Below are positions 1 through 64,000 of a DNA stretch of 64,000 bases, one piece after another; within the stretch, counting starts at the first letter, position 1, and each line of letters begins with the position of its first letter. The notes under the pieces were generated by a model, which worked only from the letters and a program-made list of their open reading frames with translations, did not search any database and was not told where the DNA came from. The position numbers were made by a program, and so were the translations under genes. The DNA comes from Parolsenella catena (GTDB taxonomy: Bacteria; Actinomycetota; Coriobacteriia; Coriobacteriales; Atopobiaceae), in assembly GCF_003966955.1 (NCBI RefSeq), contig NZ_AP019367.1, positions 434,001 to 498,000 of the forward strand. Direction: 5' to 3'.

Positions 1-750
1 CTCGTGGCCGAGAGCCTGGGCGTGGCTCCCGAGCAGATCGTCGCACGCGACCTGTTCCTCGTGAACCGCCAGCGCCCGTGCGTGTGGGGCGCGGCCAACG
101 AGTTCGTCTCCTCGCCCAAGCTTGACGACCTCGCCTGCGCGTTCACCTCGCTCAAGGCGTTCCTCGCCAGCGACAACGAGCGCGACGTGAGCGTCTACTG
201 CTGCTTTGACAACGAGGAGGTTGGCTCGAACACCAAGCAGGGCGCCATGTCCACCGTGCTTGCCGACACGCTCGCGCGCCTGAATGCCGCGCTGGGCCAC
301 ACGACCGACGAGCTTCACCAGGCCATTGCCAAGTCGATGCTCGTGAGCTGCGACAACGCGCACGCCGTGCATCCCAACCAGGCCGGCAAGTACGATGCTG
401 CCAACCGCTGCCGCCTCAACGGCGGTCTCGCGGTGAAGGAGGCGGCCAACCAGAAGTACTGCACGGATGCCTTCAGCCGCGCGGTGTTTGCTGCCGTGTG
501 CGCAGATGCCGGCGTCCCCGTGCAGACGTTTGCCAATCGCAGCGACATGGCGGGCGGCTCCACGCTGGGCAACCTGTCGAACACGCAGGTCAGCATGCAC
601 GCCGTGGACGTGGGTCTGCCGCAGCTGGCCATGCACTCGAGCTTTGAGACGGGTGGCACCCGCGACGTGGCGCTCGCCGTCGCGGCGCTCGCGGCCTTCT
701 ATGACGCCGACCTGCGCATCGACGGTGCCGACGCCGTGGAGCTGGGCTAA
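1..750 (+). CDS. M18 family aminopeptidase, C-terminal part (5' end outside window)
   Basis: The frame is open from the window edge to a TAA, so the gene is truncated on the left. Visible M18 metallopeptidase features are CFDNEEVGS (acidic catalytic/metal region), NRSDMAGGSTLGN, and the metal-binding MHSSFETGGTRD near the C-terminus. The family comprises cytosolic zinc aminopeptidases that remove N-terminal, often acidic, residues from peptides. The GTG at position 4 is only the first start-like codon in the visible part and is not proposed as the true start. A hairpin follows 30 bp after the stop. Confidence 0.9.
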   Translation, partial: LVAESLGVAPEQIVARDLFLVNRQRPCVWGAANEFVSSPKLDDLACAFTSLKAFLASDNERDVSVYCCFDNEEVGSNTKQGAMSTVLADTLARLNAALGHTTDELHQAIAKSMLVSCDNAHAVHPNQAGKYDAANRCRLNGGLAVKEAANQKYCTDAFSRAVFAAVCADAGVPVQTFANRSDMAGGSTLGNLSNTQVSMHAVDVGLPQLAMHSSFETGGTRDVALAVAALAAFYDADLRIDGADAVELG

Positions 751-780
751 CGTCGGAACCATCCATGCGGCGATAAGAGC

Positions 781-822
781 GGGGCCGAGACGAACGCGCG
801 TCTCGGCCCCGCCTGCTTGATG
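781..822. repeat. Direct repeat copy 1, containing a hairpin
   Basis: This 42-bp segment is identical to 1730-1771. It contains a 10-bp perfect stem (GGGGCCGAGA / TCTCGGCCCC) and lies just after the aminopeptidase stop. It could act as a terminator, but no strong U-tract follows. Together with its twin it brackets the toxin-antitoxin pair. Confidence 0.85.
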
Positions 823-852
823 TGAGACAAGGGGACAGTCCCTTTGTCTCAC
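822..852. repeat. Palindromic repeat, GAGACAAGGGGAC type
   Basis: A near-perfect 31-bp palindrome with ends GTGAGACAAGGGGAC and GTCCCTTTGTCTCAC. The stop codon of the PIN-domain gene on the minus strand lies inside it. A sister copy is at about 1791-1820. Confidence 0.85.
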
Positions 853-1307
853 TCGTCACCGAAGGAGACGCCGAGTAGCTCCATTGCCCTCGCTGGCGTG
901 ACGCAGACCTCCGGCGCCGACGCGAGAAACGCGCGGTCTTGCGTGACGACGTAGTCTGCCTTGGCCGTCTCTGCGGCTGCGAGTATGAGGTTGTCCTCGA
1001 AGTCAGAAAACGTCTTGCCCAGCATGCGCGCCAGCTCACACTCGGGGAAGGAGAGCGGGGCTGCCGTGGCAATCTCCATGAGCCTGCGCAGACATGCCCA
1101 GGCGGCAGGACGATAGGAGATTCCTTCCCGGCCCTCCGTTCTCCTGAGCCTGCGTGGGATGAGGTAGAACAGGTCCTTGGCCGAGGTGGGTGCGTAGAGG
1201 AGCGTCAGCTTGCTATGGTGTGCGGCGGCGACAAGACCACAGATCTCATCGAGCTGTGGGCCCTCGCCCATGAAGTAGTCGAGCCAGACGTTGGTGTCTA
1301 CCAGCAC
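849..1307 (-). CDS. PIN-domain ribonuclease toxin (VapC-like)
   Basis: A 152-residue protein starting at GTG (MLVDTNVWLDYF). The N-terminal VDTNVWLD, a mid-protein ECELA and the later DFEDNL and TQDRAF supply the acidic residues typical of PIN-domain Mg-dependent RNases. Such toxins cleave RNA and are held inactive by a cognate antitoxin. The gene lies 14 bp downstream of a RelB/DinJ-like antitoxin gene on the same strand, so the two probably form one operon. Its last residues (LLGVSFGDE) nearly match the end of the phosphofructokinase encoded 1.4 kb away, and the stop lies inside a palindromic repeat. Confidence 0.85.
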   Translation of the reverse strand: MLVDTNVWLDYFMGEGPQLDEICGLVAAAHHSKLTLLYAPTSAKDLFYLIPRRLRRTEGREGISYRPAAWACLRRLMEIATAAPLSFPECELARMLGKTFSDFEDNLILAAAETAKADYVVTQDRAFLASAPEVCVTPARAMELLGVSFGDE

Positions 1308-1321
1308 GCTCTTTATCGTGG

Positions 1322-1663
1322 TCAGTGGTATCTGGCCTCCATTTGGTCAAGGAGGTCGTCATAGAGGGCGTCTTTCTCGGCGTCAAGGGACGCGTCACGC
1401 GTGGCGTCGTCCTTGGACGTGGCGTGCCCGGAGAGCCCGCGTGCCACGGCAACGGCCATGCCGCAGCCATCGTCTGCCCAGCCGGCGGCCTCCTGGCGTC
1501 TCTCAAGAAACGCGGGGAGTGCTTGGTGGTCAACGACGTATTTCCACAGCGCGCGGATGACCTCGCTTGTCCCAAGGCCATAGCGAGAGAACACAGCGTC
1601 CCCGCCGCGCTTGAGGTCTGCGTCCAGGCGCGTGTTTATCTGGAGGGTCGTGGCGCTCATCAT
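1322..1663 (-). CDS. RelB/DinJ-type antitoxin
   Basis: A 113-residue protein. The N-terminus (LQINTRLDADLKRG, then GLGTSEVIRALWKYVV) fits the ribbon-helix-helix fold of RelB/DinJ antitoxins, which bind DNA as dimers and neutralise a partner toxin with the C-terminal half. The start is ATG at 1663, preceded by GGGGGA; ATG at 1660 is an alternative. It precedes the PIN toxin gene and probably autorepresses the operon. Pairing a RelB-type antitoxin with a PIN toxin, rather than a RelE-type toxin, is a mixed arrangement. Confidence 0.82.
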   Translation of the reverse strand: MMSATTLQINTRLDADLKRGGDAVFSRYGLGTSEVIRALWKYVVDHQALPAFLERRQEAAGWADDGCGMAVAVARGLSGHATSKDDATRDASLDAEKDALYDDLLDQMEARYH

Positions 1664-1729
1664 GTTCCCCCATGCTTTGCTAGCCGTATAGCAACGTGAT
1701 TAGTATACCCAGCTTGGCCATAAAAAGGC

Positions 1730-1771
1730 GGGGCCGAGACGAACGCGCGTCTCGGCCCCGCCTGCTTGATG
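1730..1771. repeat. Direct repeat copy 2, containing a hairpin
   Basis: Identical over 42 bp to 781-822. It lies upstream of the antitoxin gene and is followed by the second GAGACAAGGGGAC palindrome, so the repeat order is the same on both sides of the toxin-antitoxin pair. Confidence 0.85.
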
Positions 1772-1790
1772 GCGTTTGCTTGAGACAAAG

Positions 1791-1820
1791 CGAGACAAGG
1801 GGACTGTCCCTTTGTCTCAC
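1791..1820. repeat. Palindromic repeat, GAGACAAGGGGAC type, second copy
   Basis: GAGACAAGGGGACTGTCCC is followed by TTTGTCTCAC. It differs from the copy at 822-852 mainly at the centre. A partial extra half (TGAGACAAAG) precedes it at about 1781. It lies about 10 bp beyond the stop of the small membrane protein gene on the minus strand. Confidence 0.8.
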
Positions 1821-1830
1821 TCCGCCACCG

Positions 1831-1959
1831 CTACTTCCACAGCTTTTTGACGATGAGGACAACCAGGGCAACGACACCCAGGAACAGAGCGATCTGCAGC
1901 AGCGTTGCGGCCAGCGTGATAACGATGAACCAAATGAACTGCACGGTCGTTTCGTTCAT
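1831..1959 (-). CDS. Small hydrophobic membrane protein, 42 residues
   Basis: ATG at 1959 is preceded by GGGAGG with good spacing, and the frame ends at TAG (1831-1833). The product begins MNETTVQFIWF, continues as about 30 nearly unbroken hydrophobic residues and ends in the basic tail KKLWK. This predicts one long membrane span, or a tight hairpin of two, with a cytoplasmic basic end. No family is recognised. Small phage holins, type I toxins and membrane regulators have similar architecture, but nothing here decides between them. The strong ribosome-binding site and clean composition support a real gene. Confidence 0.65.
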   Translation of the reverse strand: MNETTVQFIWFIVITLAATLLQIALFLGVVALVVLIVKKLWK

Positions 1960-2174
1960 GGTCGCCTCCCTGCTTCATTCAGTTATTTCATCCGTTAGAT
2001 GGCTGCCCAGGTGAAATAGTTATCGACGGGTACGCTTGAGCTGACATTGAACCCCGTTTGTGGGTGAGTGTAACTAATTTTTAACTATTTAAAGGATAGT
2101 AAATAGTCTCTTAAATTATGTTCTATCCCGGCGAATGGTAAACGCGAACCGACGAACGGTGATTGCCAACAACA
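1960..2174. other. AT-rich intergenic stretch with no gene seen
   Basis: The segment around 2060-2125 is much richer in A/T than its surroundings. It lies upstream of the minus-strand small membrane protein gene and probably holds its promoter. No -35/-10 pair is convincing enough to call. Confidence 0.4.
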
Positions 2175-2216
2175 ATAGCCCGCGACGACAGCGCCTGTGC
2201 TGTCATTGCGGGCTAT
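2175..2216 (-). terminator. Terminator of pfkA
   Basis: Long hairpin with outer stem ATAGCCCGC / GCGGGCTAT and inner stem GACAGC / GCTGTC. Read on the minus strand it lies just past the pfkA stop and is followed by TTGTTGTTGG. Confidence 0.7.
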
Positions 2217-2288
2217 CAAAAGCGTTGGACTTGCCTCAATCAATTGGCTGACTGGACTCGCCGTCCTTCTCGGACCGTCCCTCCCGGC

Positions 2289-3368
2289 CTACTCGTCGCC
2301 GAAGGAGATGCCGAGCAGCTTGGCCTCCTGGACGAGCTCGCCGTTGGGGTCGACGTACTTGAGCTTGCCGGCCACCTGCTCGAGCGGCACGCGTGCCATC
2401 TTGCCGTCTCGCTGAGCGATCATGTAGCCAAACTCGCCTGCGAGCGCGCCGCGTGCGGCCTCGACGCCGCACTGGGTGGCAAAGATGCGGTCCTGGGCGC
2501 TCGGCTCGCCGCCGCGCTGGGTGTGGCCGGGTACGGCGACGCGGATCTCGTGGTCGATGCGCTTGGAGATCTCCTCGGCAATGTCGTAGGCCACGGAGGG
2601 CTGCACGCGTGCGGCCACCTTCTTCTTGTACTCCTTCTTCTTCATGGCCGCCTCCTCCTTGGAGATGGCGCCCTCGGCCACCACGACGATGGAGAAGCGT
2701 CCGCCCGCCTCATCGCGGCGCCTGATCGTGTCGATGACGTTGTCCATGTCATAGGGGATCTCGGGGATGAGGATGACGTCCGCGCCGCCCGCGATGCCGG
2801 CGTACAGCGGGATCCAGCCCACCTTGTGGCCCATGATCTCCACCACGAAGACGCGGCGGTGGCTGTTGGCCGTGGTGTGCAGCTCGTCGATGCACCTCGT
2901 GGCGATGTCCACGGCGCTCGCGAAGCCAAACGTCATGTCGGTGCCCCAGGTGTCGTTGTCGATTGTCTTGGGCAGCGCGATGACGTTGAGGCCCTCCTCG
3001 CGCAGGCGGTTCGCCGTCTTGGTGGAGCCGTTGCCGCCCAGCACGAACAGGCAGTCGAGCTTGAGCTTGCGGTAGGTCTTCACCATGGCGGGGACCTTCT
3101 CCACGCCGTCGGCCTCGGGGGTGTCGAGCAGCTTGAACGGCGTGCGGCTCGTGCCCAGGATCGTGCCTCCCAGGGTGAGCAGGCCCGAGAAGTCGCCCCA
3201 CTCCATCTTGCGGTAGCGACCGTAGATGAGGCCCTGGTAGCCGTCCTCGAAGCCGTAGGCCTCGACCTTGTCCTTGCTGTTGCGGTAGATGGTCTTGGCG
3301 ATGCCGCGCATGGTGGCGTTGAGCGCCTGGCAGTCCCCACCGCTCGTGAGCAGGCCGAATCTGAACAT
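2289..3368 (-). CDS. pfkA: 6-phosphofructokinase
   Basis: A 359-residue protein starting MFRFGLLTSGGDCQALN. ATG at 3368 is chosen because GGAGGG lies nine bases upstream. It phosphorylates fructose 6-phosphate to the 1,6-bisphosphate in glycolysis. Visible family motifs are the N-terminal GGD phosphate loop, GGNGSTKTA, PKTIDND (catalytic Asp) and the MGHKVGW region. At the two positions that mark the phosphoryl donor, it has Gly in GGNGS (as in ATP enzymes) but Lys in PKTIDND (as in pyrophosphate enzymes). ATP is the more likely donor but is not proven. The gene appears monocistronic. Confidence 0.92.
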   Translation of the reverse strand: MFRFGLLTSGGDCQALNATMRGIAKTIYRNSKDKVEAYGFEDGYQGLIYGRYRKMEWGDFSGLLTLGGTILGTSRTPFKLLDTPEADGVEKVPAMVKTYRKLKLDCLFVLGGNGSTKTANRLREEGLNVIALPKTIDNDTWGTDMTFGFASAVDIATRCIDELHTTANSHRRVFVVEIMGHKVGWIPLYAGIAGGADVILIPEIPYDMDNVIDTIRRRDEAGGRFSIVVVAEGAISKEEAAMKKKEYKKKVAARVQPSVAYDIAEEISKRIDHEIRVAVPGHTQRGGEPSAQDRIFATQCGVEAARGALAGEFGYMIAQRDGKMARVPLEQVAGKLKYVDPNGELVQEAKLLGISFGDE

Positions 3369-3520
3369 GTGGACGTCCCTCCTGTTGTGGCGCACGCCCC
3401 CGTGCGCCTGCGGTGCTCATAAGTGTTGCACAAGGGCGGGCCGCGGAAATGTAAACGTTGGGGCAAACGGTGACGGCCCTGCCGCTTGCGTGTCCCTTGT
3501 TTTCTCTCCCCGAGAAGAGC

Positions 3521-3548
3521 TTGACACTCCGCCCGTGCTGGATATAAT
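3521..3548 (+). promoter_or_regulatory. Sigma70-type promoter of the thiamine transport operon
   Basis: A consensus TTGACA at 3521-3526 and TATAAT at 3543-3548 are separated by 16 bp. Transcription would start just before the TPP riboswitch. Confidence 0.85.
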
Positions 3549-3556
3549 GCCAAACC

Positions 3557-3642
3557 GTTAGCTGGGGGTGCTCGAAAGAGCTGAGAGGATACCCAACCCC
3601 TTGAACCTGACCTGGTTAGGACCAGCGTAGGGAAGCTCGCTG
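3557..3642 (+). ncRNA. TPP riboswitch (THI element)
   Basis: It carries the hallmark segments GGGGGTGC, CTGAGAGGATACCC, CCCTTGAACCTGA and a closing GGACCAGCGTAGGGAAGC. These elements bind thiamine pyrophosphate and shut off downstream genes. About 115 nt separate it from the ykoF start. A GC-rich segment with short T-runs lies in that leader, so control could be by termination or by hiding the ribosome-binding site; the sequence does not settle which. Confidence 0.95.
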
Positions 3643-3757
3643 CCTTTCGCGGCCGTTTTCTGGAGCCGCGCGTTGCCGCGTGCCGCTGCGTGCTCTCCTT
3701 TCTCGTCAGGCTCTTCTCCTCTCGGCCCTTCACGCGCCGCACGAACGAGAGGAAACC

Positions 3758-4396
3758 ATGTCTGACACTTGTTGCGAGGGCTGCAACAGGCCCGACCTTC
3801 CCTGGGCCGGCCGCGGCACCGACCTGCCGATCTCTGGCTGCCGCTTCACGCTCTATCCCATGTGTGACAACTTCATCGACATCATCCTGGGCGGCCTCGA
3901 GTGCGTTGACACCTCGGCCGTCTGGAGCGAGACCGACGCGCTGTCCACGGTCTACCGCGGCAAGCTCGACTACGTGATGGACGCCGTGAGCGCGCTGTTC
4001 GCGAGCGCCTGGACCGAGGGCGTGCACATGGCCATCGAGGGCCAGGTCTCCAAGGGCTGCCCGGGCGACGTCTCCGGCGACTCCAAGCTCACCTACGAGG
4101 GCGAGGCGCCCAACCGCGCCATCGTGGAGGCCGCCACGCAGCCCTGCCTGTGCAAGCTGGCCCTCTATCCCATGGGCGTGGGCGACTACATCGACGACAT
4201 CGCCCGCGTCTGGCGCATGGCGGAGGACCGCGGCCTCAATCCGCAGACGATCCACTACGCCACGCGCATCGAGGGCTCCATCCACGACGTCTTTGCCTAC
4301 CTCACTGACGTCTGCAAGCTCATGGAGGCCAGCGAGAGCGTCCACCACTACGTGCTGCACTTCACGATCAACGTCAACAGCCCCACCGTCGAGTAG
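3758..4396 (+). CDS. ykoF: YkoF-family thiamine/HMP-binding protein
   Basis: A 212-residue protein starting MSDTCCEGCNRPDLP, from ATG at 3758 preceded by GAGAGGAAA. It has two related halves: GCRFTLYPMCDNFIDII near the N-terminus and CKLALYPMGVGDYIDDI in the second half. This matches the duplicated ACT-like YKOF domains of B. subtilis YkoF, which bind thiamine or hydroxymethylpyrimidine. It has no signal peptide and is probably cytosolic. As first gene under the TPP riboswitch it is likely a ligand-handling partner of the YkoEDC transporter. Confidence 0.9.
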   Translation: MSDTCCEGCNRPDLPWAGRGTDLPISGCRFTLYPMCDNFIDIILGGLECVDTSAVWSETDALSTVYRGKLDYVMDAVSALFASAWTEGVHMAIEGQVSKGCPGDVSGDSKLTYEGEAPNRAIVEAATQPCLCKLALYPMGVGDYIDDIARVWRMAEDRGLNPQTIHYATRIEGSIHDVFAYLTDVCKLMEASESVHHYVLHFTINVNSPTVE

Positions 4397-4425
4397 GACC
4401 AAAGGGGACGGGTTCATGTGGTCCC
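4397..4425. repeat. REP-like palindrome, ykoF-ykoE gap
   Basis: A diverged copy of the recurrent palindrome (GGACCA...TGGTCC around AAGGGGACGGGTTC), starting right at the ykoF stop codon. Confidence 0.75.
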
Positions 4426-4500
4426 ACTCCCACGGGGCTGGCGAGAAGGGAAATGGCGAGCGGGGAGGCACCCCGCGCCATGACGAGAGGAGAACAGGGA

Positions 4501-5103
4501 ATGGCAAACGAGAACGGCGCCGCCAAGGGCGGCTGGAAGCTCCAGGAGATCATCTTCGTGGCGATGCTGTGCATCGTCTTTGGCGTGGTGTACCTCGTCG
4601 CGGTGTACGCCGCGGCCGCCATGGTCGCCGCGTTCACGCCCATGGGCATCGGCCCCATGGGCAACGAGATCGTGTTCGGCATCTGGTTCATGGTGTCCAC
4701 GCTCGCGGCCTACATCATCCAGCGCCCGGGCGTGGCGCTCGTCTCCGAGGTCATCGCCGCCCTCATCGAGGTGCTGCTTGGCAACATGTACGGGCCGATG
4801 GTCATCGTGACCGGTCTCGTCCAGGGCGCCGGCGCCGAGCTCGCGTTCGCGCTCGGCCGCTACAAGAGCTTCGAGACGAAGGACATGCTGCTCGCCTCGC
4901 TGTTCTGCACCATCATCAGCTTCGTGTGGAGCTTCATCCGCTCGGGCTACGGCCTCATCTCGCTGCCGATCCTCGTGCTGTTCTTCGTCGTGCGCCTCGT
5001 GAGCTCCGTGGTGTTCTGCGGCCTTGGCTCCAAGGCCATCGGCGATGCCCTCGCCAAGACGGGCCTGCTCAAGGGCTACGCGCTTGGTCGCTCCCGTGCC
5101 TAG
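4501..5103 (+). CDS. ykoE: YkoE-type substrate-binding membrane component of a thiamine/HMP ECF transporter
   Basis: A 200-residue polytopic membrane protein starting MANENGAAKGGWKLQEIIF, from ATG at 4501 after GAGAGGAGAACAGGGA. About five to six hydrophobic segments are visible. The lead-in WKLQEIIFVAMLC, the central loop with a PMGNEIVFG-type segment and the context match YkoE, the S component of energy-coupling-factor vitamin importers. It acts in the cytoplasmic membrane with YkoD (ATPase) and YkoC (T component), and lies under TPP riboswitch control. Confidence 0.9.
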   Translation: MANENGAAKGGWKLQEIIFVAMLCIVFGVVYLVAVYAAAAMVAAFTPMGIGPMGNEIVFGIWFMVSTLAAYIIQRPGVALVSEVIAALIEVLLGNMYGPMVIVTGLVQGAGAELAFALGRYKSFETKDMLLASLFCTIISFVWSFIRSGYGLISLPILVLFFVVRLVSSVVFCGLGSKAIGDALAKTGLLKGYALGRSRA

Positions 5104-5215
5104 CACGGACGCTGCCGAGAAGCGCGTGCCCGTGACGCCCGAGACCTGCGCCTCCGTGCCTAGCGCGGACGCTGCTAAGAAGCGGGCGGACATGCCCGCC
5201 GAGACGGACGCCGTG
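5096..5215 (+). repeat. 60-bp tandem duplication at the start of ykoD
   Basis: Two adjacent 60-bp units (5096-5155 and 5156-5215) both begin GTGCCTAGC and share GGACGCTGC and AAGCG blocks. In the ykoD frame they give two 20-residue units starting VPSTDAAEKR and VPSADAAKKR. The first unit overlaps the ykoE stop. Confidence 0.8.
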
Positions 5216-6694
5216 CCCGCGCTCGAGGCCCGCGGTCTCACGTTCTCATACGGCGAGAACGCCGACCCGGTGTTTTCCGACCTCTCCCTGACCGTTGGCC
5301 GGGGGGAGGTCGTCCTCGTCATGGGGGCCTCGGGGTGCGGCAAGTCCACGCTCGCGCTGTGCCTAGCGGGGCTCTACCCCGCCTACGCGGGGGTGGCGAG
5401 CGGAGCGGTCCTGGCGGCTGGCCGCCCCGTGGCCGAGATGGGCCCGCGCGAGCGCAGCCGCGAGGTCTCCATCCTGTTCCAGAACCCGGACAACCAGTTC
5501 TGCATGGACACGGTGGAGCGCGAGGTGCTCTTTGCCCTGGAGAACGTGGGCTGGGAGGGCGACATGCGCGCCCGCTGCCGCGAGCTCCTTGCGCTCGTGG
5601 GGCTCGAGGAGCGCGCCGGCGAGCGCATCGGGCGGCTCTCCGGCGGCACGAAGCAGAAGCTCGCGCTGTGCACGGCGCTCGCCTGCGGCGCGCGCACGCT
5701 CGTGCTCGACGAGCCGTTCGCCAACCTCGACCCCGCGTCGTGCGCCTCGCTGTCTGCCGAGCTGGCCCGGCTCAACGCCGAGCTGGGCGTGACGCTTCTC
5801 GTGGTGGACCATCGCGCGGGCTGGTGGCTGCCGTTCGCGAGTCGCGTGGTGCTCATGCGCGCCTCCGGCAGCCTTGACGAGGCTTCGTTTGCGCCGGCGG
5901 ACCTCTTGGTCCACGAGGGGCGGATGCGTGCCGCTGGGCTGTTCGTGGACGAGCAGTGGGCGGCGGGCTACGCCCCGGTACAGGTGGCCCCAGACGCCCG
6001 CACGCTCGTGCGCGCCCGTGGACTGTCCGTGGGCTACGGCCGCGGACGGGCCTTCTCACGCGTGCTTGCGGGCGTGGACCTCGACGTTGCCCGCGGCAGC
6101 GTCTGCGCGCTGGTGGGCGAGTGCGGCAGCGGCAAGTCCACGCTGCTGCACGCCATCGCCGGCGCGTGCGAGACGAGCGGCGAGCTTGACGTCGAGGGCA
6201 GCGTGGGCCTCGTGTTCCAGAACCCGCGCCTGCAGTTCCTCGCCCTCACGGTGACCGAGGAGGTGCTCGTGACGCTGCGCGCGGCAAATCCCGGCGTGGC
6301 CGACGAGGACCTTGCCGCCCGCGTCCCGGCCCTGCTCGAGGAGTTTGGCCTGGCGGGCCTCGGCGAGCGCTCGCCCTACGAGATAAGCCAGGGGCAGCAG
6401 CGCCGCCTGGCCATGCTCGCGATGCTTGCGGGCAACGCCGGCGTGCTGTTGCTCGACGAGCCCACGTACGCCCAGGACGAGCGCTCGACCAGGCGCATGC
6501 TCGACATGCTCATGGGCCGCGTGGCCGCGGGGCTCACCGTCATCGTGGCCACGCACGACCTCGTGCTCGCCCGGGCCGTCGCCAACCAGGTGCTGCTCGT
6601 GCAGGACGGCGGCGTACGGCCGCTTGTCGCCGACGAGTTCGAGACGTACGCGCGCGGCCGCCGCGAGCCCGCGTGGGAGGGGAGCCGCGCATGA
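5192..6694 (+). CDS. ykoD: Duplicated ABC ATPase of the thiamine/HMP ECF transporter
   Basis: A 500-residue protein from ATG at 5192 (MPAETDAVPALEARGLTFSY). In-frame GTGs at 5096 (overlapping the ykoE stop) and 5156 are alternatives within a 60-bp tandem repeat. It has two ABC domains. The first has Walker A GASGCGKST, signature LSGGTKQKL and Walker B LVLDEP. The second has GECGSGKST, a diverged signature ISQGQQRRL and LLLDEPTYAQDE. A single-chain double ATPase is typical of YkoD and powers import with YkoE and YkoC. Its stop overlaps the ykoC start (ATGA). Confidence 0.92.
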   Translation: MPAETDAVPALEARGLTFSYGENADPVFSDLSLTVGRGEVVLVMGASGCGKSTLALCLAGLYPAYAGVASGAVLAAGRPVAEMGPRERSREVSILFQNPDNQFCMDTVEREVLFALENVGWEGDMRARCRELLALVGLEERAGERIGRLSGGTKQKLALCTALACGARTLVLDEPFANLDPASCASLSAELARLNAELGVTLLVVDHRAGWWLPFASRVVLMRASGSLDEASFAPADLLVHEGRMRAAGLFVDEQWAAGYAPVQVAPDARTLVRARGLSVGYGRGRAFSRVLAGVDLDVARGSVCALVGECGSGKSTLLHAIAGACETSGELDVEGSVGLVFQNPRLQFLALTVTEEVLVTLRAANPGVADEDLAARVPALLEEFGLAGLGERSPYEISQGQQRRLAMLAMLAGNAGVLLLDEPTYAQDERSTRRMLDMLMGRVAAGLTVIVATHDLVLARAVANQVLLVQDGGVRPLVADEFETYARGRREPAWEGSRA

Positions 6695-7413
6695 GGAGCA
6701 TCAACCCGGGCGTGAAGCTCGCCGCGCTCATCGTGGCGTCGCTCATCCTGTCCGTCACATTCAACACACCGGTCAACCTGGCCGTGTTCGTCATCATGTT
6801 CGTGGCTACGCTCGCCTCGCCCGGCACGAACCGCAGGGGCCTCGCGCTCGCGATGCTGCCGTTTGCGCTCACGGCCGTTGCCCTGTTCGTCACGGGACTC
6901 ATGTACGGCTCGGGCGGCAACGCCGCGGCTGCCATCGAGACGGACGCGTTTGGCCAGCGCACGCTGTTCGCGAGCGACTGGACCACGGCCGCGCAGCTTG
7001 CGAGCCGCGTCTTGGCCTATGGTGGCCTGGGCATGGCATTCGCGTTCACGAGCGATGCGTTCGAGCTCGTCATGAGCCTCATGCAGCAGTTCCGCCTGCC
7101 GGCCAAGTTCGCCTACGGGGTGCTCGCCGCCTACCACTTCTTCCCCGTGGTGCGCGACGAGTACGGCGAGGTGGGCCTCGCCCTGCGTGCGCGCGGCGTG
7201 CGCGTGGGGCCGCTGTCGCCGCGGCGCGTGGTGCCGATGCTGGCGCATGCGCTCGAGCGCTCCGAGAGCCTTGCCATGGCGATGGAGTCGCGCGGGTTCG
7301 AGGACGAGGGTGAGCGCCGCTGCGCCTACGAGGTGCCGCTGCGTGCGCGTGACCTTGCGTTTGCCATTGGTCTGAACGCCGCGATCGTCGTGGCGCTCGT
7401 CGTCGTTCGATAG
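6691..7413 (+). CDS. ykoC: YkoC-type T component of the ECF transporter
   Basis: A 240-residue membrane protein (MRSINPGVKLAALIV) whose ATG overlaps the ykoD TGA, with GGAGGGG upstream. Several hydrophobic segments precede a C-terminal cytoplasmic region with paired Ala-Arg-Gly-type motifs (ALRARGVRVG and MESRGFEDEG), as in CbiQ/EcfT coupling proteins. These motifs connect the ATPase to the substrate-binding subunit. It completes a full ykoFEDC set. Confidence 0.92.
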   Translation: MRSINPGVKLAALIVASLILSVTFNTPVNLAVFVIMFVATLASPGTNRRGLALAMLPFALTAVALFVTGLMYGSGGNAAAAIETDAFGQRTLFASDWTTAAQLASRVLAYGGLGMAFAFTSDAFELVMSLMQQFRLPAKFAYGVLAAYHFFPVVRDEYGEVGLALRARGVRVGPLSPRRVVPMLAHALERSESLAMAMESRGFEDEGERRCAYEVPLRARDLAFAIGLNAAIVVALVVVR

Positions 7414-7427
7414 ACGCCAAAGGGGGA

Positions 7428-7552
7428 GCCAAAGGGGACGGGTTCGTTTGGCGCCCCTCTGGTGGGACCAAAGGGGACGGGTTCGTTTGGCGCCCCTCTG
7501 GTGCCGCTTCCTGTTAGGTTTGGGACCAAAGGGACCCGTCCCCGATGGTCCC
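7428..7552. repeat. Cluster of three REP-like palindromes
   Basis: Two tandem near-identical units (CCAAAGGGGACGGGTTCG then TTTGGCGCCCCTCTGGTG) are followed by a third, diverged unit preceded by GTTAGGTTTGGGA. The complement of that flank also appears next to the copy at 39321. The cluster lies between ykoC and the radical-SAM-like gene. Confidence 0.85.
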
Positions 7553-7571
7553 TGTTGAGAGGAGACTCGTC

Positions 7572-9380
7572 GTGGGCGAGACAAAGACGCAGGAGTGGCG
7601 CCGGCTGTGCGCCGAGTATCCGGACATGTCGCCGTTCGTGCTGCTCAAGATCTCGATGGTGTGGCACGGCGCGCGCCTCTCGGCGGCCGCGCTGGCCCGC
7701 CTGCAGGCCCCCGACTATCGCTTCGCGAGCGACGAGCCGTTCGAGATAGCGTTCACGGGCCGCACGGAGGCGGACGACGAGGCCCCCAGGCCCGTCATGC
7801 CCGGCGGCGTGCTGCTGCGAGACGCCACCTACGTCTACATAAACTGGGGCGAGACCTACGACGACCCCTACGTCATCGACTACGACCCCGCCGCAGGCGA
7901 GTTCACGCTGCGCGAGCCCGCCTGCGGCACGATCGCGGCGGACGGCGACGCGGCGCCGGCGGACGCCCGCGAGGGGCTCGTGGACGTCATCGGCTTCACG
8001 CCACGCCCCGCGCTCTATGACTTCATGACGGGTGCCGGCACCCCGGCGGACGCCCTGGCAGACGCCCGCGCCCAGAAGCTCATCCTCACGGCATACCGCC
8101 GCTGCGAGTTCTGGCGCGAGGGCAGGCAGTGCCGCTTCTGCGCGCTGTTCACGCGCCGCGGTGTCGACCCCGAGGTCCCCTGCGCCGAGATTGCCGAGGT
8201 CGTGCGCGCGGCGCTCGCGGAGCCTGGCCGCTACTCGCAGCTCTACGTCTCCGGCGGCTCGGACATGGGCGGAGAGCCCGCCTTCTCGCGCGAGCAGGAC
8301 CGCTACGGGCGCGTGCTCGCCGCCATGGGCGAGACGTTCTCTGGGCGCTTCGCCTGTCAGCTCATGGCGCCCGCCTACGACGCGGACGCCCTCGCGCGCA
8401 TCGTGGGGCAGACGGGCGTGACGTCCTACAGCCCCAACCTGGAGGCGTGGGGCGCCGAGCAGTTCGGCCGCCTCTGCCCGGGCAAGCAGGCCCACGTGGG
8501 CTACGACGAGTGGCTGCGCCGCACGGCGGACGCCGTGGGGGTGCTGGGCCGCGGCAACGTGTACACGCAGCTCGTGGGTGGCGCCGAGCTCGCGGGCGAG
8601 GGCGCCGTGCCCAGCGTGGACGACGCGCTGGCCCGCAACGCCGAAGCGTGCGAGTGGTTTGCCGAGCGCGGCGTCACGTGCCTCTCGGTCATCTGGCGCC
8701 CACACCGCCGCTCCGTGCTCGGCTGGGTCCCGATGCCCCCGATCGACTACTACGTGCGTCTTGCGCGCGAGTTCCACGCCGTGCGCGCCCGCCACGGCCT
8801 CGTGGCCTTCGAGGACGACTACAAGGCCTGCGGCAACCACCCCGACTCGGACCTCGAGCGCTGCGACCTGCCCGTGTGGCAGGGGCTTGCGCGCCAGGAC
8901 GTGTCGCCCGAGGCGGACGAGGCGGGCGCGCTGCCGCTCGGCGAGCGTTCCGGCCGCGTGCGTGTCCCGCTCGTCTCGCATGCGATCGCCGCCGCCGTTG
9001 CCAGCGCGGGCGAGCTGGGCGTGGGCATGCCCGGCGTGGCGCCCGACACGCTCGTCGTCTCGGTGGCCGAGGACCGCAGCGACCTGGGCGCGGGCCTCGC
9101 GCACGCGCTGTGGTTCGGCGAGCCCGTCGAACTGTGGTTGCCGCGCGAGGAGGGCGGCGCCGAGCGCGTCACGTGCCGCGTCTGGCGCTGCGACATCGTG
9201 GGGCCGGTGTTCTCGGCCGCGCTCGCCCGCGCCCGCTCCGTCCGCCCCACGGCCGAGGTCGCGAGCGCCTGGGAGCTACGCCCGCTCTCGCGCGAGCTCG
9301 TCTCGTCCGCGCCCGACGCCTGCGCGCCCAGCCGCGCGCCCCGCCCCGAGCTGCACCTCGACAACCCGCTGCTGCACTGA
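7572..9380 (+). CDS. Radical-SAM-like protein with a widened CX8CX2C motif
   Basis: A 602-residue protein from GTG at 7572, chosen because GAGAGGAG lies just upstream. An N-terminal region of about 170 residues (including GGVLLRDATYVYINWG) precedes C178-x8-C187-x2-C190 in the context CRFCALF. Then come YVSGGSDMGGEP (a GGE-like SAM-binding motif) and a TIM-barrel-like stretch (TSYSPNLEAW). A later Cys pair, CGN...ERC, lies near residue 425. Radical SAM proteins normally carry CX3CX2C, so the spacing is unusual. Its substrate is unknown. It follows the thiamine transporter genes, separated only by repeats, so a link to thiamine or HMP metabolism is possible but unproven. Confidence 0.7.
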   Translation: MGETKTQEWRRLCAEYPDMSPFVLLKISMVWHGARLSAAALARLQAPDYRFASDEPFEIAFTGRTEADDEAPRPVMPGGVLLRDATYVYINWGETYDDPYVIDYDPAAGEFTLREPACGTIAADGDAAPADAREGLVDVIGFTPRPALYDFMTGAGTPADALADARAQKLILTAYRRCEFWREGRQCRFCALFTRRGVDPEVPCAEIAEVVRAALAEPGRYSQLYVSGGSDMGGEPAFSREQDRYGRVLAAMGETFSGRFACQLMAPAYDADALARIVGQTGVTSYSPNLEAWGAEQFGRLCPGKQAHVGYDEWLRRTADAVGVLGRGNVYTQLVGGAELAGEGAVPSVDDALARNAEACEWFAERGVTCLSVIWRPHRRSVLGWVPMPPIDYYVRLAREFHAVRARHGLVAFEDDYKACGNHPDSDLERCDLPVWQGLARQDVSPEADEAGALPLGERSGRVRVPLVSHAIAAAVASAGELGVGMPGVAPDTLVVSVAEDRSDLGAGLAHALWFGEPVELWLPREEGGAERVTCRVWRCDIVGPVFSAALARARSVRPTAEVASAWELRPLSRELVSSAPDACAPSRAPRPELHLDNPLLH

Positions 9381-9395
9381 CGGAGCGGTCCGCGG

Positions 9396-9425
9396 AACCA
9401 AAGGGGACGGGTTCGTTTGGTCCCA
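9396..9425. repeat. REP-like palindrome upstream of uvrA
   Basis: GAACCAAAGGGGACGGG followed by TTCGTTTGGTCCC. Immediately after it a CCCAATGGCGCCCTG motif occurs twice (about 9422 and 9449). Confidence 0.85.
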
Positions 9426-9526
9426 ATGGCGCCCTGCGCGGCGCGTCCCCAATGGCGCCCTGGCGGCAGACGAACGAATGTTCTAAACTGTGAGGCCGAG
9501 AGAAGCACACGACAGGGGAGCGGTCC

Positions 9527-12455
<2,929 letters not shown>

Positions 12456-12463
<8 letters not shown>

Positions 12464-12956
12464 GAAGCAACGCGTGCAGAAGACGAACGCCATGCGCGAG
12501 CTCGAGCGTGGCGGCGTGGCCTATGAGGCCATCGAGTTCGACGAGCCCGACCCCACGGGCGTGAGCGACCTGGGCGTGCGCATCGCCAACATGCTTGGCT
12601 ATGACCCGGCACAGGGCTTCAAGACGCTCGTGTGCGTGGCGCCGCACGGTGGTCACGTCGTGTGCTGCATCCCCTCCGGGGACGAGCTCGACCTCAAGAA
12701 GGCCGCCGCGGCGGCCGGCGAGAAGTCGCTTACGCTCATGCACGTGCGCGACCTCGAGCCCACGACCGGCTACGTGCGCGGCGGCTGCTCGCCCGTGGGC
12801 ATGAAAAAGCAGTTCCCCACGCTCATCGACGAGACGGCCCAGCTGTTCGATGACATCTACATCTCAGGCGGACGCCTGGGCCTCACGCTCAAGCTCGCGC
12901 CCGATGAGCTCGCGGCGTTTCTCGGCGCCACGCTCGCCGACATCTGCCGTGGCTAG
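12456..12956 (+). CDS. ybaK: YbaK/EbsC-type aminoacyl-tRNA deacylase
   Basis: A 166-residue single-domain protein ([17 protein letters not shown]), within the usual length for Cys-tRNA(Pro) deacylases that clear mischarged tRNA. Visible family features are FKTLV, the [13 protein letters not shown] helix, [12 protein letters not shown] and a C-terminal YISGGRLGL. Catalytic Lys candidates lie in FKTL and MKKQ. It overlaps uvrA by 8 bp and has GGAGGA upstream, so it is probably translated from the same transcript. Confidence 0.88.
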
Positions 12957-13179
12957 GCTGAGCCGGGGCTGCCGTCCGAGTCGTGCCGCTGGCCGCGCGA
13001 ACGATGACATCTGCTGGTTGATGCGTTTATTTCCGCACTGTTAAAACGAGGTACCGAGAGTAAAACGTCCGACTTATTGCATAGTCGACCCGCTATCGTA
13101 GTCAACCACCACGAGCGGGGTAGGCCTTCCACGCCCGTGACCGTCAATAGCTAAAGGCCATGCACGAGGAGGATGAAAG

Positions 13180-14406
13180 ATGGAGTCCAAGCGTTTTGGC
13201 ATGTCCCGTAGGAACTTCGTGAAGCTGTCTGGTGCCACGGGCATTCTAAGCGTCGCCGGCCTCGCTGCTTGCGGCAACTCCGGCTCCTCGAGTGCCGGTA
13301 GCTCCACCACCTTCAAGCTCGGCAACATCGGCCCGCTGACCGGTGCCGCCGCCATCTACGGCAACGCTACCAAGAACGGCGCCCAGCTCGCCGTTGACGA
13401 GATCAACGCCGCTGGCGGCTCGATTCAGTTCGAGCACAACTGCCAGGACGACGAGCACGATCCCGAGAAGTCCGTCAACGCCTACAACAACCTCAAGGAC
13501 TGGGGCCTGCAGGTTCTCGTCGGCCCGACCACCACGAACCCCTGCGTGGCCGTCTCCGCCGAGACCAACTCCGACAACGTCTTCGAGCTCACGCCGTCCG
13601 CGTCGTCCAACGACGTCATCGGCGGCCAGGAGGACGCCGACGGCAACGTGACGACCGCCCGCAAGGACAACGTCTTCCAGATGTGCTTCACCGACCCCAA
13701 CCAGGGCACCGCTTCCGCCCAGTACCTGGCCAAGAAGCAGCTCGGCACCAAGATCGCCGTCATCTACAACAACTCCGACGCCTACTCCGCGGGCGTCTAC
13801 AAGAAGTTCGAGGCCGAGGCCGCCAACCAGGGCCTTCAGATCGTCTCGACCTCCACGTTCACGGACGACAACGCCACGGACTTCTCCGTGCAGCTCAACG
13901 ACGCCAAGAACAACGGCGCCGACCTCGTCTTCCTGCCGATTTACTACACCCCGGCCGCTCTGATCCTCACGCAGGCCAACGGCATGGGCTACGCGCCGGA
14001 CTTCTTCGGCTGCGACGGCATGGACGGCATCCTGACGGTGGAGGGCTTCGACACGAAGCTCGCCGAGGGCCTCATGCTCCTCACCCCGTTCGTGGCCACC
14101 GCCACCGACGAGAAGACGTCCGCCTTCACCAAGGCCTACAAGGACGCCTACGGTGACGAGCCCATCCAGTTCGCCGCCGACGCCTACGACTGCGTCTACG
14201 TCGTCAAGGAGCTGCTCGAGAAGACGGGCTGCACCCCCGACATGAGCGCCTCCGACATCTGCGACAAGCTCAAGGCCGCCATCGTCGATGGCTACACCTA
14301 CTCCGGCCTCACCGGCGAGAACATGAGCTGGAAGGACACGGGCGAGGTCTCCAAGGAGCCCAAGGGCATGGTCATCAAGGACGGCGTGTACCAGCCGCTG
14401 GACTAG
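13180..14406 (+). CDS. livJ: Branched-chain amino-acid ABC transporter substrate-binding lipoprotein
   Basis: A 408-residue protein. The N-terminus has a Tat-like motif SRRNFVKLSG, a hydrophobic stretch and the lipobox LAAC near residue 31, so it is probably exported by Tat and lipid-anchored. The mature part (FKLGNIGPLTG, then NGAQLAVDEINAAGG) is typical of Leu/Ile/Val-type periplasmic-binding-protein type 1 domains. It delivers substrate to LivHMGF, encoded downstream. The start ATG at 13180 follows GAGGATGAAAG. A strong hairpin separates it from livH. Confidence 0.92.
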   Translation: MESKRFGMSRRNFVKLSGATGILSVAGLAACGNSGSSSAGSSTTFKLGNIGPLTGAAAIYGNATKNGAQLAVDEINAAGGSIQFEHNCQDDEHDPEKSVNAYNNLKDWGLQVLVGPTTTNPCVAVSAETNSDNVFELTPSASSNDVIGGQEDADGNVTTARKDNVFQMCFTDPNQGTASAQYLAKKQLGTKIAVIYNNSDAYSAGVYKKFEAEAANQGLQIVSTSTFTDDNATDFSVQLNDAKNNGADLVFLPIYYTPAALILTQANGMGYAPDFFGCDGMDGILTVEGFDTKLAEGLMLLTPFVATATDEKTSAFTKAYKDAYGDEPIQFAADAYDCVYVVKELLEKTGCTPDMSASDICDKLKAAIVDGYTYSGLTGENMSWKDTGEVSKEPKGMVIKDGVYQPLD

Positions 14407-14475
14407 CCAGCAGCGCGTGACGAGCGTCCTTCGCAGACGCGAGCCATGACGCGCCGTCCAATAGAGTGTCAAGAG

Positions 14476-14510
14476 CGAGCGGGGGCCATCGGCTTGATGG
14501 TCCCCGCTCG
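14476..14510 (+). promoter_or_regulatory. Intercistronic hairpin between livJ and livH
   Basis: A near-perfect stem of about 15 bp (CGAGCGGGGGCCATC / GATGGTCCCCGCTCG) without a U-tract. It is more likely an mRNA stabiliser or attenuator that raises livJ over the permease genes than a full terminator. Confidence 0.65.
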
Positions 14511-14596
14511 TCGGTAGGAGAGAAAGGTTGCGGGAACAGGTCCAGGCGGTTATCGGAGCGTTTCTCGCAACATGAAAGGAAAGGAGGCGGCAAGAC

Positions 14597-15478
14597 ATGG
14601 GCTTTCTGACGAACCTCATCAACGGCCTGTCACTCGGCAGCGTGTACGCGATCATCGCCCTGGGCTACACCATGGTGTACGGCATCGCCAAGATGCTGAA
14701 CTTCGCCCACGGCGACATCATCATGGTTGGCGGCTACGTGTGCTTCTGCGCCGTTAACTACCTGGGCCTGCCCACGGGGGTGGGCGTGCTGCTGTCCATC
14801 GTGGCGTGCACGGTGCTCGGCATCGTCATCGAGCGTCTGGCCTACAAGCCGCTGCGCAACGCTCCCTCGCTCGACGTCCTCATCACCGCCATCGGCGTGA
14901 GCTACTTCCTGCAGAATGCCGCGCTGCTCATCTGGGGATCTGACACCAAGTCGTTCCCGTCCGTGGTCAACCTGCCGTCCGTCTCGCTGTTCGACGGACA
15001 GCTCGTGGTGAGCGCCATCACGATCGTCACGGTCATCGCGGGCGTCGTCGTCATGGTTGGCCTCACGATGTTCACGGGCAAGACCCGCATGGGCAAGGCC
15101 ATGCGCGCCTGCTCCGAGGACCGCGGCGCCGCCACGCTCATGGGCATCAACGTGAACTCGACGATCTCGCTCACGTTCGCCATCGGCTCGGGCCTGGCCG
15201 CCGTCGCCGGCGTGCTCATGTGCTCGGCGTACCCCACGCTCATCCCCACGACTGGCTCGCTGCCCGGCATCAAGGCGTTCACGGCCGCCGTCATCGGTGG
15301 CATCGGCTCCATCCCCGGCGCCTTCGTGGGCGGCCTCGTGCTTGGCGTCATCGAGATCTTCGCCAAGGCCTACGTGGGCACGCAGCTCGCCGACGCCATC
15401 GTGTTCGGCGTGCTCATCGTCGTTCTGCTCGTCAAGCCGTCTGGCCTGCTTGGCAAGACCGTCAGGGAGAAGGTGTAG
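14597..15478 (+). CDS. livH: Branched-chain amino-acid ABC permease LivH
   Basis: A 293-residue polytopic membrane protein with an N-terminal LINGLSLGSVYAIIALG and a conserved GYTMVYG segment, as in LivH. The cytoplasmic signature near residue 170 (MRACSEDRGAATLMGIN) contacts the ATPases. AAGGAGG precedes ATG at 14597. It forms the channel with LivM, whose gene starts 4 bp downstream. Confidence 0.95.
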   Translation: MGFLTNLINGLSLGSVYAIIALGYTMVYGIAKMLNFAHGDIIMVGGYVCFCAVNYLGLPTGVGVLLSIVACTVLGIVIERLAYKPLRNAPSLDVLITAIGVSYFLQNAALLIWGSDTKSFPSVVNLPSVSLFDGQLVVSAITIVTVIAGVVVMVGLTMFTGKTRMGKAMRACSEDRGAATLMGINVNSTISLTFAIGSGLAAVAGVLMCSAYPTLIPTTGSLPGIKAFTAAVIGGIGSIPGAFVGGLVLGVIEIFAKAYVGTQLADAIVFGVLIVVLLVKPSGLLGKTVREKV

Positions 15479-15482
15479 CGCC

Positions 15483-16589
15483 ATGGCAGAGACCACTACC
15501 ACCGCAGCCGCTCCCCGTCGCATGAGCAAGCGCCTGCAGTCCAACCTCATCACGTACGGCATCGTCGTCGCGTTCTTCGTCATCATGACCGCGCTCGACG
15601 CCGCGGGCATCCTCACCAACTCGCTCGCCGGCCAGCTCGTGCCCATCTGCGCCTATGTGTGCATGGCCGTCTCGCTCAACCTCGTCGTGGGCATCTCCGG
15701 CGAGCTGTCGCTGGGACACGCCGGCTTCATGAGCGTGGGCGCCTTCTCGGGTGTCGTCGCGTTCTCCGTCATGGGCGGCATCGTGGGCAACGGGCTTCTC
15801 GCCTATGTGCTCGCCCTCATCATCGCGGCGCTCATCGCGGCCGTCGCCGGCTTCGTCATCGGCATCCCGGTCATGCGCCTGCGCGGTGACTACCTCGCCA
15901 TCGTGACGCTTGCCTTTGGCGAGATCATCAAGAACATCCTCAACAACCTCTACGTGGGCCTCGACGCCAACGGCCTGCACTTCTCGCTGACCGACGCCAA
16001 GTCGCTCGGCATGCAGGGCGGGTCGCTCCTCATCAATGGCCCGCAGGGCGCAGCCGGCATCACGAAGATGTCCACGTTTGCCATCGGCATCGTGCTCGTG
16101 CTCGTCACCGTGACCGTCGTGCTCAACCTCGTGAACAGCCGCACGGGCCGCGCCATCATGTCCGTGCGCGACAACCGCATCGCCGCGGAGTCCGTGGGCA
16201 TCAACGTCACGAAGTACCGCATGATCGCCTTCGTGGTCGCCGCTGCCCTGGCTGGTGCCGCCGGCTGCTTCTACGCGATGGGCTACAGCTCCATCGTCCC
16301 CAAGAAGTTCGACTTCAACACGTCGATCCTCGTGCTCGTGTTCGTCGTTCTCGGCGGCATGGGCAACGTCCGCGGCTCCATCATCTCCGCTGCCGTCCTC
16401 ACGGTGCTGCCCGAGATGCTGCGCGCCATCTCCGACTGGCGCATGCTCATCTACGCCGTGGTCCTCATCCTCGTGATGATCGTCTCCAACAACCCCACGC
16501 TCCACCAGTTCTTCGAGGCGCTCAAGGCCAAGTTCAGGCGCCCCGTCAAGGTTGGGCGGGCCGAGAAGGGTGGTGAGGCCGATGAGTAA
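15483..16589 (+). CDS. livM: Branched-chain amino-acid ABC permease LivM
   Basis: A 368-residue membrane protein (MAETTTTAAAPRRMSKRL). LivM landmarks are LVVGISGELSLGHAGFM, IGIPVMRLRGDYLAIVTLAFG and MSVRDNRIAAESVGINV, the ATPase-contact loop. ATG at 15483 is chosen because it follows livH directly. It partners LivH in the membrane. Its TAA overlaps the livG start. Confidence 0.95.
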   Translation: MAETTTTAAAPRRMSKRLQSNLITYGIVVAFFVIMTALDAAGILTNSLAGQLVPICAYVCMAVSLNLVVGISGELSLGHAGFMSVGAFSGVVAFSVMGGIVGNGLLAYVLALIIAALIAAVAGFVIGIPVMRLRGDYLAIVTLAFGEIIKNILNNLYVGLDANGLHFSLTDAKSLGMQGGSLLINGPQGAAGITKMSTFAIGIVLVLVTVTVVLNLVNSRTGRAIMSVRDNRIAAESVGINVTKYRMIAFVVAAALAGAAGCFYAMGYSSIVPKKFDFNTSILVLVFVVLGGMGNVRGSIISAAVLTVLPEMLRAISDWRMLIYAVVLILVMIVSNNPTLHQFFEALKAKFRRPVKVGRAEKGGEADE

Positions 16590-17463
16590 CATGACCGCCT
16601 CCGAGCGTCATGCCGCCGAGCGCCGCGAGCGCACCAAGATGGTGCCGCTGCCCTCCGACTCCATCGTCCCCGAGCGCGACGTCAACGAGCGTCCCGTCCT
16701 CGAATGCCGCCACCTTGGCATCGAGTTCGGCGGACTCAAGGCCGTCGACGACTTCAACTTCACGGTGGGCAAGACCGAGATCGCCGGTCTCATCGGCCCG
16801 AACGGTGCCGGCAAGACCACGGTGTTCAACCTGCTCACGAAGGTGTACAACCCCACGCACGGCATGGTCATGCTCGACGGCCAGGACACGGCCGGCATGG
16901 ACATCGCCGCCGCGAGTCGCGCCGGCGTGGCCCGAACGTTCCAGAACATCCGCCTGTTCTCGTCGCTGTCCGTGGAGGACAACGTCAAGATCGGCCTGCA
17001 CAACCAGATCAAGGAGCACACGGCCCCGGCCGTCTTCCGCCTGCCCTCGTACTGGAAGGCCGAGAAGCAGATGCACGAGCGCGCGCTGGAGCTGCTCGAC
17101 TTCTTTGACATGGGCGTCTATGCCAACCACGTCGCCGGCTCTCTGCCCTACGGCGCCCAGCGCAGGCTCGAGATCGTGCGCGCCCTCGCCACGAACCCCA
17201 AGCTTCTGCTGCTCGACGAGCCGGCCGCCGGCATGAACCCGTCCGAGACGGCCGAGCTCATGGACAACATCCGCCGCATCCGCGACGAGTTCCACATCGC
17301 CGTCATGCTCATCGAGCACGACATGGACCTCGTCATGGGCATCTGCGAGGGCATCGCGGTGCTCAACTTTGGCAAGATCATCGCCAAGGGCACGCCCGAG
17401 CAGATCCAGAGCAACCCGCAGGTCATCGAGGCTTACCTCGGCAAGCAGGATGAGGAGGCCTAG
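16582..17463 (+). CDS. livG: Branched-chain amino-acid ABC transporter ATPase LivG
   Basis: A 293-residue protein from ATG at 16582, overlapping livM by 8 bp, with GGTGAGG upstream. Walker A is GPNGAGKTT. LPYGAQRRLEIVRAL replaces the usual LSGGQ signature, which is normal for LivG. Walker B is LLLDEPAAGMN. An extra N-terminal tail of about 40 charged residues precedes the ABC domain. It energises import with LivF. Confidence 0.95.
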   Translation: MSNMTASERHAAERRERTKMVPLPSDSIVPERDVNERPVLECRHLGIEFGGLKAVDDFNFTVGKTEIAGLIGPNGAGKTTVFNLLTKVYNPTHGMVMLDGQDTAGMDIAAASRAGVARTFQNIRLFSSLSVEDNVKIGLHNQIKEHTAPAVFRLPSYWKAEKQMHERALELLDFFDMGVYANHVAGSLPYGAQRRLEIVRALATNPKLLLLDEPAAGMNPSETAELMDNIRRIRDEFHIAVMLIEHDMDLVMGICEGIAVLNFGKIIAKGTPEQIQSNPQVIEAYLGKQDEEA

Positions 17464-17464
17464 C

Positions 17465-18175
17465 ATGAGCATCCTTCACGTTGAGGACCTCAACGTCTAC
17501 TACGGTTCCATCCACGCGGTGAAGGGCATCTCCTTCGACGTCGAGGAGGGCGAGATCGTCACCCTCATCGGCGCGAACGGCGCCGGCAAGTCCACGACGC
17601 TCAATACCGTCGCCGGCCTGCTGAAGCCGCGCGAGGGCAAGGTCGAGTTCGAGGGGGAGAGCCTGCTGGGCATCCCGCCGCACAAGATCGTGAGCCGCGG
17701 CATGGCGCTGTGCCCCGAGGGCAGGCGCGTGTTCCTGCAGATGAGCGTGAGAGACAACCTCGAGATGGGCGCCTTCACGCGCACGAACTCCGCTGAGGTC
17801 GCAGACTCGCTCGAGATGGTGTTCGAGCGCTTCCCGCGCCTCAAGGAGCGCGAGGGCCAGAGCGCCGGCACCCTCTCCGGCGGCGAGCAGCAGATGCTGG
17901 CCATGGGCCGCGCCCTCATGAGCAAGCCGCGCCTGCTCATGCTCGACGAGCCCTCCATGGGCCTGGCGCCCATCCTTGTGCAGGAGATCTTCAACATCAT
18001 CAAGGCCCTGCACGACGCCGGCACGACGGTGCTTCTCGTGGAGCAGAACGCCCGCATGGCGCTCTCCATCGCAGACCGCGCCTACGTGCTCGAGACGGGC
18101 AAGGTGTCCATGAGCGGCAACGCCGCAGACCTCGCGAACGACGAGCGCGTCAAGCAGGCCTACCTCGGCGGCTGA
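17465..18175 (+). CDS. livF: Branched-chain amino-acid ABC transporter ATPase LivF
   Basis: A 236-residue protein (MSILHVEDLNVYYGSIHAVKG) with Walker A GANGAGKST, signature LSGGEQQMLAMGRAL and Walker B LMLDEPSMGLAP. ATG at 17465 follows the livG stop by one base. It is the last gene of the liv operon, and a clear terminator follows. Confidence 0.95.
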   Translation: MSILHVEDLNVYYGSIHAVKGISFDVEEGEIVTLIGANGAGKSTTLNTVAGLLKPREGKVEFEGESLLGIPPHKIVSRGMALCPEGRRVFLQMSVRDNLEMGAFTRTNSAEVADSLEMVFERFPRLKEREGQSAGTLSGGEQQMLAMGRALMSKPRLLMLDEPSMGLAPILVQEIFNIIKALHDAGTTVLLVEQNARMALSIADRAYVLETGKVSMSGNAADLANDERVKQAYLGG

Positions 18176-18200
18176 CGCTGCGACACATCGAGCGGACACA

Positions 18201-18232
18201 GGGCCGGTGCCTTCGGGCGCCGGCCCTTTTTG
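18201..18232 (+). terminator. Terminator of the liv operon
   Basis: Stem GGGCCGGTGCC / GGCGCCGGCCC with a TTCG loop, then TTTTT, 25 bp past the livF stop. Confidence 0.9.
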
Positions 18233-18253
18233 TGCGCTTGCGACACGACGCTT

Positions 18254-18317
18254 GCGTTGCCGTGGCGTTTCTGCGCGCTGGGAGCCTCCTGAGCGTGCAA
18301 AAGCGCCACGGCAATGC
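18254..18317. repeat. Imperfect inverted repeat with 26-bp arms
   Basis: Arms at 18254-18279 and 18292-18317 share TTGCCGTGGCG / CGCCACGGCAA, with about four mismatches and a 12-base loop. It directly abuts the REP-like pair at 18318. Confidence 0.75.
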
Positions 18318-18383
18318 GGACCAAAGGGGACGGGTTCGTTTGGTCCCGGAGGGGAGCCAAACGAACCCGTCCCCTTTGGTCCC
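18318..18383. repeat. Head-to-head pair of REP-like palindromes
   Basis: One copy (GGACCAAAGGGGACGGG...) is followed 8 bp later by an inverted copy (GCCAAACGAACCCG...TTTGGTCCC). The whole 66 bp can fold as a long hairpin. It abuts the 3' end of the PHP phosphatase remnant. Confidence 0.88.
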
Positions 18384-18577
18384 TAGAGCGAGAAGGTCTG
18401 CCAGTCGCCGTCGGGCGTGGGCCACGTCGGCCGCGCGGTGTGCGTCGCTGCCCACGGTGATGGGCACGCCAGCACGCGCACGCCGGCGCGGGCAGCGGCG
18501 GCCACGTTCTGCTCGAACGTGGAGGTACCGTCCGAGAACGACGTGTGCGTGTGGCAGTCGACGATTGGCGTGGACAT
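18383..18577 (-). pseudogene. Remnant of a PHP-domain (histidinol-phosphatase-like) phosphatase
   Basis: ATG at 18577 has a good GGGAGG site and opens MSTPIVDCHTHTSFSDGTST, the N-terminal metal-binding start of PHP phosphatases (HTH...SDG), continuing to GVRVLAC. The frame then becomes nonsense. The other minus-strand frame encodes PITVGSDAHRAADVAHA, a typical C-terminal PHP motif (GSDAH), running to LLAL at the REP repeat. The middle of the gene (usually some 200 residues) is therefore deleted with a frame change at about 18465-18480. Confidence 0.8.
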
Positions 18578-18696
18578 GCGGGCCTCCCGGGCGTGCGCGT
18601 GCAGGGATACCATGGAAACGGGCAGCTCCAGGCCGTGCGCCGGCGTGCCGCCCCTACACTCAATAGGTTAGCCAAAAACCACCTGGGGGTAGCGCC

Positions 18697-20358
18697 GTGG
18701 CACTGAACCAAGAAGAGCTCGAGGAGCGGGCAGCACTTGCCGAGGAGGACGCCGAGGTCGAGAAGAAGGCCGAGCAGTCCTCCAACATCGTGAGCATCCT
18801 CGTCATCATCGGACGCATCACGGGGTTCTTCCGCACCTCCGTGCAGGCGTGGGCCATCGGCGCTCTGGGCCTGGCGAGCGCCTACACCGTGGCCAACAAC
18901 CTGCCCAACCTGCTCTACGAGCTCGTCATGGGCGGCATGCTCATCACGTCCTTCTTGCCGGTGTACATGTCGGTCAAGAGCAAGCGGGGCAGCAAGGCCG
19001 CGGCGGAGTACGCCAGCAACCTCACCTCCATCGTGGTGCTCGTGATGCTCGTGGTGCTCGCCCTGAGCATCGTCTTCGCCGTGCCCATCGTGTGGACCCA
19101 GTCGGCGGGCGCCACGGAGGGCTTCGACTCCGATCTCGCCGTCTACTTCTTCAGGTGGTTCGCCATCGAGGTCGTGCTCTACGCGCTGTCGTCGCTCGTC
19201 TCGGGCGTGCTCAACGCCGAGAGGGACTACTTTGCCAGCAACGTCGCCCCCATCCTCAACAACGTCATCACCATCGCGGGATTTCTCATCTACGGCTACC
19301 TCGTGAACTCGCTGGGCATGCCCATGGAGTCTGCCATCGTGGTGCTCGCCGTGGCCAACCCGCTTGGCGTGGGCGTCCAAGTGCTGGCGCAGGTGCCGGC
19401 GCTGCTGCGTCATGGCGTGCGCCTGCGCCCCCACATCAACCTGCATGACCCCGCCCTGCGAGAGACGCTCAAGATCGGCCTGCCCACGCTCGTGCTCATG
19501 CTCATCTCCACGCCCACGGCTGCCGTCACGAGCAGCTGTGCCCTGTCCGTGACGCCGGCGGGCGCCTCGATCGCCTACTACGCGCGCGTCTGGTACGTGC
19601 TGCCCTTCTCGATCTTTGCCGTCCCCATCTCAGTGACCATGTTCACCGAGCTCTCGGGCAGCTACATGGCCGGCAAGGTCGAGACGTTCAAGGGCTACCT
19701 CGCCAGCGGCATTCGCAAGATCGTCTTCACGCTCGTCCCCATGACGCTGTACCTCATCGTGTTCGCGCCCTGCCTCATCGCGGTGTTCACGGCCGGCAGC
19801 TTCTCGGGCGAGGCCGCCCAGCAGACGAGCGTCTACCTGCAGTGCCTGGCGCTCGCCCTGCCGTTCTACGGCCTGTCGAGCTACCTGCAGAAGGCGTGCT
19901 CGTCCATGATCAAGATGAACTTCTACATGGTTGCCACCATCGTGGCCACGGTGCTGCAGATCGGCATCTGCGTGGGTCTCACCCCGGTGTGGGGCCTGTA
20001 CGTGGTGCCCATCTCGTCCACGTTCTTCTACGGCTCCGTCGTTATCGTGACGCTCGCCCACATCAGGCACGAGCTCGGCAGCATCGGCATGCGCTCGATC
20101 GTGCGCACCACCGTGCGGGCGCTCGTGCTCGGCGGCCTGGGGGCCCTTGTGGGTGCGGCCATCCTCGCCGTGCTCGCCTACGCCATGGGGCCGTGCCAGG
20201 GCATCGCCCGCGGCGCGCTATACTGCGTGCTTGGCGGCGTCCCTGCCGTGCTCGTCACGTTTGGCGTCGCCTATGCGAGGGGCGTCTCCGAGGCCCCGTT
20301 CTTCGACGCCCTGTTCGCGCGCGTCGCCCGCCACGCGGGCGCCCGCCGCGCCAGGTAG
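18697..20358 (+). CDS. murJ: MurJ/MviN-family lipid II flippase
   Basis: A 553-residue polytopic membrane protein from GTG at 18697. After a charged N-terminal stretch (about residues 3-27, Glu/Ala-rich, possibly coiled coil) come the family's GRITGFFRT and ANNLPNLLYELVMGGML motifs and about 14 hydrophobic segments. MurJ moves the peptidoglycan precursor lipid II across the membrane. The following genes also look like cell-wall genes, which fits. GGGGGTAG precedes the start. Confidence 0.9.
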   Translation: MALNQEELEERAALAEEDAEVEKKAEQSSNIVSILVIIGRITGFFRTSVQAWAIGALGLASAYTVANNLPNLLYELVMGGMLITSFLPVYMSVKSKRGSKAAAEYASNLTSIVVLVMLVVLALSIVFAVPIVWTQSAGATEGFDSDLAVYFFRWFAIEVVLYALSSLVSGVLNAERDYFASNVAPILNNVITIAGFLIYGYLVNSLGMPMESAIVVLAVANPLGVGVQVLAQVPALLRHGVRLRPHINLHDPALRETLKIGLPTLVLMLISTPTAAVTSSCALSVTPAGASIAYYARVWYVLPFSIFAVPISVTMFTELSGSYMAGKVETFKGYLASGIRKIVFTLVPMTLYLIVFAPCLIAVFTAGSFSGEAAQQTSVYLQCLALALPFYGLSSYLQKACSSMIKMNFYMVATIVATVLQIGICVGLTPVWGLYVVPISSTFFYGSVVIVTLAHIRHELGSIGMRSIVRTTVRALVLGGLGALVGAAILAVLAYAMGPCQGIARGALYCVLGGVPAVLVTFGVAYARGVSEAPFFDALFARVARHAGARRAR

Positions 20359-20363
20359 CACAA

Positions 20364-20393
20364 GCCCCGGCCCCGTCCGCAGGCGGGGCCGGC
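20364..20393 (+). terminator. Possible hairpin after murJ
   Basis: A GC-rich hairpin with arms GCCCCGGCCCCG and GCGGGGCCGGC. No U-tract follows, so read-through into the ATP-grasp gene is likely. Confidence 0.4.
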
Positions 20394-20415
20394 ACAACAC
20401 ATAGGAGCATTTCGC

Positions 20416-21648
20416 ATGGACTTTCTCATGAAGAGGGACGACATCCAGCCCGTCATCCTCGGCGGCGACATGTCCACCTACTCGCTTGCCCGCGAGTTCT
20501 ACGAGGCATTCGGGGTCGCGAGCGTCGTCATCGGCATGGACGCCATCTCCGTCATCAAGAAGTCGCGCTTCGTGCGCATGCACATCGTGCCCGACAACGG
20601 CCGAGACAGCATCGAGGCCGCCATCCGCGAGATAGCGGCGCGGGACGCGGGCAAGAAGGTCATCGTCATCGCCAACACCGACGATCGCGTCGAGCTCGTC
20701 GAGAACATCCAGGACGCGCTGCCCGGCAACGTCGTGTGCCCGCTGCCCCCGCACGACCTCATGAGCGAGGTCTCGGACAAGGTGCGCTTCCAGCAGCTGT
20801 GCGGCTCCTATGGCCTCGACGTGCCCAAGACGCAGGTCGTGTCGCTGGCGGGCGAGCAGCCCATCGCGCCCGCGCCCATCGCGTTTCCGCTCATCGCCAA
20901 GCCCGCGGCGTCCTCCGAGTACAACCACTACATCGCCCAGGGCTTCCAGAAGATCTACTTCATGCACGAGCAGGCCGAGCTCGACCACCTGTGGGCGGCG
21001 CTGCGCGAGGCCGGCTTTGCGGGCGAGTTCCTCGTCCAGGAGCTCATCGAGGGCGACGACACCTACATGGACAGCCTCACGGTCTACATGAACCGCGCGG
21101 GCGAACCTCTGCTGCTGTCCGGCGCGCACGTGCTGCTCGAGGACCACGCGCCCACGCTGTTCGGCAACCCCGTGGCCATGATCACCACGCCCATGCCCGA
21201 GCTGTGGGAGAAGGTCGTGGAGCTGCTGCGCGGCATCGGCTGGTACGGCTTTGCCAACATCGACATCAAGCGCGACCCCAAGACGGGCCGCAAGCTCTTC
21301 CTCGACCTCAATCCGCGCGTGGGCGCAAACTCGTTCTACTCTGCGGTGGCGGGCGCCAACCCCATGTACGTGCTCGTCCGCGACGTCATCGACGGCGACG
21401 CCACCCAGCACCGCATCGACCGCAACGTGCTGTACCACCGCGTGCCCGTGAGCCTCGCGCGCCGCTACGTGCGCGATGCCGAGACGCTCGCGCTCTTCGA
21501 CGAGTGCGTGCGCCGCGGAGACGTCGCCAACCCCTCGCGCTGCAAGGCCGACACGCTCGGCTCGCGCTTCGCGGGCCTGCTCATGGAGAAGAACTTCATC
21601 CGCAAGTTCGCCAAGTTCTACCCCGAGCCCACTGACACCTCGTTCTAG
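20416..21648 (+). CDS. ATP-grasp ligase resembling D-aspartate ligase
   Basis: A 410-residue cytosolic protein. The N-terminus PVILGGDMSTYSLAREFYEA, then DKVRFQQLCGSYGLDVPKT, resembles the enterococcal D-aspartate ligase family, which adds D-Asp to the lysine side chain of peptidoglycan precursors. ATP-grasp features are FPLIAKPAAS, FLVQELIEGDD and the metal-binding FLDLNPRVGAN. The gene follows murJ and precedes a membrane protein gene and two FemABX-like genes, supporting a role in the peptide cross-bridge. Other carboxylate-amine ligations are possible. ATG at 20416 follows AGGAGCAT. Confidence 0.75.
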   Translation: MDFLMKRDDIQPVILGGDMSTYSLAREFYEAFGVASVVIGMDAISVIKKSRFVRMHIVPDNGRDSIEAAIREIAARDAGKKVIVIANTDDRVELVENIQDALPGNVVCPLPPHDLMSEVSDKVRFQQLCGSYGLDVPKTQVVSLAGEQPIAPAPIAFPLIAKPAASSEYNHYIAQGFQKIYFMHEQAELDHLWAALREAGFAGEFLVQELIEGDDTYMDSLTVYMNRAGEPLLLSGAHVLLEDHAPTLFGNPVAMITTPMPELWEKVVELLRGIGWYGFANIDIKRDPKTGRKLFLDLNPRVGANSFYSAVAGANPMYVLVRDVIDGDATQHRIDRNVLYHRVPVSLARRYVRDAETLALFDECVRRGDVANPSRCKADTLGSRFAGLLMEKNFIRKFAKFYPEPTDTSF

Positions 21649-21657
21649 GGAGTGGCC

Positions 21658-23415
21658 ATGGCCAACAAGCCCGTCGCTGACAGCCGCCGCGGGACGCAGG
21701 CGCGTCTTGGGGCGCTCAGGGAGCCCGGCCGTGCCGGCATCGTCTCGCTTGCCGCCGCACTCGTGCCGGTGCTGCTCATCTGCCTGCTCGCCACGCCCAT
21801 CTACCCGATGAGCCCCGACGAGCAGGTCCAGCAGCTCTATGCGAGCGGCCGCTTCCTTGGCGCCGGCCAGCAGCTGCTCATGCCCTACTCGCTCGTCACG
21901 TTCAGCGCTCCAATCTCTGCGCTCTACGCGCTGCTGCCGGCCGTGCCGTGGTACGCGCTTGCGCTTCTCGGCCTCGTCGTGGCCTCGTTTGCGGTGGCGT
22001 GGGACAAGACGCTGCGCTCGCGCATGTCGGGGCGGCTGTGCGTGCCCACGCTCGCGCTGCTCGTGGCCCTCGAGGTCATCTCGACGCTCTACCTCACCTA
22101 CACCATCGTGGCGTTCCTCGCCGTGGGCGCGGGCCTCATGCTCGTGCTTGGCCGCGCCGCGTTCGACAGTCCGGGCGGCGCCCACGCAACGGACGTGGCC
22201 GGCATGGCGCTCGTCGCGGCGGGCTACTCACTGCGTCCGGAGAGCGGCCTTGCCGCCATCGTCGTGTTCGCCCCGTTCGCCGTCTGGGTGCTCGTGCGCA
22301 ACCGCAACGCGGGCTCCATCGCGCGCGGCGTCATCGTCGTGGCGCTCGTGGGCGTCTGCGCGTTCGCGGGCCGCTTTGCCTATGACCACACGTCGGGCTG
22401 GGAGGGCTACTCGGCCTACCTCGATGCCGGCCGCTCCGCGCTCGACTACCCCGACCTGCCCACGGAGGCGGTCCAGGCCGTGGAGCCCGCCCTCTCCGAC
22501 AACGACGTCGACGTCCTCTACAACTGGCTCTTCGCCGATGACGGCGTCTTTGGCACGGAGTTCTTCGAGCGGCTGGGGCAGCGCGTGGACCACCTCGGGC
22601 TCTCCAACCTCGCAAGCTCGCTCAGGGCCAAGACGACCTACCTGCTCGTGGGCCTCGTGGCGCTCGTGGGCCTCTACGCCTGGGCGCTCGTGCGCGACCT
22701 GGGCGAGGGGAGGGGCGCGCTTGCCGCGGGCATCGTCCTCATGCTGCTCGCGAGCTGCGGCGTGCTCATCCTGCGCGCACGTGTGCGCCTGCACGTGGTC
22801 ATCCCGCTCGTGGCGATGGGCGTGTTCGCGCTCGTGTCGCTCGCCGGCGGCTCCGAGAGGCCCGTGGGCAGGCACGCGGCGCCGGCCACGACTCGTGCCG
22901 CCTCGCCGTGCCCGGTTCCCCTTGCCGCGGCCTGCGTCGTCCTCGCGCTTGCGGTGAGCGGTGGCTTCTGGCTCAAGGTGGCCCGTCCGCTCGCGACCCG
23001 CTCGACCTCTCCCACGATCGTCGCGGCCCGTGCGTACGTGGACGAGAACCCAGACCAGCTCGTCGTGTTCGGCCGCTCCCAGACGCTCATGTTCGCAGGC
23101 ACCAACGCGCTCGCGTTCGAGGCCTGGGACTGGCCGGACAACATGCTGCCCATCGGCGGCTGGGAGAACCACACCGCCCCGTGGGCGAGCTTCCTGGCGC
23201 GCTGGGGCATCGAGGGCAACGACGTGCTCCAACAGCTTCCCGAGCGCTCCGACATGGTGGCGGTGCTCCAGCCCAAGAAGATGGAGCTCATCCGCACCTA
23301 CCTGTCCGAGCACAGTGGCCGCGAGGTCGAGGCAAGCGTCGTGCAAGACCTTGGCCCGGGTGCCGCGGACCCCAGCGTTGACGTCTACGTCTACCGCTTC
23401 ACCTACGCGAGCTAG
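21658..23415 (+). CDS. Large polytopic membrane protein, possible GT-C-type glycosyltransferase
   Basis: A 585-residue protein from ATG at 21658 (AGGGA upstream); GTG at 21652 is possible. About ten hydrophobic segments are visible. An acidic motif, YPMSPDEQVQQL, follows the first span, as in the first outer loop of GT-C enzymes that use polyprenyl-linked sugars. The C-terminal 150 residues look soluble and probably lie outside the cell. No confident family is recognised. It lies 9 bp after the ATP-grasp gene and is probably co-transcribed, so an envelope role is likely. Confidence 0.6.
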   Translation: MANKPVADSRRGTQARLGALREPGRAGIVSLAAALVPVLLICLLATPIYPMSPDEQVQQLYASGRFLGAGQQLLMPYSLVTFSAPISALYALLPAVPWYALALLGLVVASFAVAWDKTLRSRMSGRLCVPTLALLVALEVISTLYLTYTIVAFLAVGAGLMLVLGRAAFDSPGGAHATDVAGMALVAAGYSLRPESGLAAIVVFAPFAVWVLVRNRNAGSIARGVIVVALVGVCAFAGRFAYDHTSGWEGYSAYLDAGRSALDYPDLPTEAVQAVEPALSDNDVDVLYNWLFADDGVFGTEFFERLGQRVDHLGLSNLASSLRAKTTYLLVGLVALVGLYAWALVRDLGEGRGALAAGIVLMLLASCGVLILRARVRLHVVIPLVAMGVFALVSLAGGSERPVGRHAAPATTRAASPCPVPLAAACVVLALAVSGGFWLKVARPLATRSTSPTIVAARAYVDENPDQLVVFGRSQTLMFAGTNALAFEAWDWPDNMLPIGGWENHTAPWASFLARWGIEGNDVLQQLPERSDMVAVLQPKKMELIRTYLSEHSGREVEASVVQDLGPGAADPSVDVYVYRFTYAS

Positions 23416-23445
23416 GGACCAAAGGGGACGGGTTCAGTTGGTCCC
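23415..23445. repeat. REP-like palindrome
   Basis: GGGACCAAAGGGGACGGG followed by TTCAGTTGGTCCC, beginning at the last base of the membrane-protein gene's stop codon. Confidence 0.88.
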
Positions 23446-23509
23446 TTTCGCGTCCCGAAGCGCGTCCCTGGGACGTACCCCCTTGGGACGCCGCCGAGGC
23501 CGCCCATGA

Positions 23510-23547
23510 GAGAGGCCCCCGACGAGCAGCATCGTCGGGGGCCTCTC
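23510..23547. terminator. Bidirectional hairpin between convergent genes
   Basis: A perfect 16-bp stem, GAGAGGCCCCCGACGA / TCGTCGGGGGCCTCTC, with a 6-base loop. It lies between the plus-strand membrane gene and the minus-strand FemAB gene. Confidence 0.75.
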
Positions 23548-23596
23548 GCTTCTCTCGTGCCCAAGGGGCCGCGTCCCTCTCGGGACGCGCGCGGCG

Positions 23597-24931
23597 CTAC
23601 CTGCCCAGCAGCTTGTGGGCCAGGCGCTTGGCCGCATAGACGGCCGGGCGCACGGGCATCTCGAAGTAGCCCATGAGCTCCTCCACGTAGCCCTCGAAGC
23701 CCTGCTTGAATTCGAGAAGGCCGCGGCCTGGGTCGTTGGGGTCGTCGAACACGCCGTTGATGCCGTAGAAGTTGTAGCGCGTGCAGCCGCGCTCGATGCA
23801 CTCGCCCATGACGTGGTGCTGGATGGCGGTGGCGGCGTAGAACTTGGCGTAGGTGGCGTCGCTGCCGCTGAACAGGTACACGCACTCGCGCGGGTGCCAG
23901 ATGAACAGCGCGGCGGCCGCCGGGATGTGCGCGCCCACCGTCTCGTACTCGTGGGCCGTCTCGATGCGCCTGAGCGCGGCCTCGTGCTTCTTGCGCACGT
24001 CGGCAAGCTTGCGCTCGACCTTCTCGGGCGTGCGCGCGGTCTCGAGGGACTTCTCGAGCTTGGCGATGTCGGCGGCGAAGGCGTCGCGCTTCTTCTCCCA
24101 GATGGCGAGGTGCTCGGCCGTGTCGATGAAGGCCACGTTGAACTCGGCGGCGTCTCCCATGGCGTCATAGATCTGCTCGAAGTAGGAGACCGGCTTGTTC
24201 TCGAAGCCCTGCTTCTCGCAGCTGAGCTCGCAGATGTCGTGGAACAGGCCAAGCTCGTCTCGGCCGATGCGCCTCACCACGACGCCGTTGTCGTGCGCGA
24301 TGCGGACGTTGCGCTTGGTGTTCTTGGAATAGCTCGCGAGCAGCGCCTTGTCGTCCGTAAGTCCCGTGAGGTCCTTGAGGTAGCGCCAGCGCGGGACCGC
24401 CTGGTAGCCAACGGGGAAGCCTTCGTGGGCAAGCCCGCACGACGTGATGCTCGCGATGCCCTCGTCGTCCGGGCCCGTCTCCACGCCCGCGGGGACGTCC
24501 GCAAGGCTTGCGCCCTCGGCATCGAGCGGCACGCCGGCGGAGTTGCGCGTGCGGTAGGGCTTCTCGGGCGTCACGACGAGCTGCGCGGCACCAGCTGCCT
24601 TGGCGCGGGCCCTGAGCTGCGAGAACACGTAGGAGGTGAGCTCGCGGTCGTGGAAGTCTGCGAGCGGGCCGTCGTGCACCTCGGCAAACGTGCCCAGCCC
24701 GTGGCCATGGACCTCGAACTGCGTGGCGGCAACGAGCTCGCCGTTCTCGTAGAAGCCCAGGTAGCTCACGGCAACGCCGTTTGCCTGGCGAACGCGGCCC
24801 ATCCCGGAGGCCTGCTGGAAGTTGCCCTGGGGATGCGTGGCCGAGAAGGCGTCCATCTCATCGGGCGTGATGTCTGAGCAGGTGAACGTGCGCGTGGCCC
24901 TCTTGGCGGCGCTCGCCTCTATGTTCGTCAT
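23597..24931 (-). CDS. FemA/MurM-type peptidoglycan bridge aminoacyltransferase with coiled coil
   Basis: A 444-residue protein from ATG at 24931 (MTNIEASAAKRATRTF). It has two GNAT-like halves: QQASGMGRVRQANG early, and FIWHPRECVYLFSGSD then YNFYGINGVFDD late. A coiled-coil insertion (about residues 285-340, rich in Lys/Glu/Arg) resembles the tRNA-synthetase-like arm of FemA/FemB. Such enzymes add amino acids from aminoacyl-tRNA to lipid II side chains. It is divergent from a second FemABX gene, 161 bp apart. Its amino-acid specificity cannot be read from sequence. Confidence 0.87.
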   Translation of the reverse strand: MTNIEASAAKRATRTFTCSDITPDEMDAFSATHPQGNFQQASGMGRVRQANGVAVSYLGFYENGELVAATQFEVHGHGLGTFAEVHDGPLADFHDRELTSYVFSQLRARAKAAGAAQLVVTPEKPYRTRNSAGVPLDAEGASLADVPAGVETGPDDEGIASITSCGLAHEGFPVGYQAVPRWRYLKDLTGLTDDKALLASYSKNTKRNVRIAHDNGVVVRRIGRDELGLFHDICELSCEKQGFENKPVSYFEQIYDAMGDAAEFNVAFIDTAEHLAIWEKKRDAFAADIAKLEKSLETARTPEKVERKLADVRKKHEAALRRIETAHEYETVGAHIPAAAALFIWHPRECVYLFSGSDATYAKFYAATAIQHHVMGECIERGCTRYNFYGINGVFDDPNDPGRGLLEFKQGFEGYVEELMGYFEMPVRPAVYAAKRLAHKLLGR

Positions 24932-25092
24932 TGGTGTCCCATCGTGTCCGGGTGCTCGGGGCCGCTGCGAGCCCCTCTTGTTTGCAACCGTCAATCCTAG
25001 CGCGCGGGGGCGCGGGCGTGGTGGAGGGTGTGCGTAGAAGCCCGCGAGGGTGGTACGATGGCCGCACTTAACCCACGGAGAGAGGCTTATCC

Positions 25093-26091
25093 ATGCGCGT
25101 TGTAGAGGTTGTGGCACGAGACGAGTGGAACGAGGACGCCGAGCGCTTTGGCGCCCATCCGCTGCAGTGGTGGCAGTGGGGCGAGCTCAAGGCCAAGACC
25201 GGCCCGTGGACCGCGCGCCGCCTCGCCTGCCTTGACGATGCTGGCGAGCTCGTGGGCGGCGCTCAGGTGCTGCTGCGCAAGATGCCCTTTCCCTTCAAGG
25301 CCATGGCCTACGCCCCGCGCGGGCCGTTTGCCGCCGAGGGGCGCCTCCAGGACGTCGCGGACGCCGTTGCCGACTGGTGCCGCGCCAACACGAAGGCCGT
25401 GAGCCTCAAGGTGGACCCGGCCGTCACGGACTTTGCCTACTCGGACGGCTGGAAGCCCAGCGAGGCCATCCTGCTCAACAAGACGGCCACGATCGACCTC
25501 GCGCCCACCGAGGACGAGCTCATGGCGGGCATCCCCAACAAGAAGTGCCGCCAGTACATCCGTAAGGCCCACCGCGCCGGCGTCGTCGTGCGCCCGGCCA
25601 AGCGCGAGGACCTCGATGCCATCCTGGCGCTGTACCACCAGACGGCAGACGCCGACGGCTTTGCCCTGCACGCCGACGAGTTCTACCGCGCGGCCTTCGA
25701 CGAGCTCGAGGGCATCCAGCAGCTGTTCGTGGCCGAGGGCGACGAGGGCATCGAGGCGTTCCTGTGGAACGTGACGAGCCCGGCCGGCACGTGCTTCGAG
25801 CTGTGGGGCGCCGTGAGCGACGCGGGCAAGGCCTCGCGCGCCAACTACTACATGAAGTGGGTCGCCATCTGCGCCGCCAAGGAGGCGGGCGCGGCCACGT
25901 ATGACCTCAACGGCCTGCTCAACGGCGGTATCAGCAACTTCAAGCTGCTGTTCGTGGAGGGTCCCACGCTCTGGGCCCAGACCCACGACAAGCCGCTGAG
26001 CCCGCTGTACGGCCTCATGGACTGGGCGCTGGCTGCCCACAGGCGCCACAACGTGGAGGGTGCCGCCCAGGAGGACACGAGCCGCCAGTAG
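25093..26091 (+). CDS. FemX/MurM-type peptidoglycan bridge aminoacyltransferase without coiled coil
   Basis: A 332-residue protein (MRVVEVVARDEWNEDAERF) with the early motif HPLQWWQWGELKA, then GIPNKKCRQYIRKAHRAGV and a late YDLNGLLNGGISNFK, all characteristic of the FemABX family. It lacks the long coiled-coil arm of its divergent neighbour. It probably acts on lipid II at the membrane's inner face, adding a bridge residue. GAGAGAGG precedes ATG at 25093. uvrC follows after 10 bp. Confidence 0.87.
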   Translation: MRVVEVVARDEWNEDAERFGAHPLQWWQWGELKAKTGPWTARRLACLDDAGELVGGAQVLLRKMPFPFKAMAYAPRGPFAAEGRLQDVADAVADWCRANTKAVSLKVDPAVTDFAYSDGWKPSEAILLNKTATIDLAPTEDELMAGIPNKKCRQYIRKAHRAGVVVRPAKREDLDAILALYHQTADADGFALHADEFYRAAFDELEGIQQLFVAEGDEGIEAFLWNVTSPAGTCFELWGAVSDAGKASRANYYMKWVAICAAKEAGAATYDLNGLLNGGISNFKLLFVEGPTLWAQTHDKPLSPLYGLMDWALAAHRRHNVEGAAQEDTSRQ

Positions 26092-26101
26092 GGGAGCGCC
26101 G

Positions 26102-28192
26102 ATGACCGAGCCGCACCAGCCCACCGCGGATGGCGCCACGCTGGAGACGCCGGCGACCGCCGGGCAGCAGCCCGTCACGGACGACGCCAAGCTCACCTGC
26201 GCCCTGACGCACCTCGACACCCGCGCCGCCGCCGAGGCGCGCAACCGCGCGGCGCACGCGCCCACGATCGCCGAGCAGGTGGCCGCCGCCCCCATCGACC
26301 CGGGCTGTTACCTGTGGAAGGATGCCGAGGGCAACGTCCTGTACGTGGGCAAGGCCAAGAACCTGCGCGCGCGGCTGCGCCAGTACGTGCAGCTCACCGA
26401 CGAGCGCCCCATGGTGCCGCGCCTCATGGCGGCCACGGCCGGCTTCGACTACGTGGTGGTGGGGTCGGAGCATGAGGCCCTCGTGCTGGAGATCAACCTC
26501 ATCCACCAGTACCGACCGCCCTTCAACGTCGACCTCAAGGACGACAAGAGCTACCCCTACATCGCCATCACCAAGGATGACGTCTACCCGGCCATCAAGT
26601 ACACGCGCGAGCGCCACAGGGCGGGCACGCGCTACTTTGGCCCCTACACGGACGCCCGCGCCGCCCGCGCCACGATTGACGTGGTGCGCAAGGTCATGCC
26701 GATGTGCCTGGCCACCTGCGCCGAGTGGAAGCGCGTCCGCCGCCAGCTTGAGGCCCACCCCGAGCAGACCGACGTCGTGGCGCTCGCCCAGGCCGAGAAC
26801 GGCCGTCCGTGCTTCGACTACCACGTGGGTCGTGGCCCCGGCGTGTGCGCCGGCTGCGTCACCCCCGAGGAGTACGCCGAGAACGTTCGTGCCGTGGAGC
26901 ACTTCCTGGCGGGACACCGCGGCCAGTTCGTCTCCGAGCTCAAGGCCGAGATGGCAGACGCCGCCGCCGAGCTGGACTTCGAGCGCGCCGCGCGCATCAA
27001 GCGCCGCCTGCAGGTCATAGACGGCCTTGACGACAAGCAGCGCGTCGTGCTCTCCGGGTCCCAGGACGTCGACGTCTTTGGCTTCTGGCGCGAGGAGACC
27101 ATCGCCGGCGCGTGCGTGTTCGTCGTGCGCGAGGGCCGCGTGAGCCGCACCTGCGAGTTCGTGCTCGACAAGGGCCTCGACGTGGGCGAGGAGGAGCTCG
27201 TGAGCGGCTTCGTGAAGCGCTACTACGACGAGACGAGCGACCTGCCGCTCGAGGTTGACGTGCCCGTGGAGCTCGCGGACGCCGAGACGCTCGCCGGCTG
27301 GCTCACCGCCCGCCGCGGCCGCAACGTCTCCGTCCATGTGCCCAGGCGCGGCCAGAAGGCCCGCCTCGCCGAGATGAGCGTCAGCAACGCGCGTCACTAC
27401 CTCGCGCGCTACGAGCTGCGCACCGGCTACGAGGACAAGCGCACGAACGAGGCGCTGCTGCAGCTCGAGAGCGCGCTGGCCCTCGACGAGCCGCCCATGC
27501 GCATCGAGTGCTTCGACATCTCGACCATCCACGGCAAGCACACCGTGGCCTCGATGGTGGTGTTCACGGGCGGCAAGCCCGACAAGGGCCAGTACCGCCG
27601 CTTCAAGATCAAGACCGAGCTGGACGAGGCAAACGACTTCGTCTCCATGAGCGAGGTTCTCGCACGGCGCTACGCGCCTGAGCGCATGGCCGACGAGCGC
27701 TTTGGCGCGCGTCCTGACCTGCTCATCCTCGACGGCGGAAAGCCGCAGCTCACCGCTGCCATGGAGCAGCTGGGCGAGCTGGGTCTGAACATCCCCATGG
27801 CCGGCCTCGCCAAGTCCGACGAGGAGCTGTTCGTGCCGTGGGACGACATGCCCGTCGTGCTGCCGAGCGGCTCCGCTTCGCTGTACCTCGTGAAGCGCGT
27901 CCGTGACGAGGCCCACCGCTTTGCCATCACGTTCCACCGCGAGCTGCGTGGCAAGGCCATGACCGTCTCGATCCTGGACGAGGTCCCCGGCGTGGGCGAG
28001 AAGCGCAAGCGGGCGCTGCGCCGCGCGTTCGGCTCCATGAAGCGCCTGCGCGAGGCCACCGAGGCCCAGATTGCGGCCGTGCCCGGCATTCCCGCCGAGG
28101 TTGCCCACGAGGTCTACACCACGCTGCGCGCCTGGGACGAGGAGCTCGATGACGGCCGCGAGCGCGCCCTGGGCGAGGGCACCGCCGAGTAG
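26102..28192 (+). CDS. uvrC: UvrABC excinuclease subunit C
   Basis: A 696-residue protein. An N-terminal extension of about 65 residues precedes the GIY-YIG nuclease domain (PGCYLWKDAEGNVLYVGKAK). The UvrB-binding UVR motif lies in the middle (LDFERAARIKRRLQVI). The RNase H-like second nuclease (IECFDISTIHGKHTVASMV, then LLILDGGKPQL) and the terminal helix-hairpin-helix pair (VPGVGEKRKRALRRAFGS) follow. It makes both incisions in excision repair. ATG at 26102 follows GGGGAGC. It heads the conserved uvrC-rapZ-whiA-gap neighbourhood. Confidence 0.97.
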   Translation: MTEPHQPTADGATLETPATAGQQPVTDDAKLTCALTHLDTRAAAEARNRAAHAPTIAEQVAAAPIDPGCYLWKDAEGNVLYVGKAKNLRARLRQYVQLTDERPMVPRLMAATAGFDYVVVGSEHEALVLEINLIHQYRPPFNVDLKDDKSYPYIAITKDDVYPAIKYTRERHRAGTRYFGPYTDARAARATIDVVRKVMPMCLATCAEWKRVRRQLEAHPEQTDVVALAQAENGRPCFDYHVGRGPGVCAGCVTPEEYAENVRAVEHFLAGHRGQFVSELKAEMADAAAELDFERAARIKRRLQVIDGLDDKQRVVLSGSQDVDVFGFWREETIAGACVFVVREGRVSRTCEFVLDKGLDVGEEELVSGFVKRYYDETSDLPLEVDVPVELADAETLAGWLTARRGRNVSVHVPRRGQKARLAEMSVSNARHYLARYELRTGYEDKRTNEALLQLESALALDEPPMRIECFDISTIHGKHTVASMVVFTGGKPDKGQYRRFKIKTELDEANDFVSMSEVLARRYAPERMADERFGARPDLLILDGGKPQLTAAMEQLGELGLNIPMAGLAKSDEELFVPWDDMPVVLPSGSASLYLVKRVRDEAHRFAITFHRELRGKAMTVSILDEVPGVGEKRKRALRRAFGSMKRLREATEAQIAAVPGIPAEVAHEVYTTLRAWDEELDDGRERALGEGTAE

Positions 28193-28278
28193 GCACTGCC
28201 CGCGACGCGCGAAGCGCCCAACCGCTCACCCTCAAAAATCGACCGCTCATGCGTGAAAATGCTCACTCATGCACATTG

Positions 28279-28296
28279 TTGCGCAGCTATGCGCAA
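28279..28296. promoter_or_regulatory. Candidate FruR operator
   Basis: A perfect inverted repeat TTGCGCA-N4-TGCGCAA. Related half-sites TGCAC, GTGCAATG and TACGCAATG lie within 40 bp around it. It lies 63 bp upstream of the fruR start. Confidence 0.55.
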
Positions 28297-28358
28297 AAAC
28301 GTGCAATGGTACGCAATGTAAAGCAAGGACAGTGCTAGCCTTCGAACCGGGAGTGGCC

Positions 28359-29129
28359 ATGCTCGCAGAGCAGCGCAGGCAGATCATCGTCGACCTCGTG
28401 GGCCGCAACGACACGGCCTCCGTCTCCGAGCTCGCCGAGCGCTTCGAGACCTCCGAGTCCACGATCCGCCGCGACATCGACCGCCTGGAGGCCGCCGGAC
28501 TTCTCGTGAAGGTCCACGGCGGCGCCGCGAGCGTCGACGCGGCCGTCTCGCCCGCGCCCTTCGTTGCAAACGAGCCCACGATGGCCGAGAAGCGCAGCCT
28601 TAACGCCGCCGAGAAACGTGCCATCGCCGCCTATGCCGCCAGCCTCATCGAGCCGGATGACTTCGTCTTCCTCGACGCCGGCTCCACCACCCAGATCATG
28701 GTCGAGCTGCTGGGCGAGCCGGCACTTTGCGCCACCTACGTCACCAACTCCGTCTCGAACGCCCTGGCCCTTGCGGCCCGTGGCGTCCACGTCATCGTCA
28801 TCGGCGGCGACCTCAAGGCCGGCACCGAGGCCATCGTGGGACCGGGCGCCATCGACGCGCTGTCCCGCTACAACTTCTCAAAAGGCTTTGCGGGCGCAAA
28901 CGGCGCCACGCGCGAGCAGGGCTTCACCACGCCGGACACGTCCGAGGCCATGGTGAAGATGCTCGCGCTGCAGCACAGCGCCAGCCGCTACGTCCTGGCA
29001 GACGCCAGCAAGCTCGGCGTCGTGACGCCCGTGACGTTCTCGGCGTTCTCGGACGCCACGCTCGTCACCGCCGGCGCCGTCGACGCCACCTACAGCACGC
29101 TACCCAACGTCGTGGAGGTAACCGCATGA
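28359..29129 (+). CDS. fruR: DeoR-family regulator of the fructose operon
   Basis: A 256-residue protein from ATG at 28359; GTG two codons earlier is possible. The N-terminal winged helix MLAEQRRQIIVDLV then SESTIRRDIDRLEAAGLL is the DeoR signature. The C-terminal sugar-phosphate sensor domain has DAGSTTQIMVELL and ADASKLGVVTPVTF. It overlaps fruK (ATGA) and probably represses fruRKA, with fructose 1-phosphate as inducer, as known for homologues. Confidence 0.9.
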   Translation: MLAEQRRQIIVDLVGRNDTASVSELAERFETSESTIRRDIDRLEAAGLLVKVHGGAASVDAAVSPAPFVANEPTMAEKRSLNAAEKRAIAAYAASLIEPDDFVFLDAGSTTQIMVELLGEPALCATYVTNSVSNALALAARGVHVIVIGGDLKAGTEAIVGPGAIDALSRYNFSKGFAGANGATREQGFTTPDTSEAMVKMLALQHSASRYVLADASKLGVVTPVTFSAFSDATLVTAGAVDATYSTLPNVVEVTA

Positions 29130-30025
29130 TCTGCACCGTCACGTTCAACCCGTCGCTCGATTACATCGTCCGCGTGGACGACATGCGCCTGGGCGTCATC
29201 AACCGCACCACCTACGAGCAGGTGCTGCCCGGCGGCAAGGGCATCAACGTGTCCATCGTGCTGGGCAACCTCGGCCACGAGAGCTGCGCCCTGGGCTTTC
29301 TCGCCGGCTTCACGGGCGCAGAGATCGCCCGACGCGTGCGCGAGGCGCATGTCCATGCCGACTTCATCGAGGTCGAGAATGGCATGAGCCGCATCAACGC
29401 CAAGATCAAGAGCAACGAGGAGACCGAGCTCAACGGCCAGGGCCCGCTCATCACCGAGGAGAACATCGAGCAGCTCTACGCCAAGCTCGACGTGCTCGGC
29501 CAAGGCGACACGCTCGTCATCTCGGGCTCGGTGCCCAACACGCTGCCCGGCGACATGTACGAGCGCATCATGGCGCGCCTCGGCGGCCGCGGCGTGCGCA
29601 TCGTCGTGGACGCGGAGCGAGACCTGCTCACGCGCGTCCTGCCGCACCACCCCTTCCTCGTGAAGCCCAACAACATCGAGCTGGGCGACATCTACGGCGC
29701 CCAGCTCAAGACCCGCGCCGACGTCGTCCCCTATGCCCAGCGCATGCAGCGCGAGGGCGCGCGCAACGTCCTCGTCTCCATGGCGGGGGAGGGCGGTGTG
29801 CTCGTGGCCGAGACGGGCGAGGTGTTCGAGAGCCCCGCTGCCAAGGGCACCGTCGTGAACTCCGTGGGCGCGGGCGACTCCGCCGTCGCGGGTTTCCTCG
29901 CAGGCCTCGCCGAGACCGGCTCCTACGAGACGGCCTTCCACATGGCGCTGTCCGCCGGCTCTGCCAGCGCCTTCTCCGATCACCTCGCCACGCGCCCCGA
30001 GGTCGAGGCGCTCATGGCCCGCTAG
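29126..30025 (+). CDS. fruK: 1-phosphofructokinase
   Basis: A 299-residue PfkB-family kinase (MICTVTFNPSLDYIV). It has the N-terminal GGKGINVS substrate loop, ISGSVPNTLP and the anion-hole/catalytic GAGDSAVAGF near the C-terminus. It converts the fructose 1-phosphate made by FruA to fructose 1,6-bisphosphate. Its ATG overlaps the fruR TGA, and GGAGGT is upstream. Confidence 0.95.
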   Translation: MICTVTFNPSLDYIVRVDDMRLGVINRTTYEQVLPGGKGINVSIVLGNLGHESCALGFLAGFTGAEIARRVREAHVHADFIEVENGMSRINAKIKSNEETELNGQGPLITEENIEQLYAKLDVLGQGDTLVISGSVPNTLPGDMYERIMARLGGRGVRIVVDAERDLLTRVLPHHPFLVKPNNIELGDIYGAQLKTRADVVPYAQRMQREGARNVLVSMAGEGGVLVAETGEVFESPAAKGTVVNSVGAGDSAVAGFLAGLAETGSYETAFHMALSAGSASAFSDHLATRPEVEALMAR

Positions 30026-30119
30026 GCCGGCAAGAGGGACGGCCCCCCGCGGGCCGTCGCAGGTAACTTGCGCCCCACATCCGCAGCGGGGGCGCACGAG
30101 ATAGAAAGGTCCCCCTACC

Positions 30120-32096
30120 ATGAAGATCTCGAGTCTGCTCAAACCGGAGGCGATAGCGATAGGAGCCGCGGCGTCCTCCAAGGACGACGCCATCTCCAAG
30201 CTCGTCGACCTCATGACTACGCAGGGCAACGTCGCCGACCGCGACGCTTACGAGGCCGCCGTCCACGCCCGCGAGGACGAGGGCACCACGGCGCTCGGCG
30301 AGGGCATCGCCATCCCGCACGCCAAGACGTCTGCCGTCACGGCACCGGGCCTCGCGGCCATGACGCTGCCCGCCGGCGTCGACTACGACGCGCCCGACGG
30401 CCAGCCCACGACGCTCATGTTCCTCATCGCCGCGCCCGACACCAAGGCCGACGTCCACCTCGAGGTGCTCTCTCGCCTCTCCACGCTGCTCATGGACCCC
30501 GAGTTCTGCGCGAGCCTGCGCGACGCCAAGGACCCGGCCGAGTTCCTCGCCGCCATCGATGCCGCCGAGGCCGCCAAGCTCGCCGCCGACGACGAGAAGG
30601 CCGCCGCGGCCGCCGAGCGCGACGCCGCCGGCTATGACATCGTGGCTATCACGGCCTGTCCCACGGGCATCGCCCACACCTACATGGCCGCCGAGGGCCT
30701 GGAGATGAAGGCCAAGGAGATGGGCGTCCGCATCAAGGTGGAGACCCAGGGCTCCGGTGGCGCCAAGAACGTGCTCTCTGCCGAGGACATCGCGGGTGCC
30801 AAGGGCGTCATCATTGCCGCCGACAAGAACGTCGACCTCTCCCGCTTCGACGGTAAGCCGCTCTACAGCTGCCCCGTCTCGCGCGGCATCAACGAGCCCG
30901 AGGCCCTCATCAACGAGATCCTCGAGGGCAAGGCGCCCGTCCACCACGTGGCCGGCGGCGTCAAGGCCCAGGCCGCGAGCTCGTCTGACAACGAGTCCAC
31001 CTGGCACAAGATCTACAAGCACCTCATGAACGGCGTCTCCCACATGCTGCCGTTCGTCATTGGCGGCGGCATCCTCACCGCCATCGCGTTCCTCGTGGAC
31101 CAGCCGGGCCTGGGCACCTCGGCCTACGGCTCCTCGATCCCGGCGGCCGCGCTGTTCAAGACCATCGGCGGCGAGGCGTTCGGCCTCATGCTTCCGATCC
31201 TGGCCGGCTACATCGCCAGCTCCATCGCCGATAGGCCTGGCCTGGCGCCCGGCTTCGTGGGCGGCCTGTTCGCCAAGGCCGGCTATGACTTTGCCTACCT
31301 CGGCACGCTCGACTCCACGACGCTCGTCTCCGGCGGCTTCATCGCGGCGCTGTTCGCGGGCTTCGCGGCCGGCTACATCACGCTCGGCATCGAGCGTGCG
31401 TGCGACAGGCTCCCGGCGTCGCTCGAGGGCATCAAGCCCATGCTCATCTACCCGGTGCTGGGCACGCTCGCCATCGGTGTCGTGATGCTTGCGCTCAACC
31501 CCCTGTTCGCCCTCATCAACACGGCGCTCAACGGATTCCTCGCCGGCCTCGGCACGAGCAACATCGTGGTGCTTGGCCTGGTGCTTGGCGGCATGATGTC
31601 CGTTGACATGGGTGGCCCCTTCAACAAGGCCGCCTACGTCTTTGGCACCGCCGCGCTCGATCCCAGCTCCGGTCTTGGCACCACCGGCCAGATCATCATG
31701 GCCTCCGTCATGGTGGGCGGCATGGTCCCGCCGCTGGTCATTGCCCTGTCCACGACGTTCTTCAAGAACCGCTGGACCAAGGCGGATCGCAACGCCGGCC
31801 TCGTGAACTACATCATGGGCCTGTCGTTCATCTCCGAGGGCGCCATCCCGTTTGCCGCCGCCGACCCCGGCCACGTGCTGCCCAGCTGCATCATCGGCTC
31901 CGCCATCGCCGGCGGCCTCTCCGCTGCCTTTGGCTGCACGAGCCCCGCTCCCCACGGCGGTGCCTGGGTCACTGCCGTCATCGGCAACCCGCTCATGTGG
32001 CTCGTCGCCTGCCTCGTGGGCTCGGTCATCGGCTGCGTGATCCTCTCCTTCTGGAAGAAGCCGCTGCCCGCCAGCGAGTCCGGCCTGGAGAAGTAG
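30120..32096 (+). CDS. fruA: Fructose PTS enzyme IIABC
   Basis: A 658-residue fusion. The EIIA domain (residues about 1-150) has the phosphorylatable His in GIAIPHAKTS. EIIB (about 175-275) has the phosphocysteine in ITACPTGIAHTYM. EIIC (about 300-650) has about nine membrane spans, with DMGGPFNKAAYVFG. It imports fructose and phosphorylates it at C1. It is the last gene of fruRKA, and a terminator follows. Confidence 0.96.
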   Translation: MKISSLLKPEAIAIGAAASSKDDAISKLVDLMTTQGNVADRDAYEAAVHAREDEGTTALGEGIAIPHAKTSAVTAPGLAAMTLPAGVDYDAPDGQPTTLMFLIAAPDTKADVHLEVLSRLSTLLMDPEFCASLRDAKDPAEFLAAIDAAEAAKLAADDEKAAAAAERDAAGYDIVAITACPTGIAHTYMAAEGLEMKAKEMGVRIKVETQGSGGAKNVLSAEDIAGAKGVIIAADKNVDLSRFDGKPLYSCPVSRGINEPEALINEILEGKAPVHHVAGGVKAQAASSSDNESTWHKIYKHLMNGVSHMLPFVIGGGILTAIAFLVDQPGLGTSAYGSSIPAAALFKTIGGEAFGLMLPILAGYIASSIADRPGLAPGFVGGLFAKAGYDFAYLGTLDSTTLVSGGFIAALFAGFAAGYITLGIERACDRLPASLEGIKPMLIYPVLGTLAIGVVMLALNPLFALINTALNGFLAGLGTSNIVVLGLVLGGMMSVDMGGPFNKAAYVFGTAALDPSSGLGTTGQIIMASVMVGGMVPPLVIALSTTFFKNRWTKADRNAGLVNYIMGLSFISEGAIPFAAADPGHVLPSCIIGSAIAGGLSAAFGCTSPAPHGGAWVTAVIGNPLMWLVACLVGSVIGCVILSFWKKPLPASESGLEK

Positions 32097-32128
32097 GCCA
32101 GACGCGTCTCATATAGCGTCACCCCTAC

Positions 32129-32156
32129 GGGGCGTCCTTCGGGGCGCCCCTTTTTT
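32129..32156 (+). terminator. Terminator of the fru operon
   Basis: A GGGGCG...CGCCCC hairpin followed by TTTTTT, about 30 bp after the fruA stop. Confidence 0.88.
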
Positions 32157-32159
32157 CAT

Positions 32160-32239
32160 GGGACCAAAGGGGACGGGTTCGTTTGGTCCCCTTCTGGCCC
32201 CGCCCTTGGCGCCAAGTGAACCCGTCCCCTTTGGCTCCC
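32160..32239. repeat. Head-to-head pair of REP-like palindromes
   Basis: A perfect copy at 32160-32190 is followed after about 20 bp by an inverted, slightly diverged copy (GCCAAGTGAACCCG...TTTGGCTCCC) ending 47 bp before rapZ. Confidence 0.88.
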
Positions 32240-32285
32240 TGTATACTCGAATGCACACAGCAACGCGGAAGGGGAGCGCACGCAC

Positions 32286-33308
32286 ATGGACGAGAACAAC
32301 AGCGCCGCCGAGGCCCGCACGGCCGAGACGCGCGCCCGCGTGGAGCACGCCGCCGAGGTGAGCGAGAGCGCCGAGCGCGTCGCGGACCTCACGGGCGCCC
32401 GCATGCGCACCGCCGAGCAGGCCGCCCGCGTGCCAGACGTCGTGGTCATCACGGGAATGTCGGGCTCCGGCCGCACCCAGGCGCTCCACGTCTTCGAGGA
32501 CATGGGCTACTTCTGCATCGACAACCTGCCCCCGCGCCTCATCCTGCAGCTCGCCGAGCTCGTGGGCATCAACTCCGGCGTGGGCCGCCACCTCGCCGTC
32601 ACGTGCGACCTTCGCTCCCAGGGGCTGTTCGATGAGATCAGCGACTCCCTCACGGCCCTGCGCGAGCACGAGCTGTCCTGCAAGGTGGTGTTCCTCGACA
32701 CCGCCGACGAGATCCTCATGCGCCGCTACGACGAGAACCGCCGCCGCCACCCGCTGGCCCAGCCCGGCGAGTCGCTCGCCTCCACCATCTCCCGCGAGCG
32801 CGCACAGCTCGCCGCCGTCCGTGACGCCTCGGACCTCGTCATCGACACGAGCCACATGAAGGTCCGCGAGCTGCGCCGTCGCCTGCGCCGCGCGTTCTCC
32901 GAGCTCACTGACCAGCAGCTCATGGAGGTCTCGGTCTTCTCGTTTGGCTTCAAGCACGGCATGCCCGTCGAGGCCGACCTCATGATCGACGTCCGCTTTC
33001 TGCCCAACCCCTTCTACGACCCCAAGATGCGCACGCTCACCGGCAACGACAAGCTCGTGAGCGACTTCGTTTTGCAGAACCCCGTCACCGAGAAGTTCCT
33101 CGAGGCCTGGTGGAGCCTGCTTGACGTCGCCATGCCGGGATATGTCGCCGAGGGCAAGAGCCACCTGTCCATCGCCGTGGGCTGCACGGGTGGTCAGCAC
33201 AGAAGCGTCGCCATCGCTAACGCCACGGCCGCCTACCTCGAAAGGGGCGGCTACCACGTGAGCCTCTCGCACCGCGACCTCGCCCTCGCCAACGTGAGGA
33301 CGAGCTAG
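32286..33308 (+). CDS. rapZ: RapZ/YvcJ-family nucleotide-binding RNase adapter
   Basis: A 340-residue protein. An Ala/Glu-rich N-terminal extension of about 50 residues precedes the P-loop GMSGSGRTQALHVFEDMG and CIDNLPPRLI. The C-terminal UDP-sugar-binding domain has FSFGFKHGMPVEADL and the signature GCTGGQHRSV. In other bacteria RapZ controls amino-sugar synthesis through small RNAs, or has a GTPase/nucleotide-sensing role; the role here is not known. Some of the extension would vanish if ATG at 32403 were used. It is 1 bp from whiA. Confidence 0.92.
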   Translation: MDENNSAAEARTAETRARVEHAAEVSESAERVADLTGARMRTAEQAARVPDVVVITGMSGSGRTQALHVFEDMGYFCIDNLPPRLILQLAELVGINSGVGRHLAVTCDLRSQGLFDEISDSLTALREHELSCKVVFLDTADEILMRRYDENRRRHPLAQPGESLASTISRERAQLAAVRDASDLVIDTSHMKVRELRRRLRRAFSELTDQQLMEVSVFSFGFKHGMPVEADLMIDVRFLPNPFYDPKMRTLTGNDKLVSDFVLQNPVTEKFLEAWWSLLDVAMPGYVAEGKSHLSIAVGCTGGQHRSVAIANATAAYLERGGYHVSLSHRDLALANVRTS

Positions 33309-33309
33309 C

Positions 33310-34239
33310 ATGTCGTTCACCGCAGAGGTAAAGGACGAGCTCTCGCGCGTGGAGGGCCATTGCGAGAGCTGCGACATCGCCGAGCTCGCCGCGCTCGTGC
33401 GCGTGTGCGGCGCGCTGTCGTTCCACGGCTCGGGCGCCTACTCCATCCGCGTCTCCACCGAGACGGGCGCCGTGGCCCGCACGGTCATCCACCTGGCGCA
33501 CAAGGTGTTCGACCTGGATACCTCGCTCACCGTGCGCCGCTCCAACCTGCACAAGACGCGCAACTACCTCATCGAGATCCCCGAGCAGAAGGGCCTTGAG
33601 CAGGCGCTCATCAAGATGGGCGTGCTCGTCTTGGGCCGCGGCCTGTCGAGCGGCATCGCGGCGCGCGTCGTGGCGCGTCCTTGCTGCCGCGCCGCCTACC
33701 TGCGCGGCGCGTTCATGGCCGGCGGCTTCATCGCAGACCCCCGCGGGGACTTCCACCTGGAGATCGCCGTGACGGGCGACGAGTTCGCCGACGACCTCAT
33801 CGAGCTGCTCGACGACGAGAACATCACGGCGCGCGTGAACCGCCGCCGCGGCTCCTACGCCATCTACCTCAAGAGCTTCGACGACATCGCGCGCTTCCTC
33901 ACCGTCATAGGCGCGAGGAGGACCGCCCACGCCGTCGACAACGTCCGCGTCATGAAGTCCGTCAAGAACGACGTGAACCGCCGCGTGAACGCCGAGCTCG
34001 CCAACCAGGCGCGCTCCACGGGCGCCGCCGCAGACCAACTCGTCCTCATCGACGCGGTGGAGCGCGAGGTGGGGCTCGACAACCTGCCGCCGGCGCTCGC
34101 TGCCTTCTGCGAGGCGCGCCGCGCCCACCCTGACCTGTCGCTCAGGGACCTTGGTGCCACCATGCGCCCGCCCATGTCCAAGTCCGCGCTCTACCACCGC
34201 GTGCTGCGCCTGGAGCAGCTCCTCAAGCAGACGAAGTAG
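33310..34239 (+). CDS. whiA: DNA-binding regulator WhiA
   Basis: A 309-residue protein (MSFTAEVKDELSRVEGHC). The N-terminal half resembles LAGLIDADG homing endonucleases without catalysis (RGAFMAGGFIADPRGDFHLEI). The C-terminal helix-turn-helix has LRDLGATMRPPMSKSALYHR. WhiA is widespread in Gram-positives and regulates division genes. It directly follows rapZ; the usual intervening yvcK gene is absent here. Confidence 0.95.
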   Translation: MSFTAEVKDELSRVEGHCESCDIAELAALVRVCGALSFHGSGAYSIRVSTETGAVARTVIHLAHKVFDLDTSLTVRRSNLHKTRNYLIEIPEQKGLEQALIKMGVLVLGRGLSSGIAARVVARPCCRAAYLRGAFMAGGFIADPRGDFHLEIAVTGDEFADDLIELLDDENITARVNRRRGSYAIYLKSFDDIARFLTVIGARRTAHAVDNVRVMKSVKNDVNRRVNAELANQARSTGAAADQLVLIDAVEREVGLDNLPPALAAFCEARRAHPDLSLRDLGATMRPPMSKSALYHRVLRLEQLLKQTK

Positions 34240-34240
34240 C

Positions 34241-34306
34241 ACCAAAGGGGACGGGTTCGTTTGGTCCCTCCCTTCGGGAACCAAACGAACCCGTCCCCTT
34301 TGGTTC
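34241..34306. repeat. Head-to-head pair of REP-like palindromes
   Basis: ACCAAAGGGGACGGG...GGTCCC is followed by the inverted copy GGGAACCAAACGAACCCG...GGTTCC, separated by 7 bp. It begins right after the whiA stop and can fold into one long hairpin. Confidence 0.88.
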
Positions 34307-34569
34307 CGCCGCGCACACAGCGCCTTCACAAATGCGGGCGTCCGCGTGTCACGCGCCTGAGCAGCGAACGGTGTGCGACCGCGTCTCGGCACTGTTCCAA
34401 CCTGACTATGCATCAGTAGACAACTTGCAGGTAGATGGCGCGTTTTACAAATCCAATACGCGGTCGTACGTATATCCGACCACAAAAAGCGGTACGATAC
34501 CCGATGGTGTTTCCAACTTAGGTCCGCTCGGCGCAAGGGGCGCCCGAAGGGCCTTCGAAAGGAGAAAGC
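34307..34569. other. Leader/promoter region of gap; no gene seen
   Basis: A less GC-rich stretch at 34420-34505 includes a near-inverted repeat (GGTCGTACG...CCGACC at about 34464-34483) and TACGAT at about 34493. It probably holds the gap promoter. I cannot place it exactly. Confidence 0.45.
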
Positions 34570-35595
34570 ATGGCAGTTAAGGTTGCTATCAACGGCTTTG
34601 GCCGCATTGGTCGTCTGGCTTTCCGTCAGATGTTCGGCCACGAGGGCTCCGAGATCGTCGCCATCAACGACCTCACCTCCCCTGAGATGCTCGCCTACCT
34701 TCTGAAGTACGACTCCACGCAGGGCAACTACGCCCGCGACCACAAGGTCGAGTCCACCGAGGATTCCATCATCGTCGATGGCAAGGAGATCAAGATCTAC
34801 AAGGAGGCCGACGCCAACAACCTGCCGTGGGGCGACCTCGACGTCGACGTCGTGCTCGAGTGCACCGGCTTCTACACCTCCAAGGCCAAGGCCCAGGCTC
34901 ACATCAACGCCGGTGCCAAGAAGGTCGTCATCTCCGCTCCTGCCGGCAAGGACCTCCCGACCATCGTCTACAACGTCAACCACGAGCAGCTCACCGCTGA
35001 TGACAACATCATCTCCGCTGCCTCCTGCACGACGAACTGCCTCGCCCCGATGGCCAAGGGCCTGAACGACTTCGCCCCCATCGTCTCCGGCATCATGACC
35101 ACCATCCACGCCTTCACCGGCGACCAGATGCCGCTCGACGGCCCGCAGCGCAAGGGCAACTTCCGTCGCTCCCGCGCCTGCTCCGAGAACATCGTCCCGA
35201 ACACCACGGGCGCTGCCAAGGCCATCGGCCTGGTTCTCCCCGAGCTCAACGGCAAGCTCATCGGTGCCGCCCAGCGCGTCCCGACGCCGACCGGCTCGCT
35301 GACCAACCTCTACGCCGTCGTTGACAAGAAGGTCACCGTCGACGAGGTCAACGCTGCCATGAAGGCCTACGCCGAGACCATCCCCGAGACCTTCGCCTAC
35401 AACGAGGACCAGATCGTCTCCCGCGACATCGTCGGCGAGACCCACGGCTCCATCTTCGACGCCACGCAGACCATGGTCTCCGACCTCGGCAACGGCCAGT
35501 CCCTGGTGCAGGTCACCTCTTGGTACGACAACGAGAACTCCTACACCTCCCAGATGGTCCGCACCATCAAGTACTTCGAGAAGTTCGTCGCCTAA
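34570..35595 (+). CDS. gap: Glyceraldehyde-3-phosphate dehydrogenase
   Basis: A 341-residue protein with NAD-binding start [16 protein letters not shown], catalytic Cys in [12 protein letters not shown], and C-terminal [14 protein letters not shown]. It makes 1,3-bisphosphoglycerate in glycolysis. GAAAGGAG lies close upstream of ATG at 34570. A hairpin follows the gene, so it may be expressed above pgk-tpiA-gpmI. Codon use shows strong bias, as expected of a highly expressed gene. Confidence 0.98.
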
Positions 35596-35619
35596 GTGAC
35601 GCTTCCCTAGGTAGCTTTG

Positions 35620-35662
35620 GGGCGCGGTTGCAGCTTTCGGGCCGCGGCCGCGCCCTTTTTGT
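35620..35662 (+). terminator. Terminator or attenuator after gap
   Basis: A GC hairpin (GGGCGCGG...CCGCGCCC) followed by TTTTTG, within the 141-bp gap-pgk interval. Confidence 0.7.
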
Positions 35663-35736
35663 TGACGGGGGAGCAGGCGGTGTCCGCCTCGCACGGCGCT
35701 GCCACCGCCCTCCCACAGACAACGAAAGGATCCGAT

Positions 35737-36927
35737 ATGGCCTTTACCAAGAAGACCGTCCGCGACATCGACGTCGACGGCAAGCGCGTCCTGTGCCGCG
35801 TCGACTTCAACGTGCCCATCAAGGACGGCGTCGTGGGCGACACCACGCGCATCTCCGCCGCGCTCCCCACGATCAAGTACCTCGTCGAGCACAACGCCCG
35901 CGTCATCCTCATGAGCCACCTCGGCCGTCCGGCCGGCACCGGCTTCGAGCCCGAGCTGTCGCTCAAGCCCGTCGCCGAGAAGCTCGCCGAGATGAGCGGC
36001 CTGCCCGTCTCCTTCGTCGCCGACACCTACGGTGACGAGGCCGAGGCCGCCGTCAACGCTCTCGAGCCGGGCCACGTCCTCGTCCTCGAGAACGTCCGCT
36101 TCGACAAGCGCGAGAAGAAGAACGACCCCGAGATCGCCAAGCGCCTTGCCTCCTACGGCGACGTCTTCGTGCTCGACGCCTTCGGCACCGCGCACCGCGC
36201 CCAGGGCTCCGTCGTGGGCCCTGCCGCCTACATCCCGGCCGTCGCCGGCTTCCTGCTCGAGAAGGAGGTCGACACCCTCACCGGCATCTTCGCCGAGCCC
36301 GAGCGTCCGTTCGTCGCCATCGTCGGCGGCTCCAAGGTCTCGTCCAAGATCGGCGTCCTCGACCACCTCATCGACTCCGCTGACACGCTGATCATCGGCG
36401 GCGGCATGGCCTACACCTTCTTCCTCGCCAAGGGCATGACCGTCGGCCAGTCCCTCAAGGAGGAGGACTGGGTCGAGCGCGCCGGCGAGATGCTCAAGAA
36501 GGCCGAGGACAAGGGCGTCAAGATCCTGCTGCCCGTCGACAACCGCGTTGCCGACCACTTCGGCGAGGACGCCGTGCCCGAGGTCGTGGCCTCCGACGCC
36601 ATCCCCGATGACCGCGAGGGCATGGACATCGGCCCCAAGACCGAGGAGCTCTACGCCGAGGCCATCAAGGGCGCCAAGACCGTCTTCTGGAACGGCCCCA
36701 TGGGCGTCTTCGAGTTCGACAACTTCGCGCACGGCACCGAGGCCGTCTGCCGCGCCGTCGCGGACTCTGACTGCACGTCGATCATCGGTGGCGGCGATTC
36801 CGTCGCGGCCGTCAACAAGTTCGGCCTGGCCGACAAGATGAGCTGGATCTCCACCGGTGGTGGCGCTTCCATGGAGCTCGTCGAGGGCAAGGCCCTTCCC
36901 GGAGTGGAGGCGCTTCTCGATGCCTAA
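35737..36927 (+). CDS. pgk: Phosphoglycerate kinase
   Basis: A 396-residue protein from ATG at 35737 (GAAAGGATCC upstream). Family motifs are [49 protein letters not shown] and the ATP-binding end GGGDSVAAV with [13 protein letters not shown]. It transfers phosphate from 1,3-bisphosphoglycerate to ADP. It overlaps tpiA by 8 bp. Confidence 0.98.
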
Positions 36928-37687
36928 TCGCACCCTTCTCATCGCTGGTAACTGGAAGATGAACAACGACGTCCACGCGGCGGCCAAGCTGGCCGACGAG
37001 CTGGCCCAGGCCCTGCCCGAGGTCCCCGCTGGCGTCGAGGTCCTCGTCTGCCCGCCCACCATCGACATCACCACGGTCCACGACCGCATCTCCGCCGCCC
37101 CCATCGCGCTGGGCGCGCAGAACGTCTACTGGGAGGCCAAGGGCGCCTACACCGGCGAGTCTTCCTGCGACATGCTCAAGAGCGCCGGCTGCACCTACTG
37201 CATCATCGGCCACTCCGAGCGCCGCGACTACTTCCACGAGACGGACGAGGACGAGAACAAGAAGGCCAAGGCGCTCGTTGCCGCTGGCATCGTCCCGGTG
37301 TTCTGCTGCGGCGAGCCCGAGGAGGTCCGCGAGGCCGGCACCTACGTCAAGCACGTGACCGACCAGGTCAAGGCTGGCCTCGCCGGTCTCGAGATCTCCG
37401 ACGCCAAGCAGCTCGTCGTTGCCTACGAGCCCATCTGGGCCATCGGCACGGGCAAGACCGCCACGGCCGATGACGCCCAGGAGGTCTGCGGCGCCATCCG
37501 CGAGACGCTCAAGGAGCTCTTCGGCGCCGAGCTGGCCGACGGCATCCGCGTGCTGTACGGCGGCTCCGCCAAGCCCGACAACATCGCCGAGCTCGTCGCC
37601 AAGCCCGACGTGGACGGCGCCCTCGTGGGCGGCGCCTCGCTCAAGGCCGAGGACTTCTCCGCCATGGTCGTCAAGGCAGGGGAGTAG
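36920..37687 (+). CDS. tpiA: Triosephosphate isomerase
   Basis: A 255-residue protein ([15 protein letters not shown]). Active-site Lys is in NWKMN, His in IIGHSERR and Glu in [15 protein letters not shown]; the phosphate loop is [12 protein letters not shown] at 36920 overlaps the pgk end, with GGAGTGGAGG upstream. gpmI follows after 6 bp. Confidence 0.98.
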
Positions 37688-37693
37688 CGCACG

Positions 37694-39247
37694 ATGTCTG
37701 CAGTTCGCACCCCCGCGCTCCTGGTCATCATGGACGGCTGCGGCCTGGCTCCCGCCGGTCCCGAGAACGCCGTCTCGCTGGCCAAGCGCCCCTACATCGA
37801 CATGCTTAACGAGAAGTACCCGCACACCACGCTCGGCGCCTCGGGCGAGGACGTGGGCCTTCCCGACGGGCAGATGGGCAACTCCGAGGTCGGCCACCTC
37901 AACATCGGCGCCGGCCGCATCGTGTTCCAGTCGCTGTCTCTCGTGAACAACGCCATCAAGGACGGCTCGTTCAAGGAGAACGACGCCATCGTGGCCGCCA
38001 TGGACAAGGTCAAGGCCAACGGCTCCACGCTGCACGTCATGGGCCTCATCTCCAACGGCGGCGTCCACTCCGAGATGGGACATGCCGAGGCGCTGCTCGA
38101 GATGGCCGGCGAGCGCGGCCTGTCCCGCGTGCGCATCGACGCCTTCACGGACGGCCGCGACGTCCCCACGCAGTCTGGTGCTGGCTTCATGCACGACCTG
38201 CAGGCCTTCTGCGAGAAGGTCTCCGAGAAGTACGGCAACGACACCGCCATCGCGACGGTCGCCGGCCGCTACTACGGCATGGACCGCGACAACCGCTGGG
38301 ACCGCGAGCAGCTTGCCTATGACGCCATCGTCTCCGGCAAGGGCGTTGCTGCCACGTCTGCCGAGCAGGGCCTCAAGGACTACTACGCCGAGGACCCGCG
38401 CGGCGACGAGTTCGTGAAGCCGTTCGTGCTCGACGCCACCGGCGTCAACGACGGCGACGCGGTGATCTTCTTCAACTTCCGCCCGGACCGCGCCCGCGAG
38501 ATGACCCGCGCCATGACGCAGGCCGACTTCGACGGCTTCGAGCGCTCGAAGGTCCCCGCACTGGCCGACTTCGTCACCATGACCGAGTACGACGACTCGT
38601 TCGACGTGCACGTGGCCTTCCCCAAGACCGTCCCGGCCAACGTCCTCGCCGACGTCCTCGCCAGCAACGGCCTGAAGCAGCTTCACACCGCCGAGACCGA
38701 GAAGTACGCGCACGTCACGTTCTTCCTGAACGGCGGCGTCGAGGAGCCCAAGGAGGGCGAGACCCGCGTCCTCATCCCGTCGCCGAAGGTCGCCACGTAC
38801 GACCTCAAGCCCGAGATGAGCGAGCCCGAGGTCACCGAGAAGCTCGTTGAGGCCATCAACTCCGATGCCGCCGACTTCTACGTGGTCAACTACGCCAACT
38901 GCGACATGGTGGGTCACACCGGCGTCGTCGAGGCTGCGGTCAAGGCCTGCGAGGCCGTCGATGATGGCCTGTCCCGTGTCATCCCGGCCATTCTCGCCAA
39001 GGGCGGCTTTGCCCTCATCACGGCCGACCACGGTAATGCGGACCACATGTACGACGTCGTGGACGGCAAGGAGAAGCCCTTCACCGCCCACACGACCAAC
39101 CGCGTGCCCCTCATCGTCGTCGACGACAAGCCCGTCGAGCTTTCCGGCATCGAGGACGGTCGCCTCTCCGACATCGCCCCCACCATCCTCGCGATGATGG
39201 GCGTCGATCGTCCCGCCGAGATGACGGGTCGCGTGCTCGTCAAGTAG
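37694..39247 (+). CDS. gpmI: 2,3-bisphosphoglycerate-independent phosphoglycerate mutase
   Basis: A 517-residue protein. The metal and phosphoserine site appears as LLVIMDGCGLAP and GQMGNSEVGHLNIGAGR (Ser near residue 61). Later metal ligands lie in YANCDMVGHTG and ITADHGNADHM. It interconverts 3- and 2-phosphoglycerate using manganese in the family. It closes the pgk-tpiA-gpmI unit. Confidence 0.97.
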   Translation: MSAVRTPALLVIMDGCGLAPAGPENAVSLAKRPYIDMLNEKYPHTTLGASGEDVGLPDGQMGNSEVGHLNIGAGRIVFQSLSLVNNAIKDGSFKENDAIVAAMDKVKANGSTLHVMGLISNGGVHSEMGHAEALLEMAGERGLSRVRIDAFTDGRDVPTQSGAGFMHDLQAFCEKVSEKYGNDTAIATVAGRYYGMDRDNRWDREQLAYDAIVSGKGVAATSAEQGLKDYYAEDPRGDEFVKPFVLDATGVNDGDAVIFFNFRPDRAREMTRAMTQADFDGFERSKVPALADFVTMTEYDDSFDVHVAFPKTVPANVLADVLASNGLKQLHTAETEKYAHVTFFLNGGVEEPKEGETRVLIPSPKVATYDLKPEMSEPEVTEKLVEAINSDAADFYVVNYANCDMVGHTGVVEAAVKACEAVDDGLSRVIPAILAKGGFALITADHGNADHMYDVVDGKEKPFTAHTTNRVPLIVVDDKPVELSGIEDGRLSDIAPTILAMMGVDRPAEMTGRVLVK

Positions 39248-39282
39248 CGACCACCCGCGCACCCGCGCGCCATAGCTTCGCC

Positions 39283-39319
39283 AAGGGCCGGCTCCCACCC
39301 CGGGAGCCGGCCCCTTTTT
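39283..39319 (+). terminator. Terminator after gpmI
   Basis: Stem GGGCCGGCTCCC / GGGAGCCGGCCC followed by CTTTTTC. Confidence 0.9.
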
Positions 39320-39320
39320 C

Positions 39321-39350
39321 GGACCAAAGGGGACGGGTTCAGTTGGTCCC
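39321..39350. repeat. REP-like palindrome, left flank of the RAYT gene
   Basis: GGACCAAAGGGGACGGG then TTCAGTTGGTCCC, followed by AAACCTAAC. The complement of that flank precedes the third unit at 7528. Confidence 0.88.
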
Positions 39351-39493
39351 AAACCTAACGGAAATCAAACAAGGTAGCTGCGGCTATGTCGCACGGCGCC
39401 CATTGTTATCCGCTGGTCTTCTCGGCTGTAATTTCAAAATGCTTGCTGGGTATACGCATTCTCACCTGAAACGCGAGGGATTGGGGAGGGGCG

Positions 39494-40243
39494 ATGGTAA
39501 GGGGACCGAGGGCCATATCGAACAGCGGCTACTACCACGTTATGCTTCGAGGGGCTGGCAGGCAGCTTTTGTTCGAGAATGACGTAGACAAGCGAACGTT
39601 TCTTCGCTACCTGACCGAGGCAATCGCTGGTACAAAGACAAGCCTCATCGCATGGTGTCTTATGGATAACCATGTCCATCTGTTGCTTTGCGATCCGCAG
39701 AATTCCCTTGCTGGCCTTATGCATTCCGTCTCAACTCGATTTGCCCTGTACTTCAACGGGAAATCGGGCCATGTCGGGCCCGTTTTCCAAGGCAGGTTCA
39801 AGAGCAAGGCCATCGAGACGAACGAGTACCTCTTGCAGGCCGTTCGGTATATCCACGACAATCCGTGTGAGCTGGGCGTATCGCGAGACTCATACCAGTG
39901 GAGCAGCTATTCGGAATACGTTGGCGATTCGAGGATTACGGACGTCGCTCCCGTATTGGAGCTCATTGGCGGGAAGGAGTCGTTTGTCGGGTTTAGTGCC
40001 GCCGGCCGTGACGATTCCTACACTCCCTATGAGTCGGGAAGGTTGTCTGAATCCGAGATTTCTCGGGTGCTGCGTCGTGAGTTAAAGGACCGCGGGATAG
40101 ATGTCGGGGAGATAAAAGCGCTTCATCCGAACAGGCGAGACCAGATCTTCAGGCGACTTCATCGATGCGGCCTGTCCGTTCGCCAGATCGAGCGGGTGAC
40201 GGGAGTGGGCAGAAAAGCCATCACGAGAGCCGTCAGGCAGTAG
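39494..40243 (+). CDS. REP-associated tyrosine transposase (RAYT, Y1/HUH family)
   Basis: A 249-residue protein. The HUH motif is DNHVHLLL (His60, His62) and the catalytic Tyr is Y119 in VRYIHDNP. Family landmarks YHVMLRGAGRQ, FENDVDKRTFLRYL and VGPVFQGRFKSK are present. The C-terminal 60 residues form a DNA-binding-like helical domain ending GRKAITRAVRQ. RAYTs nick and join single-stranded DNA at REP palindromes. Two such palindromes in opposite orientation flank it. Its base composition is visibly less GC-rich than its neighbours, suggesting transfer. It interrupts the conserved tpi-secG neighbourhood. Confidence 0.92.
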   Translation: MVRGPRAISNSGYYHVMLRGAGRQLLFENDVDKRTFLRYLTEAIAGTKTSLIAWCLMDNHVHLLLCDPQNSLAGLMHSVSTRFALYFNGKSGHVGPVFQGRFKSKAIETNEYLLQAVRYIHDNPCELGVSRDSYQWSSYSEYVGDSRITDVAPVLELIGGKESFVGFSAAGRDDSYTPYESGRLSESEISRVLRRELKDRGIDVGEIKALHPNRRDQIFRRLHRCGLSVRQIERVTGVGRKAITRAVRQ

Positions 40244-40260
40244 ACGAGGACGGGCGACGC

Positions 40261-40291
40261 GGGACCAAACGAACCCGTCCCCTTTGGTTCC
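40261..40291. repeat. REP-like palindrome, right flank of the RAYT gene, inverted
   Basis: GGGACCAAACGAACCCG then TCCCCTTTGGTTCC, opposite in orientation to the left-flank copy and 18 bp past the RAYT stop. Confidence 0.88.
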
Positions 40292-40346
40292 TCTCTTGTG
40301 CTAATCTGTTCTGCTGTATGTTTGCATCTTCTTAAGGAGTCAACTC

Positions 40347-40607
40347 GTGGGTCCCATGAATACGATTCTGCTGGTGGCTTGGGCCATCTCCGCCGTCGCC
40401 CTCATCGTCCTTGTGCTCATGCACTCCGGCAAGGGCACCGGCGTCTCCGACATGATCGCCTCGTCCATGTACAACGCCAACGCTGGCAGCGGCGTGTGGG
40501 AGAAGAACCTCGACCGCCTCACCGTCATCGCGGCCGTCGTGTTCATCGCCACGATCGTGATCTTCATGCTCACCTACCCGCTGGGCACGGTCTCCTCGCT
40601 CGGCTAG
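40347..40607 (+). CDS. secG: SecG protein-export subunit
   Basis: An 86-residue protein with two membrane spans (about residues 4-24 and 57-77) and the SecG linker LMHSGKGTGVSDMI. It is part of the SecYEG translocon. GTG at 40347 is preferred because AAGGAG lies 7 bases upstream; ATG at 40356 would be 16 bases away. secG next to the glycolytic genes is the usual actinobacterial order. Confidence 0.93.
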   Translation: MGPMNTILLVAWAISAVALIVLVLMHSGKGTGVSDMIASSMYNANAGSGVWEKNLDRLTVIAAVVFIATIVIFMLTYPLGTVSSLG

Positions 40608-40632
40608 TCGCCGCGGCACATATCGAACGCAT

Positions 40633-40668
40633 GGGCGCGTCTCCCGCGGGGGAGGCGCGCCCTTTGTT
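40633..40668 (+). terminator. Terminator of secG
   Basis: Stem GGGCGCGTCTCCC / GGGGAGGCGCGCCC, then TTTGTTTC. Confidence 0.85.
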
Positions 40669-40719
40669 TCTAGTCTGTTTCAAATTGCTTCCTTTACTGC
40701 GCTAAAGCGTCCGTTCAGG

Positions 40720-40748
40720 TTGCCGCTCACCAGCCAATATCGGATAAT
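40720..40748 (+). promoter_or_regulatory. Probable promoter of the opp operon
   Basis: TTGCCG at 40720-40725 and GATAAT at 40743-40748 with a 17-bp spacer, in an AT-richer patch. Confidence 0.6.
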
Positions 40749-40919
40749 CACATGTCAAGTTTGCAAGCGGGGACTCTTGCCAAGCTCAGTTAGGCGCCGC
40801 GCGCGCCGGACGGCTGCATAGACGCCGAGAAGGCCAGGACCTCCCCGCCCACATTCGAGATGCTCTGGAGCCCAGGCGTACGGGTCGCCTGACAGGGCAT
40901 CGCAACATAGGGAGGCATT

Positions 40920-42590
40920 ATGACCCAGCCTACGATGAACCGTCGCACGTTCGTGAAGGGTGGCCTGGCCGCCAGCGCCATGGCCGCGCTCGCTGCCTGC
41001 GGCAAGAAGGGTGGAGACACCAGCGCCGCTTCCGGCTCCGCCGCCGAGGGTGGCACCCTGAACTACTACATCAACAACCCGAGCGCCATCGACCCGTATG
41101 ACCTCGAGGAGGATCAGGGCATGATGGTGGGCTACCAGCTCTTTGACGCCCTCACCACCTACGACTTCACCAAGAGCGAGCTCGTGGGCCTCGCCGCCGA
41201 GTCCTGGGACGTCAACGATGCCGCCGACGAGTTCACCTTCCACCTCGTGAAGGGCGCCAAGTTCCACGACGGCACCACCGTCACCTCCAAGTCCTTCAAG
41301 CAGGGCTGGGAGCGCATCCTGAACCCCAACACCTCCACGGAGCACGCCTCCGCGATCGGCTACCACCTCGCCATGGTCGACGGCTACTCCGAGCTCTCCG
41401 CCGGAGAGGCCGACGAGCTCAAGGGCGTCACCTGCCCCGACGACGACACCCTCGTCGTGAAGCTCTCCCAGCCCTACGCCGACTTCCCCTACGTCTGCAT
41501 GCACCCGGCGCTCTCGCCCGTGCCTGACTGCGCTCTCGAGGACTTCGACACGTTCTTCTTCGCCCCCGTGGGTAACGGCCCGTTCAAGATGGACGGCAAG
41601 TGGGAGGACGGCCAGCAGATCAACCTGGTCCGCTTCGACGACTACTCCTACGGCGAGAAGGCCAAGCTCGACGGCATTCACTTCAACATCCAGAAGGACG
41701 TCCAGACGGCCTACACCGAGTTCCAGGCCGGCAACCTCGACGTCGCCCAGGTGCCCACCACCCAGCTCAAGGACGCCATCTCCCAGTACGGCGAGTCCGA
41801 GGACGGCTACACGGCCACCACGGGCAAGGAGGTCCTGACGGGCGACGAGCTCTCCATCTACTACCTCATGCTCAACGTCAATGACGAGCAGCTCAAGGAC
41901 AAGGACCTGCGTCACGCCCTGTCCCTGGCCATCAACCGTCAGGCCATCTGCGACACCGTCTTCGAGGGCACCCGCGAGCCGGCTGGCGGCATCGTCCCGC
42001 CCGGCATCAAGGGCTACGTCGAGAACGAGTGGGCCGACTCCCGCTATGACGTCGACGCCGCCAAGAAGATCCTGGACGAGAAGTACCCGGCCGACGCCAA
42101 CGGCAAGCGCAACCTCTCCATTGCCCTGACCTACAACCTCGACGGTGATCACAAGGCCGTCATGGAGATGGTCATGGCCGACTGGAGCGCCCTGGGCATC
42201 GAGACCTCCTCGAACACTGCCGAGTGGGCCTCCATCCTCTCCAACACCTACCCCAACGCCGACTTCCAGGTCGGCCGTCTGGGCTGGATCGCCGACTACC
42301 CGATCATGGACAACTTCCTGTACCCGCTGTTCGTGACCGGTGGCGACAACAACTACGGCCAGTACTCCAACGCCGACGTCGACAAGGGCCTGCTCGACGC
42401 CCGCGCCATCGCCTCCGATGACGACCGCGTCGCCAAGTACCAGGAGGTCGACAAGCTCATCGCCGAGGACATGCCGGTCATCCCGCTGTTCTACTACAAG
42501 CACCAGATGGTCTGCTCGCAGCGCGTCAAGTCCCTCTACATGGACCCGCAGAAGCTCTGCGACATGAGCACGGTCGAGCTGAGCGCCTAA
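40920..42590 (+). CDS. oppA: Oligopeptide ABC transporter substrate-binding lipoprotein
   Basis: A 556-residue SBP_bac_5-type protein. The Tat-like NRRTFVKGG, a hydrophobic stretch and the lipobox LAAC (Cys near residue 28) predict Tat export and lipid anchoring. Mature landmarks are LVGLAAESWDVNDAADEFTF, FHDGTTVTSKSFKQGWERIL, LRHALSLAINRQAICD and a Trp/Asp-containing C-terminal lobe. It captures peptides for OppBCDF. GGGAGG precedes ATG at 40920. Confidence 0.93.
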   Translation: MTQPTMNRRTFVKGGLAASAMAALAACGKKGGDTSAASGSAAEGGTLNYYINNPSAIDPYDLEEDQGMMVGYQLFDALTTYDFTKSELVGLAAESWDVNDAADEFTFHLVKGAKFHDGTTVTSKSFKQGWERILNPNTSTEHASAIGYHLAMVDGYSELSAGEADELKGVTCPDDDTLVVKLSQPYADFPYVCMHPALSPVPDCALEDFDTFFFAPVGNGPFKMDGKWEDGQQINLVRFDDYSYGEKAKLDGIHFNIQKDVQTAYTEFQAGNLDVAQVPTTQLKDAISQYGESEDGYTATTGKEVLTGDELSIYYLMLNVNDEQLKDKDLRHALSLAINRQAICDTVFEGTREPAGGIVPPGIKGYVENEWADSRYDVDAAKKILDEKYPADANGKRNLSIALTYNLDGDHKAVMEMVMADWSALGIETSSNTAEWASILSNTYPNADFQVGRLGWIADYPIMDNFLYPLFVTGGDNNYGQYSNADVDKGLLDARAIASDDDRVAKYQEVDKLIAEDMPVIPLFYYKHQMVCSQRVKSLYMDPQKLCDMSTVELSA

Positions 42591-42645
42591 ACATAGGCTC
42601 TGAGCTGGCATTTTGCTAGACACCCGCGGGCAAGCGCCCGCATAC

Positions 42646-42679
42646 GGCAACGGGGCATCCTCCGAGGTGCCCCGTTGCC
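42646..42679 (+). promoter_or_regulatory. Intercistronic hairpin between oppA and oppB
   Basis: A perfect 12-bp stem GGCAACGGGGCA / TGCCCCGTTGCC with a 10-base loop and no U-tract. It probably protects the oppA 3' end or lowers read-through into oppBCDF. Confidence 0.65.
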
Positions 42680-42739
42680 AGTAGGGGGTCCGCCCCGCGC
42701 AAGGGGCGCGTACCCGGACCCACGACAGGAGTTGTACGC

Positions 42740-43777
42740 ATGGGAAAGTACATACTCAAGCGCGTCCTGCAGTTCATCCCCGTCTTCATTGGCGTGACGA
42801 TGATTCTGTTCGCCATGAAGGCCATCGTGCCCGGCGACCCGGTGAAGATCATCACCGGCGGCAAGCAGGTAACGCCTGAGACCGAGTTGCAGATTCGCAT
42901 CTCCAACGGGCTCATCGAGACGGATGAGAACAACAAGCCGATCTATGACGAGAACGGCGACACCATCCCGACGCCCCTCTGGAAGCAGTACCTCACCTAC
43001 ATGAACGACCTGCTTCATGGAGACCTCGGCACCTCGTACACGCGCAACCTCAAGGTTGCCGACATTCTCGCCGACAAGTACCCCAACACGGTGAAGCTGG
43101 CCATCGTTGCCATCCTCATCGAGGCGGTTGTCGGCATAGGCGCGGGCATGGTTTCCGCCATCAAACGCTACTCGTTCTGGGACGTACTCGTGACGCTCGT
43201 CACGTCCGTCCTCGTGGCAATGCCCGCCTTCTGGCTCGGCATGCTGCTCCAGCTGTTCTTTGGCGTCTTCATGAAGAACGCTACTGACGGCGCGTTCTAC
43301 CTGCCCATCTCGGGTGCGGGCGGCTCCAACTCCGAGTTCGAGAGCTGGGTCCACTACATCCTGCCCGCCGTGACGCTCGCCGCGGTCTCCACGGCCTACA
43401 CGGCGCGCATCATGCGCTCGCAGCTGCTCGAGGTGCTCAACCAAGACTACATCCGCACGGCGAAGGCCAAGGGCCTCTCTCGCAGCGCCATCATCTGGCA
43501 CCACGCGCTCAAGAACGCACTCATCCCCGTCGTCACCTACATCGGCATCGACTTTGGCGGCATGCTCGCCGGCGCCATCCTCACGGAGACGGTCTTCAAC
43601 TGGCCGGGCGTTGGCTATGAGATCTACCGTGCCGTGACCCAGCGTGATTGGCCCATCGTCCTGGGCGGCGTCACGGTCATCGTCATCGTCGTCATGGTGA
43701 TCAACCTGCTCGTCGACATCAGCTACGCCTTCCTTGACCCGCGCATCCGCTTTGGCGCGCCCAAGGACGAGGGCTAG
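42740..43777 (+). CDS. oppB: Oligopeptide ABC permease OppB
   Basis: A 345-residue membrane protein (MGKYILKRVLQFIPVFIG) with six spans. The ATPase-contact loop is DYIRTAKAKGLSRSAIIWHHALKNALIP, and the ending ETVFNWPGVGYEIYRAV is typical. An insertion of about 35 polar residues (around residues 45-85, DENNKPIYDENGD) sits in the first outer loop. ACAGGAG precedes the start. It pairs with OppC. Confidence 0.95.
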   Translation: MGKYILKRVLQFIPVFIGVTMILFAMKAIVPGDPVKIITGGKQVTPETELQIRISNGLIETDENNKPIYDENGDTIPTPLWKQYLTYMNDLLHGDLGTSYTRNLKVADILADKYPNTVKLAIVAILIEAVVGIGAGMVSAIKRYSFWDVLVTLVTSVLVAMPAFWLGMLLQLFFGVFMKNATDGAFYLPISGAGGSNSEFESWVHYILPAVTLAAVSTAYTARIMRSQLLEVLNQDYIRTAKAKGLSRSAIIWHHALKNALIPVVTYIGIDFGGMLAGAILTETVFNWPGVGYEIYRAVTQRDWPIVLGGVTVIVIVVMVINLLVDISYAFLDPRIRFGAPKDEG

Positions 43778-43789
43778 GGGAGGAGAGAC

Positions 43790-44770
43790 ATGACTGAGAA
43801 CAACAAGCCGCAGGCTTCTGACGATCAGCAGGAGCAGTCCGGCGCCTTCTCCGACGCCCTCAAGGCCTCGCGCGAGAAGGCCGACGCCGAGGAGGCCGCT
43901 CCCACGCGCACGCTGTGGAGCGACGCCTGGAAGCGTCTCAAGAAGAACAAGCTCGCCGTCATCGGCGCCGTCTGGATCGTCTTCGTGGTCCTCGTCGCGC
44001 TCACGGCAGACCTGTGGGCCCCGCAGCTGCTCGGCTCGCCCACCGACATCGACACCACCACGGTGGCCCAGAGCTCCAAGCTGCCGCCCTCGCCCGAGCA
44101 TCCGTTCGGCACCGACGCCACGGGCCGCGACCAGCTCGTCCGCGTCATCTATGGCTCGCGCGTCTCGCTCACCGTCGGCGTCATCGCCACGCTCATCTCC
44201 ACGGGCATCGGCCTGGTGATGGGTGCGCTCGCCGCGTTCTACGGCGGCTGGTTCGACACAATCATCATGCGCCTGGCCGACATGTTCCTGGCGATTCCCT
44301 ACACGCTGTTCGTCATCACGATGCTCGCCGTCATGGGCCAGGGCATCCAGAACGTGTTCATCGCCATCGGCGTGCTCGGCTGGCCCTCCATCGCCCGCGT
44401 GTTCCGCTCGGCGATCCTGTCGGTCAAGGAGAACGACTACGTGGACGCCGCGCGCGCCATGGGTGCGTCGGACCTGCGCATCATCGCACGCCACATCTTC
44501 CCCAACTCCGTGGCCTCCATCGTGGTCTACGCCACGATGAACATCGGCGGCGCCATCCTCACCGAGAGCGCGCTGTCCTACCTCGGCATGGGCGTCACGC
44601 CGCCCACGCCCTCCTGGGGCATCATGATCCAGGACGGCCAGACGTTCCTGCAGACGCAGCCGTGGCTCATGATCATGCCCGGTCTTGCAATCCTCTCGAC
44701 GGTGCTCGCCTTCACCCTGCTCGGTGACGGCCTGCGCGATGCGCTCGACGTCAAGATGAAGGACGCGTGA
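43790..44770 (+). CDS. oppC: Oligopeptide ABC permease OppC
   Basis: A 326-residue membrane protein with a polar N-terminal tail of about 45 residues. The OppC lead WKRLKKNKLAVIGAVWIVF, then HPFGTDATGRDQLVRVIYGSR and the contact loop DYVDAARAMGASDLRIIARHIFPN. GGGGAGGAGAG precedes ATG at 43790. It forms the channel with OppB. Confidence 0.95.
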   Translation: MTENNKPQASDDQQEQSGAFSDALKASREKADAEEAAPTRTLWSDAWKRLKKNKLAVIGAVWIVFVVLVALTADLWAPQLLGSPTDIDTTTVAQSSKLPPSPEHPFGTDATGRDQLVRVIYGSRVSLTVGVIATLISTGIGLVMGALAAFYGGWFDTIIMRLADMFLAIPYTLFVITMLAVMGQGIQNVFIAIGVLGWPSIARVFRSAILSVKENDYVDAARAMGASDLRIIARHIFPNSVASIVVYATMNIGGAILTESALSYLGMGVTPPTPSWGIMIQDGQTFLQTQPWLMIMPGLAILSTVLAFTLLGDGLRDALDVKMKDA

Positions 44771-44776
44771 TGCTAG

Positions 44777-45892
44777 ATGGCATTCGGTAAGAAGAAGGCA
44801 GTCGAGCCCGAGCTCGACCTCAAGAACCAGCCGGTTCCCGAGGGTAGCCACCTGCTCGAGGTCGACGACCTCAAGATGTACTTCCACACGGGCGACGGCG
44901 TGGTCAAGGCCGTCGACGGCGTGACCTACACGCTCGACCGCGGCGAGACCCTCGGCGTGGTGGGCGAGTCCGGTTCGGGCAAGTCCGTGACGGCCATGAC
45001 GATCATGGGCCTCATTGAGATGCCCCCGGGCAAGATCGAGGGCGGAGACGTTCGCTACCGTGGCAAGTCCCTGCTCAAGATGAGCGAGCGCGAGATGCAG
45101 CAGATCCGCGGCAACGACATCGCCATGGTCTTCCAGGACCCGATGACGTCGCTGAACCCGGTCTACACCATCGGCCGCCAGCTCGGCGAGGGCCTGCGTC
45201 TGCACCGCGGCTACACCAAGGAGCAGGCCACCAAGCGCGCCGTCGAGCTTCTCGACATGGTTGGCATCCCCAACCCCGAGCAGCGTGTCAAGGACTACCC
45301 GCACCAGTTCTCCGGCGGCATGCGCCAGCGCGTCATGATCGCCATGGCCCTTGCCTGCGACCCCGACATCCTCATCGCCGACGAGCCCACGACGGCCCTC
45401 GACGTGACGATCCAGGCACAGATCATTGAGCTCATGAAGGAGATGCAGGAGAAGAACGGCAACGCGATCGTCATGATCACGCACGACCTTGGCGTCGTGG
45501 CCGACGTGGCCGACAAGATCATGGTCATGTACGCTGGCCGCCCCGTTGAGTTCGGCACCGCCGAGGAGATCTTCTACAACCCGATCCACCCCTACACCTG
45601 GGGCCTCGTGCGCTCCATCCCCGAGCAGGTCACCGACGAGAAGAAGCCGCTCACGCCCATCAAGGGCAACCCGCCCTCACTCGTGAACCTGCCGAAGGGC
45701 TGCTCGTTCGCTCCGCGCTGCCCGTACGCCACGGACAAGTGCCGCTCCGAGCGTCCCGAGACCTACACGACCGAGACCGGACACTACGCGCGCTGCCACT
45801 ACTCCATGGACGCGGAGTTCGTTCGCAAGAACGCGCCCGCGAACTCGCGCACGCGCGCCGCGGCCGATGCCACGAAGGGAGGGGAGGCGTAA
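44777..45892 (+). CDS. oppD: Oligopeptide ABC transporter ATPase OppD
   Basis: A 371-residue protein with Walker [11 protein letters not shown]-loop [11 protein letters not shown], signature [15 protein letters not shown] and Walker [12 protein letters not shown]. The C-terminal oligopeptide-transporter domain has the Cys-containing [14 protein letters not shown] typical of OppD/F, which can bind an iron-sulfur cluster. It energises uptake together with OppF. Confidence 0.96.
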
Positions 45893-46903
45893 ATGACCGA
45901 GCCCCTGCTTCACGTGGAGCACCTGTGCAAGGAGTTCCCCGTCGACTCGAGCGTCTTCTCGAAGGAGAAGAAGAGCGTCAAGGCCGTCGACGACATCAGC
46001 TTCGACATCTACCCCGGCGAGACGTTTGGCCTCGTGGGCGAGTCCGGCTGCGGCAAGTCCACGACGGGCCGCTGCATCATGCGCCTCACGTACCCCACGA
46101 GCGGCAAGGTCGTCTTTGACGGCCAGGACATGTCCGGGATGAACAAGAAGCAGCTCAAGGCTGTTCGCCACGACATGCAGTTCATCTTCCAGGACCCCTA
46201 TGCGAGCCTGAACCCGCGCATGACCATCGGCGAGATCGTCTCCGAGCCGCTCGTCATCCACGGCGAGATGCCCGACAAGGCCCAGCGCATGGACTACGTG
46301 CGCGAGCTGCTCGACATCGTGGGCCTCAACCCCGAGCACATCAACCGCTACCCGCACGAGTTCTCCGGCGGCCAGCGCCAGCGTGTGGGCATTGCCCGCG
46401 CCTTCGCGCTCAAGCCCAAGCTCATCATCTGCGACGAGCCCGTCTCGGCGCTTGACGTCTCGATCCAGGCCCAGGTGCTCAACCTGCTGAAGGACCTACA
46501 GAAGCAGTACGGCACCGCCTACCTGTTCATTGCCCACGACCTGTCCGTGGTGCAGCACATCTCAGACCGCGTGGCCGTGATGTACCTCGGCAACATGATG
46601 GAGGTCTCCGACTGGAAGAGCCTCTACGCCGAGCCGAACCACCCCTACACGCAGTCGCTTCTCTCGGCCGTGCCCATCCCGGACCCGGACGTGCAGCACT
46701 CGCGCAAGCGCATCATCCTCAAGGGCGATCCGCCCTCGCCGATCAACCCGCCGAGCGGCTGCCGCTTCCACACGCGCTGCCCCATCGCGCAGGCGATCTG
46801 CTCCCAGGAGCGTCCCGAGCTGCGCGAGGTGGCCCCCGGCCACTTCTGCGCCTGTCACTTTGCGGCCGATCACCCCATCAAGGGCTCCTCGATCGAGCTG
46901 TAG
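45893..46903 (+). CDS. oppF: Oligopeptide ABC transporter ATPase OppF
   Basis: A 336-residue protein starting directly after the oppD TAA, with GGAGGGGAGG upstream. Walker A is GESGCGKST, Q-loop IFQDPYASLNP, signature FSGGQRQRVGIARAF and Walker B IICDEPVSALD. The C-terminal CRFHTRCPIAQAIC completes the family's Cys cluster. It is the last opp gene, and a terminator follows. Confidence 0.96.
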   Translation: MTEPLLHVEHLCKEFPVDSSVFSKEKKSVKAVDDISFDIYPGETFGLVGESGCGKSTTGRCIMRLTYPTSGKVVFDGQDMSGMNKKQLKAVRHDMQFIFQDPYASLNPRMTIGEIVSEPLVIHGEMPDKAQRMDYVRELLDIVGLNPEHINRYPHEFSGGQRQRVGIARAFALKPKLIICDEPVSALDVSIQAQVLNLLKDLQKQYGTAYLFIAHDLSVVQHISDRVAVMYLGNMMEVSDWKSLYAEPNHPYTQSLLSAVPIPDPDVQHSRKRIILKGDPPSPINPPSGCRFHTRCPIAQAICSQERPELREVAPGHFCACHFAADHPIKGSSIEL

Positions 46904-47273
46904 CGTGCCCGCGTAGCGTTTTTGCTCCGTTGCCCCGTCTGGCCTCGTGCCGGGCGGGGCCTTTCTTTGACGCGCGCGTTGGTGGGCGCGTGGCTTCTCG
47001 TCCGCGTTCACCTGCCAGGAATTGCCGTGCGCGGTCCCTCTCGTCGCTGCCGCGGGCAAAACCACTGCGCCTCTGCCCGAGACGAGCGCGCAGGGCTGCT
47101 CGAGGCCGGTGAGGTGCGCAAGCATACAGTGGGTAACAGAAACCTAACACCGCAGGTAGACGTACGTTTCTCTGGGATATGACCCAAAAGGGCGGAAAAA
47201 AATTCAAAAAAGTGCTTGCGCTGGGCTAGGGCGGCAGTGTATATTCTTTTTCGCGCGAAAGCGCAACTGACAA
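46904..47273. other. Intergenic region between opp and tRNA-Leu
   Basis: After the opp terminator there is a GC-rich stretch (46970-47125) with several imperfect inverted segments, e.g. CTCGTC...GACGAG and GCGGGCA...TGCCCG at 47038-47093. I recognise no known RNA family. An AT-richer segment at 47170-47265 (TTGCGC at 47215, TATATTC at 47240) probably holds the tRNA-Leu promoter. Confidence 0.4.
46932..46968 (+). terminator. Terminator of the opp operon
   Basis: GCCCCGTCTGGC...GCCGGGCGGGGC followed by CTTTCTTT. Confidence 0.85.
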
Positions 47274-47364
47274 GTCGGAGTGGCGGAATTGGCAGACGCG
47301 CTAGCTTGAGGTGCTAGTGACTGACTAAAAGGTCGTGCGGGTTCAAGTCCCGCCTCCGACACCA
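47274..47364 (+). tRNA. tRNA-Leu (anticodon GAG)
   Basis: Type II tRNA with a long variable arm. The acceptor stem is GTCGGAG / CTCCGAC, the anticodon loop TTGAGGT and the T-loop GTTCAAGTC. CCA is encoded at 47362-47364. Confidence 0.95.
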
Positions 47365-47372
47365 GCAAAAAC

Positions 47373-47396
47373 ACGGACCTTCGGGTCCGTTTTTTG
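47373..47396 (+). terminator. Terminator of tRNA-Leu
   Basis: ACGGACC-TTCG-GGTCCGT followed by TTTTTG. Confidence 0.9.
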
Positions 47397-47464
47397 TTAG
47401 CTATGCACCATGCCGTGCCGTGACGCGTCCGCCGACGCGGCGCCGCGCGAGAAGGAGCCGAGCC

Positions 47465-49687
47465 GTGGATTCCACCTCCCAAGACCGCGAGGGTGCCGGG
47501 CAGCTTGCCCGCGTGGACCGCATGGGCAAGGGCGCGCTGCCCGGCGTGCTTGCCGCGCTCATGGCGCTCACGTCCGACGCCGTGCTCACGCTGGACGGCG
47601 ATGCCCGCATCCTCACCGCAAACGCCCAGGCCGAGGCCCTCACCGAGCTTACGCTCGACGAGCTTGTGGGCACGAGCGTCCGCGACATACTCTTCAACCC
47701 CAACCACCCCTCAGACGCCGGGGCCTACGTCCCGCTGCTGTCCACGGATGGCTCGCTCACCGAGCTGTCGTGTCGGCTTGCCTCGGGCGGGGCGGCAACC
47801 GTGGCCGCGCGCTGCGACCGCGTGAGCGCGCCGGGGGAGACCTACCTGCTCGTCATGCGCCCCACGGACGCCCTGCTCGCCGCCGAGCGAGACCACGACC
47901 GCCTGCTCGACGAGCTCTCCCTCGCAAACCGCCGCCTCTCGGGAACGCTGCGCATCGTGCTCGACACGATTGACGCCGACGACGTGGAGTCGCTGTTTGG
48001 CGGCGTGCTGGAGCAGATGACCGACACGCTTGACGCCCACGGCGCCCTGCTGTTCGTCGCGGAGTCGAGCGGGTATCGCCTCGGCGCCTCCACGGCCTCG
48101 CTCGAGGGCCGGCGCCTGCCGCAGTACATGGCCTACGGCGAGGGTCTCGAGACGATCGTCACGAGGGCGGGCAACGCGCTTCGCCTGAGGCTTCTGCCCC
48201 CGTCCGAGCAGAGCCTGCGCGCCGGCGCGCTGGCCACGAGGGAGTTGCTGGACGAGGAGTCCGGCGAGCGCCATGCCGTGCCGGCCCGTCAGGTCCCGCC
48301 GTTCACGAGCCTCATCTGCGTGCCCGTGTGGTTTGGCGGCCACGTCATCGCCATCATCGAGGTGGGCTGGGCCGAGGCGCGCCCCACGCGCCGCGACGAC
48401 GCGCGTCTGCTCGACTCAGTCTCGCAGTACCTCTCCATCGAGTTTGCCGCGGCCATCTCCACGATCCGCACGGAGCGCGCCCAGCGCCTCGACCGAGCGG
48501 CGCAGAAGCTGGGCGGCCTGCTCGAGGACGGGCCCGACGTGGACGAGGACGCCCTTTCCCGGGTCAGGGAGACGCTTGCCTCCGAGCTTGGCGTCGAGGT
48601 TGCCCCCGTGACCACCGAGCCCTTCGAGGACACGTGCGTGGCGTCCGTGCCCGGGGTGGGAGACGTGGAGCTGCCCCGACCGCTCGGGGAGCTCACGCGC
48701 GGTTACGCGGACGCGGGCGTCGCCGTGGCGCCCATCGGGCGCGGCTCCGCGCTTGCCACGTGGCTCGCGCACGCGGGCAAGCCCTGCACGGGCGCCCTCA
48801 TCGACCTTGGGGAGATCTCCGGGCACCGCCGCGTGTTCCTCGTCATGCGCGCGGCGGACGAGGAGCCCGTGGACGGGGAGGAGCTCGACTTCCTGCGCCG
48901 CGTGTGCATCGACGTGCGCCAGGCCGTCGAGGAGGGCGAGCGGCGCGTGCATGACACGCGCATCTCCCAGGCGCTCCAGAGCGGCATGAAGAACGAGCTG
49001 CAGCGCGTCGAGGGCATCACGGCCCACGGCCTGTACTCCTCGGCCACGGAGGAGGCGCTCGTCGGCGGCGACTTCTACGACCTCATCCGCCTGCCCAACC
49101 GGCGTGCCTGCGTCATTCTCGGTGACGTGAGCGGCAAGGGCGTCGAGGCGGCGAGCGTGTCGGCCGCCGTGAGGACGGCGCTGGGCGCCTACGCGTGGGA
49201 GGGCCAGCCGCCCGCCCGCATGGTGCGGCTGCTCAACGACTTCCTCCTCGGGTTCTCGAGGCTCGAGACGTTCGCCACGCTGTTCGTGGGCGTCATAGAC
49301 CTGGTGCGCGCCACGCTCACGTACTGCTCGGCGGGCCATCCGCCCGCGATCTTTCTGCGCGACGAGCCCCGCGAGATGTTCACGCTCGACGAGCAGTCCG
49401 GTGTCGTGGGCGCGTTCCGTGGGATGTCCTACCACGACGGCCGTGTTCGCCTGCGCGAGGGGGACCGCCTGTTGCTGTACACGGACGGCGTCACGGAGGC
49501 GCGCAGTCCCTCCGGCGCCTTCTTTGGCGAGCAGGGCCTGCGCGACGCGGTGATGGAGGAGGCGAGCGGAGACTACGAGCACATGCTCGACAGGCTGCTG
49601 GCGCGCCTCGACGCCTTCACGGGGCGCAGCCTGGATGACGACGTGGCCATGGTGACGCTCCGCTTCGACGACCTGGGCGCGGCGTAG
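47465..49687 (+). CDS. PAS/GAF sensor phosphatase of the SpoIIE/RsbU PP2C type
   Basis: A 740-residue soluble protein from GTG at 47465, with GAAGGAG seven bases upstream. An N-terminal PAS-like segment (about 25-130, LTLDGDARILTANAQAEAL), a GAF-like domain (about 160-330, ending in SQYLSIEFAAAISTI) and a second GAF-like region precede the C-terminal PP2C domain. That domain has GGDFYDLIRL, ILGDVSGKGVEAAS, LLLYTDGVTEAR and DDVAMVTL, the metal-binding Asp set. Such enzymes dephosphorylate STAS anti-anti-sigma factors. The STAS-HATPase protein encoded next is the likely substrate. Confidence 0.9.
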   Translation: MDSTSQDREGAGQLARVDRMGKGALPGVLAALMALTSDAVLTLDGDARILTANAQAEALTELTLDELVGTSVRDILFNPNHPSDAGAYVPLLSTDGSLTELSCRLASGGAATVAARCDRVSAPGETYLLVMRPTDALLAAERDHDRLLDELSLANRRLSGTLRIVLDTIDADDVESLFGGVLEQMTDTLDAHGALLFVAESSGYRLGASTASLEGRRLPQYMAYGEGLETIVTRAGNALRLRLLPPSEQSLRAGALATRELLDEESGERHAVPARQVPPFTSLICVPVWFGGHVIAIIEVGWAEARPTRRDDARLLDSVSQYLSIEFAAAISTIRTERAQRLDRAAQKLGGLLEDGPDVDEDALSRVRETLASELGVEVAPVTTEPFEDTCVASVPGVGDVELPRPLGELTRGYADAGVAVAPIGRGSALATWLAHAGKPCTGALIDLGEISGHRRVFLVMRAADEEPVDGEELDFLRRVCIDVRQAVEEGERRVHDTRISQALQSGMKNELQRVEGITAHGLYSSATEEALVGGDFYDLIRLPNRRACVILGDVSGKGVEAASVSAAVRTALGAYAWEGQPPARMVRLLNDFLLGFSRLETFATLFVGVIDLVRATLTYCSAGHPPAIFLRDEPREMFTLDEQSGVVGAFRGMSYHDGRVRLREGDRLLLYTDGVTEARSPSGAFFGEQGLRDAVMEEASGDYEHMLDRLLARLDAFTGRSLDDDVAMVTLRFDDLGAA

Positions 49688-49753
49688 GGCCCTTTTGCGC
49701 GCCGCAGGCGGATGCGAGCGCATGAAGCGGCGCCGTCTGGGCAGAATGGCCGT

Positions 49754-50545
49754 ATGACTCACTCGGAGGACATACTCATCGTTCCCGTCGAGGGTGACCT
49801 GGACGTGTCGTGCGTGGGGCGCGTGCGCGCGCTCATCGACGAGCGCGTTGCCGTCGGGTGCCGGCGCGTCATCCTCAACATGGCGCAGGCAACGTACGTG
49901 GACAGCCTGGGCATGAGCCTCATCTTCGCCGAGTCGCGCCAGCTGCGCGAGAAGGGTGGGCTGCTGTCGCTCGTCAACGTCTGCGACAACGTGTACCGCT
50001 CGCTTGTGATCTGCAGGCTCGTGGACTTCATCCCCGTCACGGGAGGCGGGCCCAAGCCGCCGATACCGGCGCTCGACCCGTCGGTGCGCCCGGAGTGGCA
50101 TGGCACGATGCGCGTGGACCCCGCGAGGCTCTCTGAGGCGCGCCGGCGCATGAAGGAGCTTCTCGGGCGCACGGAGCTCACGGCCGACGAGGTGTTCGAC
50201 CTCACGCTCGCCGGGGGAGAGGCCCTTGGCAACGCCGTGGACCACACGTGCGCCGAGGGCGTTCTGCTGAGCGTGTGGGTGTACCCGGACCGCGTGGTCG
50301 TGGAGGTCACGGACTGCGGTGAGGGCTTTGACCCCTCCGATGGGGACGAGGAAGGCGCCGGGGATGCGGGTGCGTGCGCGTCGTCCTCGCTCGAGCGCGG
50401 GCGCGGCATCAAGCTCATGCGGATGCTTGCCGACTCGGTGGAGATCGGGCCCAAGACGAGCGGTGAGGGCACGGTCGTGAGGCTCGTGAAGCTCATCACG
50501 CCGATGTCGAGGCAGGGCGGCGAGCTTGGCTCTCTGGCCTGCTAG
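49754..50545 (+). CDS. STAS-HATPase fusion: anti-anti-sigma plus anti-sigma kinase in one chain
   Basis: A 263-residue protein. Residues about 5-90 form a STAS domain with the phosphorylatable-Ser motif YVDSLGMSLI (Ser51). Residues about 115-250 form a GHKL ATPase with N-box GEALGNAVDH (Asn160), G1 DCGEGFD and G2 RGRGIKLMRML. These correspond to RsbV- and RsbW-type partners of a partner-switching circuit, normally separate proteins. The upstream PP2C phosphatase completes the circuit; no sigma factor gene is adjacent. An alternative is a sigma-independent target. Confidence 0.88.
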   Translation: MTHSEDILIVPVEGDLDVSCVGRVRALIDERVAVGCRRVILNMAQATYVDSLGMSLIFAESRQLREKGGLLSLVNVCDNVYRSLVICRLVDFIPVTGGGPKPPIPALDPSVRPEWHGTMRVDPARLSEARRRMKELLGRTELTADEVFDLTLAGGEALGNAVDHTCAEGVLLSVWVYPDRVVVEVTDCGEGFDPSDGDEEGAGDAGACASSSLERGRGIKLMRMLADSVEIGPKTSGEGTVVRLVKLITPMSRQGGELGSLAC

Positions 50546-50641
50546 CGTGGGCGCCGGCGCGCGCTGGGGCGTGCGGGCCAAAATTCTCGCAAGTTTTTCC
50601 TTGCGCGCCCGCCGGAGTTTGCGTATAGTACTTTCTCGCAC

Positions 50642-50717
<76 letters not shown>

Positions 50718-50727
50718 TGTGAATGAG

Positions 50728-50755
50728 GGGCCGGCCACAATCGGCCGGCCCTTTT
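50728..50755 (+). terminator. Hairpin between tRNA-Gly and tRNA-Cys, copy 1
   Basis: GGGCCGGCC-ACAATC-GGCCGGCCC followed by TTTTC, six bases before tRNA-Cys. Confidence 0.75.
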
Positions 50756-50760
50756 CATAT

Positions 50761-50834
50761 GGCGACGTGGCCAAGTGGTAAGGCATGGGCCTGCAAAGCC
50801 CCTACCCCCAGTTCGAATCTGGGCGTCGCCTCCA
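50761..50834 (+). tRNA. tRNA-Cys (anticodon GCA), copy 1
   Basis: Acceptor GGCGACG / CGTCGCC, anticodon loop CTGCAAA, T-loop GTTCGAATC, encoded CCA. Identical to 51197-51270. Confidence 0.96.
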
Positions 50835-50842
50835 ATGATCGT

Positions 50843-50875
50843 GAGCGACCCGGCCGGCAGGTTGGGTCGCTTTTC
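50843..50875 (+). terminator. Terminator after tRNA-Cys copy 1
   Basis: GCGACCC...GGGTCGC followed by TTTTCTT. Confidence 0.8.
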
Positions 50876-50892
50876 TTGTCGCGTGCATGCCG

Positions 50893-50980
50893 CCACGGTA
50901 TCGCGAGTGTAGCCATTCGGTCATTGTCGGCGTGATTTTGGGCCCAAGAGTGACCGATTGGCTACGCTCGCGGTGTCTGG
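50893..50980. repeat. Imperfect inverted repeat between the two tRNA pairs
   Basis: A segment containing CGCGAGTGTAGCCATTCGGTCA at 50902-50923 is complementary, with few mismatches, to TGACCGATTGGCTACGCTCGCG at 50951-50972. The arms extend a few bases further. It is absent from the other inter-tRNA interval. Confidence 0.7.
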
Positions 50981-51077
50981 GCGAGGGGTCTGATTGCCTG
51001 GCCGAGACCCGGCCGAGAAAAAGTTTTCGATTTTGCTTGGCTTGGGCGAGAAGTTTGTGTATAGTATCTCCTCGCAC

Positions 51078-51153
<76 letters not shown>

Positions 51154-51163
51154 TGTGAATGAG

Positions 51164-51191
51164 GGGCCGGCCACAATCGGCCGGCCCTTTT
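51164..51191 (+). terminator. Hairpin between tRNA-Gly and tRNA-Cys, copy 2
   Basis: Exact copy of the hairpin at 50728-50755, again followed by TTTTC. Confidence 0.75.
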
Positions 51192-51196
51192 CATAT

Positions 51197-51270
51197 GGCG
51201 ACGTGGCCAAGTGGTAAGGCATGGGCCTGCAAAGCCCCTACCCCCAGTTCGAATCTGGGCGTCGCCTCCA
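51197..51270 (+). tRNA. tRNA-Cys (anticodon GCA), copy 2
   Basis: Exact copy of 50761-50834. A diverged terminator (GCGGTCC...GGGCCGC, then TTCCTTTTT) follows at about 51282-51317. Confidence 0.96.
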
Positions 51271-51392
51271 AAGATTGTGAGCGGTCCGGCCAGTAGGCTG
51301 GGCCGCTTCCTTTTTGGATACTATAGGTATATGGCGTCGCACCCTCGACGTCGTACGTATCCCGTCTCGCATTTGCCGGTTGGGGGCGCGAC

Positions 51393-52358
51393 TTGCTCAA
51401 CGTCCTGCTCATCCTTGCCTTCTTCGGGCTCGTCTACGTGGCCGTGCAGCACCTTGCCCGCACGCTTGGCTATCGCTCGGCTCGCGGCAGGAGCTTCCGC
51501 AAGCTCGTTCACAGGGGCAAGGTGCCCGCGGACCTCACCGAGGCGGCCGACGAGGTCATCATCGACCGCCAGCGGCGCCGCAGCGCGCGCAAGCACCACG
51601 ACCCGGCCTACGCGAGCCTCAAGACCCAGCCAAAGCCGCGCCTCTCCACCGAGCAGGTCCAGGCGCTGCGCGAGGCCCGCGCCTCCGTGCGCGAGGACTT
51701 CCTCGAGCACATGCGCCCGGGCTTCTACCACTACGTAATCATCTTCATCGTGGCGAGCGTGGCCGGCCTCATCCTCGAGATGGTCTGGATGTTCGTCTCG
51801 AGCGGTCGCACCGAGCTTCGCGTGGGCCTCGTGTGGGGGCCGTTCTCGCCCCTGTACGGCTTTGGGGCGTGCCTGCTCACGATGGTGCTGTGGAACTTCC
51901 GCACGGCGCCCAGGGGGCAGGTGTTCGTGCTCTCCGCGCTCCTTGGCGGTGGCCTCGAGCAGACGACGGGCATGCTCATGGAGAACCTGTTCCATGCGCA
52001 GTCGTGGACCTACCTGGGCCTTCCGGACGCCATCACGCAGTGGATCGCATGGCGCTTCATCTTTGCGTGGGGCGTCATCGGGCTCGTGTGGTGCCGCGTG
52101 GTCATGCCCGAGGTGATCTATCGCATAGGTGAGCCCACGACGCGCGCCCAGGTGGTCATCGTGACGGTCATGACGGTGCTTCTCATCGTGGACATGCTCG
52201 CCACGGTGTTCTGCTTCTATCGCAAGGCGCAGCGAGACGCGGGCATCCCGCCGTCGAATCCGGTGGACGCGTACGTGGACGCGCGCTTCAACGACGAGTT
52301 CATCGCGAACCGCTTCCAGAACCTCGTGGTGGGGCAGGACCTGGAGCCAAACAAGTAG
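51393..52358 (+). CDS. Putative ABC-transporter type IV (CmpB-like) membrane protein
   Basis: A 321-residue protein from TTG at 51393 (TTGGGGG upstream). After one N-terminal span and a basic cytoplasmic stretch come about four to five spans, with GLILEMVWMFVSSGR and LRVGLVWGPFSPLYGFGA. The latter is the hallmark of the PF06541 family (putative ABC-transporter type IV). Its real function is unknown and no ATPase gene is adjacent. The long charged loop at residues 25-95 is unusual for the family. Confidence 0.7.
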   Translation: MLNVLLILAFFGLVYVAVQHLARTLGYRSARGRSFRKLVHRGKVPADLTEAADEVIIDRQRRRSARKHHDPAYASLKTQPKPRLSTEQVQALREARASVREDFLEHMRPGFYHYVIIFIVASVAGLILEMVWMFVSSGRTELRVGLVWGPFSPLYGFGACLLTMVLWNFRTAPRGQVFVLSALLGGGLEQTTGMLMENLFHAQSWTYLGLPDAITQWIAWRFIFAWGVIGLVWCRVVMPEVIYRIGEPTTRAQVVIVTVMTVLLIVDMLATVFCFYRKAQRDAGIPPSNPVDAYVDARFNDEFIANRFQNLVVGQDLEPNK

Positions 52359-52484
52359 GCGAGAGGACCGGCTGCTTCAAGCGCCCTTCAGCGATGCGCT
52401 TCTCGTGCGTGGGCGCGCGGACGTGGGCCACAATGGGTAGGAGAGAGCCAGCGCCCGCGTGGGCGCGTGACGATTGGACAAGAC

Positions 52485-53198
52485 ATGTTTGACAACGAGA
52501 ACCTCAACCGCGGCATCGAGCCGTTCGAGCCCGTGGCGACCGAGACGCGCGTCTCCACGGGCAGGCGGCTGTCGCTTCGCGGCTACAGCCTGGCGCTCAC
52601 GGGATTCGTCCTCGTGGGCTTCCTCGTGATGGGCGGGTGCGCGAGCCTGTTCTCGAGCCCGGCGTTTCTCATGGGCGTGGTCGACCACTACCTGGGCATT
52701 GCCGTGCTGAGCTTCGTGGCCTCCATCGCGGGCATCGTGATGATGGGCTCGGGCAAGAAGCGCCAGGCCGTGGGGCTGTCGCTTTTGGGATACGCCGTGT
52801 TCGTGCTGTCGTTTGGCTTCACGACGTCGACGATCCTGCTGAGCTACACGGCCACGACGATCAGCACGGCGTTTCTGGCCACGGCGGGCATTGTGGTGGT
52901 GTTCGCGTGCCTGGGCGTGGCGATGCCGCGGGTGTTCGAGAAGATCCAGGGCGTGCTCACGGGGGCGCTTCTCGCGCTCATCGTGGTGCAGCTCGTGATG
53001 CTGTTCCTGGGCGTGAGCCAGACGTGGATCGACTTCGTGGTCATCGTGGTGTTCTGCGGGTTCATCGGCTACGACTTCCACAAGGCGATGTACGACGAGC
53101 CCACGCTCGTGAACGCCGTGTACAACGCCTCCGAGCTGTTCCTGGACATCATCAACGTGTTCGTGCGCGTGCTGTCGATCCTGGGCAACAGGGACTAG
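52485..53198 (+). CDS. Bax-inhibitor-1/YccA-like membrane protein
   Basis: A 237-residue protein (MFDNENLNRGIEPF) with about seven hydrophobic segments after a soluble N-terminus of about 40 residues. The pattern and the ending VVFCGFIGYDFHKAMYD then NASELFLDIINVFVRVLSIL fit the BI-1/UPF0005 family, whose bacterial members are poorly understood membrane proteins, some calcium leak channels. ATG at 52485 is chosen on sequence similarity; GTG at 52467 is an in-frame alternative, and neither has a strong ribosome site. Confidence 0.72.
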   Translation: MFDNENLNRGIEPFEPVATETRVSTGRRLSLRGYSLALTGFVLVGFLVMGGCASLFSSPAFLMGVVDHYLGIAVLSFVASIAGIVMMGSGKKRQAVGLSLLGYAVFVLSFGFTTSTILLSYTATTISTAFLATAGIVVVFACLGVAMPRVFEKIQGVLTGALLALIVVQLVMLFLGVSQTWIDFVVIVVFCGFIGYDFHKAMYDEPTLVNAVYNASELFLDIINVFVRVLSILGNRD

Positions 53199-53415
53199 GG
53201 CGTGCCTCGTGGGCGCGCGTCCCGTGATGCGAGCCTTGTGGCGGGCGCTTTGGATGTGCACCCGCGATCTGCATGCGTGCGTTCGTGGCGCGCGTCCGTG
53301 ACCTGCGGCTTCTCAAACTTTTTGGCAGTTGGCAAAAAAATTTGAGATTTTGGGTTGCATGGGGTGTGGGTCTTAGGTATATTACTCCTCGCGCTGAAAC
53401 GCGCACCAGAGCTTC

Positions 53416-53490
53416 GGGCGTTTAGCTCAGGGGGAGAGCGCTTCCCTGACACGGAAGAGGTCACAAGTTCAAATCTTGTAACGCCCACCA
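53416..53490 (+). tRNA. tRNA-Val (anticodon GAC)
   Basis: Acceptor GGGCGTT / AACGCCC, anticodon loop CTGACAC, T-loop GTTCAAATC, encoded CCA. An AT-rich promoter-like stretch lies at 53320-53390. The serine recombinase frame on the minus strand ends inside its T-arm. Confidence 0.95.
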
Positions 53491-54944
53491 AACGTAATCC
53501 CTCCGAACTGCCAACTACCTGGGAGTTCGGAGGGTTTTTCTTTACCCATGCTCCCCGTGACGGCCCAGGGTACCTCCACCGTGACGGTTCCGTCGCCCGA
53601 TATCTCGACCCTGCCGATAGTTCTTCTTAGCACCTGTTTGGTTATATTTTTTGGGAACTTCGCGCGGAGCCAGCGGATGGCCCAGTCGCGGTCGGGCGTG
53701 GTGGCGCGCTCGAGGTTGGCGATCTCGCACTCGAGTCTGCGCGCCTCGTCACCCATCCCCTCGAGCCTCTCCTGGACGAGTTCCGGGTCGACGCCGCCAA
53801 TGATGGCGTCGACGAGGCGCTCTCGTCCCCTCTGGACCTCCCTAAGCTCCTCCCGCGCCCTCTCTAGCCTCTTGGCCTCGTCCCGGCGCTCAATGGCCGC
53901 GAGAACCGCGTCTGCGAGCGCCTCTGCCTGTCCCGGCCTGGCCATGACGGAGGAGACCACGTCGGTCACCGCGTCCTCGACGGCCTCCTGCCTGTAGCGG
54001 ACCATGCCGCCGCCGTCGGTCGGGCACGAGTAGTAGAAGTAGCGCTTGCCCGTGCACCCGGTGCCGCCGTCGCCGCGGTAGGCGCGGCCCGACTCGGCGT
54101 CGAAGAGCTTGCCGGTGAGCGGGAACGCGCCCACGCGCCCGTGCTTGCGCTTGCCGTTCGCGGCGTCGAAGCGCTCCTGGGTGACGAGCGCGGGCATGCC
54201 GCCCTCGACCACGACGTCGCCGAACTTGTAGATGCCGAGGTACTTCCTGTTGCCGAGGAGCGTCGTGACGGAGTTGACCGTCCAGGCCCCGCCGCGCACG
54301 TTGCGGCAGGCGGTGTTGAGCCAGTCGCGCACCTCGGTCTTGGTCGAGCCGTTCGCCGCCATCGCGAAGGCGCGGCGCACGCAGGCGGCCTCGTCCTCGT
54401 CGACGGCGTAGCGGCCGTCGTCGCCCACGCGGTAGCCGAAGACGCGCACGCCGTTGGCCTTGCACTTGCGGGCGTTGCCTGCCATGCCGCGGCGGACGTT
54501 CTGCGACAGCTCGCGCGAGTACCACTCGTTGACGCCCTCGAGGACGCTCTCCAGGATCGAGCCCTCCGGCGCGTCGGGGATGCGCTCCATGGCGGAGAGC
54601 AGCGACACCCCGTTGTCGCGAAGCCTCATCCTGTAGCTCGCCGAGTCGAAGCGGTCTCGCGCGAAGCGGTCGAGGCGGTAGACCACGACCACGCCCCAGC
54701 CCGCGTCCCGCGAGTCGGCGACCATGCGCTGGAACTGCGGGCGGTCGTCCGACTTGCCCGACAGGGCCTTGTCGGCGTAGACGCGCTCGACCTCCATGCC
54801 GTTTGACTTAGCGAACATGGTGCACACGCGCACCTGGTCCTCGATGGACTCCTCGCGCTGCCTGGCCGACGAGTAGCGGGCGTAGATGACGCAGCGCTTG
54901 TGGTCCTTCTCGGGCGCCTTACGCGATCCCCTGCGAGATGCCAT
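53469..54944 (-). CDS. int: Large serine recombinase (integrase) of the mobile element
   Basis: A 491-residue protein from ATG at 54944. The resolvase catalytic domain begins CVIYARYSSARQREESIEDQ (Ser25) and continues with VVYRLDRFARD. The recombinase domain (MAGNARKCKANGVRVFGYRV, TVTTLLGN-type region, YLGIYKFGD) and a coiled coil (about residues 370-430) follow. The usual first CxxC of the zinc ribbon is replaced by LTGKLFDAESGR. The last 25 or so codons run through the tRNA-Val terminator and into the tRNA itself. It catalyses element integration and excision. Confidence 0.92.
   Translation of the reverse strand: MASRRGSRKAPEKDHKRCVIYARYSSARQREESIEDQVRVCTMFAKSNGMEVERVYADKALSGKSDDRPQFQRMVADSRDAGWGVVVVYRLDRFARDRFDSASYRMRLRDNGVSLLSAMERIPDAPEGSILESVLEGVNEWYSRELSQNVRRGMAGNARKCKANGVRVFGYRVGDDGRYAVDEDEAACVRRAFAMAANGSTKTEVRDWLNTACRNVRGGAWTVNSVTTLLGNRKYLGIYKFGDVVVEGGMPALVTQERFDAANGKRKHGRVGAFPLTGKLFDAESGRAYRGDGGTGCTGKRYFYYSCPTDGGGMVRYRQEAVEDAVTDVVSSVMARPGQAEALADAVLAAIERRDEAKRLERAREELREVQRGRERLVDAIIGGVDPELVQERLEGMGDEARRLECEIANLERATTPDRDWAIRWLRAKFPKNITKQVLRRTIGRVEISGDGTVTVEVPWAVTGSMGKEKPSELPGSWQFGGITFGGRYKI
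53499..53543 (+). terminator. Terminator of tRNA-Val, overlapping the integrase 3' end
   Basis: Perfect 11-bp arms CCCTCCGAACT / AGTTCGGAGGG, then TTTTTCTTT. It is read through by the integrase frame on the other strand, and may hold or border the attachment site. Confidence 0.85.
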
Positions 54945-54981
54945 AATGTGACCGTCCCTCTCTTCCAAGGTGTGGACGTCT

Positions 54982-55013
54982 GCCTCGGTGCGGAATGCAG
55001 TCCGCACCGAGGC
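54982..55013. terminator. Hairpin between the integrase and Abi genes
   Basis: A perfect 13-bp stem GCCTCGGTGCGGA / TCCGCACCGAGGC. It lies between the Abi stop and the integrase start, both on the minus strand. A U-tract is present only on the plus strand, so its role could be regulatory. Confidence 0.6.
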
Positions 55014-55032
55014 GCTTTCTTGTGGCCGGGAG

Positions 55033-55950
55033 CTAGTCCCGGTATTCCATCGGTATATCTTTCGGATTCGTGTACATCGCGTTGAGCGCCCTCGGGTCCA
55101 GCCGCCCACGGAAGGGGTCGATCACCGAAGCGAGCGTCGAACCGAGCTCTTCGCTCCTCTCAAGCGGAAGCACCATTCTGAGCTCGTTGAGCATGGCATC
55201 GAAGTGCAAGCCGTCTATGCTCGCGCAATAGAGCCTGTCGTCATGGGCGCATATGTTCCTGAAGCCTACGAGCACGTGAAACGCTGTCAGCAGGTCTCTT
55301 GCGCCGATTCGCCCGGCTGCCGACCATGACGATATGATTCGGCACGCGGCGTTCTGAACGCCCCTCTTTTGGAGCTGGTAGAAGTGCTCGACATTGCCGA
55401 ACGTGAGGTCGTTCTGGAGAACCCATAGCGGGACCTCCCCATAGCTCTCCAGGTAGTGACGTACGCAGTCCGGGGTTCTGCTGCTGATTCCCAGCTTCCC
55501 GTTCAGCCTTCTCATGAGGTCGGCAAGGTTCTTGTTGGCCTCTGTCTCGACGTTCTTCCTGAACGCTTTGGGAACGAGCATGTCCCTGGGGCGGACGTAG
55601 TTCGAGCGCTCCAGGTAGGCGTTCGCCTCCGGGTGCTTCTCGCAAAACGCGTAGACGACGGCGTTCTTCATGCAGGCCTCCGCCTCTATGAGGTAGCGGA
55701 GACAAAACGCCCTCAGTTCCCTGTCGAAGAGGAAGAGGTCGTATATCTGCCTGAAGGTCGTGCCCTTCTTGTACACGTCGCCCGGGCTCGACTGCATTGC
55801 CGCTCGGTCGAGGAACGTGTCCTTGTAGCCGTTGACGATGGCATAGTAGCCCTCGCGCTGGAGGACGGACGAGGTCTTTTCATCGGTTTTGACGCCGCGG
55901 GACTCTAGGAGGTCGACCAGCTCCCCGATCGTCTTGAACTCTTTTGCCAT
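55033..55950 (-). CDS. Abi-family (AbiD/AbiF, Abi_2) abortive-infection protein
   Basis: A 305-residue protein starting MAKEFKTIGELVDLLESRG. The opening YYAIVNGYKDTFL, then FDRELRAFCLRYLIEAEACMKN is typical of the Abi_2 family. The C-terminal GFRNICAHDDRL gives an RX4H HEPN ribonuclease motif. Family members block growth of incoming phages, probably through RNA cleavage. It sits beside the integrase, as accessory defence genes of prophages often do. A hairpin lies just upstream of its start. Confidence 0.88.
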   Translation of the reverse strand: MAKEFKTIGELVDLLESRGVKTDEKTSSVLQREGYYAIVNGYKDTFLDRAAMQSSPGDVYKKGTTFRQIYDLFLFDRELRAFCLRYLIEAEACMKNAVVYAFCEKHPEANAYLERSNYVRPRDMLVPKAFRKNVETEANKNLADLMRRLNGKLGISSRTPDCVRHYLESYGEVPLWVLQNDLTFGNVEHFYQLQKRGVQNAACRIISSWSAAGRIGARDLLTAFHVLVGFRNICAHDDRLYCASIDGLHFDAMLNELRMVLPLERSEELGSTLASVIDPFRGRLDPRALNAMYTNPKDIPMEYRD

Positions 55951-55970
55951 TTCGACTCCATAAAATCAAA

Positions 55971-56000
55971 GGGGCCGCTGCCCGATCGGGCAGCGACCCC
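55971..56000 (-). terminator. Terminator upstream of abi
   Basis: A 15-bp stem with one mismatch, GGGGCCGCTGCCCGA / TCGGGCAGCGACCCC. On the minus strand it is followed by TTTGATTTTA. It can end the transcript of the 56146-56463 gene; lying 20 bp before the abi start, it could also attenuate abi. Confidence 0.75.
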
Positions 56001-56145
56001 TTCTTTGTCTCCGATTCACGTGGATTAGGGGAGACTGCGTCACTGCCACAACTATAGCTAAAACTTGAACAGAGTTACCGAAAATATGTAGAAATCTCCG
56101 TGTCTCGATGACTTCTCTCGTCTGACCGCCCATGTCGGCGTGCGA

Positions 56146-56463
56146 CTAGAAAAGCTCTTGGTCGGTTGGCGAGGCGAGCACGTCGTGGACCTTGACGACC
56201 CTGTACCTCGAGTTTTCCCAGATGCCGATGGAGTTGAGCTTCTGTGTCACCTCAAGATCGGCGTCGATGTAGTCACCGATGCCGAACGTCCAGGAGTGGG
56301 ACAGCAGCTTCTCGTAGAAGGCCGTGTCTATCACGGGTGCGGAGATCTTGTTTCCCCTGTAATAGAACTCCCACTTCCTCGAGCTACTGGGCTCGAGGAC
56401 GGCCTTCGAGACTGCCAGCTGCGCATGCCCGTCGATATGGGTTCGCTCTTCGCTGACGTCCAT
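56146..56463 (-). CDS. Uncharacterised 105-residue protein
   Basis: ATG at 56463 follows GGAGG with six-base spacing. The protein (MDVSEERTHIDGHAQLAVSK) ends with GDYIDADLEVTQKLNSIG, then YRVVKVHDVL. Such a pattern is seen at the end of several phage or mobile-element proteins of unknown role, but I cannot name a family. No membrane segment is visible. It is on the lysogenic-side minus strand with the repressor and abi genes, so expression in the integrated state is likely. Confidence 0.65.
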   Translation of the reverse strand: MDVSEERTHIDGHAQLAVSKAVLEPSSSRKWEFYYRGNKISAPVIDTAFYEKLLSHSWTFGIGDYIDADLEVTQKLNSIGIWENSRYRVVKVHDVLASPTDQELF

Positions 56464-56649
56464 TGGAACCTCCAAATCTGGTCATCGCCTTGTCCGCCGT
56501 CCGTGGCCGGCAAATTGGTTTGTCGGTCAGAAAGCGTCGCTTCTGGCGGACAAATTTGTGGGAATCTCACAAAAAGCCGCGCAAGAAGATGATTTAACCG
56601 CCTGGACGGTCGCTCGGGCGGACATGTAGGCCTGGCCGCGAAAAAGAAA

Positions 56650-56680
56650 GAGGCGGCCTCCCGGGTCGGGCGGCCGCCTC
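56650..56680 (-). terminator. Terminator of the repressor gene
   Basis: GAGGCGGCC...GGCCGCCTC, followed on the minus strand by TTTCTTTTT, 63 bp past the repressor stop. Confidence 0.85.
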
Positions 56681-56742
56681 TGGACGCGGACCCCGTGAGG
56701 CCACCGCGCCAATGCGCCGCCATCATACCAGGTCGCGCCTAG

Positions 56743-57111
56743 CTAAGCCGTCTCCTGGCCCAGGCAAGGGAGATCACCGCTTTTTGGGTGGGTCACCCGG
56801 AGGCCCGCCATGACGCTGTCGGCCACCTCGCGGCCCTCCTCCGAGAGCGAGTCGTAGGACTCGACCAGGCCGCGGTGCGCCGGGTCTGGCGCGATCGCCT
56901 CCGTTGCCTCAAAGCGCCTTCCTGCCAGCTCGTCGAGCGAGCACTCGAGGAAGTCGGCGATGACGCATGCCTGTTCGAGGGACATCATCCTTTCGCCATT
57001 CTCCCAAGATGTAATCCTTCTCTCGGTGAAGTTGCCACCCAGAGCGGTTGCAAAGTCTCTTCGGTTCTTGTAGCCGGCTTCTTTTCTTAAACGCTTGAGC
57101 TGTATCTCCAC
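56743..57111 (-). CDS. XRE-family repressor (CI-like)
   Basis: A 122-residue protein from GTG at 57111 with AAGGAGG five bases upstream. The N-terminal helix-turn-helix (LKRLRKEAGYKNRRDFATAL, then RRITSWENGERMMSLEQAC) is followed by a short acidic region. It has no LexA-type protease domain, so induction by self-cleavage is not expected. It is divergent from a Cro-like gene across four operator-like sites and is the likely lysogeny repressor. Confidence 0.88.
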   Translation of the reverse strand: MEIQLKRLRKEAGYKNRRDFATALGGNFTERRITSWENGERMMSLEQACVIADFLECSLDELAGRRFEATEAIAPDPAHRGLVESYDSLSEEGREVADSVMAGLRVTHPKSGDLPCLGQETA

Positions 57112-57140
57112 AGACGCCTCCTTTCGTGCGTTGGCTGTAG

Positions 57141-57170
57141 ATTACACGCAGAGCGTAAGAAATTCAACAA
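57141..57170 (-). promoter_or_regulatory. Probable repressor promoter
   Basis: On the minus strand: TTGTTG (57170-57165), an 18-bp spacer and TGTAAT (57146-57141). Operator-like site 1 overlaps the -10 and spacer. Confidence 0.5.
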
Positions 57171-57266
57171 TTAGTAAAAAATCTGTTGACCACATCACGC
57201 AAAGTGGTTATATTCGGCTCAGCAACACACAGAGTGGTTGTTTGAATTACAGAATCACTTAAAGCG
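57145..57266. promoter_or_regulatory. Four operator-like sites of the repressor/Cro switch
   Basis: The 11-mer CACNNARAGYG occurs at 57145-57155, 57196-57206, 57226-57236 and 57256-57266. The last three are exactly 30 bp apart. Site 1 overlaps the repressor promoter, site 2 sits in the spacer of the rightward promoter, and sites 3 and 4 lie in the early leader of the Cro gene. Confidence 0.75.
57186..57214 (+). promoter_or_regulatory. Rightward promoter of the Cro-like gene
   Basis: TTGACC at 57186-57191, a 17-bp spacer containing operator-like site 2, and TATATT at 57209-57214. Confidence 0.75.
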
Positions 57267-57280
57267 ATTGGAGGGATCAC

Positions 57281-57490
57281 ATGGACAAGAACACGATGGG
57301 CCGCCGACTGCGCAGCTGGATGGTCGACGCGGGAATGACCGCGGAAGACCTCGCCGCGCGACTCAAGGTCAGCTCAGGCGCTGTCTCGTCTTGGACGAGC
57401 GGTCAGCGCTCCGTCTCATTGGACCGTGCTTGCCAGATCTGCGACGTTTTCGGCAAACCGCTCGATGAGCTGGCCTGCCGCGGGGAGTAG
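57281..57490 (+). CDS. Cro-like helix-turn-helix protein
   Basis: A 69-residue single-domain XRE protein with AEDLAARLKVSSGAVSSWTS as recognition helix region and a DRACQICDVFGKPLDELA tail like that of the divergent repressor. TTGGAGGG precedes ATG at 57281. It probably binds the same operators to favour rightward transcription. Confidence 0.88.
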   Translation: MDKNTMGRRLRSWMVDAGMTAEDLAARLKVSSGAVSSWTSGQRSVSLDRACQICDVFGKPLDELACRGE

Positions 57491-57806
57491 CCCCGTCCGT
57501 GCCGCTCGCGGTGATGGCGGGAGCCCGCTGCGTGTCCGCCTGGGGACGCCAACGACACCGGAGTCCCGCTTCTCCGCTCCGGGACCGCCCGGCGCGTGTC
57601 ACGGGCGCGGTCGTCCGGCCGTCGCCGCGAGCGGCACGGGAGAGGCGAGGAAGGGCCCTCCGTCCGGCGAGGCGAGAGGGGCCCGAGACCTTGGGAGCCG
57701 CCCGCGGGCGGCATGAAAACCGAATAGCGACTTGGCGGCTCCTCGAATCGCAAGGAACCGCCGAACGGATGCGGCCTGACGCGGCGGCCGGAAGGGAGCC
57801 GCGCCC
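57491..57806. other. GC-rich region with no convincing gene
   Basis: Several frames are open by GC bias, but none has a good ribosome site, start or protein-like composition. Confidence 0.5.
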
Positions 57807-57914
57807 ATGAATGACAGGGACAGAATCGAGTTCCACATCTTTGCGATCACGATGACGGTGAACCTCGCCGTCATCGTCATCTTCCTCGGGATTCTCGTCA
57901 GGGCGCTGTGCTGA
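57807..57914 (+). CDS. Small single-span membrane protein, 35 residues
   Basis: ATG at 57807 follows AAGGGAG by nine bases. The sequence MNDRDRIEFHIFAITM is followed by a hydrophobic span (VNLAVIVIFLGILV) and ends RALC. A charged N-terminus and one span recall small phage membrane proteins, but no family is recognised. Its last 17 bp overlap the 3' end of a convergent gene on the minus strand. Confidence 0.6.
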   Translation: MNDRDRIEFHIFAITMTVNLAVIVIFLGILVRALC

Positions 57915-58296
57915 GCGACGCAATCGTGATGACGAGCGTGACTATCGCCGAGAGCGCACCGGCAATCTCAAGGACGATTCGCGCCCTCGCAAGGCGCCTC
58001 TCGCGCTTGTAGTGACGCAGGTAGCAGACACCGTCACCGGTCAGCGCGAACGTGTCCCACAGCTTGAGCGTCTGCTCGACCTGCTGGCCCGCGACCTCTA
58101 CCACGGAGGACATCTCGAACCGCTCGCCCTCGTACTCGATGAGCCCCGCGCGCTTGAGCGACTGAATCGCCCCGGCCTCGTCCCAGACGTCGCCACTGTC
58201 GAGCTTGCCGAGCCTGAAGGCGACGTAACCAATCTCGCACGAGTGCGGGGCAAGCTCGACGAGCAGGCGCTCCTGCTCAATAGGGAGAAGTTCCAT
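57898..58296 (-). CDS. Uncharacterised protein with C-terminal membrane anchor
   Basis: A 132-residue protein (MELLPIEQERLLVELAPHS). The first 80 residues look like a winged-helix or similar domain (SLKRAGLIEYEGERFEMSSV). A basic stretch (YKRERRLARARI) and one C-terminal span (VLEIAGALSAIVTLVITIA) follow. It may be a membrane-tethered regulator. It lies opposite to the rightward genes and overlaps the end of the 35-residue membrane protein gene. A lysogenic-state function is possible. Confidence 0.65.
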   Translation of the reverse strand: MELLPIEQERLLVELAPHSCEIGYVAFRLGKLDSGDVWDEAGAIQSLKRAGLIEYEGERFEMSSVVEVAGQQVEQTLKLWDTFALTGDGVCYLRHYKRERRLARARIVLEIAGALSAIVTLVITIASLSTAP

Positions 58297-58368
58297 GGCG
58301 TTCCAATCGAATCGGCAGCAACTTACTCAATCATAGGCCGCCGCGTCAGGCCGCATCCGTGGCACCAA

Positions 58369-58511
58369 GCGCACGCGCCGCGAGGCGCACCGGGGCGCAG
58401 TCCCCGCTGTAGGCGACCACCGCCGCCGGAACTAAACAAAGCGTCTGACGAGCGCACTCCTTGGGTCGGCGGCCGTGGCCGCGGCCCCGGCGCTCCTCGC
58501 GGTGCGTGCGC
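58369..58511. repeat. Inverted repeat, 28-bp arms, 87-bp loop
   Basis: Arms at 58369-58396 and 58484-58511 are complementary with three mismatches. They share CCTCGCGG and GGGGC blocks. It lies in the otherwise gene-free 58297-58588 interval. Confidence 0.75.
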
Positions 58512-58588
58512 GGATCTATCCAAGACACAAAAAAATGGCCCCACGTCCGCCAAGACAAGGAGGGCCATCGACCTAAAGGAGGTCGCAC

Positions 58589-58807
58589 ATGAGTCTACCA
58601 GAGTTCGAGGCCGCGTCGCTCGACGCGGCGGCCATGGCCATGGGGTCGCCCGCCGGGTGGCTCGCGGTGGCCGCGTCCGTGGCGGCCGACGTCGCGGCGC
58701 TCTGCGGCGTGGGGGCGCTCGAGTGGCCCGCCATCGCCGTCGGCCTCGGCGTGCCCGCGTGGCTCGCGTGGTGCTGGCTGTCGGTCGCGGAGAGGGGAGC
58801 GCGATGA
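58589..58807 (+). CDS. Small membrane protein, 72 residues
   Basis: ATG at 58589 follows a strong AAAGGAGGT site. MSLPEFEAASLDAAAMAMG is followed by two hydrophobic spans (about residues 22-40 and 47-65). It is the first gene of the rightward early operon; its TGA overlaps the next ATG. No family is recognised. Confidence 0.72.
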   Translation: MSLPEFEAASLDAAAMAMGSPAGWLAVAASVAADVAALCGVGALEWPAIAVGLGVPAWLAWCWLSVAERGAR

Positions 58808-59031
58808 CGGGGGAGGAGGTCGGCGCCCGCGAGGTCGCGCTCGACGCGATCGCGGCGGAGATGCTCGCCGACTGGATGGCGTACCTGGACTCGGAGGAAG
58901 GTGGTGGCCGCGATGGCGGTCGTGGTGCAGCTGGACGGGACGATGTCGGCGGAGGTCGCGCGCTTCCTGCGCGAGGGCCACTCGACGCTGGGGGTGAGAA
59001 GGATGCTGGAGGCGTGCCCGAGGCTGCGTGA
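58804..59031 (+). CDS. Small acidic protein, end uncertain
   Basis: The ATG overlaps the previous stop. The first 35 residues (MTGEEVGAREVALDAIAAEM...) look protein-like. The rest is Gly/Arg-rich and overlaps the next gene by over 120 bp, so the true product may be shorter or this may be a chance frame. Confidence 0.4.
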   Translation: MTGEEVGAREVALDAIAAEMLADWMAYLDSEEGGGRDGGRGAAGRDDVGGGRALPARGPLDAGGEKDAGGVPEAA

Positions 59032-59266
59032 GCACGTGGAGGCAGACCGCGACGTGCTGATGTCGCGGGAGGCGGACGAACACGCGACGCGCCACGGGAA
59101 GCCCTGGACCAGGGCGGACTACAACCGGGTGGCGGCGGACTCAAGAGACGGCCTCCCCATGTGGAGGACCGCCAAGGCGCTGAGGCGCACCGTCGAGGAC
59201 GTCAGGCGCGCCCGAGCCACGCTGTGCGGGAGCCAGCCGCTCGCAGGAGGCGAAGGCCGTGGCTGA
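58904..59266 (+). CDS. Uncharacterised phage protein, 120 residues
   Basis: GTG at 58904 is six bases after GGAGG; ATG at 58913 is an alternative. The N-terminal half contains MSAEVARFLREGHSTLGVRR and the C-terminal half KPWTRADYNRVAADSRDG then TAKALRRTVEDVRRAR, an HTH-like helical region resembling small phage DNA-binding proteins. It overlaps the DUF6291-like gene by 8 bp. Confidence 0.65.
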   Translation: MAAMAVVVQLDGTMSAEVARFLREGHSTLGVRRMLEACPRLREHVEADRDVLMSREADEHATRHGKPWTRADYNRVAADSRDGLPMWRTAKALRRTVEDVRRARATLCGSQPLAGGEGRG

Positions 59267-59984
59267 GCAGAAGATGAACTTCTACCGCTCGTTCTGGGAC
59301 ATGTCGAACGTGCTCCCCGCGGCCGGGCGCAGGCGGTTCGTGACGGCGGTGGTCGACTATTTCTTCACCGGAGAGGAGCCGAGCGGCCTCACGTCCAAGG
59401 AGGCCGCGCTCTTCTCCGGCATCCGCGGGAGGGTCGACGCGTCGAGGTCCGGAGCCGAGTTCGCCCGCAGGCGCTACGAGGGTGCCGCGAAGGCACCCGG
59501 CGTGGGTACCGACGCGGTCAGACAAGCGACGGGCAACGGCCATCCCAACGGTGGCACCCATCGTGCCCCCCAGCGTGGGTCGCAACGTGGCACCCAGGCC
59601 GAGACCCACGCTACAGAGGGAGAGGGAGAAGTAAAGAGAGGAAGAGAGGACGCGGGCGTGCGCGCGTACGCCGACCTTGCGGAGCCGGACAGGGGCGAGG
59701 TCGTCGCGTGGTTCGAGGCGAACGGCCACGGGATGCCGACGGCCCGGCTCAGGGAGGAGGCCGAGGCGTTCTACGACCACTTCTCCGCACAGGGCTGGGT
59801 GACCGGGGCCGGCGTGCCCATCAGCCGCTGGCAGGCCAAGGCGGCGGCGTGGCTGCGCCGCGCGGCGGAGTCCTCGACCGGGGAGCGGGGCCGCGTGCCG
59901 GGAAGGCGGGTGGCCCCGCAGGCCCCGGCGTGCGACTTCTCCGCCTACTCAGCGGAGCCCTCGGAGGTGGTCTCCCGTGGCTAG
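59259..59984 (+). CDS. DUF6291-like phage replication-associated protein
   Basis: A 241-residue protein from GTG at 59259 with AGGAGG eight bases upstream. The N-terminal 65 residues (MNFYRSFWDMSNVLPAAGRR, then FFTGEEPSGL) resemble the DUF6291 domain that often precedes phage replication genes. A polar linker (about 85-125, rich in Gly, Thr, Gln, Arg) follows. A C-terminal domain (EVVAWFEANGHG, then AEAFYDHFSAQGW) resembles the end of phage replisome-organiser proteins. It overlaps the DnaC-like gene, so it probably recruits that loader to the origin. Confidence 0.72.
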   Translation: MAEQKMNFYRSFWDMSNVLPAAGRRRFVTAVVDYFFTGEEPSGLTSKEAALFSGIRGRVDASRSGAEFARRRYEGAAKAPGVGTDAVRQATGNGHPNGGTHRAPQRGSQRGTQAETHATEGEGEVKRGREDAGVRAYADLAEPDRGEVVAWFEANGHGMPTARLREEAEAFYDHFSAQGWVTGAGVPISRWQAKAAAWLRRAAESSTGERGRVPGRRVAPQAPACDFSAYSAEPSEVVSRG

Positions 59985-60756
59985 GGACGTGTCCTCGGCG
60001 CTCGCCGAGATAACGAGCCGCTACGGCATCCCGGCCGAGGTGCCCGCGCCGCGGCCCGTGCCGCCGCAGGTGACCCACGGGACGGCGCGCGAGATCGTGC
60101 TCGCGCAGATCGCCGCTGGCGCCGGGGCGTCGATACCGCAGGGGCTGCTCGACCGCGCGGGCCTCACCCGCGACGGCCGCGACGCCGCCGACGAGCTGCT
60201 GCGCCGCGCGACGGAGGCCGCCGGCGTGCCGCCCGAGTTCCGAGACGTCGAGCCGGACCGCTCGCGCAACGACCGCTTCGCGCCGGAGCGCCACCGCGGC
60301 GTCTGGGCCTACGGCGACGTGGGCCGCAGCAAGACCAGGACGGCGTGCGCGTGGCTTCGCGGCTGGCTCCTGGACAACCCCGGCGGCTCGGCGCTCTTCG
60401 CCACGGAGGACTCGATGCTCGGCGAGGTCAAGAGCGCCTTCGACAGGCGCGACGCCGACGCGGAGGCCGTACTGGGGCGCTTCGTCTCGGCGGACTTCCT
60501 CGTCCTCGACGACATGGGCAAGGCCCGGCTCTCCGCGTGGGGCATCTCGCAGGTCTTCCGCGTCATCGACGGCCGCTGGGCCGGGCGCAGGCCGACGGTG
60601 TTCACCTCGCAGCACGGCCTGGCCGAGTGGGGCGAGGTCGCCGCGCAGAGCGGGGTCGAGACTGCCAAGGCGTGCGTGTCACGCATCTTCGGCGGGTGCG
60701 ACGTGGTGAGGTTCGACGGCCGCGACGGCCGGATTTGTGGGGAGGCAAGGCCATGA
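59977..60756 (+). CDS. DnaC-like helicase-loader ATPase with variant Walker A
   Basis: A 259-residue AAA+-type protein from GTG at 59977. Walker A reads GDVGRSKT (113-120), with Ser118 where Gly is normal. Walker B is FLVLDDMGKA, and a sensor-like FTSQHGLAEW follows. The N-terminal 90 residues would bind helicase. The overall form and the neighbouring DUF6291 gene fit a phage DnaC/IstB-type loader. Overlap with both neighbours indicates tight co-translation. Confidence 0.78.
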   Translation: MARDVSSALAEITSRYGIPAEVPAPRPVPPQVTHGTAREIVLAQIAAGAGASIPQGLLDRAGLTRDGRDAADELLRRATEAAGVPPEFRDVEPDRSRNDRFAPERHRGVWAYGDVGRSKTRTACAWLRGWLLDNPGGSALFATEDSMLGEVKSAFDRRDADAEAVLGRFVSADFLVLDDMGKARLSAWGISQVFRVIDGRWAGRRPTVFTSQHGLAEWGEVAAQSGVETAKACVSRIFGGCDVVRFDGRDGRICGEARP

Positions 60757-60914
60757 CGGAAGGAATCAGTCCCGACATCAAGCGCGCCTACAACAGGGTG
60801 AGGTACGAGAAGAGCCGCGAGTACAGGCGCCGCTATTACCTCGAGCACCACGAGGAGCGGCTCGCGTACCAGCGCGAGTACCGCAAGGCCGCGCGAGGGG
60901 AGGCACGCGGATGA
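60753..60914 (+). CDS. Small basic protein, 53 residues
   Basis: The ATG overlaps the previous TGA, and GGGGAGG is upstream. A short N-terminus (MTEGISPDIKRAYNRVRYEK) precedes an Arg/Tyr/Glu-rich helix (REYRRRYYLEHHEERLAYQ). Its form suggests a small nucleic-acid-binding helical protein. No family is known to me. Confidence 0.62.
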   Translation: MTEGISPDIKRAYNRVRYEKSREYRRRYYLEHHEERLAYQREYRKAARGEARG

Positions 60915-61123
60915 GCCGCGAGAGGTGCGGGACGTGCTCCCGCTGGATGTGGGTCTGCGAGGACAGGTTCGGCGACATGCAGGGCGTGTGCTCGCTGGCC
61001 ATGGAGCGCGAGTCCGGCGGGCTGCGCCTGCCGGTCGAGACGCTGGCCTGGGCCAGGGCGCACCTTTTGGGCGCGTGGCGCAGGCCCTGCGACGAGTGGG
61101 AGGCGGCGCGGGATGGGGCGTAG
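60911..61123 (+). CDS. Cys-rich small protein, 70 residues
   Basis: ATG at 60911 overlaps the previous stop. CGTCSRWMWVCEDRFGDMQG then VCSLA provides four Cys suited to a zinc-binding site. A helical C-terminus (LPVETLAWARAHLLGAW) follows. Function unknown; small zinc-ribbon proteins are common in phage early operons. Confidence 0.62.
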   Translation: MSRERCGTCSRWMWVCEDRFGDMQGVCSLAMERESGGLRLPVETLAWARAHLLGAWRRPCDEWEAARDGA

Positions 61124-61370
61124 GTCGCGGGCGTGGGACCCGGTCGAGCTCGACGGGCCGGCGACGCGGAGGCTCGTCCGGGCGCTCTCCGCGGGCGTGC
61201 CGATGGACGCGCTGGAGCGCCGCTTCGGCCGGAACGGCGAGACGCTCGTGCGCGCCGCGAGGGCGGCCGGCTGGGACGGGACGAGGGCCCCGGAGCCGCT
61301 CGTGGCGGCCGAGACGCCCTCGAGCGTGTCGCTCCCGCCCGGCTACTACGGGTGCTCGAGGAGGCCGTGA
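61113..61370 (+). CDS. Small helix-turn-helix-like protein, 85 residues
   Basis: ATG at 61113 overlaps the previous gene by 11 bp. PATRRLVRALSAGVPMDALE then RRFGRNGETLVRAARAAG looks like a short Sigma70-region-4-like helix-turn-helix. The ending is SLPPGYYGCSRRP. Probably DNA-binding; target unknown. Confidence 0.6.
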   Translation: MGRRSRAWDPVELDGPATRRLVRALSAGVPMDALERRFGRNGETLVRAARAAGWDGTRAPEPLVAAETPSSVSLPPGYYGCSRRP

Positions 61371-61810
61371 TGGATGACGAGATCTTGGGAGGGGAGAACG
61401 TGAGCGAACGAACGGGCATGCCGACGGCGGCCGACCGCAGGCTCCTCGCGGAGCGCCTGCGCTACCTCGTGGCGGGTGAGGACGGCTGGCCGACCGAGGG
61501 CGTGGGCGTGGCTCTGGGCCTGCTCGACGTGGTCACCGCCGCCGCGCCGCGCGCCCCGCGCACCGTGCCGGACGCGGTGCGGGCGCTGGCGGACCTCGTG
61601 GACGTGCCGAGGTGCCGCCTGGTCGACCGGTGGGACGCCGCCCGCGGCAGGCACTACGTGGACTGCACCGCCTGCCGCTTCGGCTCGAGGGCCGAGGGGC
61701 TGCCGGAGGGGCACCCGATGGCGACGCTCTCGAGGGAGCTGTGGAGGACCGGGGCGGCCGAGGCGTGCCAGCGCTGCCCGGTGTGCGGGGCGGAGGTGGA
61801 GCGTGACTGA
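61370..61810 (+). CDS. Uncharacterised phage protein with C-terminal zinc-like Cys pair
   Basis: A 146-residue product from ATG at 61370, overlapping the previous stop by one base; GTG at 61400 has the stronger ribosome site (GGGAGGGGAG) and is a good alternative. RCRLVDRWDAARGRHYVDCTACRFG and, near the end, CQRCPVCGAEV give CxxC pairs that could hold zinc. Function unknown. Confidence 0.62.
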   Translation: MDDEILGGENVSERTGMPTAADRRLLAERLRYLVAGEDGWPTEGVGVALGLLDVVTAAAPRAPRTVPDAVRALADLVDVPRCRLVDRWDAARGRHYVDCTACRFGSRAEGLPEGHPMATLSRELWRTGAAEACQRCPVCGAEVERD

Positions 61811-62129
61811 CCTGGAGTGGGACCGCGCGCCCAGGGAGTGGGCGACGTCCGAGGACCCGCGCCGAGGCGAGGGCTGCCGCGCGGACGAGCCGCCGACCGA
61901 GGTCGTGCGCGACCCCGAGTGGTACGTCGCGGGCGGGGTCGAGACCATCGACAAGATCGAGGCCGTCATCGACGGCCTGCCGGCGCGGGAGGCGTTCCTC
62001 CTGGGGCAGGTGGTGCGCTACGTTGACCGCGCGGGCCTCAAGGACGAGCCCGAGGTGGACCTCGGCAAGGCCAACAACTACGCCCACAGGCTCGTGACCG
62101 GAGATTGGAGGGTCGATGACCAAGGGTGA
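61803..62129 (+). CDS. DUF3310 phage protein
   Basis: A 108-residue protein from GTG at 61803. After a polar start, WYVAGGVETIDKIEAVIDG, then FLLGQVVRYVDRAGLKDE and DLGKANNYAHRL match the DUF3310 nucleotide-kinase-like family found in many phages. Biochemical role unknown. It overlaps the next gene by 14 bp. Confidence 0.82.
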   Translation: MTDLEWDRAPREWATSEDPRRGEGCRADEPPTEVVRDPEWYVAGGVETIDKIEAVIDGLPAREAFLLGQVVRYVDRAGLKDEPEVDLGKANNYAHRLVTGDWRVDDQG

Positions 62130-62628
62130 GCGGGACCTCCGCGTCGTGCGCGACGACGGCAGGGCGTTCGCCTCGCTCGATGCCGCCGGCGCCGCCACCT
62201 ACGGGAGGCTGAGGTGCGGGGCCGGGATCGCCCGGGCGATCAGGACGGGCGGCAAGGCCGGCGGGCACCGCTGGCGCTACGCGCGGGGCTGCGAGCCTCG
62301 CGAGGAGGGGACCGACGCGTCCCGCGGGCGGTGGACGGAGCGCGAGCGGTGGAGGCTCGCGACGCTCTGGCCGCGGCACGGCCGGGACTGGGAAGGCTGG
62401 GCCGAGGCGCTTCCGGGCCGCACGATCGACGCCATCGAGGCGATGGCCCGGAAGATGGGTCTTCGGCCCAAGCCGAGGAGGGGCGCGTGGACGAGGGCGG
62501 AGGAGTCCGTCCTCCTGCGCGGCCTGATGGACATGGCGCGGGAGACGGGCAGGACGCCCGGCGCGATAGTGACGCGGCTGGGCCACCTCAGGTCCGCCGC
62601 GAAGCGGGAGGAGAGGGGAGCTAGGTGA
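62116..62628 (+). CDS. SANT/Myb-like DNA-binding phage protein
   Basis: A 170-residue protein. An N-terminal segment (GRAFASLDAAGAATYG, then AIRTGGKAGGHRWRY) resembles the small domains that read repeated helices in phage proteins. It is followed by two Trp-rich helical repeats, RGRWTERERWRLATLWPRHG and RGAWTRAEESVLLRGLMDM, spaced like SANT/Myb repeats. Likely DNA-binding. Confidence 0.68.
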   Translation: MTKGERDLRVVRDDGRAFASLDAAGAATYGRLRCGAGIARAIRTGGKAGGHRWRYARGCEPREEGTDASRGRWTERERWRLATLWPRHGRDWEGWAEALPGRTIDAIEAMARKMGLRPKPRRGAWTRAEESVLLRGLMDMARETGRTPGAIVTRLGHLRSAAKREERGAR

Positions 62629-63041
62629 TGGAAGAGAAGGGGAACTGGTACGAGGGCGTCCCGGCACCCGTGGACAAGGACGGGAACGTGGTGCCTCTCG
62701 CGACGAGGAAGCTCTACGACGGGACGGGCCATGAGATCGAGGTCGGGGAGATCGCCCTCGTCGACTCCAAGCTCAGCGGAGGCCTGGTGTGGCGCGTCAG
62801 GGAGGTCGACGGGCCGATCTTGACGCTCAGCCTCCTCCACCTCGAGCGGCCCGACACCTGGGAGCGCGTCGAGGCGGACCTCATGGCCATGGCACGCGCG
62901 GACTGCGCCTGCTACTACTTCGGGGCCGGCGCGGACCTCAATTGCGACGAGTGCCCGGCGGAGAGCTGCTCTGAGTCGTGCTTCGTGGAGGCCGCCCGCG
63001 ACGTCCTGCGCCGCTGCAAGGCCATCGCGGGGGTGGCGTAG
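62628..63041 (+). CDS. Uncharacterised phage protein with Cys cluster
   Basis: A 137-residue protein from ATG at 62628, sharing one base with the previous TGA; GAGGAGAGGGGAG is upstream. The middle (IALVDSKLSGGLVWRVREVD) looks like a small beta-barrel. CACYYFGAGADLNCDECPAE then CSESCF provides six Cys and may bind metal. Function unknown. Confidence 0.62.
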   Translation: MEEKGNWYEGVPAPVDKDGNVVPLATRKLYDGTGHEIEVGEIALVDSKLSGGLVWRVREVDGPILTLSLLHLERPDTWERVEADLMAMARADCACYYFGAGADLNCDECPAESCSESCFVEAARDVLRRCKAIAGVA

Positions 63042-63203
63042 GTGTCCGCCGCCGGAGTCTGCTGGTTCCTGGTCGCGGCGCTGGAGCTCGCCCGCTACGT
63101 GGCTGACCAGCCGGGCGGGGCAGACGCGTCGGGGCACGGGCTGTTCTTCATGCTGGCGCTGGTCCTGGTCTACCTGGACATGATCTACGAGAGAGGAAGA
63201 TGA
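63042..63203 (+). CDS. Small two-span membrane protein, 53 residues
   Basis: GTG at 63042 directly follows the previous stop. MSAAGVCWFLVAALELARYV is a first span, and a second span (LFFMLALVLVYLDMIY) follows a Gly/Asp/Ser loop. The TGA overlaps the HNH gene's ATG. Such small membrane proteins are common in phage early operons; role unknown. Confidence 0.6.
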   Translation: MSAAGVCWFLVAALELARYVADQPGGADASGHGLFFMLALVLVYLDMIYERGR

Positions 63204-63838
63204 CGATGCGCCATGGGAGGGCCGTCGACGTGGCCTCGCCGCCGGAGCCGATGCCCGAGCTCAGGCCGATACCGTCGACGGGCGGGCTCTACCTCGCCGG
63301 GGCGGACGGCTCCGTGTGGCGGGCGGCGGGGTTCGATGCCCGCGGCGTGTGGCGGCCGCCCAAGCGCTGCGCCACGCGCGTCGAGGGAGGCGGCGCGGGC
63401 CGAAACCACCGGGGCAGGTACCTGCGGGTGAACACCACGGTCCGCGGGGTCCAGAAGGACCGCCCCGTGCACCGCCTGGTCGCGGAGGCGTGGCTCGACG
63501 GATACCACCCGCTGCTCGTGGTGCACCACGAGAACCACGACTGCCGCGACAACCGGCCGGAGAACCTCAGGTGCATGACGCGGGCCGAGCACGAGAGGCT
63601 CCACGGCCACGACGTCACGGACGTCGACGTGGCCAACGCGCGATACGACTTCGAGCTGCGTCGCGACGACCCATGGCCGGACCCCTACGCGCCAGAGCGC
63701 CGCGAGGCGCAGCTCGCCCGCCCGAGCCGGCGCGCCGGTCCCGAGGGCAGGAGGGACAGGGCCGCGGCGAGGCTCGACGCGCTCATCGGGATGTGTGTAA
63801 GCGTGAACGAAAGGGAGAACGAAGATGGACAGCGGTAA
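63200..63838 (+). CDS. HNH endonuclease
   Basis: A 212-residue protein starting at ATG 63200, overlapping the previous TGA, with GAGAGGAAG upstream. The N-terminal NUMOD4-like or similar region (GGLYLAGADGSVWRA) precedes the HNH_3 core HRLVAEAWLDGYHPLLVVHH, then ENHDCRDNRPENLRCMT, with AEHERLHGHD. The catalytic His pair lies in VVHHENHDC. It could be a homing-type or phage-cutting nuclease. It overlaps the next gene by 14 bp. Confidence 0.85.
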   Translation: MTMRHGRAVDVASPPEPMPELRPIPSTGGLYLAGADGSVWRAAGFDARGVWRPPKRCATRVEGGGAGRNHRGRYLRVNTTVRGVQKDRPVHRLVAEAWLDGYHPLLVVHHENHDCRDNRPENLRCMTRAEHERLHGHDVTDVDVANARYDFELRRDDPWPDPYAPERREAQLARPSRRAGPEGRRDRAAARLDALIGMCVSVNERENEDGQR

Positions 63839-64000
63839 CACCGGGCACGCGCCCACGCGATCGACGGACCTCGGGGCGCTCCAGGGCCTCATGTTCGAGG
63901 AGCTCGACAACCTCATGGCGCTCGACCTGTCGGGCGACCCCGACGTCATCGACGCCGAGATGCGCCGCGCCGAGGCGGTGAGCTCCATCGCGTCGACGGC
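63825..64000 (+). CDS. Uncharacterised phage protein, 3' end outside window
   Basis: ATG at 63825 after AAAGGGAGAACG opens a frame running past the window end. The visible 58 residues (MDSGNTGHAPTRSTDLGALQ, then LMFEELDNLMALDLSGDPD) are acidic and helical, as in many small phage proteins of unknown function. Confidence 0.65.
   Translation, partial: MDSGNTGHAPTRSTDLGALQGLMFEELDNLMALDLSGDPDVIDAEMRRAEAVSSIAST

Follow-up and report, generated by a model that had tools for sequence, protein, structure and literature searches.

The one intact RAYT gene of Parolsenella catena is flanked on either side, in opposite orientations, by a 31-bp palindrome, GGGACCAAA-GGGGACGGGTTCG-TTTGGTCCC, which recurs throughout the genome and combines a genome-specific outer stem, or dialect, with a constant GGGGAC tag. 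We consider it likely (a probability of about 0.8) that this is a RAYT of the TIRYT/TnpA_Y1 subclass 2.1 branch together with the non-autonomous, REPIN-like palindromes that it would mobilise. The anatomy, copy number, association with the RAYT, dialect matching, shared sites and allele exchange described below were read from the sequences themselves.

The RAYT Gene and Its Surroundings

Within the 64-kb window (the whole stretch of DNA analysed), the gene encodes a protein of 249 aa that matches Pfam Y1_Tnp (E 1.8e-10) and scores 59.5 bits on NCBIfam REP_Tyr_transpos, below the cut-off of 80. Among 67 relatives, NHVH (residues 59-62) and Tyr119 show little or no variation, and the original prediction of an intact Y1/HUH RAYT (H60, H62, Y119) between inverted palindromes is borne out (Table 1). 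YIHDNP at 119-124 corresponds to the Y---NP motif, and the HUH core NH[V/F/Y]H is also present. A Foldseek search with the AlphaFold2 model (pLDDT 93.2) placed 4er8, the E. coli TnpA_REP, first (E 3.9e-7) and the IS608/ISDra2 transposases next; 4er8 was also the only solved structure matched by the RAYT profile. Helices 204-248 of the model form the C-terminal tail. HTH_23 and HTH_28 are matched in 11 and 5 of the 67 relatives, respectively, and a domain search for HTH on the window protein itself gave no match of its own. An Rfam search at the locus was without a match.

The gene has a GC content of 55.2% compared with 67.0% for the window, lower as had been stated. The gene order is tpiA, gpmI, RAYT, secG; the RAYT had been said to split a tpi-secG neighborhood, which is right for the adjoining secG, but the left neighbor is gpmI and tpiA is the next gene upstream. 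The RAYT content of the genome is completed by one remnant with 46% identity. Two IS200-type Y1 transposase genes with equal scores, distinct from the RAYT, are found in the same genome (L009 and L010, at G000:C1:123848 and 1230614), and both outscore it by far on the Y1 model.

Table 1. RAYT locus and palindromic units in the window; G059 is the sister species.
Feature	Position	Strand	Basis or remark
RAYT/TIRYT gene, Y1 HUH transposase, helix-turn-helix-like C-terminal tail	39494..40243	+	Pfam, NCBIfam, conserved HUH/Tyr, AF2, Foldseek
gpmI, left neighbor (context)	37694..39247	+	domain annotation
secG, right neighbor (context)	40347..40607	+	domain annotation
Leader between left unit and RAYT	39351..39493	+	islands ACGGAAATC.AACAA..TAGCTGC and GCTGGGTATACGC also in G059 RAYT leader (comparison by eye)
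Left flanking palindromic unit of RAYT	39320..39350	+	
Right flanking palindromic unit of RAYT, inverted	40261..40291	-	
Palindromic unit	4395..4425	+	abuts TAG stop; G059 site empty
Palindromic unit	7425..7455	+	
Palindromic unit	7464..7494	+	added partner
Palindromic unit	7522..7552	-	added partner; then inward AAACCTAAC as inside RAYT left unit
Palindromic unit	9394..9424	+	site common to sister species, other stem there
Palindromic unit	18317..18347	+	left half of head-to-head pair (pair folds z = -11)
Palindromic unit	18353..18383	-	added partner; right half of 18317 pair
Palindromic unit	23415..23445	+	abuts TAG stop
Palindromic unit	32160..32190	+	left half of pair common to sister species
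Palindromic unit	32208..32238	-	added partner; right half of 32160 pair
Palindromic unit	34238..34268	+	left half of pair; abuts TAG stop
Palindromic unit	34277..34307	-	added partner; right half of 34238 pair

The Repeat Population

There are 14 units in the window, where GGGACCAAA has 10 matches against 0.22 expected by chance; all of the palindrome positions originally listed are real, and partners could be added to them (Table 1). Units collected from stretches around repeat sites in the single-contig genome (1,796,691 bp, 1.80 Mb) amount to about 84 near-consensus copies in 48 clusters, with GGGGACGGGTT at 70 sites versus 2 for the reversed control and GGGACCAAA at 63 versus 4 for its control. 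Head-to-head pairs are frequent, as had been noted, with 21 adjacent pairs in +- arrangement, 12 in ++, three in -- and none in -+, and the +- pairs repeat the outward-to-inward layout of the units that flank the RAYT. Paired units form long hairpins on folding (-35 to -39 kcal/mol, z about -11); an isolated single unit folds only weakly (z 0 to -1.9). Within the genome, pair covariation is weak relative to shuffles because most columns hardly vary, and the case for stem pairing is made by the difference between dialects and by the folding of dimers.

According to a home-made gene caller, 44 of the 48 clusters are intergenic, 24 genes genome-wide end within 3 nt of a unit, and the distance from a unit to a downstream start codon is never less than 17 nt. 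An effect of the repeats on transcript ends is therefore plausible, and a role for the units there is possible. Among the 24 flush genes, 22 end in TAG, with the unit starting exactly at the stop codon in cases such as 4395, 23415, and 34238. TAG is likewise the usual stop of genes far from any unit (65/94), so targeting of TAG is weakly indicated and we do not claim this stop codon as an insertion target. A GTAG tag upstream of the unit was rejected as well, the upstream TAG being explained by stop codons.

Stem Dialects and Copy Number Across the Family

The outer stem of P. catena units is GGGACC/GGTCCC. ACCAAAGGGGACGGGTT has 41 copies in P. catena, two in the sister species G059 and none in 138 other genomes, and TGCCAWWGGGGACGGGTT has 44 copies in G059, two in P. 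catena and none in the 138 others; each matches the RAYT flanks of its own genome. In G063 the units and the RAYT flanks both carry TGGAACA...TTCCA, and G097 contains two unit classes, GTGAGACAAA...TTTGTCTCAT and ...TAAAA...TTTCTCTCAGAG, each matching the flanks of a different G097 RAYT. To judge by these letters, there are five matched RAYT-stem dialects on a constant GGGGAC tag, two of them in one genome, and this appears to be new. A wider set of 101 RAYT loci, ranging from Coriobacteriia to Clostridia, includes 81 that are flanked by exact inverted repeats of 13 nt or more, and GGGAC is present in 66 of the 81.

The comparison of copy number covered 140 family genomes, of which 83 have a RAYT relative and 57 lack one. 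At least 10 copies of the core GGGGACGGGTT were found in 17/83 genomes with a RAYT relative and in 0/57 without (Fisher 6.5e-5, phylogeny ignored), and at least six copies in 27/83 and 0/57, respectively (9e-8, phylogeny ignored); the maximum in RAYT-less relatives was five. The reversed control pattern was also slightly commoner in RAYT genomes (P 0.0065). The original prediction had named this comparison as one that could refute it, and copy number of the core does track RAYT presence. The presence of a RAYT alone is insufficient for expansion, since 66 of the 83 genomes with one show no expansion of this core.

Probable Allele Exchange and Shared Sites in the Sister Species

Our comparison within the genus involves two species, P. 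catena and its sister G059, whose gpmI-secG site likewise carries a RAYT. The gpmI-secG gap is 1103 bp in P. catena and 1247 bp in G059, and 102-263 bp without a RAYT in 11 other family genomes. Therefore, the RAYT was already inserted before the two species separated, and the recent arrival that had been suggested for this gene has to be abandoned. The two RAYTs are each other's closest relatives with 66% identity, and their dS of 1.52 compares with 0.10-0.23 for tpiA, gpmI, secG, and the next gene and with a maximum of 0.664 (median 0.305) over 66 other orthologous genes. The best reading of these divergences is that the RAYT allele was exchanged at this locus after insertion. Alignment between the species extends through the flanking terminator and the secG leader right up to the units, so the exchanged segment is apparently bounded by them. 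By the same kind of comparison, a second syntenic locus repeats the pattern: a RAYT in G059 faces a 5'-truncated remnant in P. catena (L309, G000:C1:1675977-1676480) at a dS of 1.30, with 0.52 for the upstream and 0.59 for the downstream gene, and the flanks carry TTGACAAAGGGAC-type repeats in G059 and ATGAGACAAGGGGAC-type repeats in P. catena.

About 25 (26) syntenic intergenic sites hold units in both species, nearly always with different stems. Positions correspond closely at most of them, with a few loose alignments, e.g., 297437. The unit consensus is GGgACCAAA-GGGGACGGGTTC-GTTTGGTCCC in P. catena and CaTGCCAtT-GGGGACGGGTTC-CTtTGGCAtG in G059; stem pairs -9/21, -7/19, and -6/18 are changed on both arms, and -8/20 is mixed in G059. 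Five further P. catena sites could be placed by synteny; two of these positions are empty in G059, and the remaining three are occupied by decayed units or by another family. Few copies of the old dialect are left, and many sites persist. Two units in the G059 dialect occur at G000:C1:303553-303601 (303553/303580; L017, L018) and are identical at the G059 site, which makes this either a relic of the ancestral state or a site acquired by introgression.

G059 also has a second palindrome family, TGACAGTT-GGGGACGGGGTC-AAACTGTCA (G059:C1:598418, 598462, 625928, 1237776, 1327211, and 1327255; L111, L112, L161, L118), with no cognate RAYT found beside its copies. One copy occupies the site of a GGGACC unit in P. 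catena.

A Possible Mechanism

From this pattern we infer mobilisation, cleavage and targeting at the tag, and overwriting in place. The enzyme would most likely act on single-stranded DNA and recognise the hairpin through the outer stem letters, with the GGGGAC tag serving as a guide or as the cleavage and target sequence. The RAYT gene would be the autonomous version of a head-to-head pair and the pairs its internally deleted derivatives; the 7522-7552 unit, with its inward AAACCTAAC, is a possible internal-deletion derivative of this kind. New copies would probably go in beside the GGGGAC tag of copies already present, and where a RAYT allele of another dialect replaced the old one at its locus, the population would be overwritten in place rather than spread to new sites.

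A possible parallel comes from IS200/IS605 elements, which insert on the 3' side of a short target that is read by a guide. Half-units that end right after GGGGAC, with a full unit directly downstream, make up about 12/27 in the G063 stretches and a few elsewhere; P. catena has only a few among 77 units, with variable breakpoints. At the left border of the G059 RAYT, TGACACTT-GGGGACGAA precedes a TGCC unit. By analogy, such half-units look like insertion 3' of a resident tag, which would explain how sites persist while stems change, although they could alternatively be products of replication slippage. Use of the tag as an insertion target is a tentative suggestion, somewhat short of even odds. 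The recognition code may then change as a new-dialect allele takes the place of the old one within the pair of units that flank it, with its copies inserting on the 3' side of resident GGGGAC tags, so that sites are kept and stems switch genome-wide, a scenario that we regard as possible but clearly below even odds. Half-units TGGAACAGGGGAC are also seen directly before full units in G063 and G065 (L259-L268), and at both ends of the G063 RAYT.

Alternative Explanations

Shared sites could alternatively be insertion hot spots. If units inserted independently at preferred positions, namely gene 3' ends after TAG stops, the sites would coincide without any overwriting. This is rather unlikely, though units do hug stop codons, with TAG in 22/24 flush genes, and at one shared site G059 has a different repeat family; the 65/94 TAG stops in genes far from units weaken the argument, and about 25 shared sites out of roughly 50 clusters in each species are far above the one or two expected by chance on a rough estimate. 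Gradual co-divergence of RAYT and stems in both lineages by compensatory mutation, with neither allele exchange nor overwriting, would suit two mutually closest RAYTs at the same locus with common leader islands, and the paired changes on both stem arms. However, it has to accommodate a RAYT dS of 1.52 where none of 66 other genes exceeds 0.664, and of 1.30 against 0.52-0.59 at the second locus, and would need the same paired changes independently in dozens of dispersed units, making it improbable.

The repeats might also be hairpins maintained by the host, for example as terminators or mRNA-end stabilisers, on which the RAYT merely lands. Their largely intergenic clusters (44/48) and the 24 genes ending within 3 nt of a unit are in keeping with this, but five instances of stems matching the RAYT flanks of their own genome, two of them dialects of a single genome, and at most five core copies in RAYT-less relatives argue against it, and we judge it quite improbable. 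Finally, an ordinary IS200-type insertion sequence with MITE derivatives would share the Y1 transposase fold and the non-autonomous derivatives. We think this very improbable for a single-copy gene with a YIHDNP motif that matches REP_Tyr_transpos rather than the IS200 model, in a genome whose two true IS200-type genes are distinct and score far higher on the Y1 model.

Relation to Known Systems

By length, motifs, tail, and flanks, the window RAYT appears to fit the HTH-tailed, GGGGAC-tagged TIRYT/TnpA_Y1 subclass 2.1 branch, and the broad kind is thus already known. The accessible text on TIRYTs and TIRtrons describes a Y1 gene with terminal inverted repeats and the motif GGGGWSAS, some of them repeated as dimers (Di Nocera et al., 2013; PMC3733652). 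As there, our Y1 gene lies between inverted repeats that recur elsewhere in the genome as dimers. In the core GGGGACGGG, one base, the seventh (GGGGACGG), does not fit GGGGWSAS, whereas the GGGGACAG of many relatives fits exactly. The accessible text of that work (PMC3733652) makes no mention of Coriobacteriia, matched dialects or site-conserved turnover. Subclass 2.1 (Bertels group 1) has a median length of 238 aa, NHVH, Y---NP and an HTH_23/HTH_28-like C-terminal tail, and includes 20/26 TIRYTs; no REP-like sequences were reported for it (Quentin et al., 2018; PMC6006769). Set against the about 84 REPIN-like units counted here, this makes a REPIN-like population in Coriobacteriia, for a branch reported without REPs, apparently new.

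The GTAG REP/REPIN-RAYT systems of E. coli, Pseudomonas, and Stenotrophomonas similarly have one RAYT per REP class and intergenic inverted pairs, and like canonical REP-RAYTs the present gene has a cognate, intergenic population, mostly in inverted pairs. The likeness to gammaproteobacterial RAYT/REP organisation drawn in the original prediction accordingly holds in outline, but the tag is GGGGAC and not GTAG, and the protein fits the HTH-tailed TIRYT branch (PMC3733652; PMC6006769). A GT[AG]G tetranucleotide at the hairpin foot is absent from the unit consensus, where the tag lies between the arms. CGTC-tagged REPs, which have CGTC at one end and no dedicated transposase, were rejected as a match: CGTC is confined to the core, where it reads on the reverse strand, and the units have a RAYT between them. 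With IS200/IS605 elements (IS608, ISDra2) the gene shares the HUH-Tyr fold; it differs in its motifs and in not being a multicopy IS, and multiple near-identical complete RAYT copies were not found in the P. catena genome. A literature search with the core strings returned unrelated papers only, and no REPs in Coriobacteriia were found in the searchable literature. The suggestion that the family may be undescribed is fair for Coriobacteriia to that extent, though the wider kind has been known since 2013.

An "orthoswitch" of REP class at syntenic RAYTs has been proposed, in which old REPs stay and decay (Nunvar et al., 2013; PMC3686654). Here the old dialect is almost gone and many sites are kept; such a site-preserving stem switch, as the aligned sites would have it, appears to be new and is unlike the published expectation. 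REP-RAYT systems are mostly known from Proteobacterial GTAG repeats, and how repeats track a change of enzyme has so far been speculation ("orthoswitch"; PMC3686654). Two sister species with the same sites and tag but two dialects make this tracking directly testable, and five RAYT-hairpin pairs are now available for specificity mapping.

Follow-up and report, generated by a model that had tools for sequence, protein, structure and literature searches.

Integration of a prophage into a tRNA-Val gene of Parolsenella catena appears to exchange the C terminus of the prophage's own large serine integrase, as indicated by reconstruction of the phage attachment site (attP) and of the protein tails in both states. 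The stretch examined, hereafter the window, comprises 64,000 nucleotides (G000:C1:434001-498000); the features discussed are collected in the table. We consider it probable that the integrase takes the T loop of the tRNA gene as its host half-site and has a state-dependent C terminus, whose extension would act only in the free state.

Table. Features of the tRNA-Val locus and of the prophage (window positions unless another record is given).
Feature	Position	Strand	Basis or remark
tRNA-Val(gac)	53416-53490	+	ARAGORN; attB target, restored in integrated form; same tRNA at the G001 empty site
Serine integrase gene (int), integrated form	53469-54944	-	491 aa, ATG at 54944; Resolvase and Recombinase domains
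Host-encoded int end, integrated form	53469-53485	-	codes GRYKI or RYKI plus stop
GTTC of tRNA T loop, host (B-type) arm of attL	53467-53470	+	GTTC-N34-GAAC in tRNA-overlapping relatives
attL common core GCCCACCAAA	53483-53492	+	synteny with empty site; identical at attR
Likely crossover dinucleotide	53485-53486	+	tRNA positions 71-72; inferred
Phage-borne terminator hairpin and T-run	53499-53539	+	fold; missing from the G001 empty site
GAAC, phage (P-type) arm of attL	53505-53508	+	CCA offset of 14 nt, shared by 19 of 23 relatives
34.4 kb prophage, portion within window	53485-64000	.	synteny; phage structural and lysis genes
attR core	G000:C1:521918-521927 (L069:3918-3927)		outside window; synteny with empty site
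Circle-form int tail coding	L069:3808-3918	-	reconstructed circle

The borders of the element were determined by comparison with G001, the sole congener among the relatives, in which tRNA-Val is unoccupied and no relative of the window integrase is found. G001 aligned with window positions 53287-53492 at 94% (left flank) and, at 83%, with chromosome positions 87918-89038 in numbering that begins at the window start (right flank). The two aligned flanks overlap by 10 bp, GCCCACCAAA, which gives an element of approximately 34.4 kb and places the attL and attR cores; joining the two flanks of the element reproduced the G001 site. A direct-repeat search with 12- to 14-mers over the following 70 kb had not revealed attR, which was located by synteny instead. 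The element is a prophage, since it encodes terminase, portal, head protease, tape measure, tail and endolysin proteins. An Abi_2 (abortive-infection-like) gene (55033-55950, minus strand) lies next to int. The prophage also encodes two tyrosine recombinases (PF00589; L068:901-2280, plus strand, and L069:125-1159, minus strand), at about 498.9-500.3 kb and 518.1-519.2 kb of G000:C1, one of which adjoins a carbohydrate-binding-module gene and the endolysin gene near attR. No convincing invertible repeats were seen.

As the initial annotation had claimed, the int stop codon (53469-53471) is located within the T arm of the ARAGORN-predicted tRNA-Val. Before reaching it, the int frame traverses a strong terminator-like hairpin (53499-53534; dG -27 kcal/mol, z -5.7). 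The last 25 or so codons, covering the tRNA end and the terminator, had been attributed to the host, but only about five codons and the stop proved to be of host origin. The hairpin is phage DNA, because the G001 empty site runs after CCAAA into a different terminator, and because a terminator of the G001 type is found at the far end of the element here. The phage terminator thus now serves tRNA-Val while its opposite strand codes for int, and it also holds the phage arm of the attachment site. The native tRNA-Val terminator (dG -27.9, z -4.9) has been moved to attR by integration. The integrase itself matches PF00239 (Resolvase catalytic domain, 1.9e-28) followed by PF07508 (Recombinase, 4.1e-13). 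GKLFDAESG stands at the place of the first zinc-ribbon cysteine pair, and no zinc-ribbon Pfam match was found in this protein; the cysteine pairs are kept in the consensus of the wider family. The first pair is also missing from the related L039 and L040 proteins.

In the integrated form the protein ends in GGITFGG-RYKI, and in the reconstructed circle it ends in GGITFGG-QKGCPLELYITSYGLEFVCGQKLEMCSKSRRANRNS, that is, with 36 residues instead of RYKI. The predicted attP junction of the window phage reads GTTCAAGCGGGCACCCTTTTTGCCCACCAAACGTAATCCCTCCGAAC, followed by the 36-codon tail; it had no exact match in viral contigs. The crossover falls within the int frame, and therefore the integrated and free states encode two proteins. 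This agrees with the proposal of the initial annotation that a crossover within the int end would give the two states different tails, and the tail of the reconstructed circular form indeed differs from the integrated one. The symmetry centre of attP lies at about tRNA position 71, which makes positions 71-72 the most likely crossover point, and a related element at tRNA-Arg narrows the core to positions 71-76.

The overlap between integrase and tRNA genes is not confined to the window phage. A search with the window integrase across 150 relatives yielded matches in 27 genomes. ARAGORN placed an RNA gene at the int 3' end in 18 of 29 loci besides the window's own, namely, tRNA-Glu, Arg, Ser, Lys, Leu, Asn, Val or Ala, or tmRNA. 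A tRNA-Pro overlap in a clostridial genome (L075) brings the total for related integrases to nine tRNA types plus tmRNA. The int frame runs into the RNA gene at 17 of the ARAGORN-placed 18 loci; at the remaining one, L042, it stops 16 nt short. The distance from the CCA end to the GTTC of the phage arm was compared over the 23 tRNA or tmRNA overlaps that encode CCA, including a few duplicate records: it is exactly 14 nt in 19 and 15 nt in two, and GTTC occurs at no other offset between 8 and 25. This fixed offset argues that the overlap is not due to chance. Integrases that are 71% identical target tRNA-Leu and tRNA-Glu, and others that are 63-64% identical target tRNA-Asn and tRNA-Glu, so the target shifts easily. 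By these comparisons, an int gene that ends in a tRNA gene and has an exchangeable tail is a trait of the family.

The spacing of the arms indicates how the site may be read. In tRNA-overlapping relatives attL has the form GTTC-N34-GAAC, composed of the phage arm and the tRNA T loop, whereas attP in free phage contigs, which hold no tRNA, has the form GTTC-N39-GAAC. In the reconstructed attP of the window phage, GTTC likewise lies 5 bp further out. For the LI integrase (A118 family), Rutherford et al. found the zinc-ribbon motif displaced by 5 bp in attP relative to attB (PMC3783163), and the N39/N34 spacing of the window family, read from its sites, corresponds to this known shift. We infer that the T loop serves the integrase as host half-site and is mimicked in attP by arms shifted outward. 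The shared core, 10 bp in the window phage and 6 bp in the Arg element, is very short, as for large serine recombinases.

The tRNA-Arg element is a second case established through its empty site, since in G163 the flanks overlap by 6 bp, GCACCA, corresponding to tRNA positions 71-76. A third case, at tRNA-Lys, is supported by an attR flank found downstream of tRNA-Lys in two congeners, the aligned part of which begins some hundreds of bases away. A motif search for tRNA ends and arms located attR in the Lys, Asn, Glu and Arg elements and gave less firm candidates in those at tRNA-Ser and tRNA-Leu. In the DNA retrieved, the same pattern found no attR for the tRNA-Glu(ctc) elements of G054 and G116 and no convincing one for G132, G130 and G008. 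The attP-form and attL-form tails differ in each placed element; for instance, that of the tRNA-Asn element is WLPVCAGKRTCMAMYHGTVLLRMQRAA in the attP form versus WLPGQDSNLRHAD in the attL form.

We then considered whether the free-phage tail, approximately 26 codons long in relatives, is maintained as protein. In seven clostridial free-phage integrases, about 35% identical to that of the window, the tail codons beyond the 47-bp site gave a pN/pS of 0.27 in the int frame compared with 0.82 and 2.07 in the other frames, with 93, 37 and 171 differences at codon positions 1, 2 and 3. When the site was included, the constraint on the tail was like that on the upstream 100 codons; in the nearer Coriobacteria-type free phages it was weaker (pN/pS of about 0.6). 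Tails of comparable length also recur despite the different frames in which the core is read. On these substitution patterns, the free-phage tail is under protein-level purifying selection in the clostridial relatives. In an AlphaFold2 model of L206, a related free-phage integrase, residues 1-451 form a normal serine integrase, with Bxb1 as best structural match in a multi-domain alignment (Z 18.3, 339 residues aligned, rmsd 12.8). They are followed by a disordered stretch and then by a hairpin (477-491) in a block with a pLDDT of about 80; the hairpin was predicted in a second protein too, but at low confidence. The L206 tail starts beyond the part that matches solved serine integrases, where the matched structures end. 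The comparison re-examined Foldseek hits only and barely probed the tail, so that an unmatched tail does not amount to a new fold. Very likely, then, the tail is a real protein segment in the free form, beyond the known fold.

These observations can be assembled into the following mechanism. The integrase would read the invariant GTTC of the tRNA T loop as host half-site; in attP it would read matching GTTC/GAAC arms set 5 bp farther outward. On integration the phage would restore the 3' end of the tRNA gene, starting near position 71, and bring in its own terminator. In the circular phage, the core integrase would carry a C-terminal extension encoded by the phage, for which a beta-hairpin is predicted in relatives; in the prophage, the extension would be cut off and a few antisense-tRNA codons would stand in its place. 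By our reasoning, prophage tails are arbitrary antisense-tRNA peptides, and excision therefore cannot depend on a conserved tail, which leaves the selected role to the free state. The extension would thus be dispensable for excision and active in the free state only, where it would most likely favour or limit integration, and integration itself would alter which form of the integrase is made. The tail might promote integration, block the directionality factor or limit the lifetime of the integrase. It is plausible that the swap switches integrase activity. A built-in switch of direction or timing, in which presence or loss of the extension would change how active or stable the integrase is or how it responds to the directionality factor, is a tentative proposal that we would put at somewhat below even chances.

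The absence of any switch is a rather unlikely alternative that nevertheless deserves weight. In that case attP would overlap int merely because the site and the enzyme travel together; the tail would be an ordinary structural terminus whose loss on integration is tolerated, the two forms working alike. Many prophages do hold int open with arbitrary tails, and everything that aligns with solved serine integrases (model residues 1-451) lies ahead of the tail, so that both forms could be active. However, purifying selection on the free-form tail implies that the tail does something in the free form, and its similar length despite the different core reading frames also argues against mere tolerance. 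An improbable alternative casts the free-form tail as an ssrA-like tag that would make the integrase short-lived during infection and would be lost on integration. Several Coriobacteria-type free-form tails end in -AA (e.g., PLAA, FPRAA and MQRAA), and such tags occur on mycobacteriophage integrases and repressors (PMC9262239), but the clostridial tails under selection end otherwise and the conserved tail lies mostly before the last residues. Such a tag does not suit the window phage itself, as its reconstructed free-form tail ends in RNS, not -AA.

It is very improbable that the tail is unselected as protein, with the frame open by accident and the conservation stemming from the DNA site and the hairpin. 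Site arms and hairpin do constrain the DNA, and in L072, a close relative, a TAG in the hairpin loop (L072:5900-5990) ends int before the core; in contrast, the constraint is codon phased beyond the 47-bp site, and tails of similar length occur in different frames relative to the core. We regard as hardly credible that one of the two tyrosine recombinases of the prophage integrated at tRNA-Val, with the serine recombinase as a bystander: tRNA targets are typical of tyrosine integrases, but the core measures just 10 bp here and 6 bp in the Arg element, against the 25 bp or more shared in mycobacteriophage tyrosine systems (PMC9262239), arm symmetry and the 5-bp shift suit serine integrases, and serine-integrase relatives abut many tRNA genes. 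The state-dependent C terminus of the serine integrase thus remains our preferred reading.

An int end that changes on integration is already known, among tyrosine integrases. The Myxococcus phage Mx8 targets tRNA genes, and its IntP and the SSV-type integrases are tyrosine integrases. In these systems attP lies within int and integration alters the C terminus, according to Tojo et al. (1996) as cited in PMC4383910, which treats the Mx8 and SSV integrases under the tyrosine integrases. The window attP likewise lies within the int frame and integration changes the C terminus, but the enzyme is a large serine integrase, with a family core of 6-10 bp. In the integration-dependent immunity of the mycobacteriophage BPs and its relatives, a protein loses its C-terminal tail as its gene is split at attP, at a tRNA gene (PMC9262239). 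In that system the repressor gene is the one split, and a tyrosine integrase is used, whereas in the window phage it is the serine int that is split, and an HTH repressor-like gene is located elsewhere (56743-57111). The free form of the immunity repressor carries a C-terminal ssrA-like tag that integration removes; the window phage's tail ends in RNS, and those of several relatives in -AA.

That tRNA-linked sites are less usual for large serine recombinases, as the initial annotation remarked, is borne out by the literature (PMC4383910, PMC9262239, PMC3218068). As of 2011, serine integrases at tRNA genes were described as rare, exemplified by phiRSM1 and a Mycobacterium AICE group (PMC3218068). 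These resemble the window family in placing a serine recombinase at a tRNA gene, but single tRNA targets were described for them, whereas the window family would use many tRNA genes via the T loop. The LI, Bxb1, SPbeta-type and phiC31 integrases have their fold in common with residues 1-451 of the L206 model, and in the literature searched we found no description of an integration-changed C terminus for any of them. Nor did that search, with many journals outside its coverage, find a description of a serine integrase family that reads the T loop or of a state-dependent serine integrase C terminus. Genome engineering makes wide use of serine integrases, which have been described as avoiding tRNA genes; a near-universal T loop as host half-site would give predictable bacterial landing sites. 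The family also offers a natural series for the study of retargeting, as in the 71% identical integrases at tRNA-Leu and tRNA-Glu. Directionality is usually attributed to a separate directionality factor alone, and the state-dependent C terminus would allow a direct test of whether the integration of an element feeds back on its own recombinase.

Several further arrangements were observed. In clostridial relatives (e.g., L176, L183 and L189) the attP core CTCCACCA stands in the sense of int, and the int frame still crosses it; this orientation predicts a tRNA co-oriented with int at the other end of the prophage. L151 contains a related prophage at a tRNA-Glu gene cut near the anticodon, with int open for about 160 codons beyond the core (L151:3840-4421). 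It was treated as a rearrangement rather than as a very-long-tailed integrase, the tRNA being truncated beside int. Within the window, a tRNA-Gly(gcc)/tRNA-Cys(gca) pair is present in two copies, 436 bp apart (50642-51270). Finally, in G040:C3 (tRNA-Asn element) and G069:C1 (tRNA-Glu element) the DNA to the right of attR opens with a further phage-type arm and terminator (GTGCGAACCCG...), which suggests that related elements have accumulated in tandem at a single tRNA gene.
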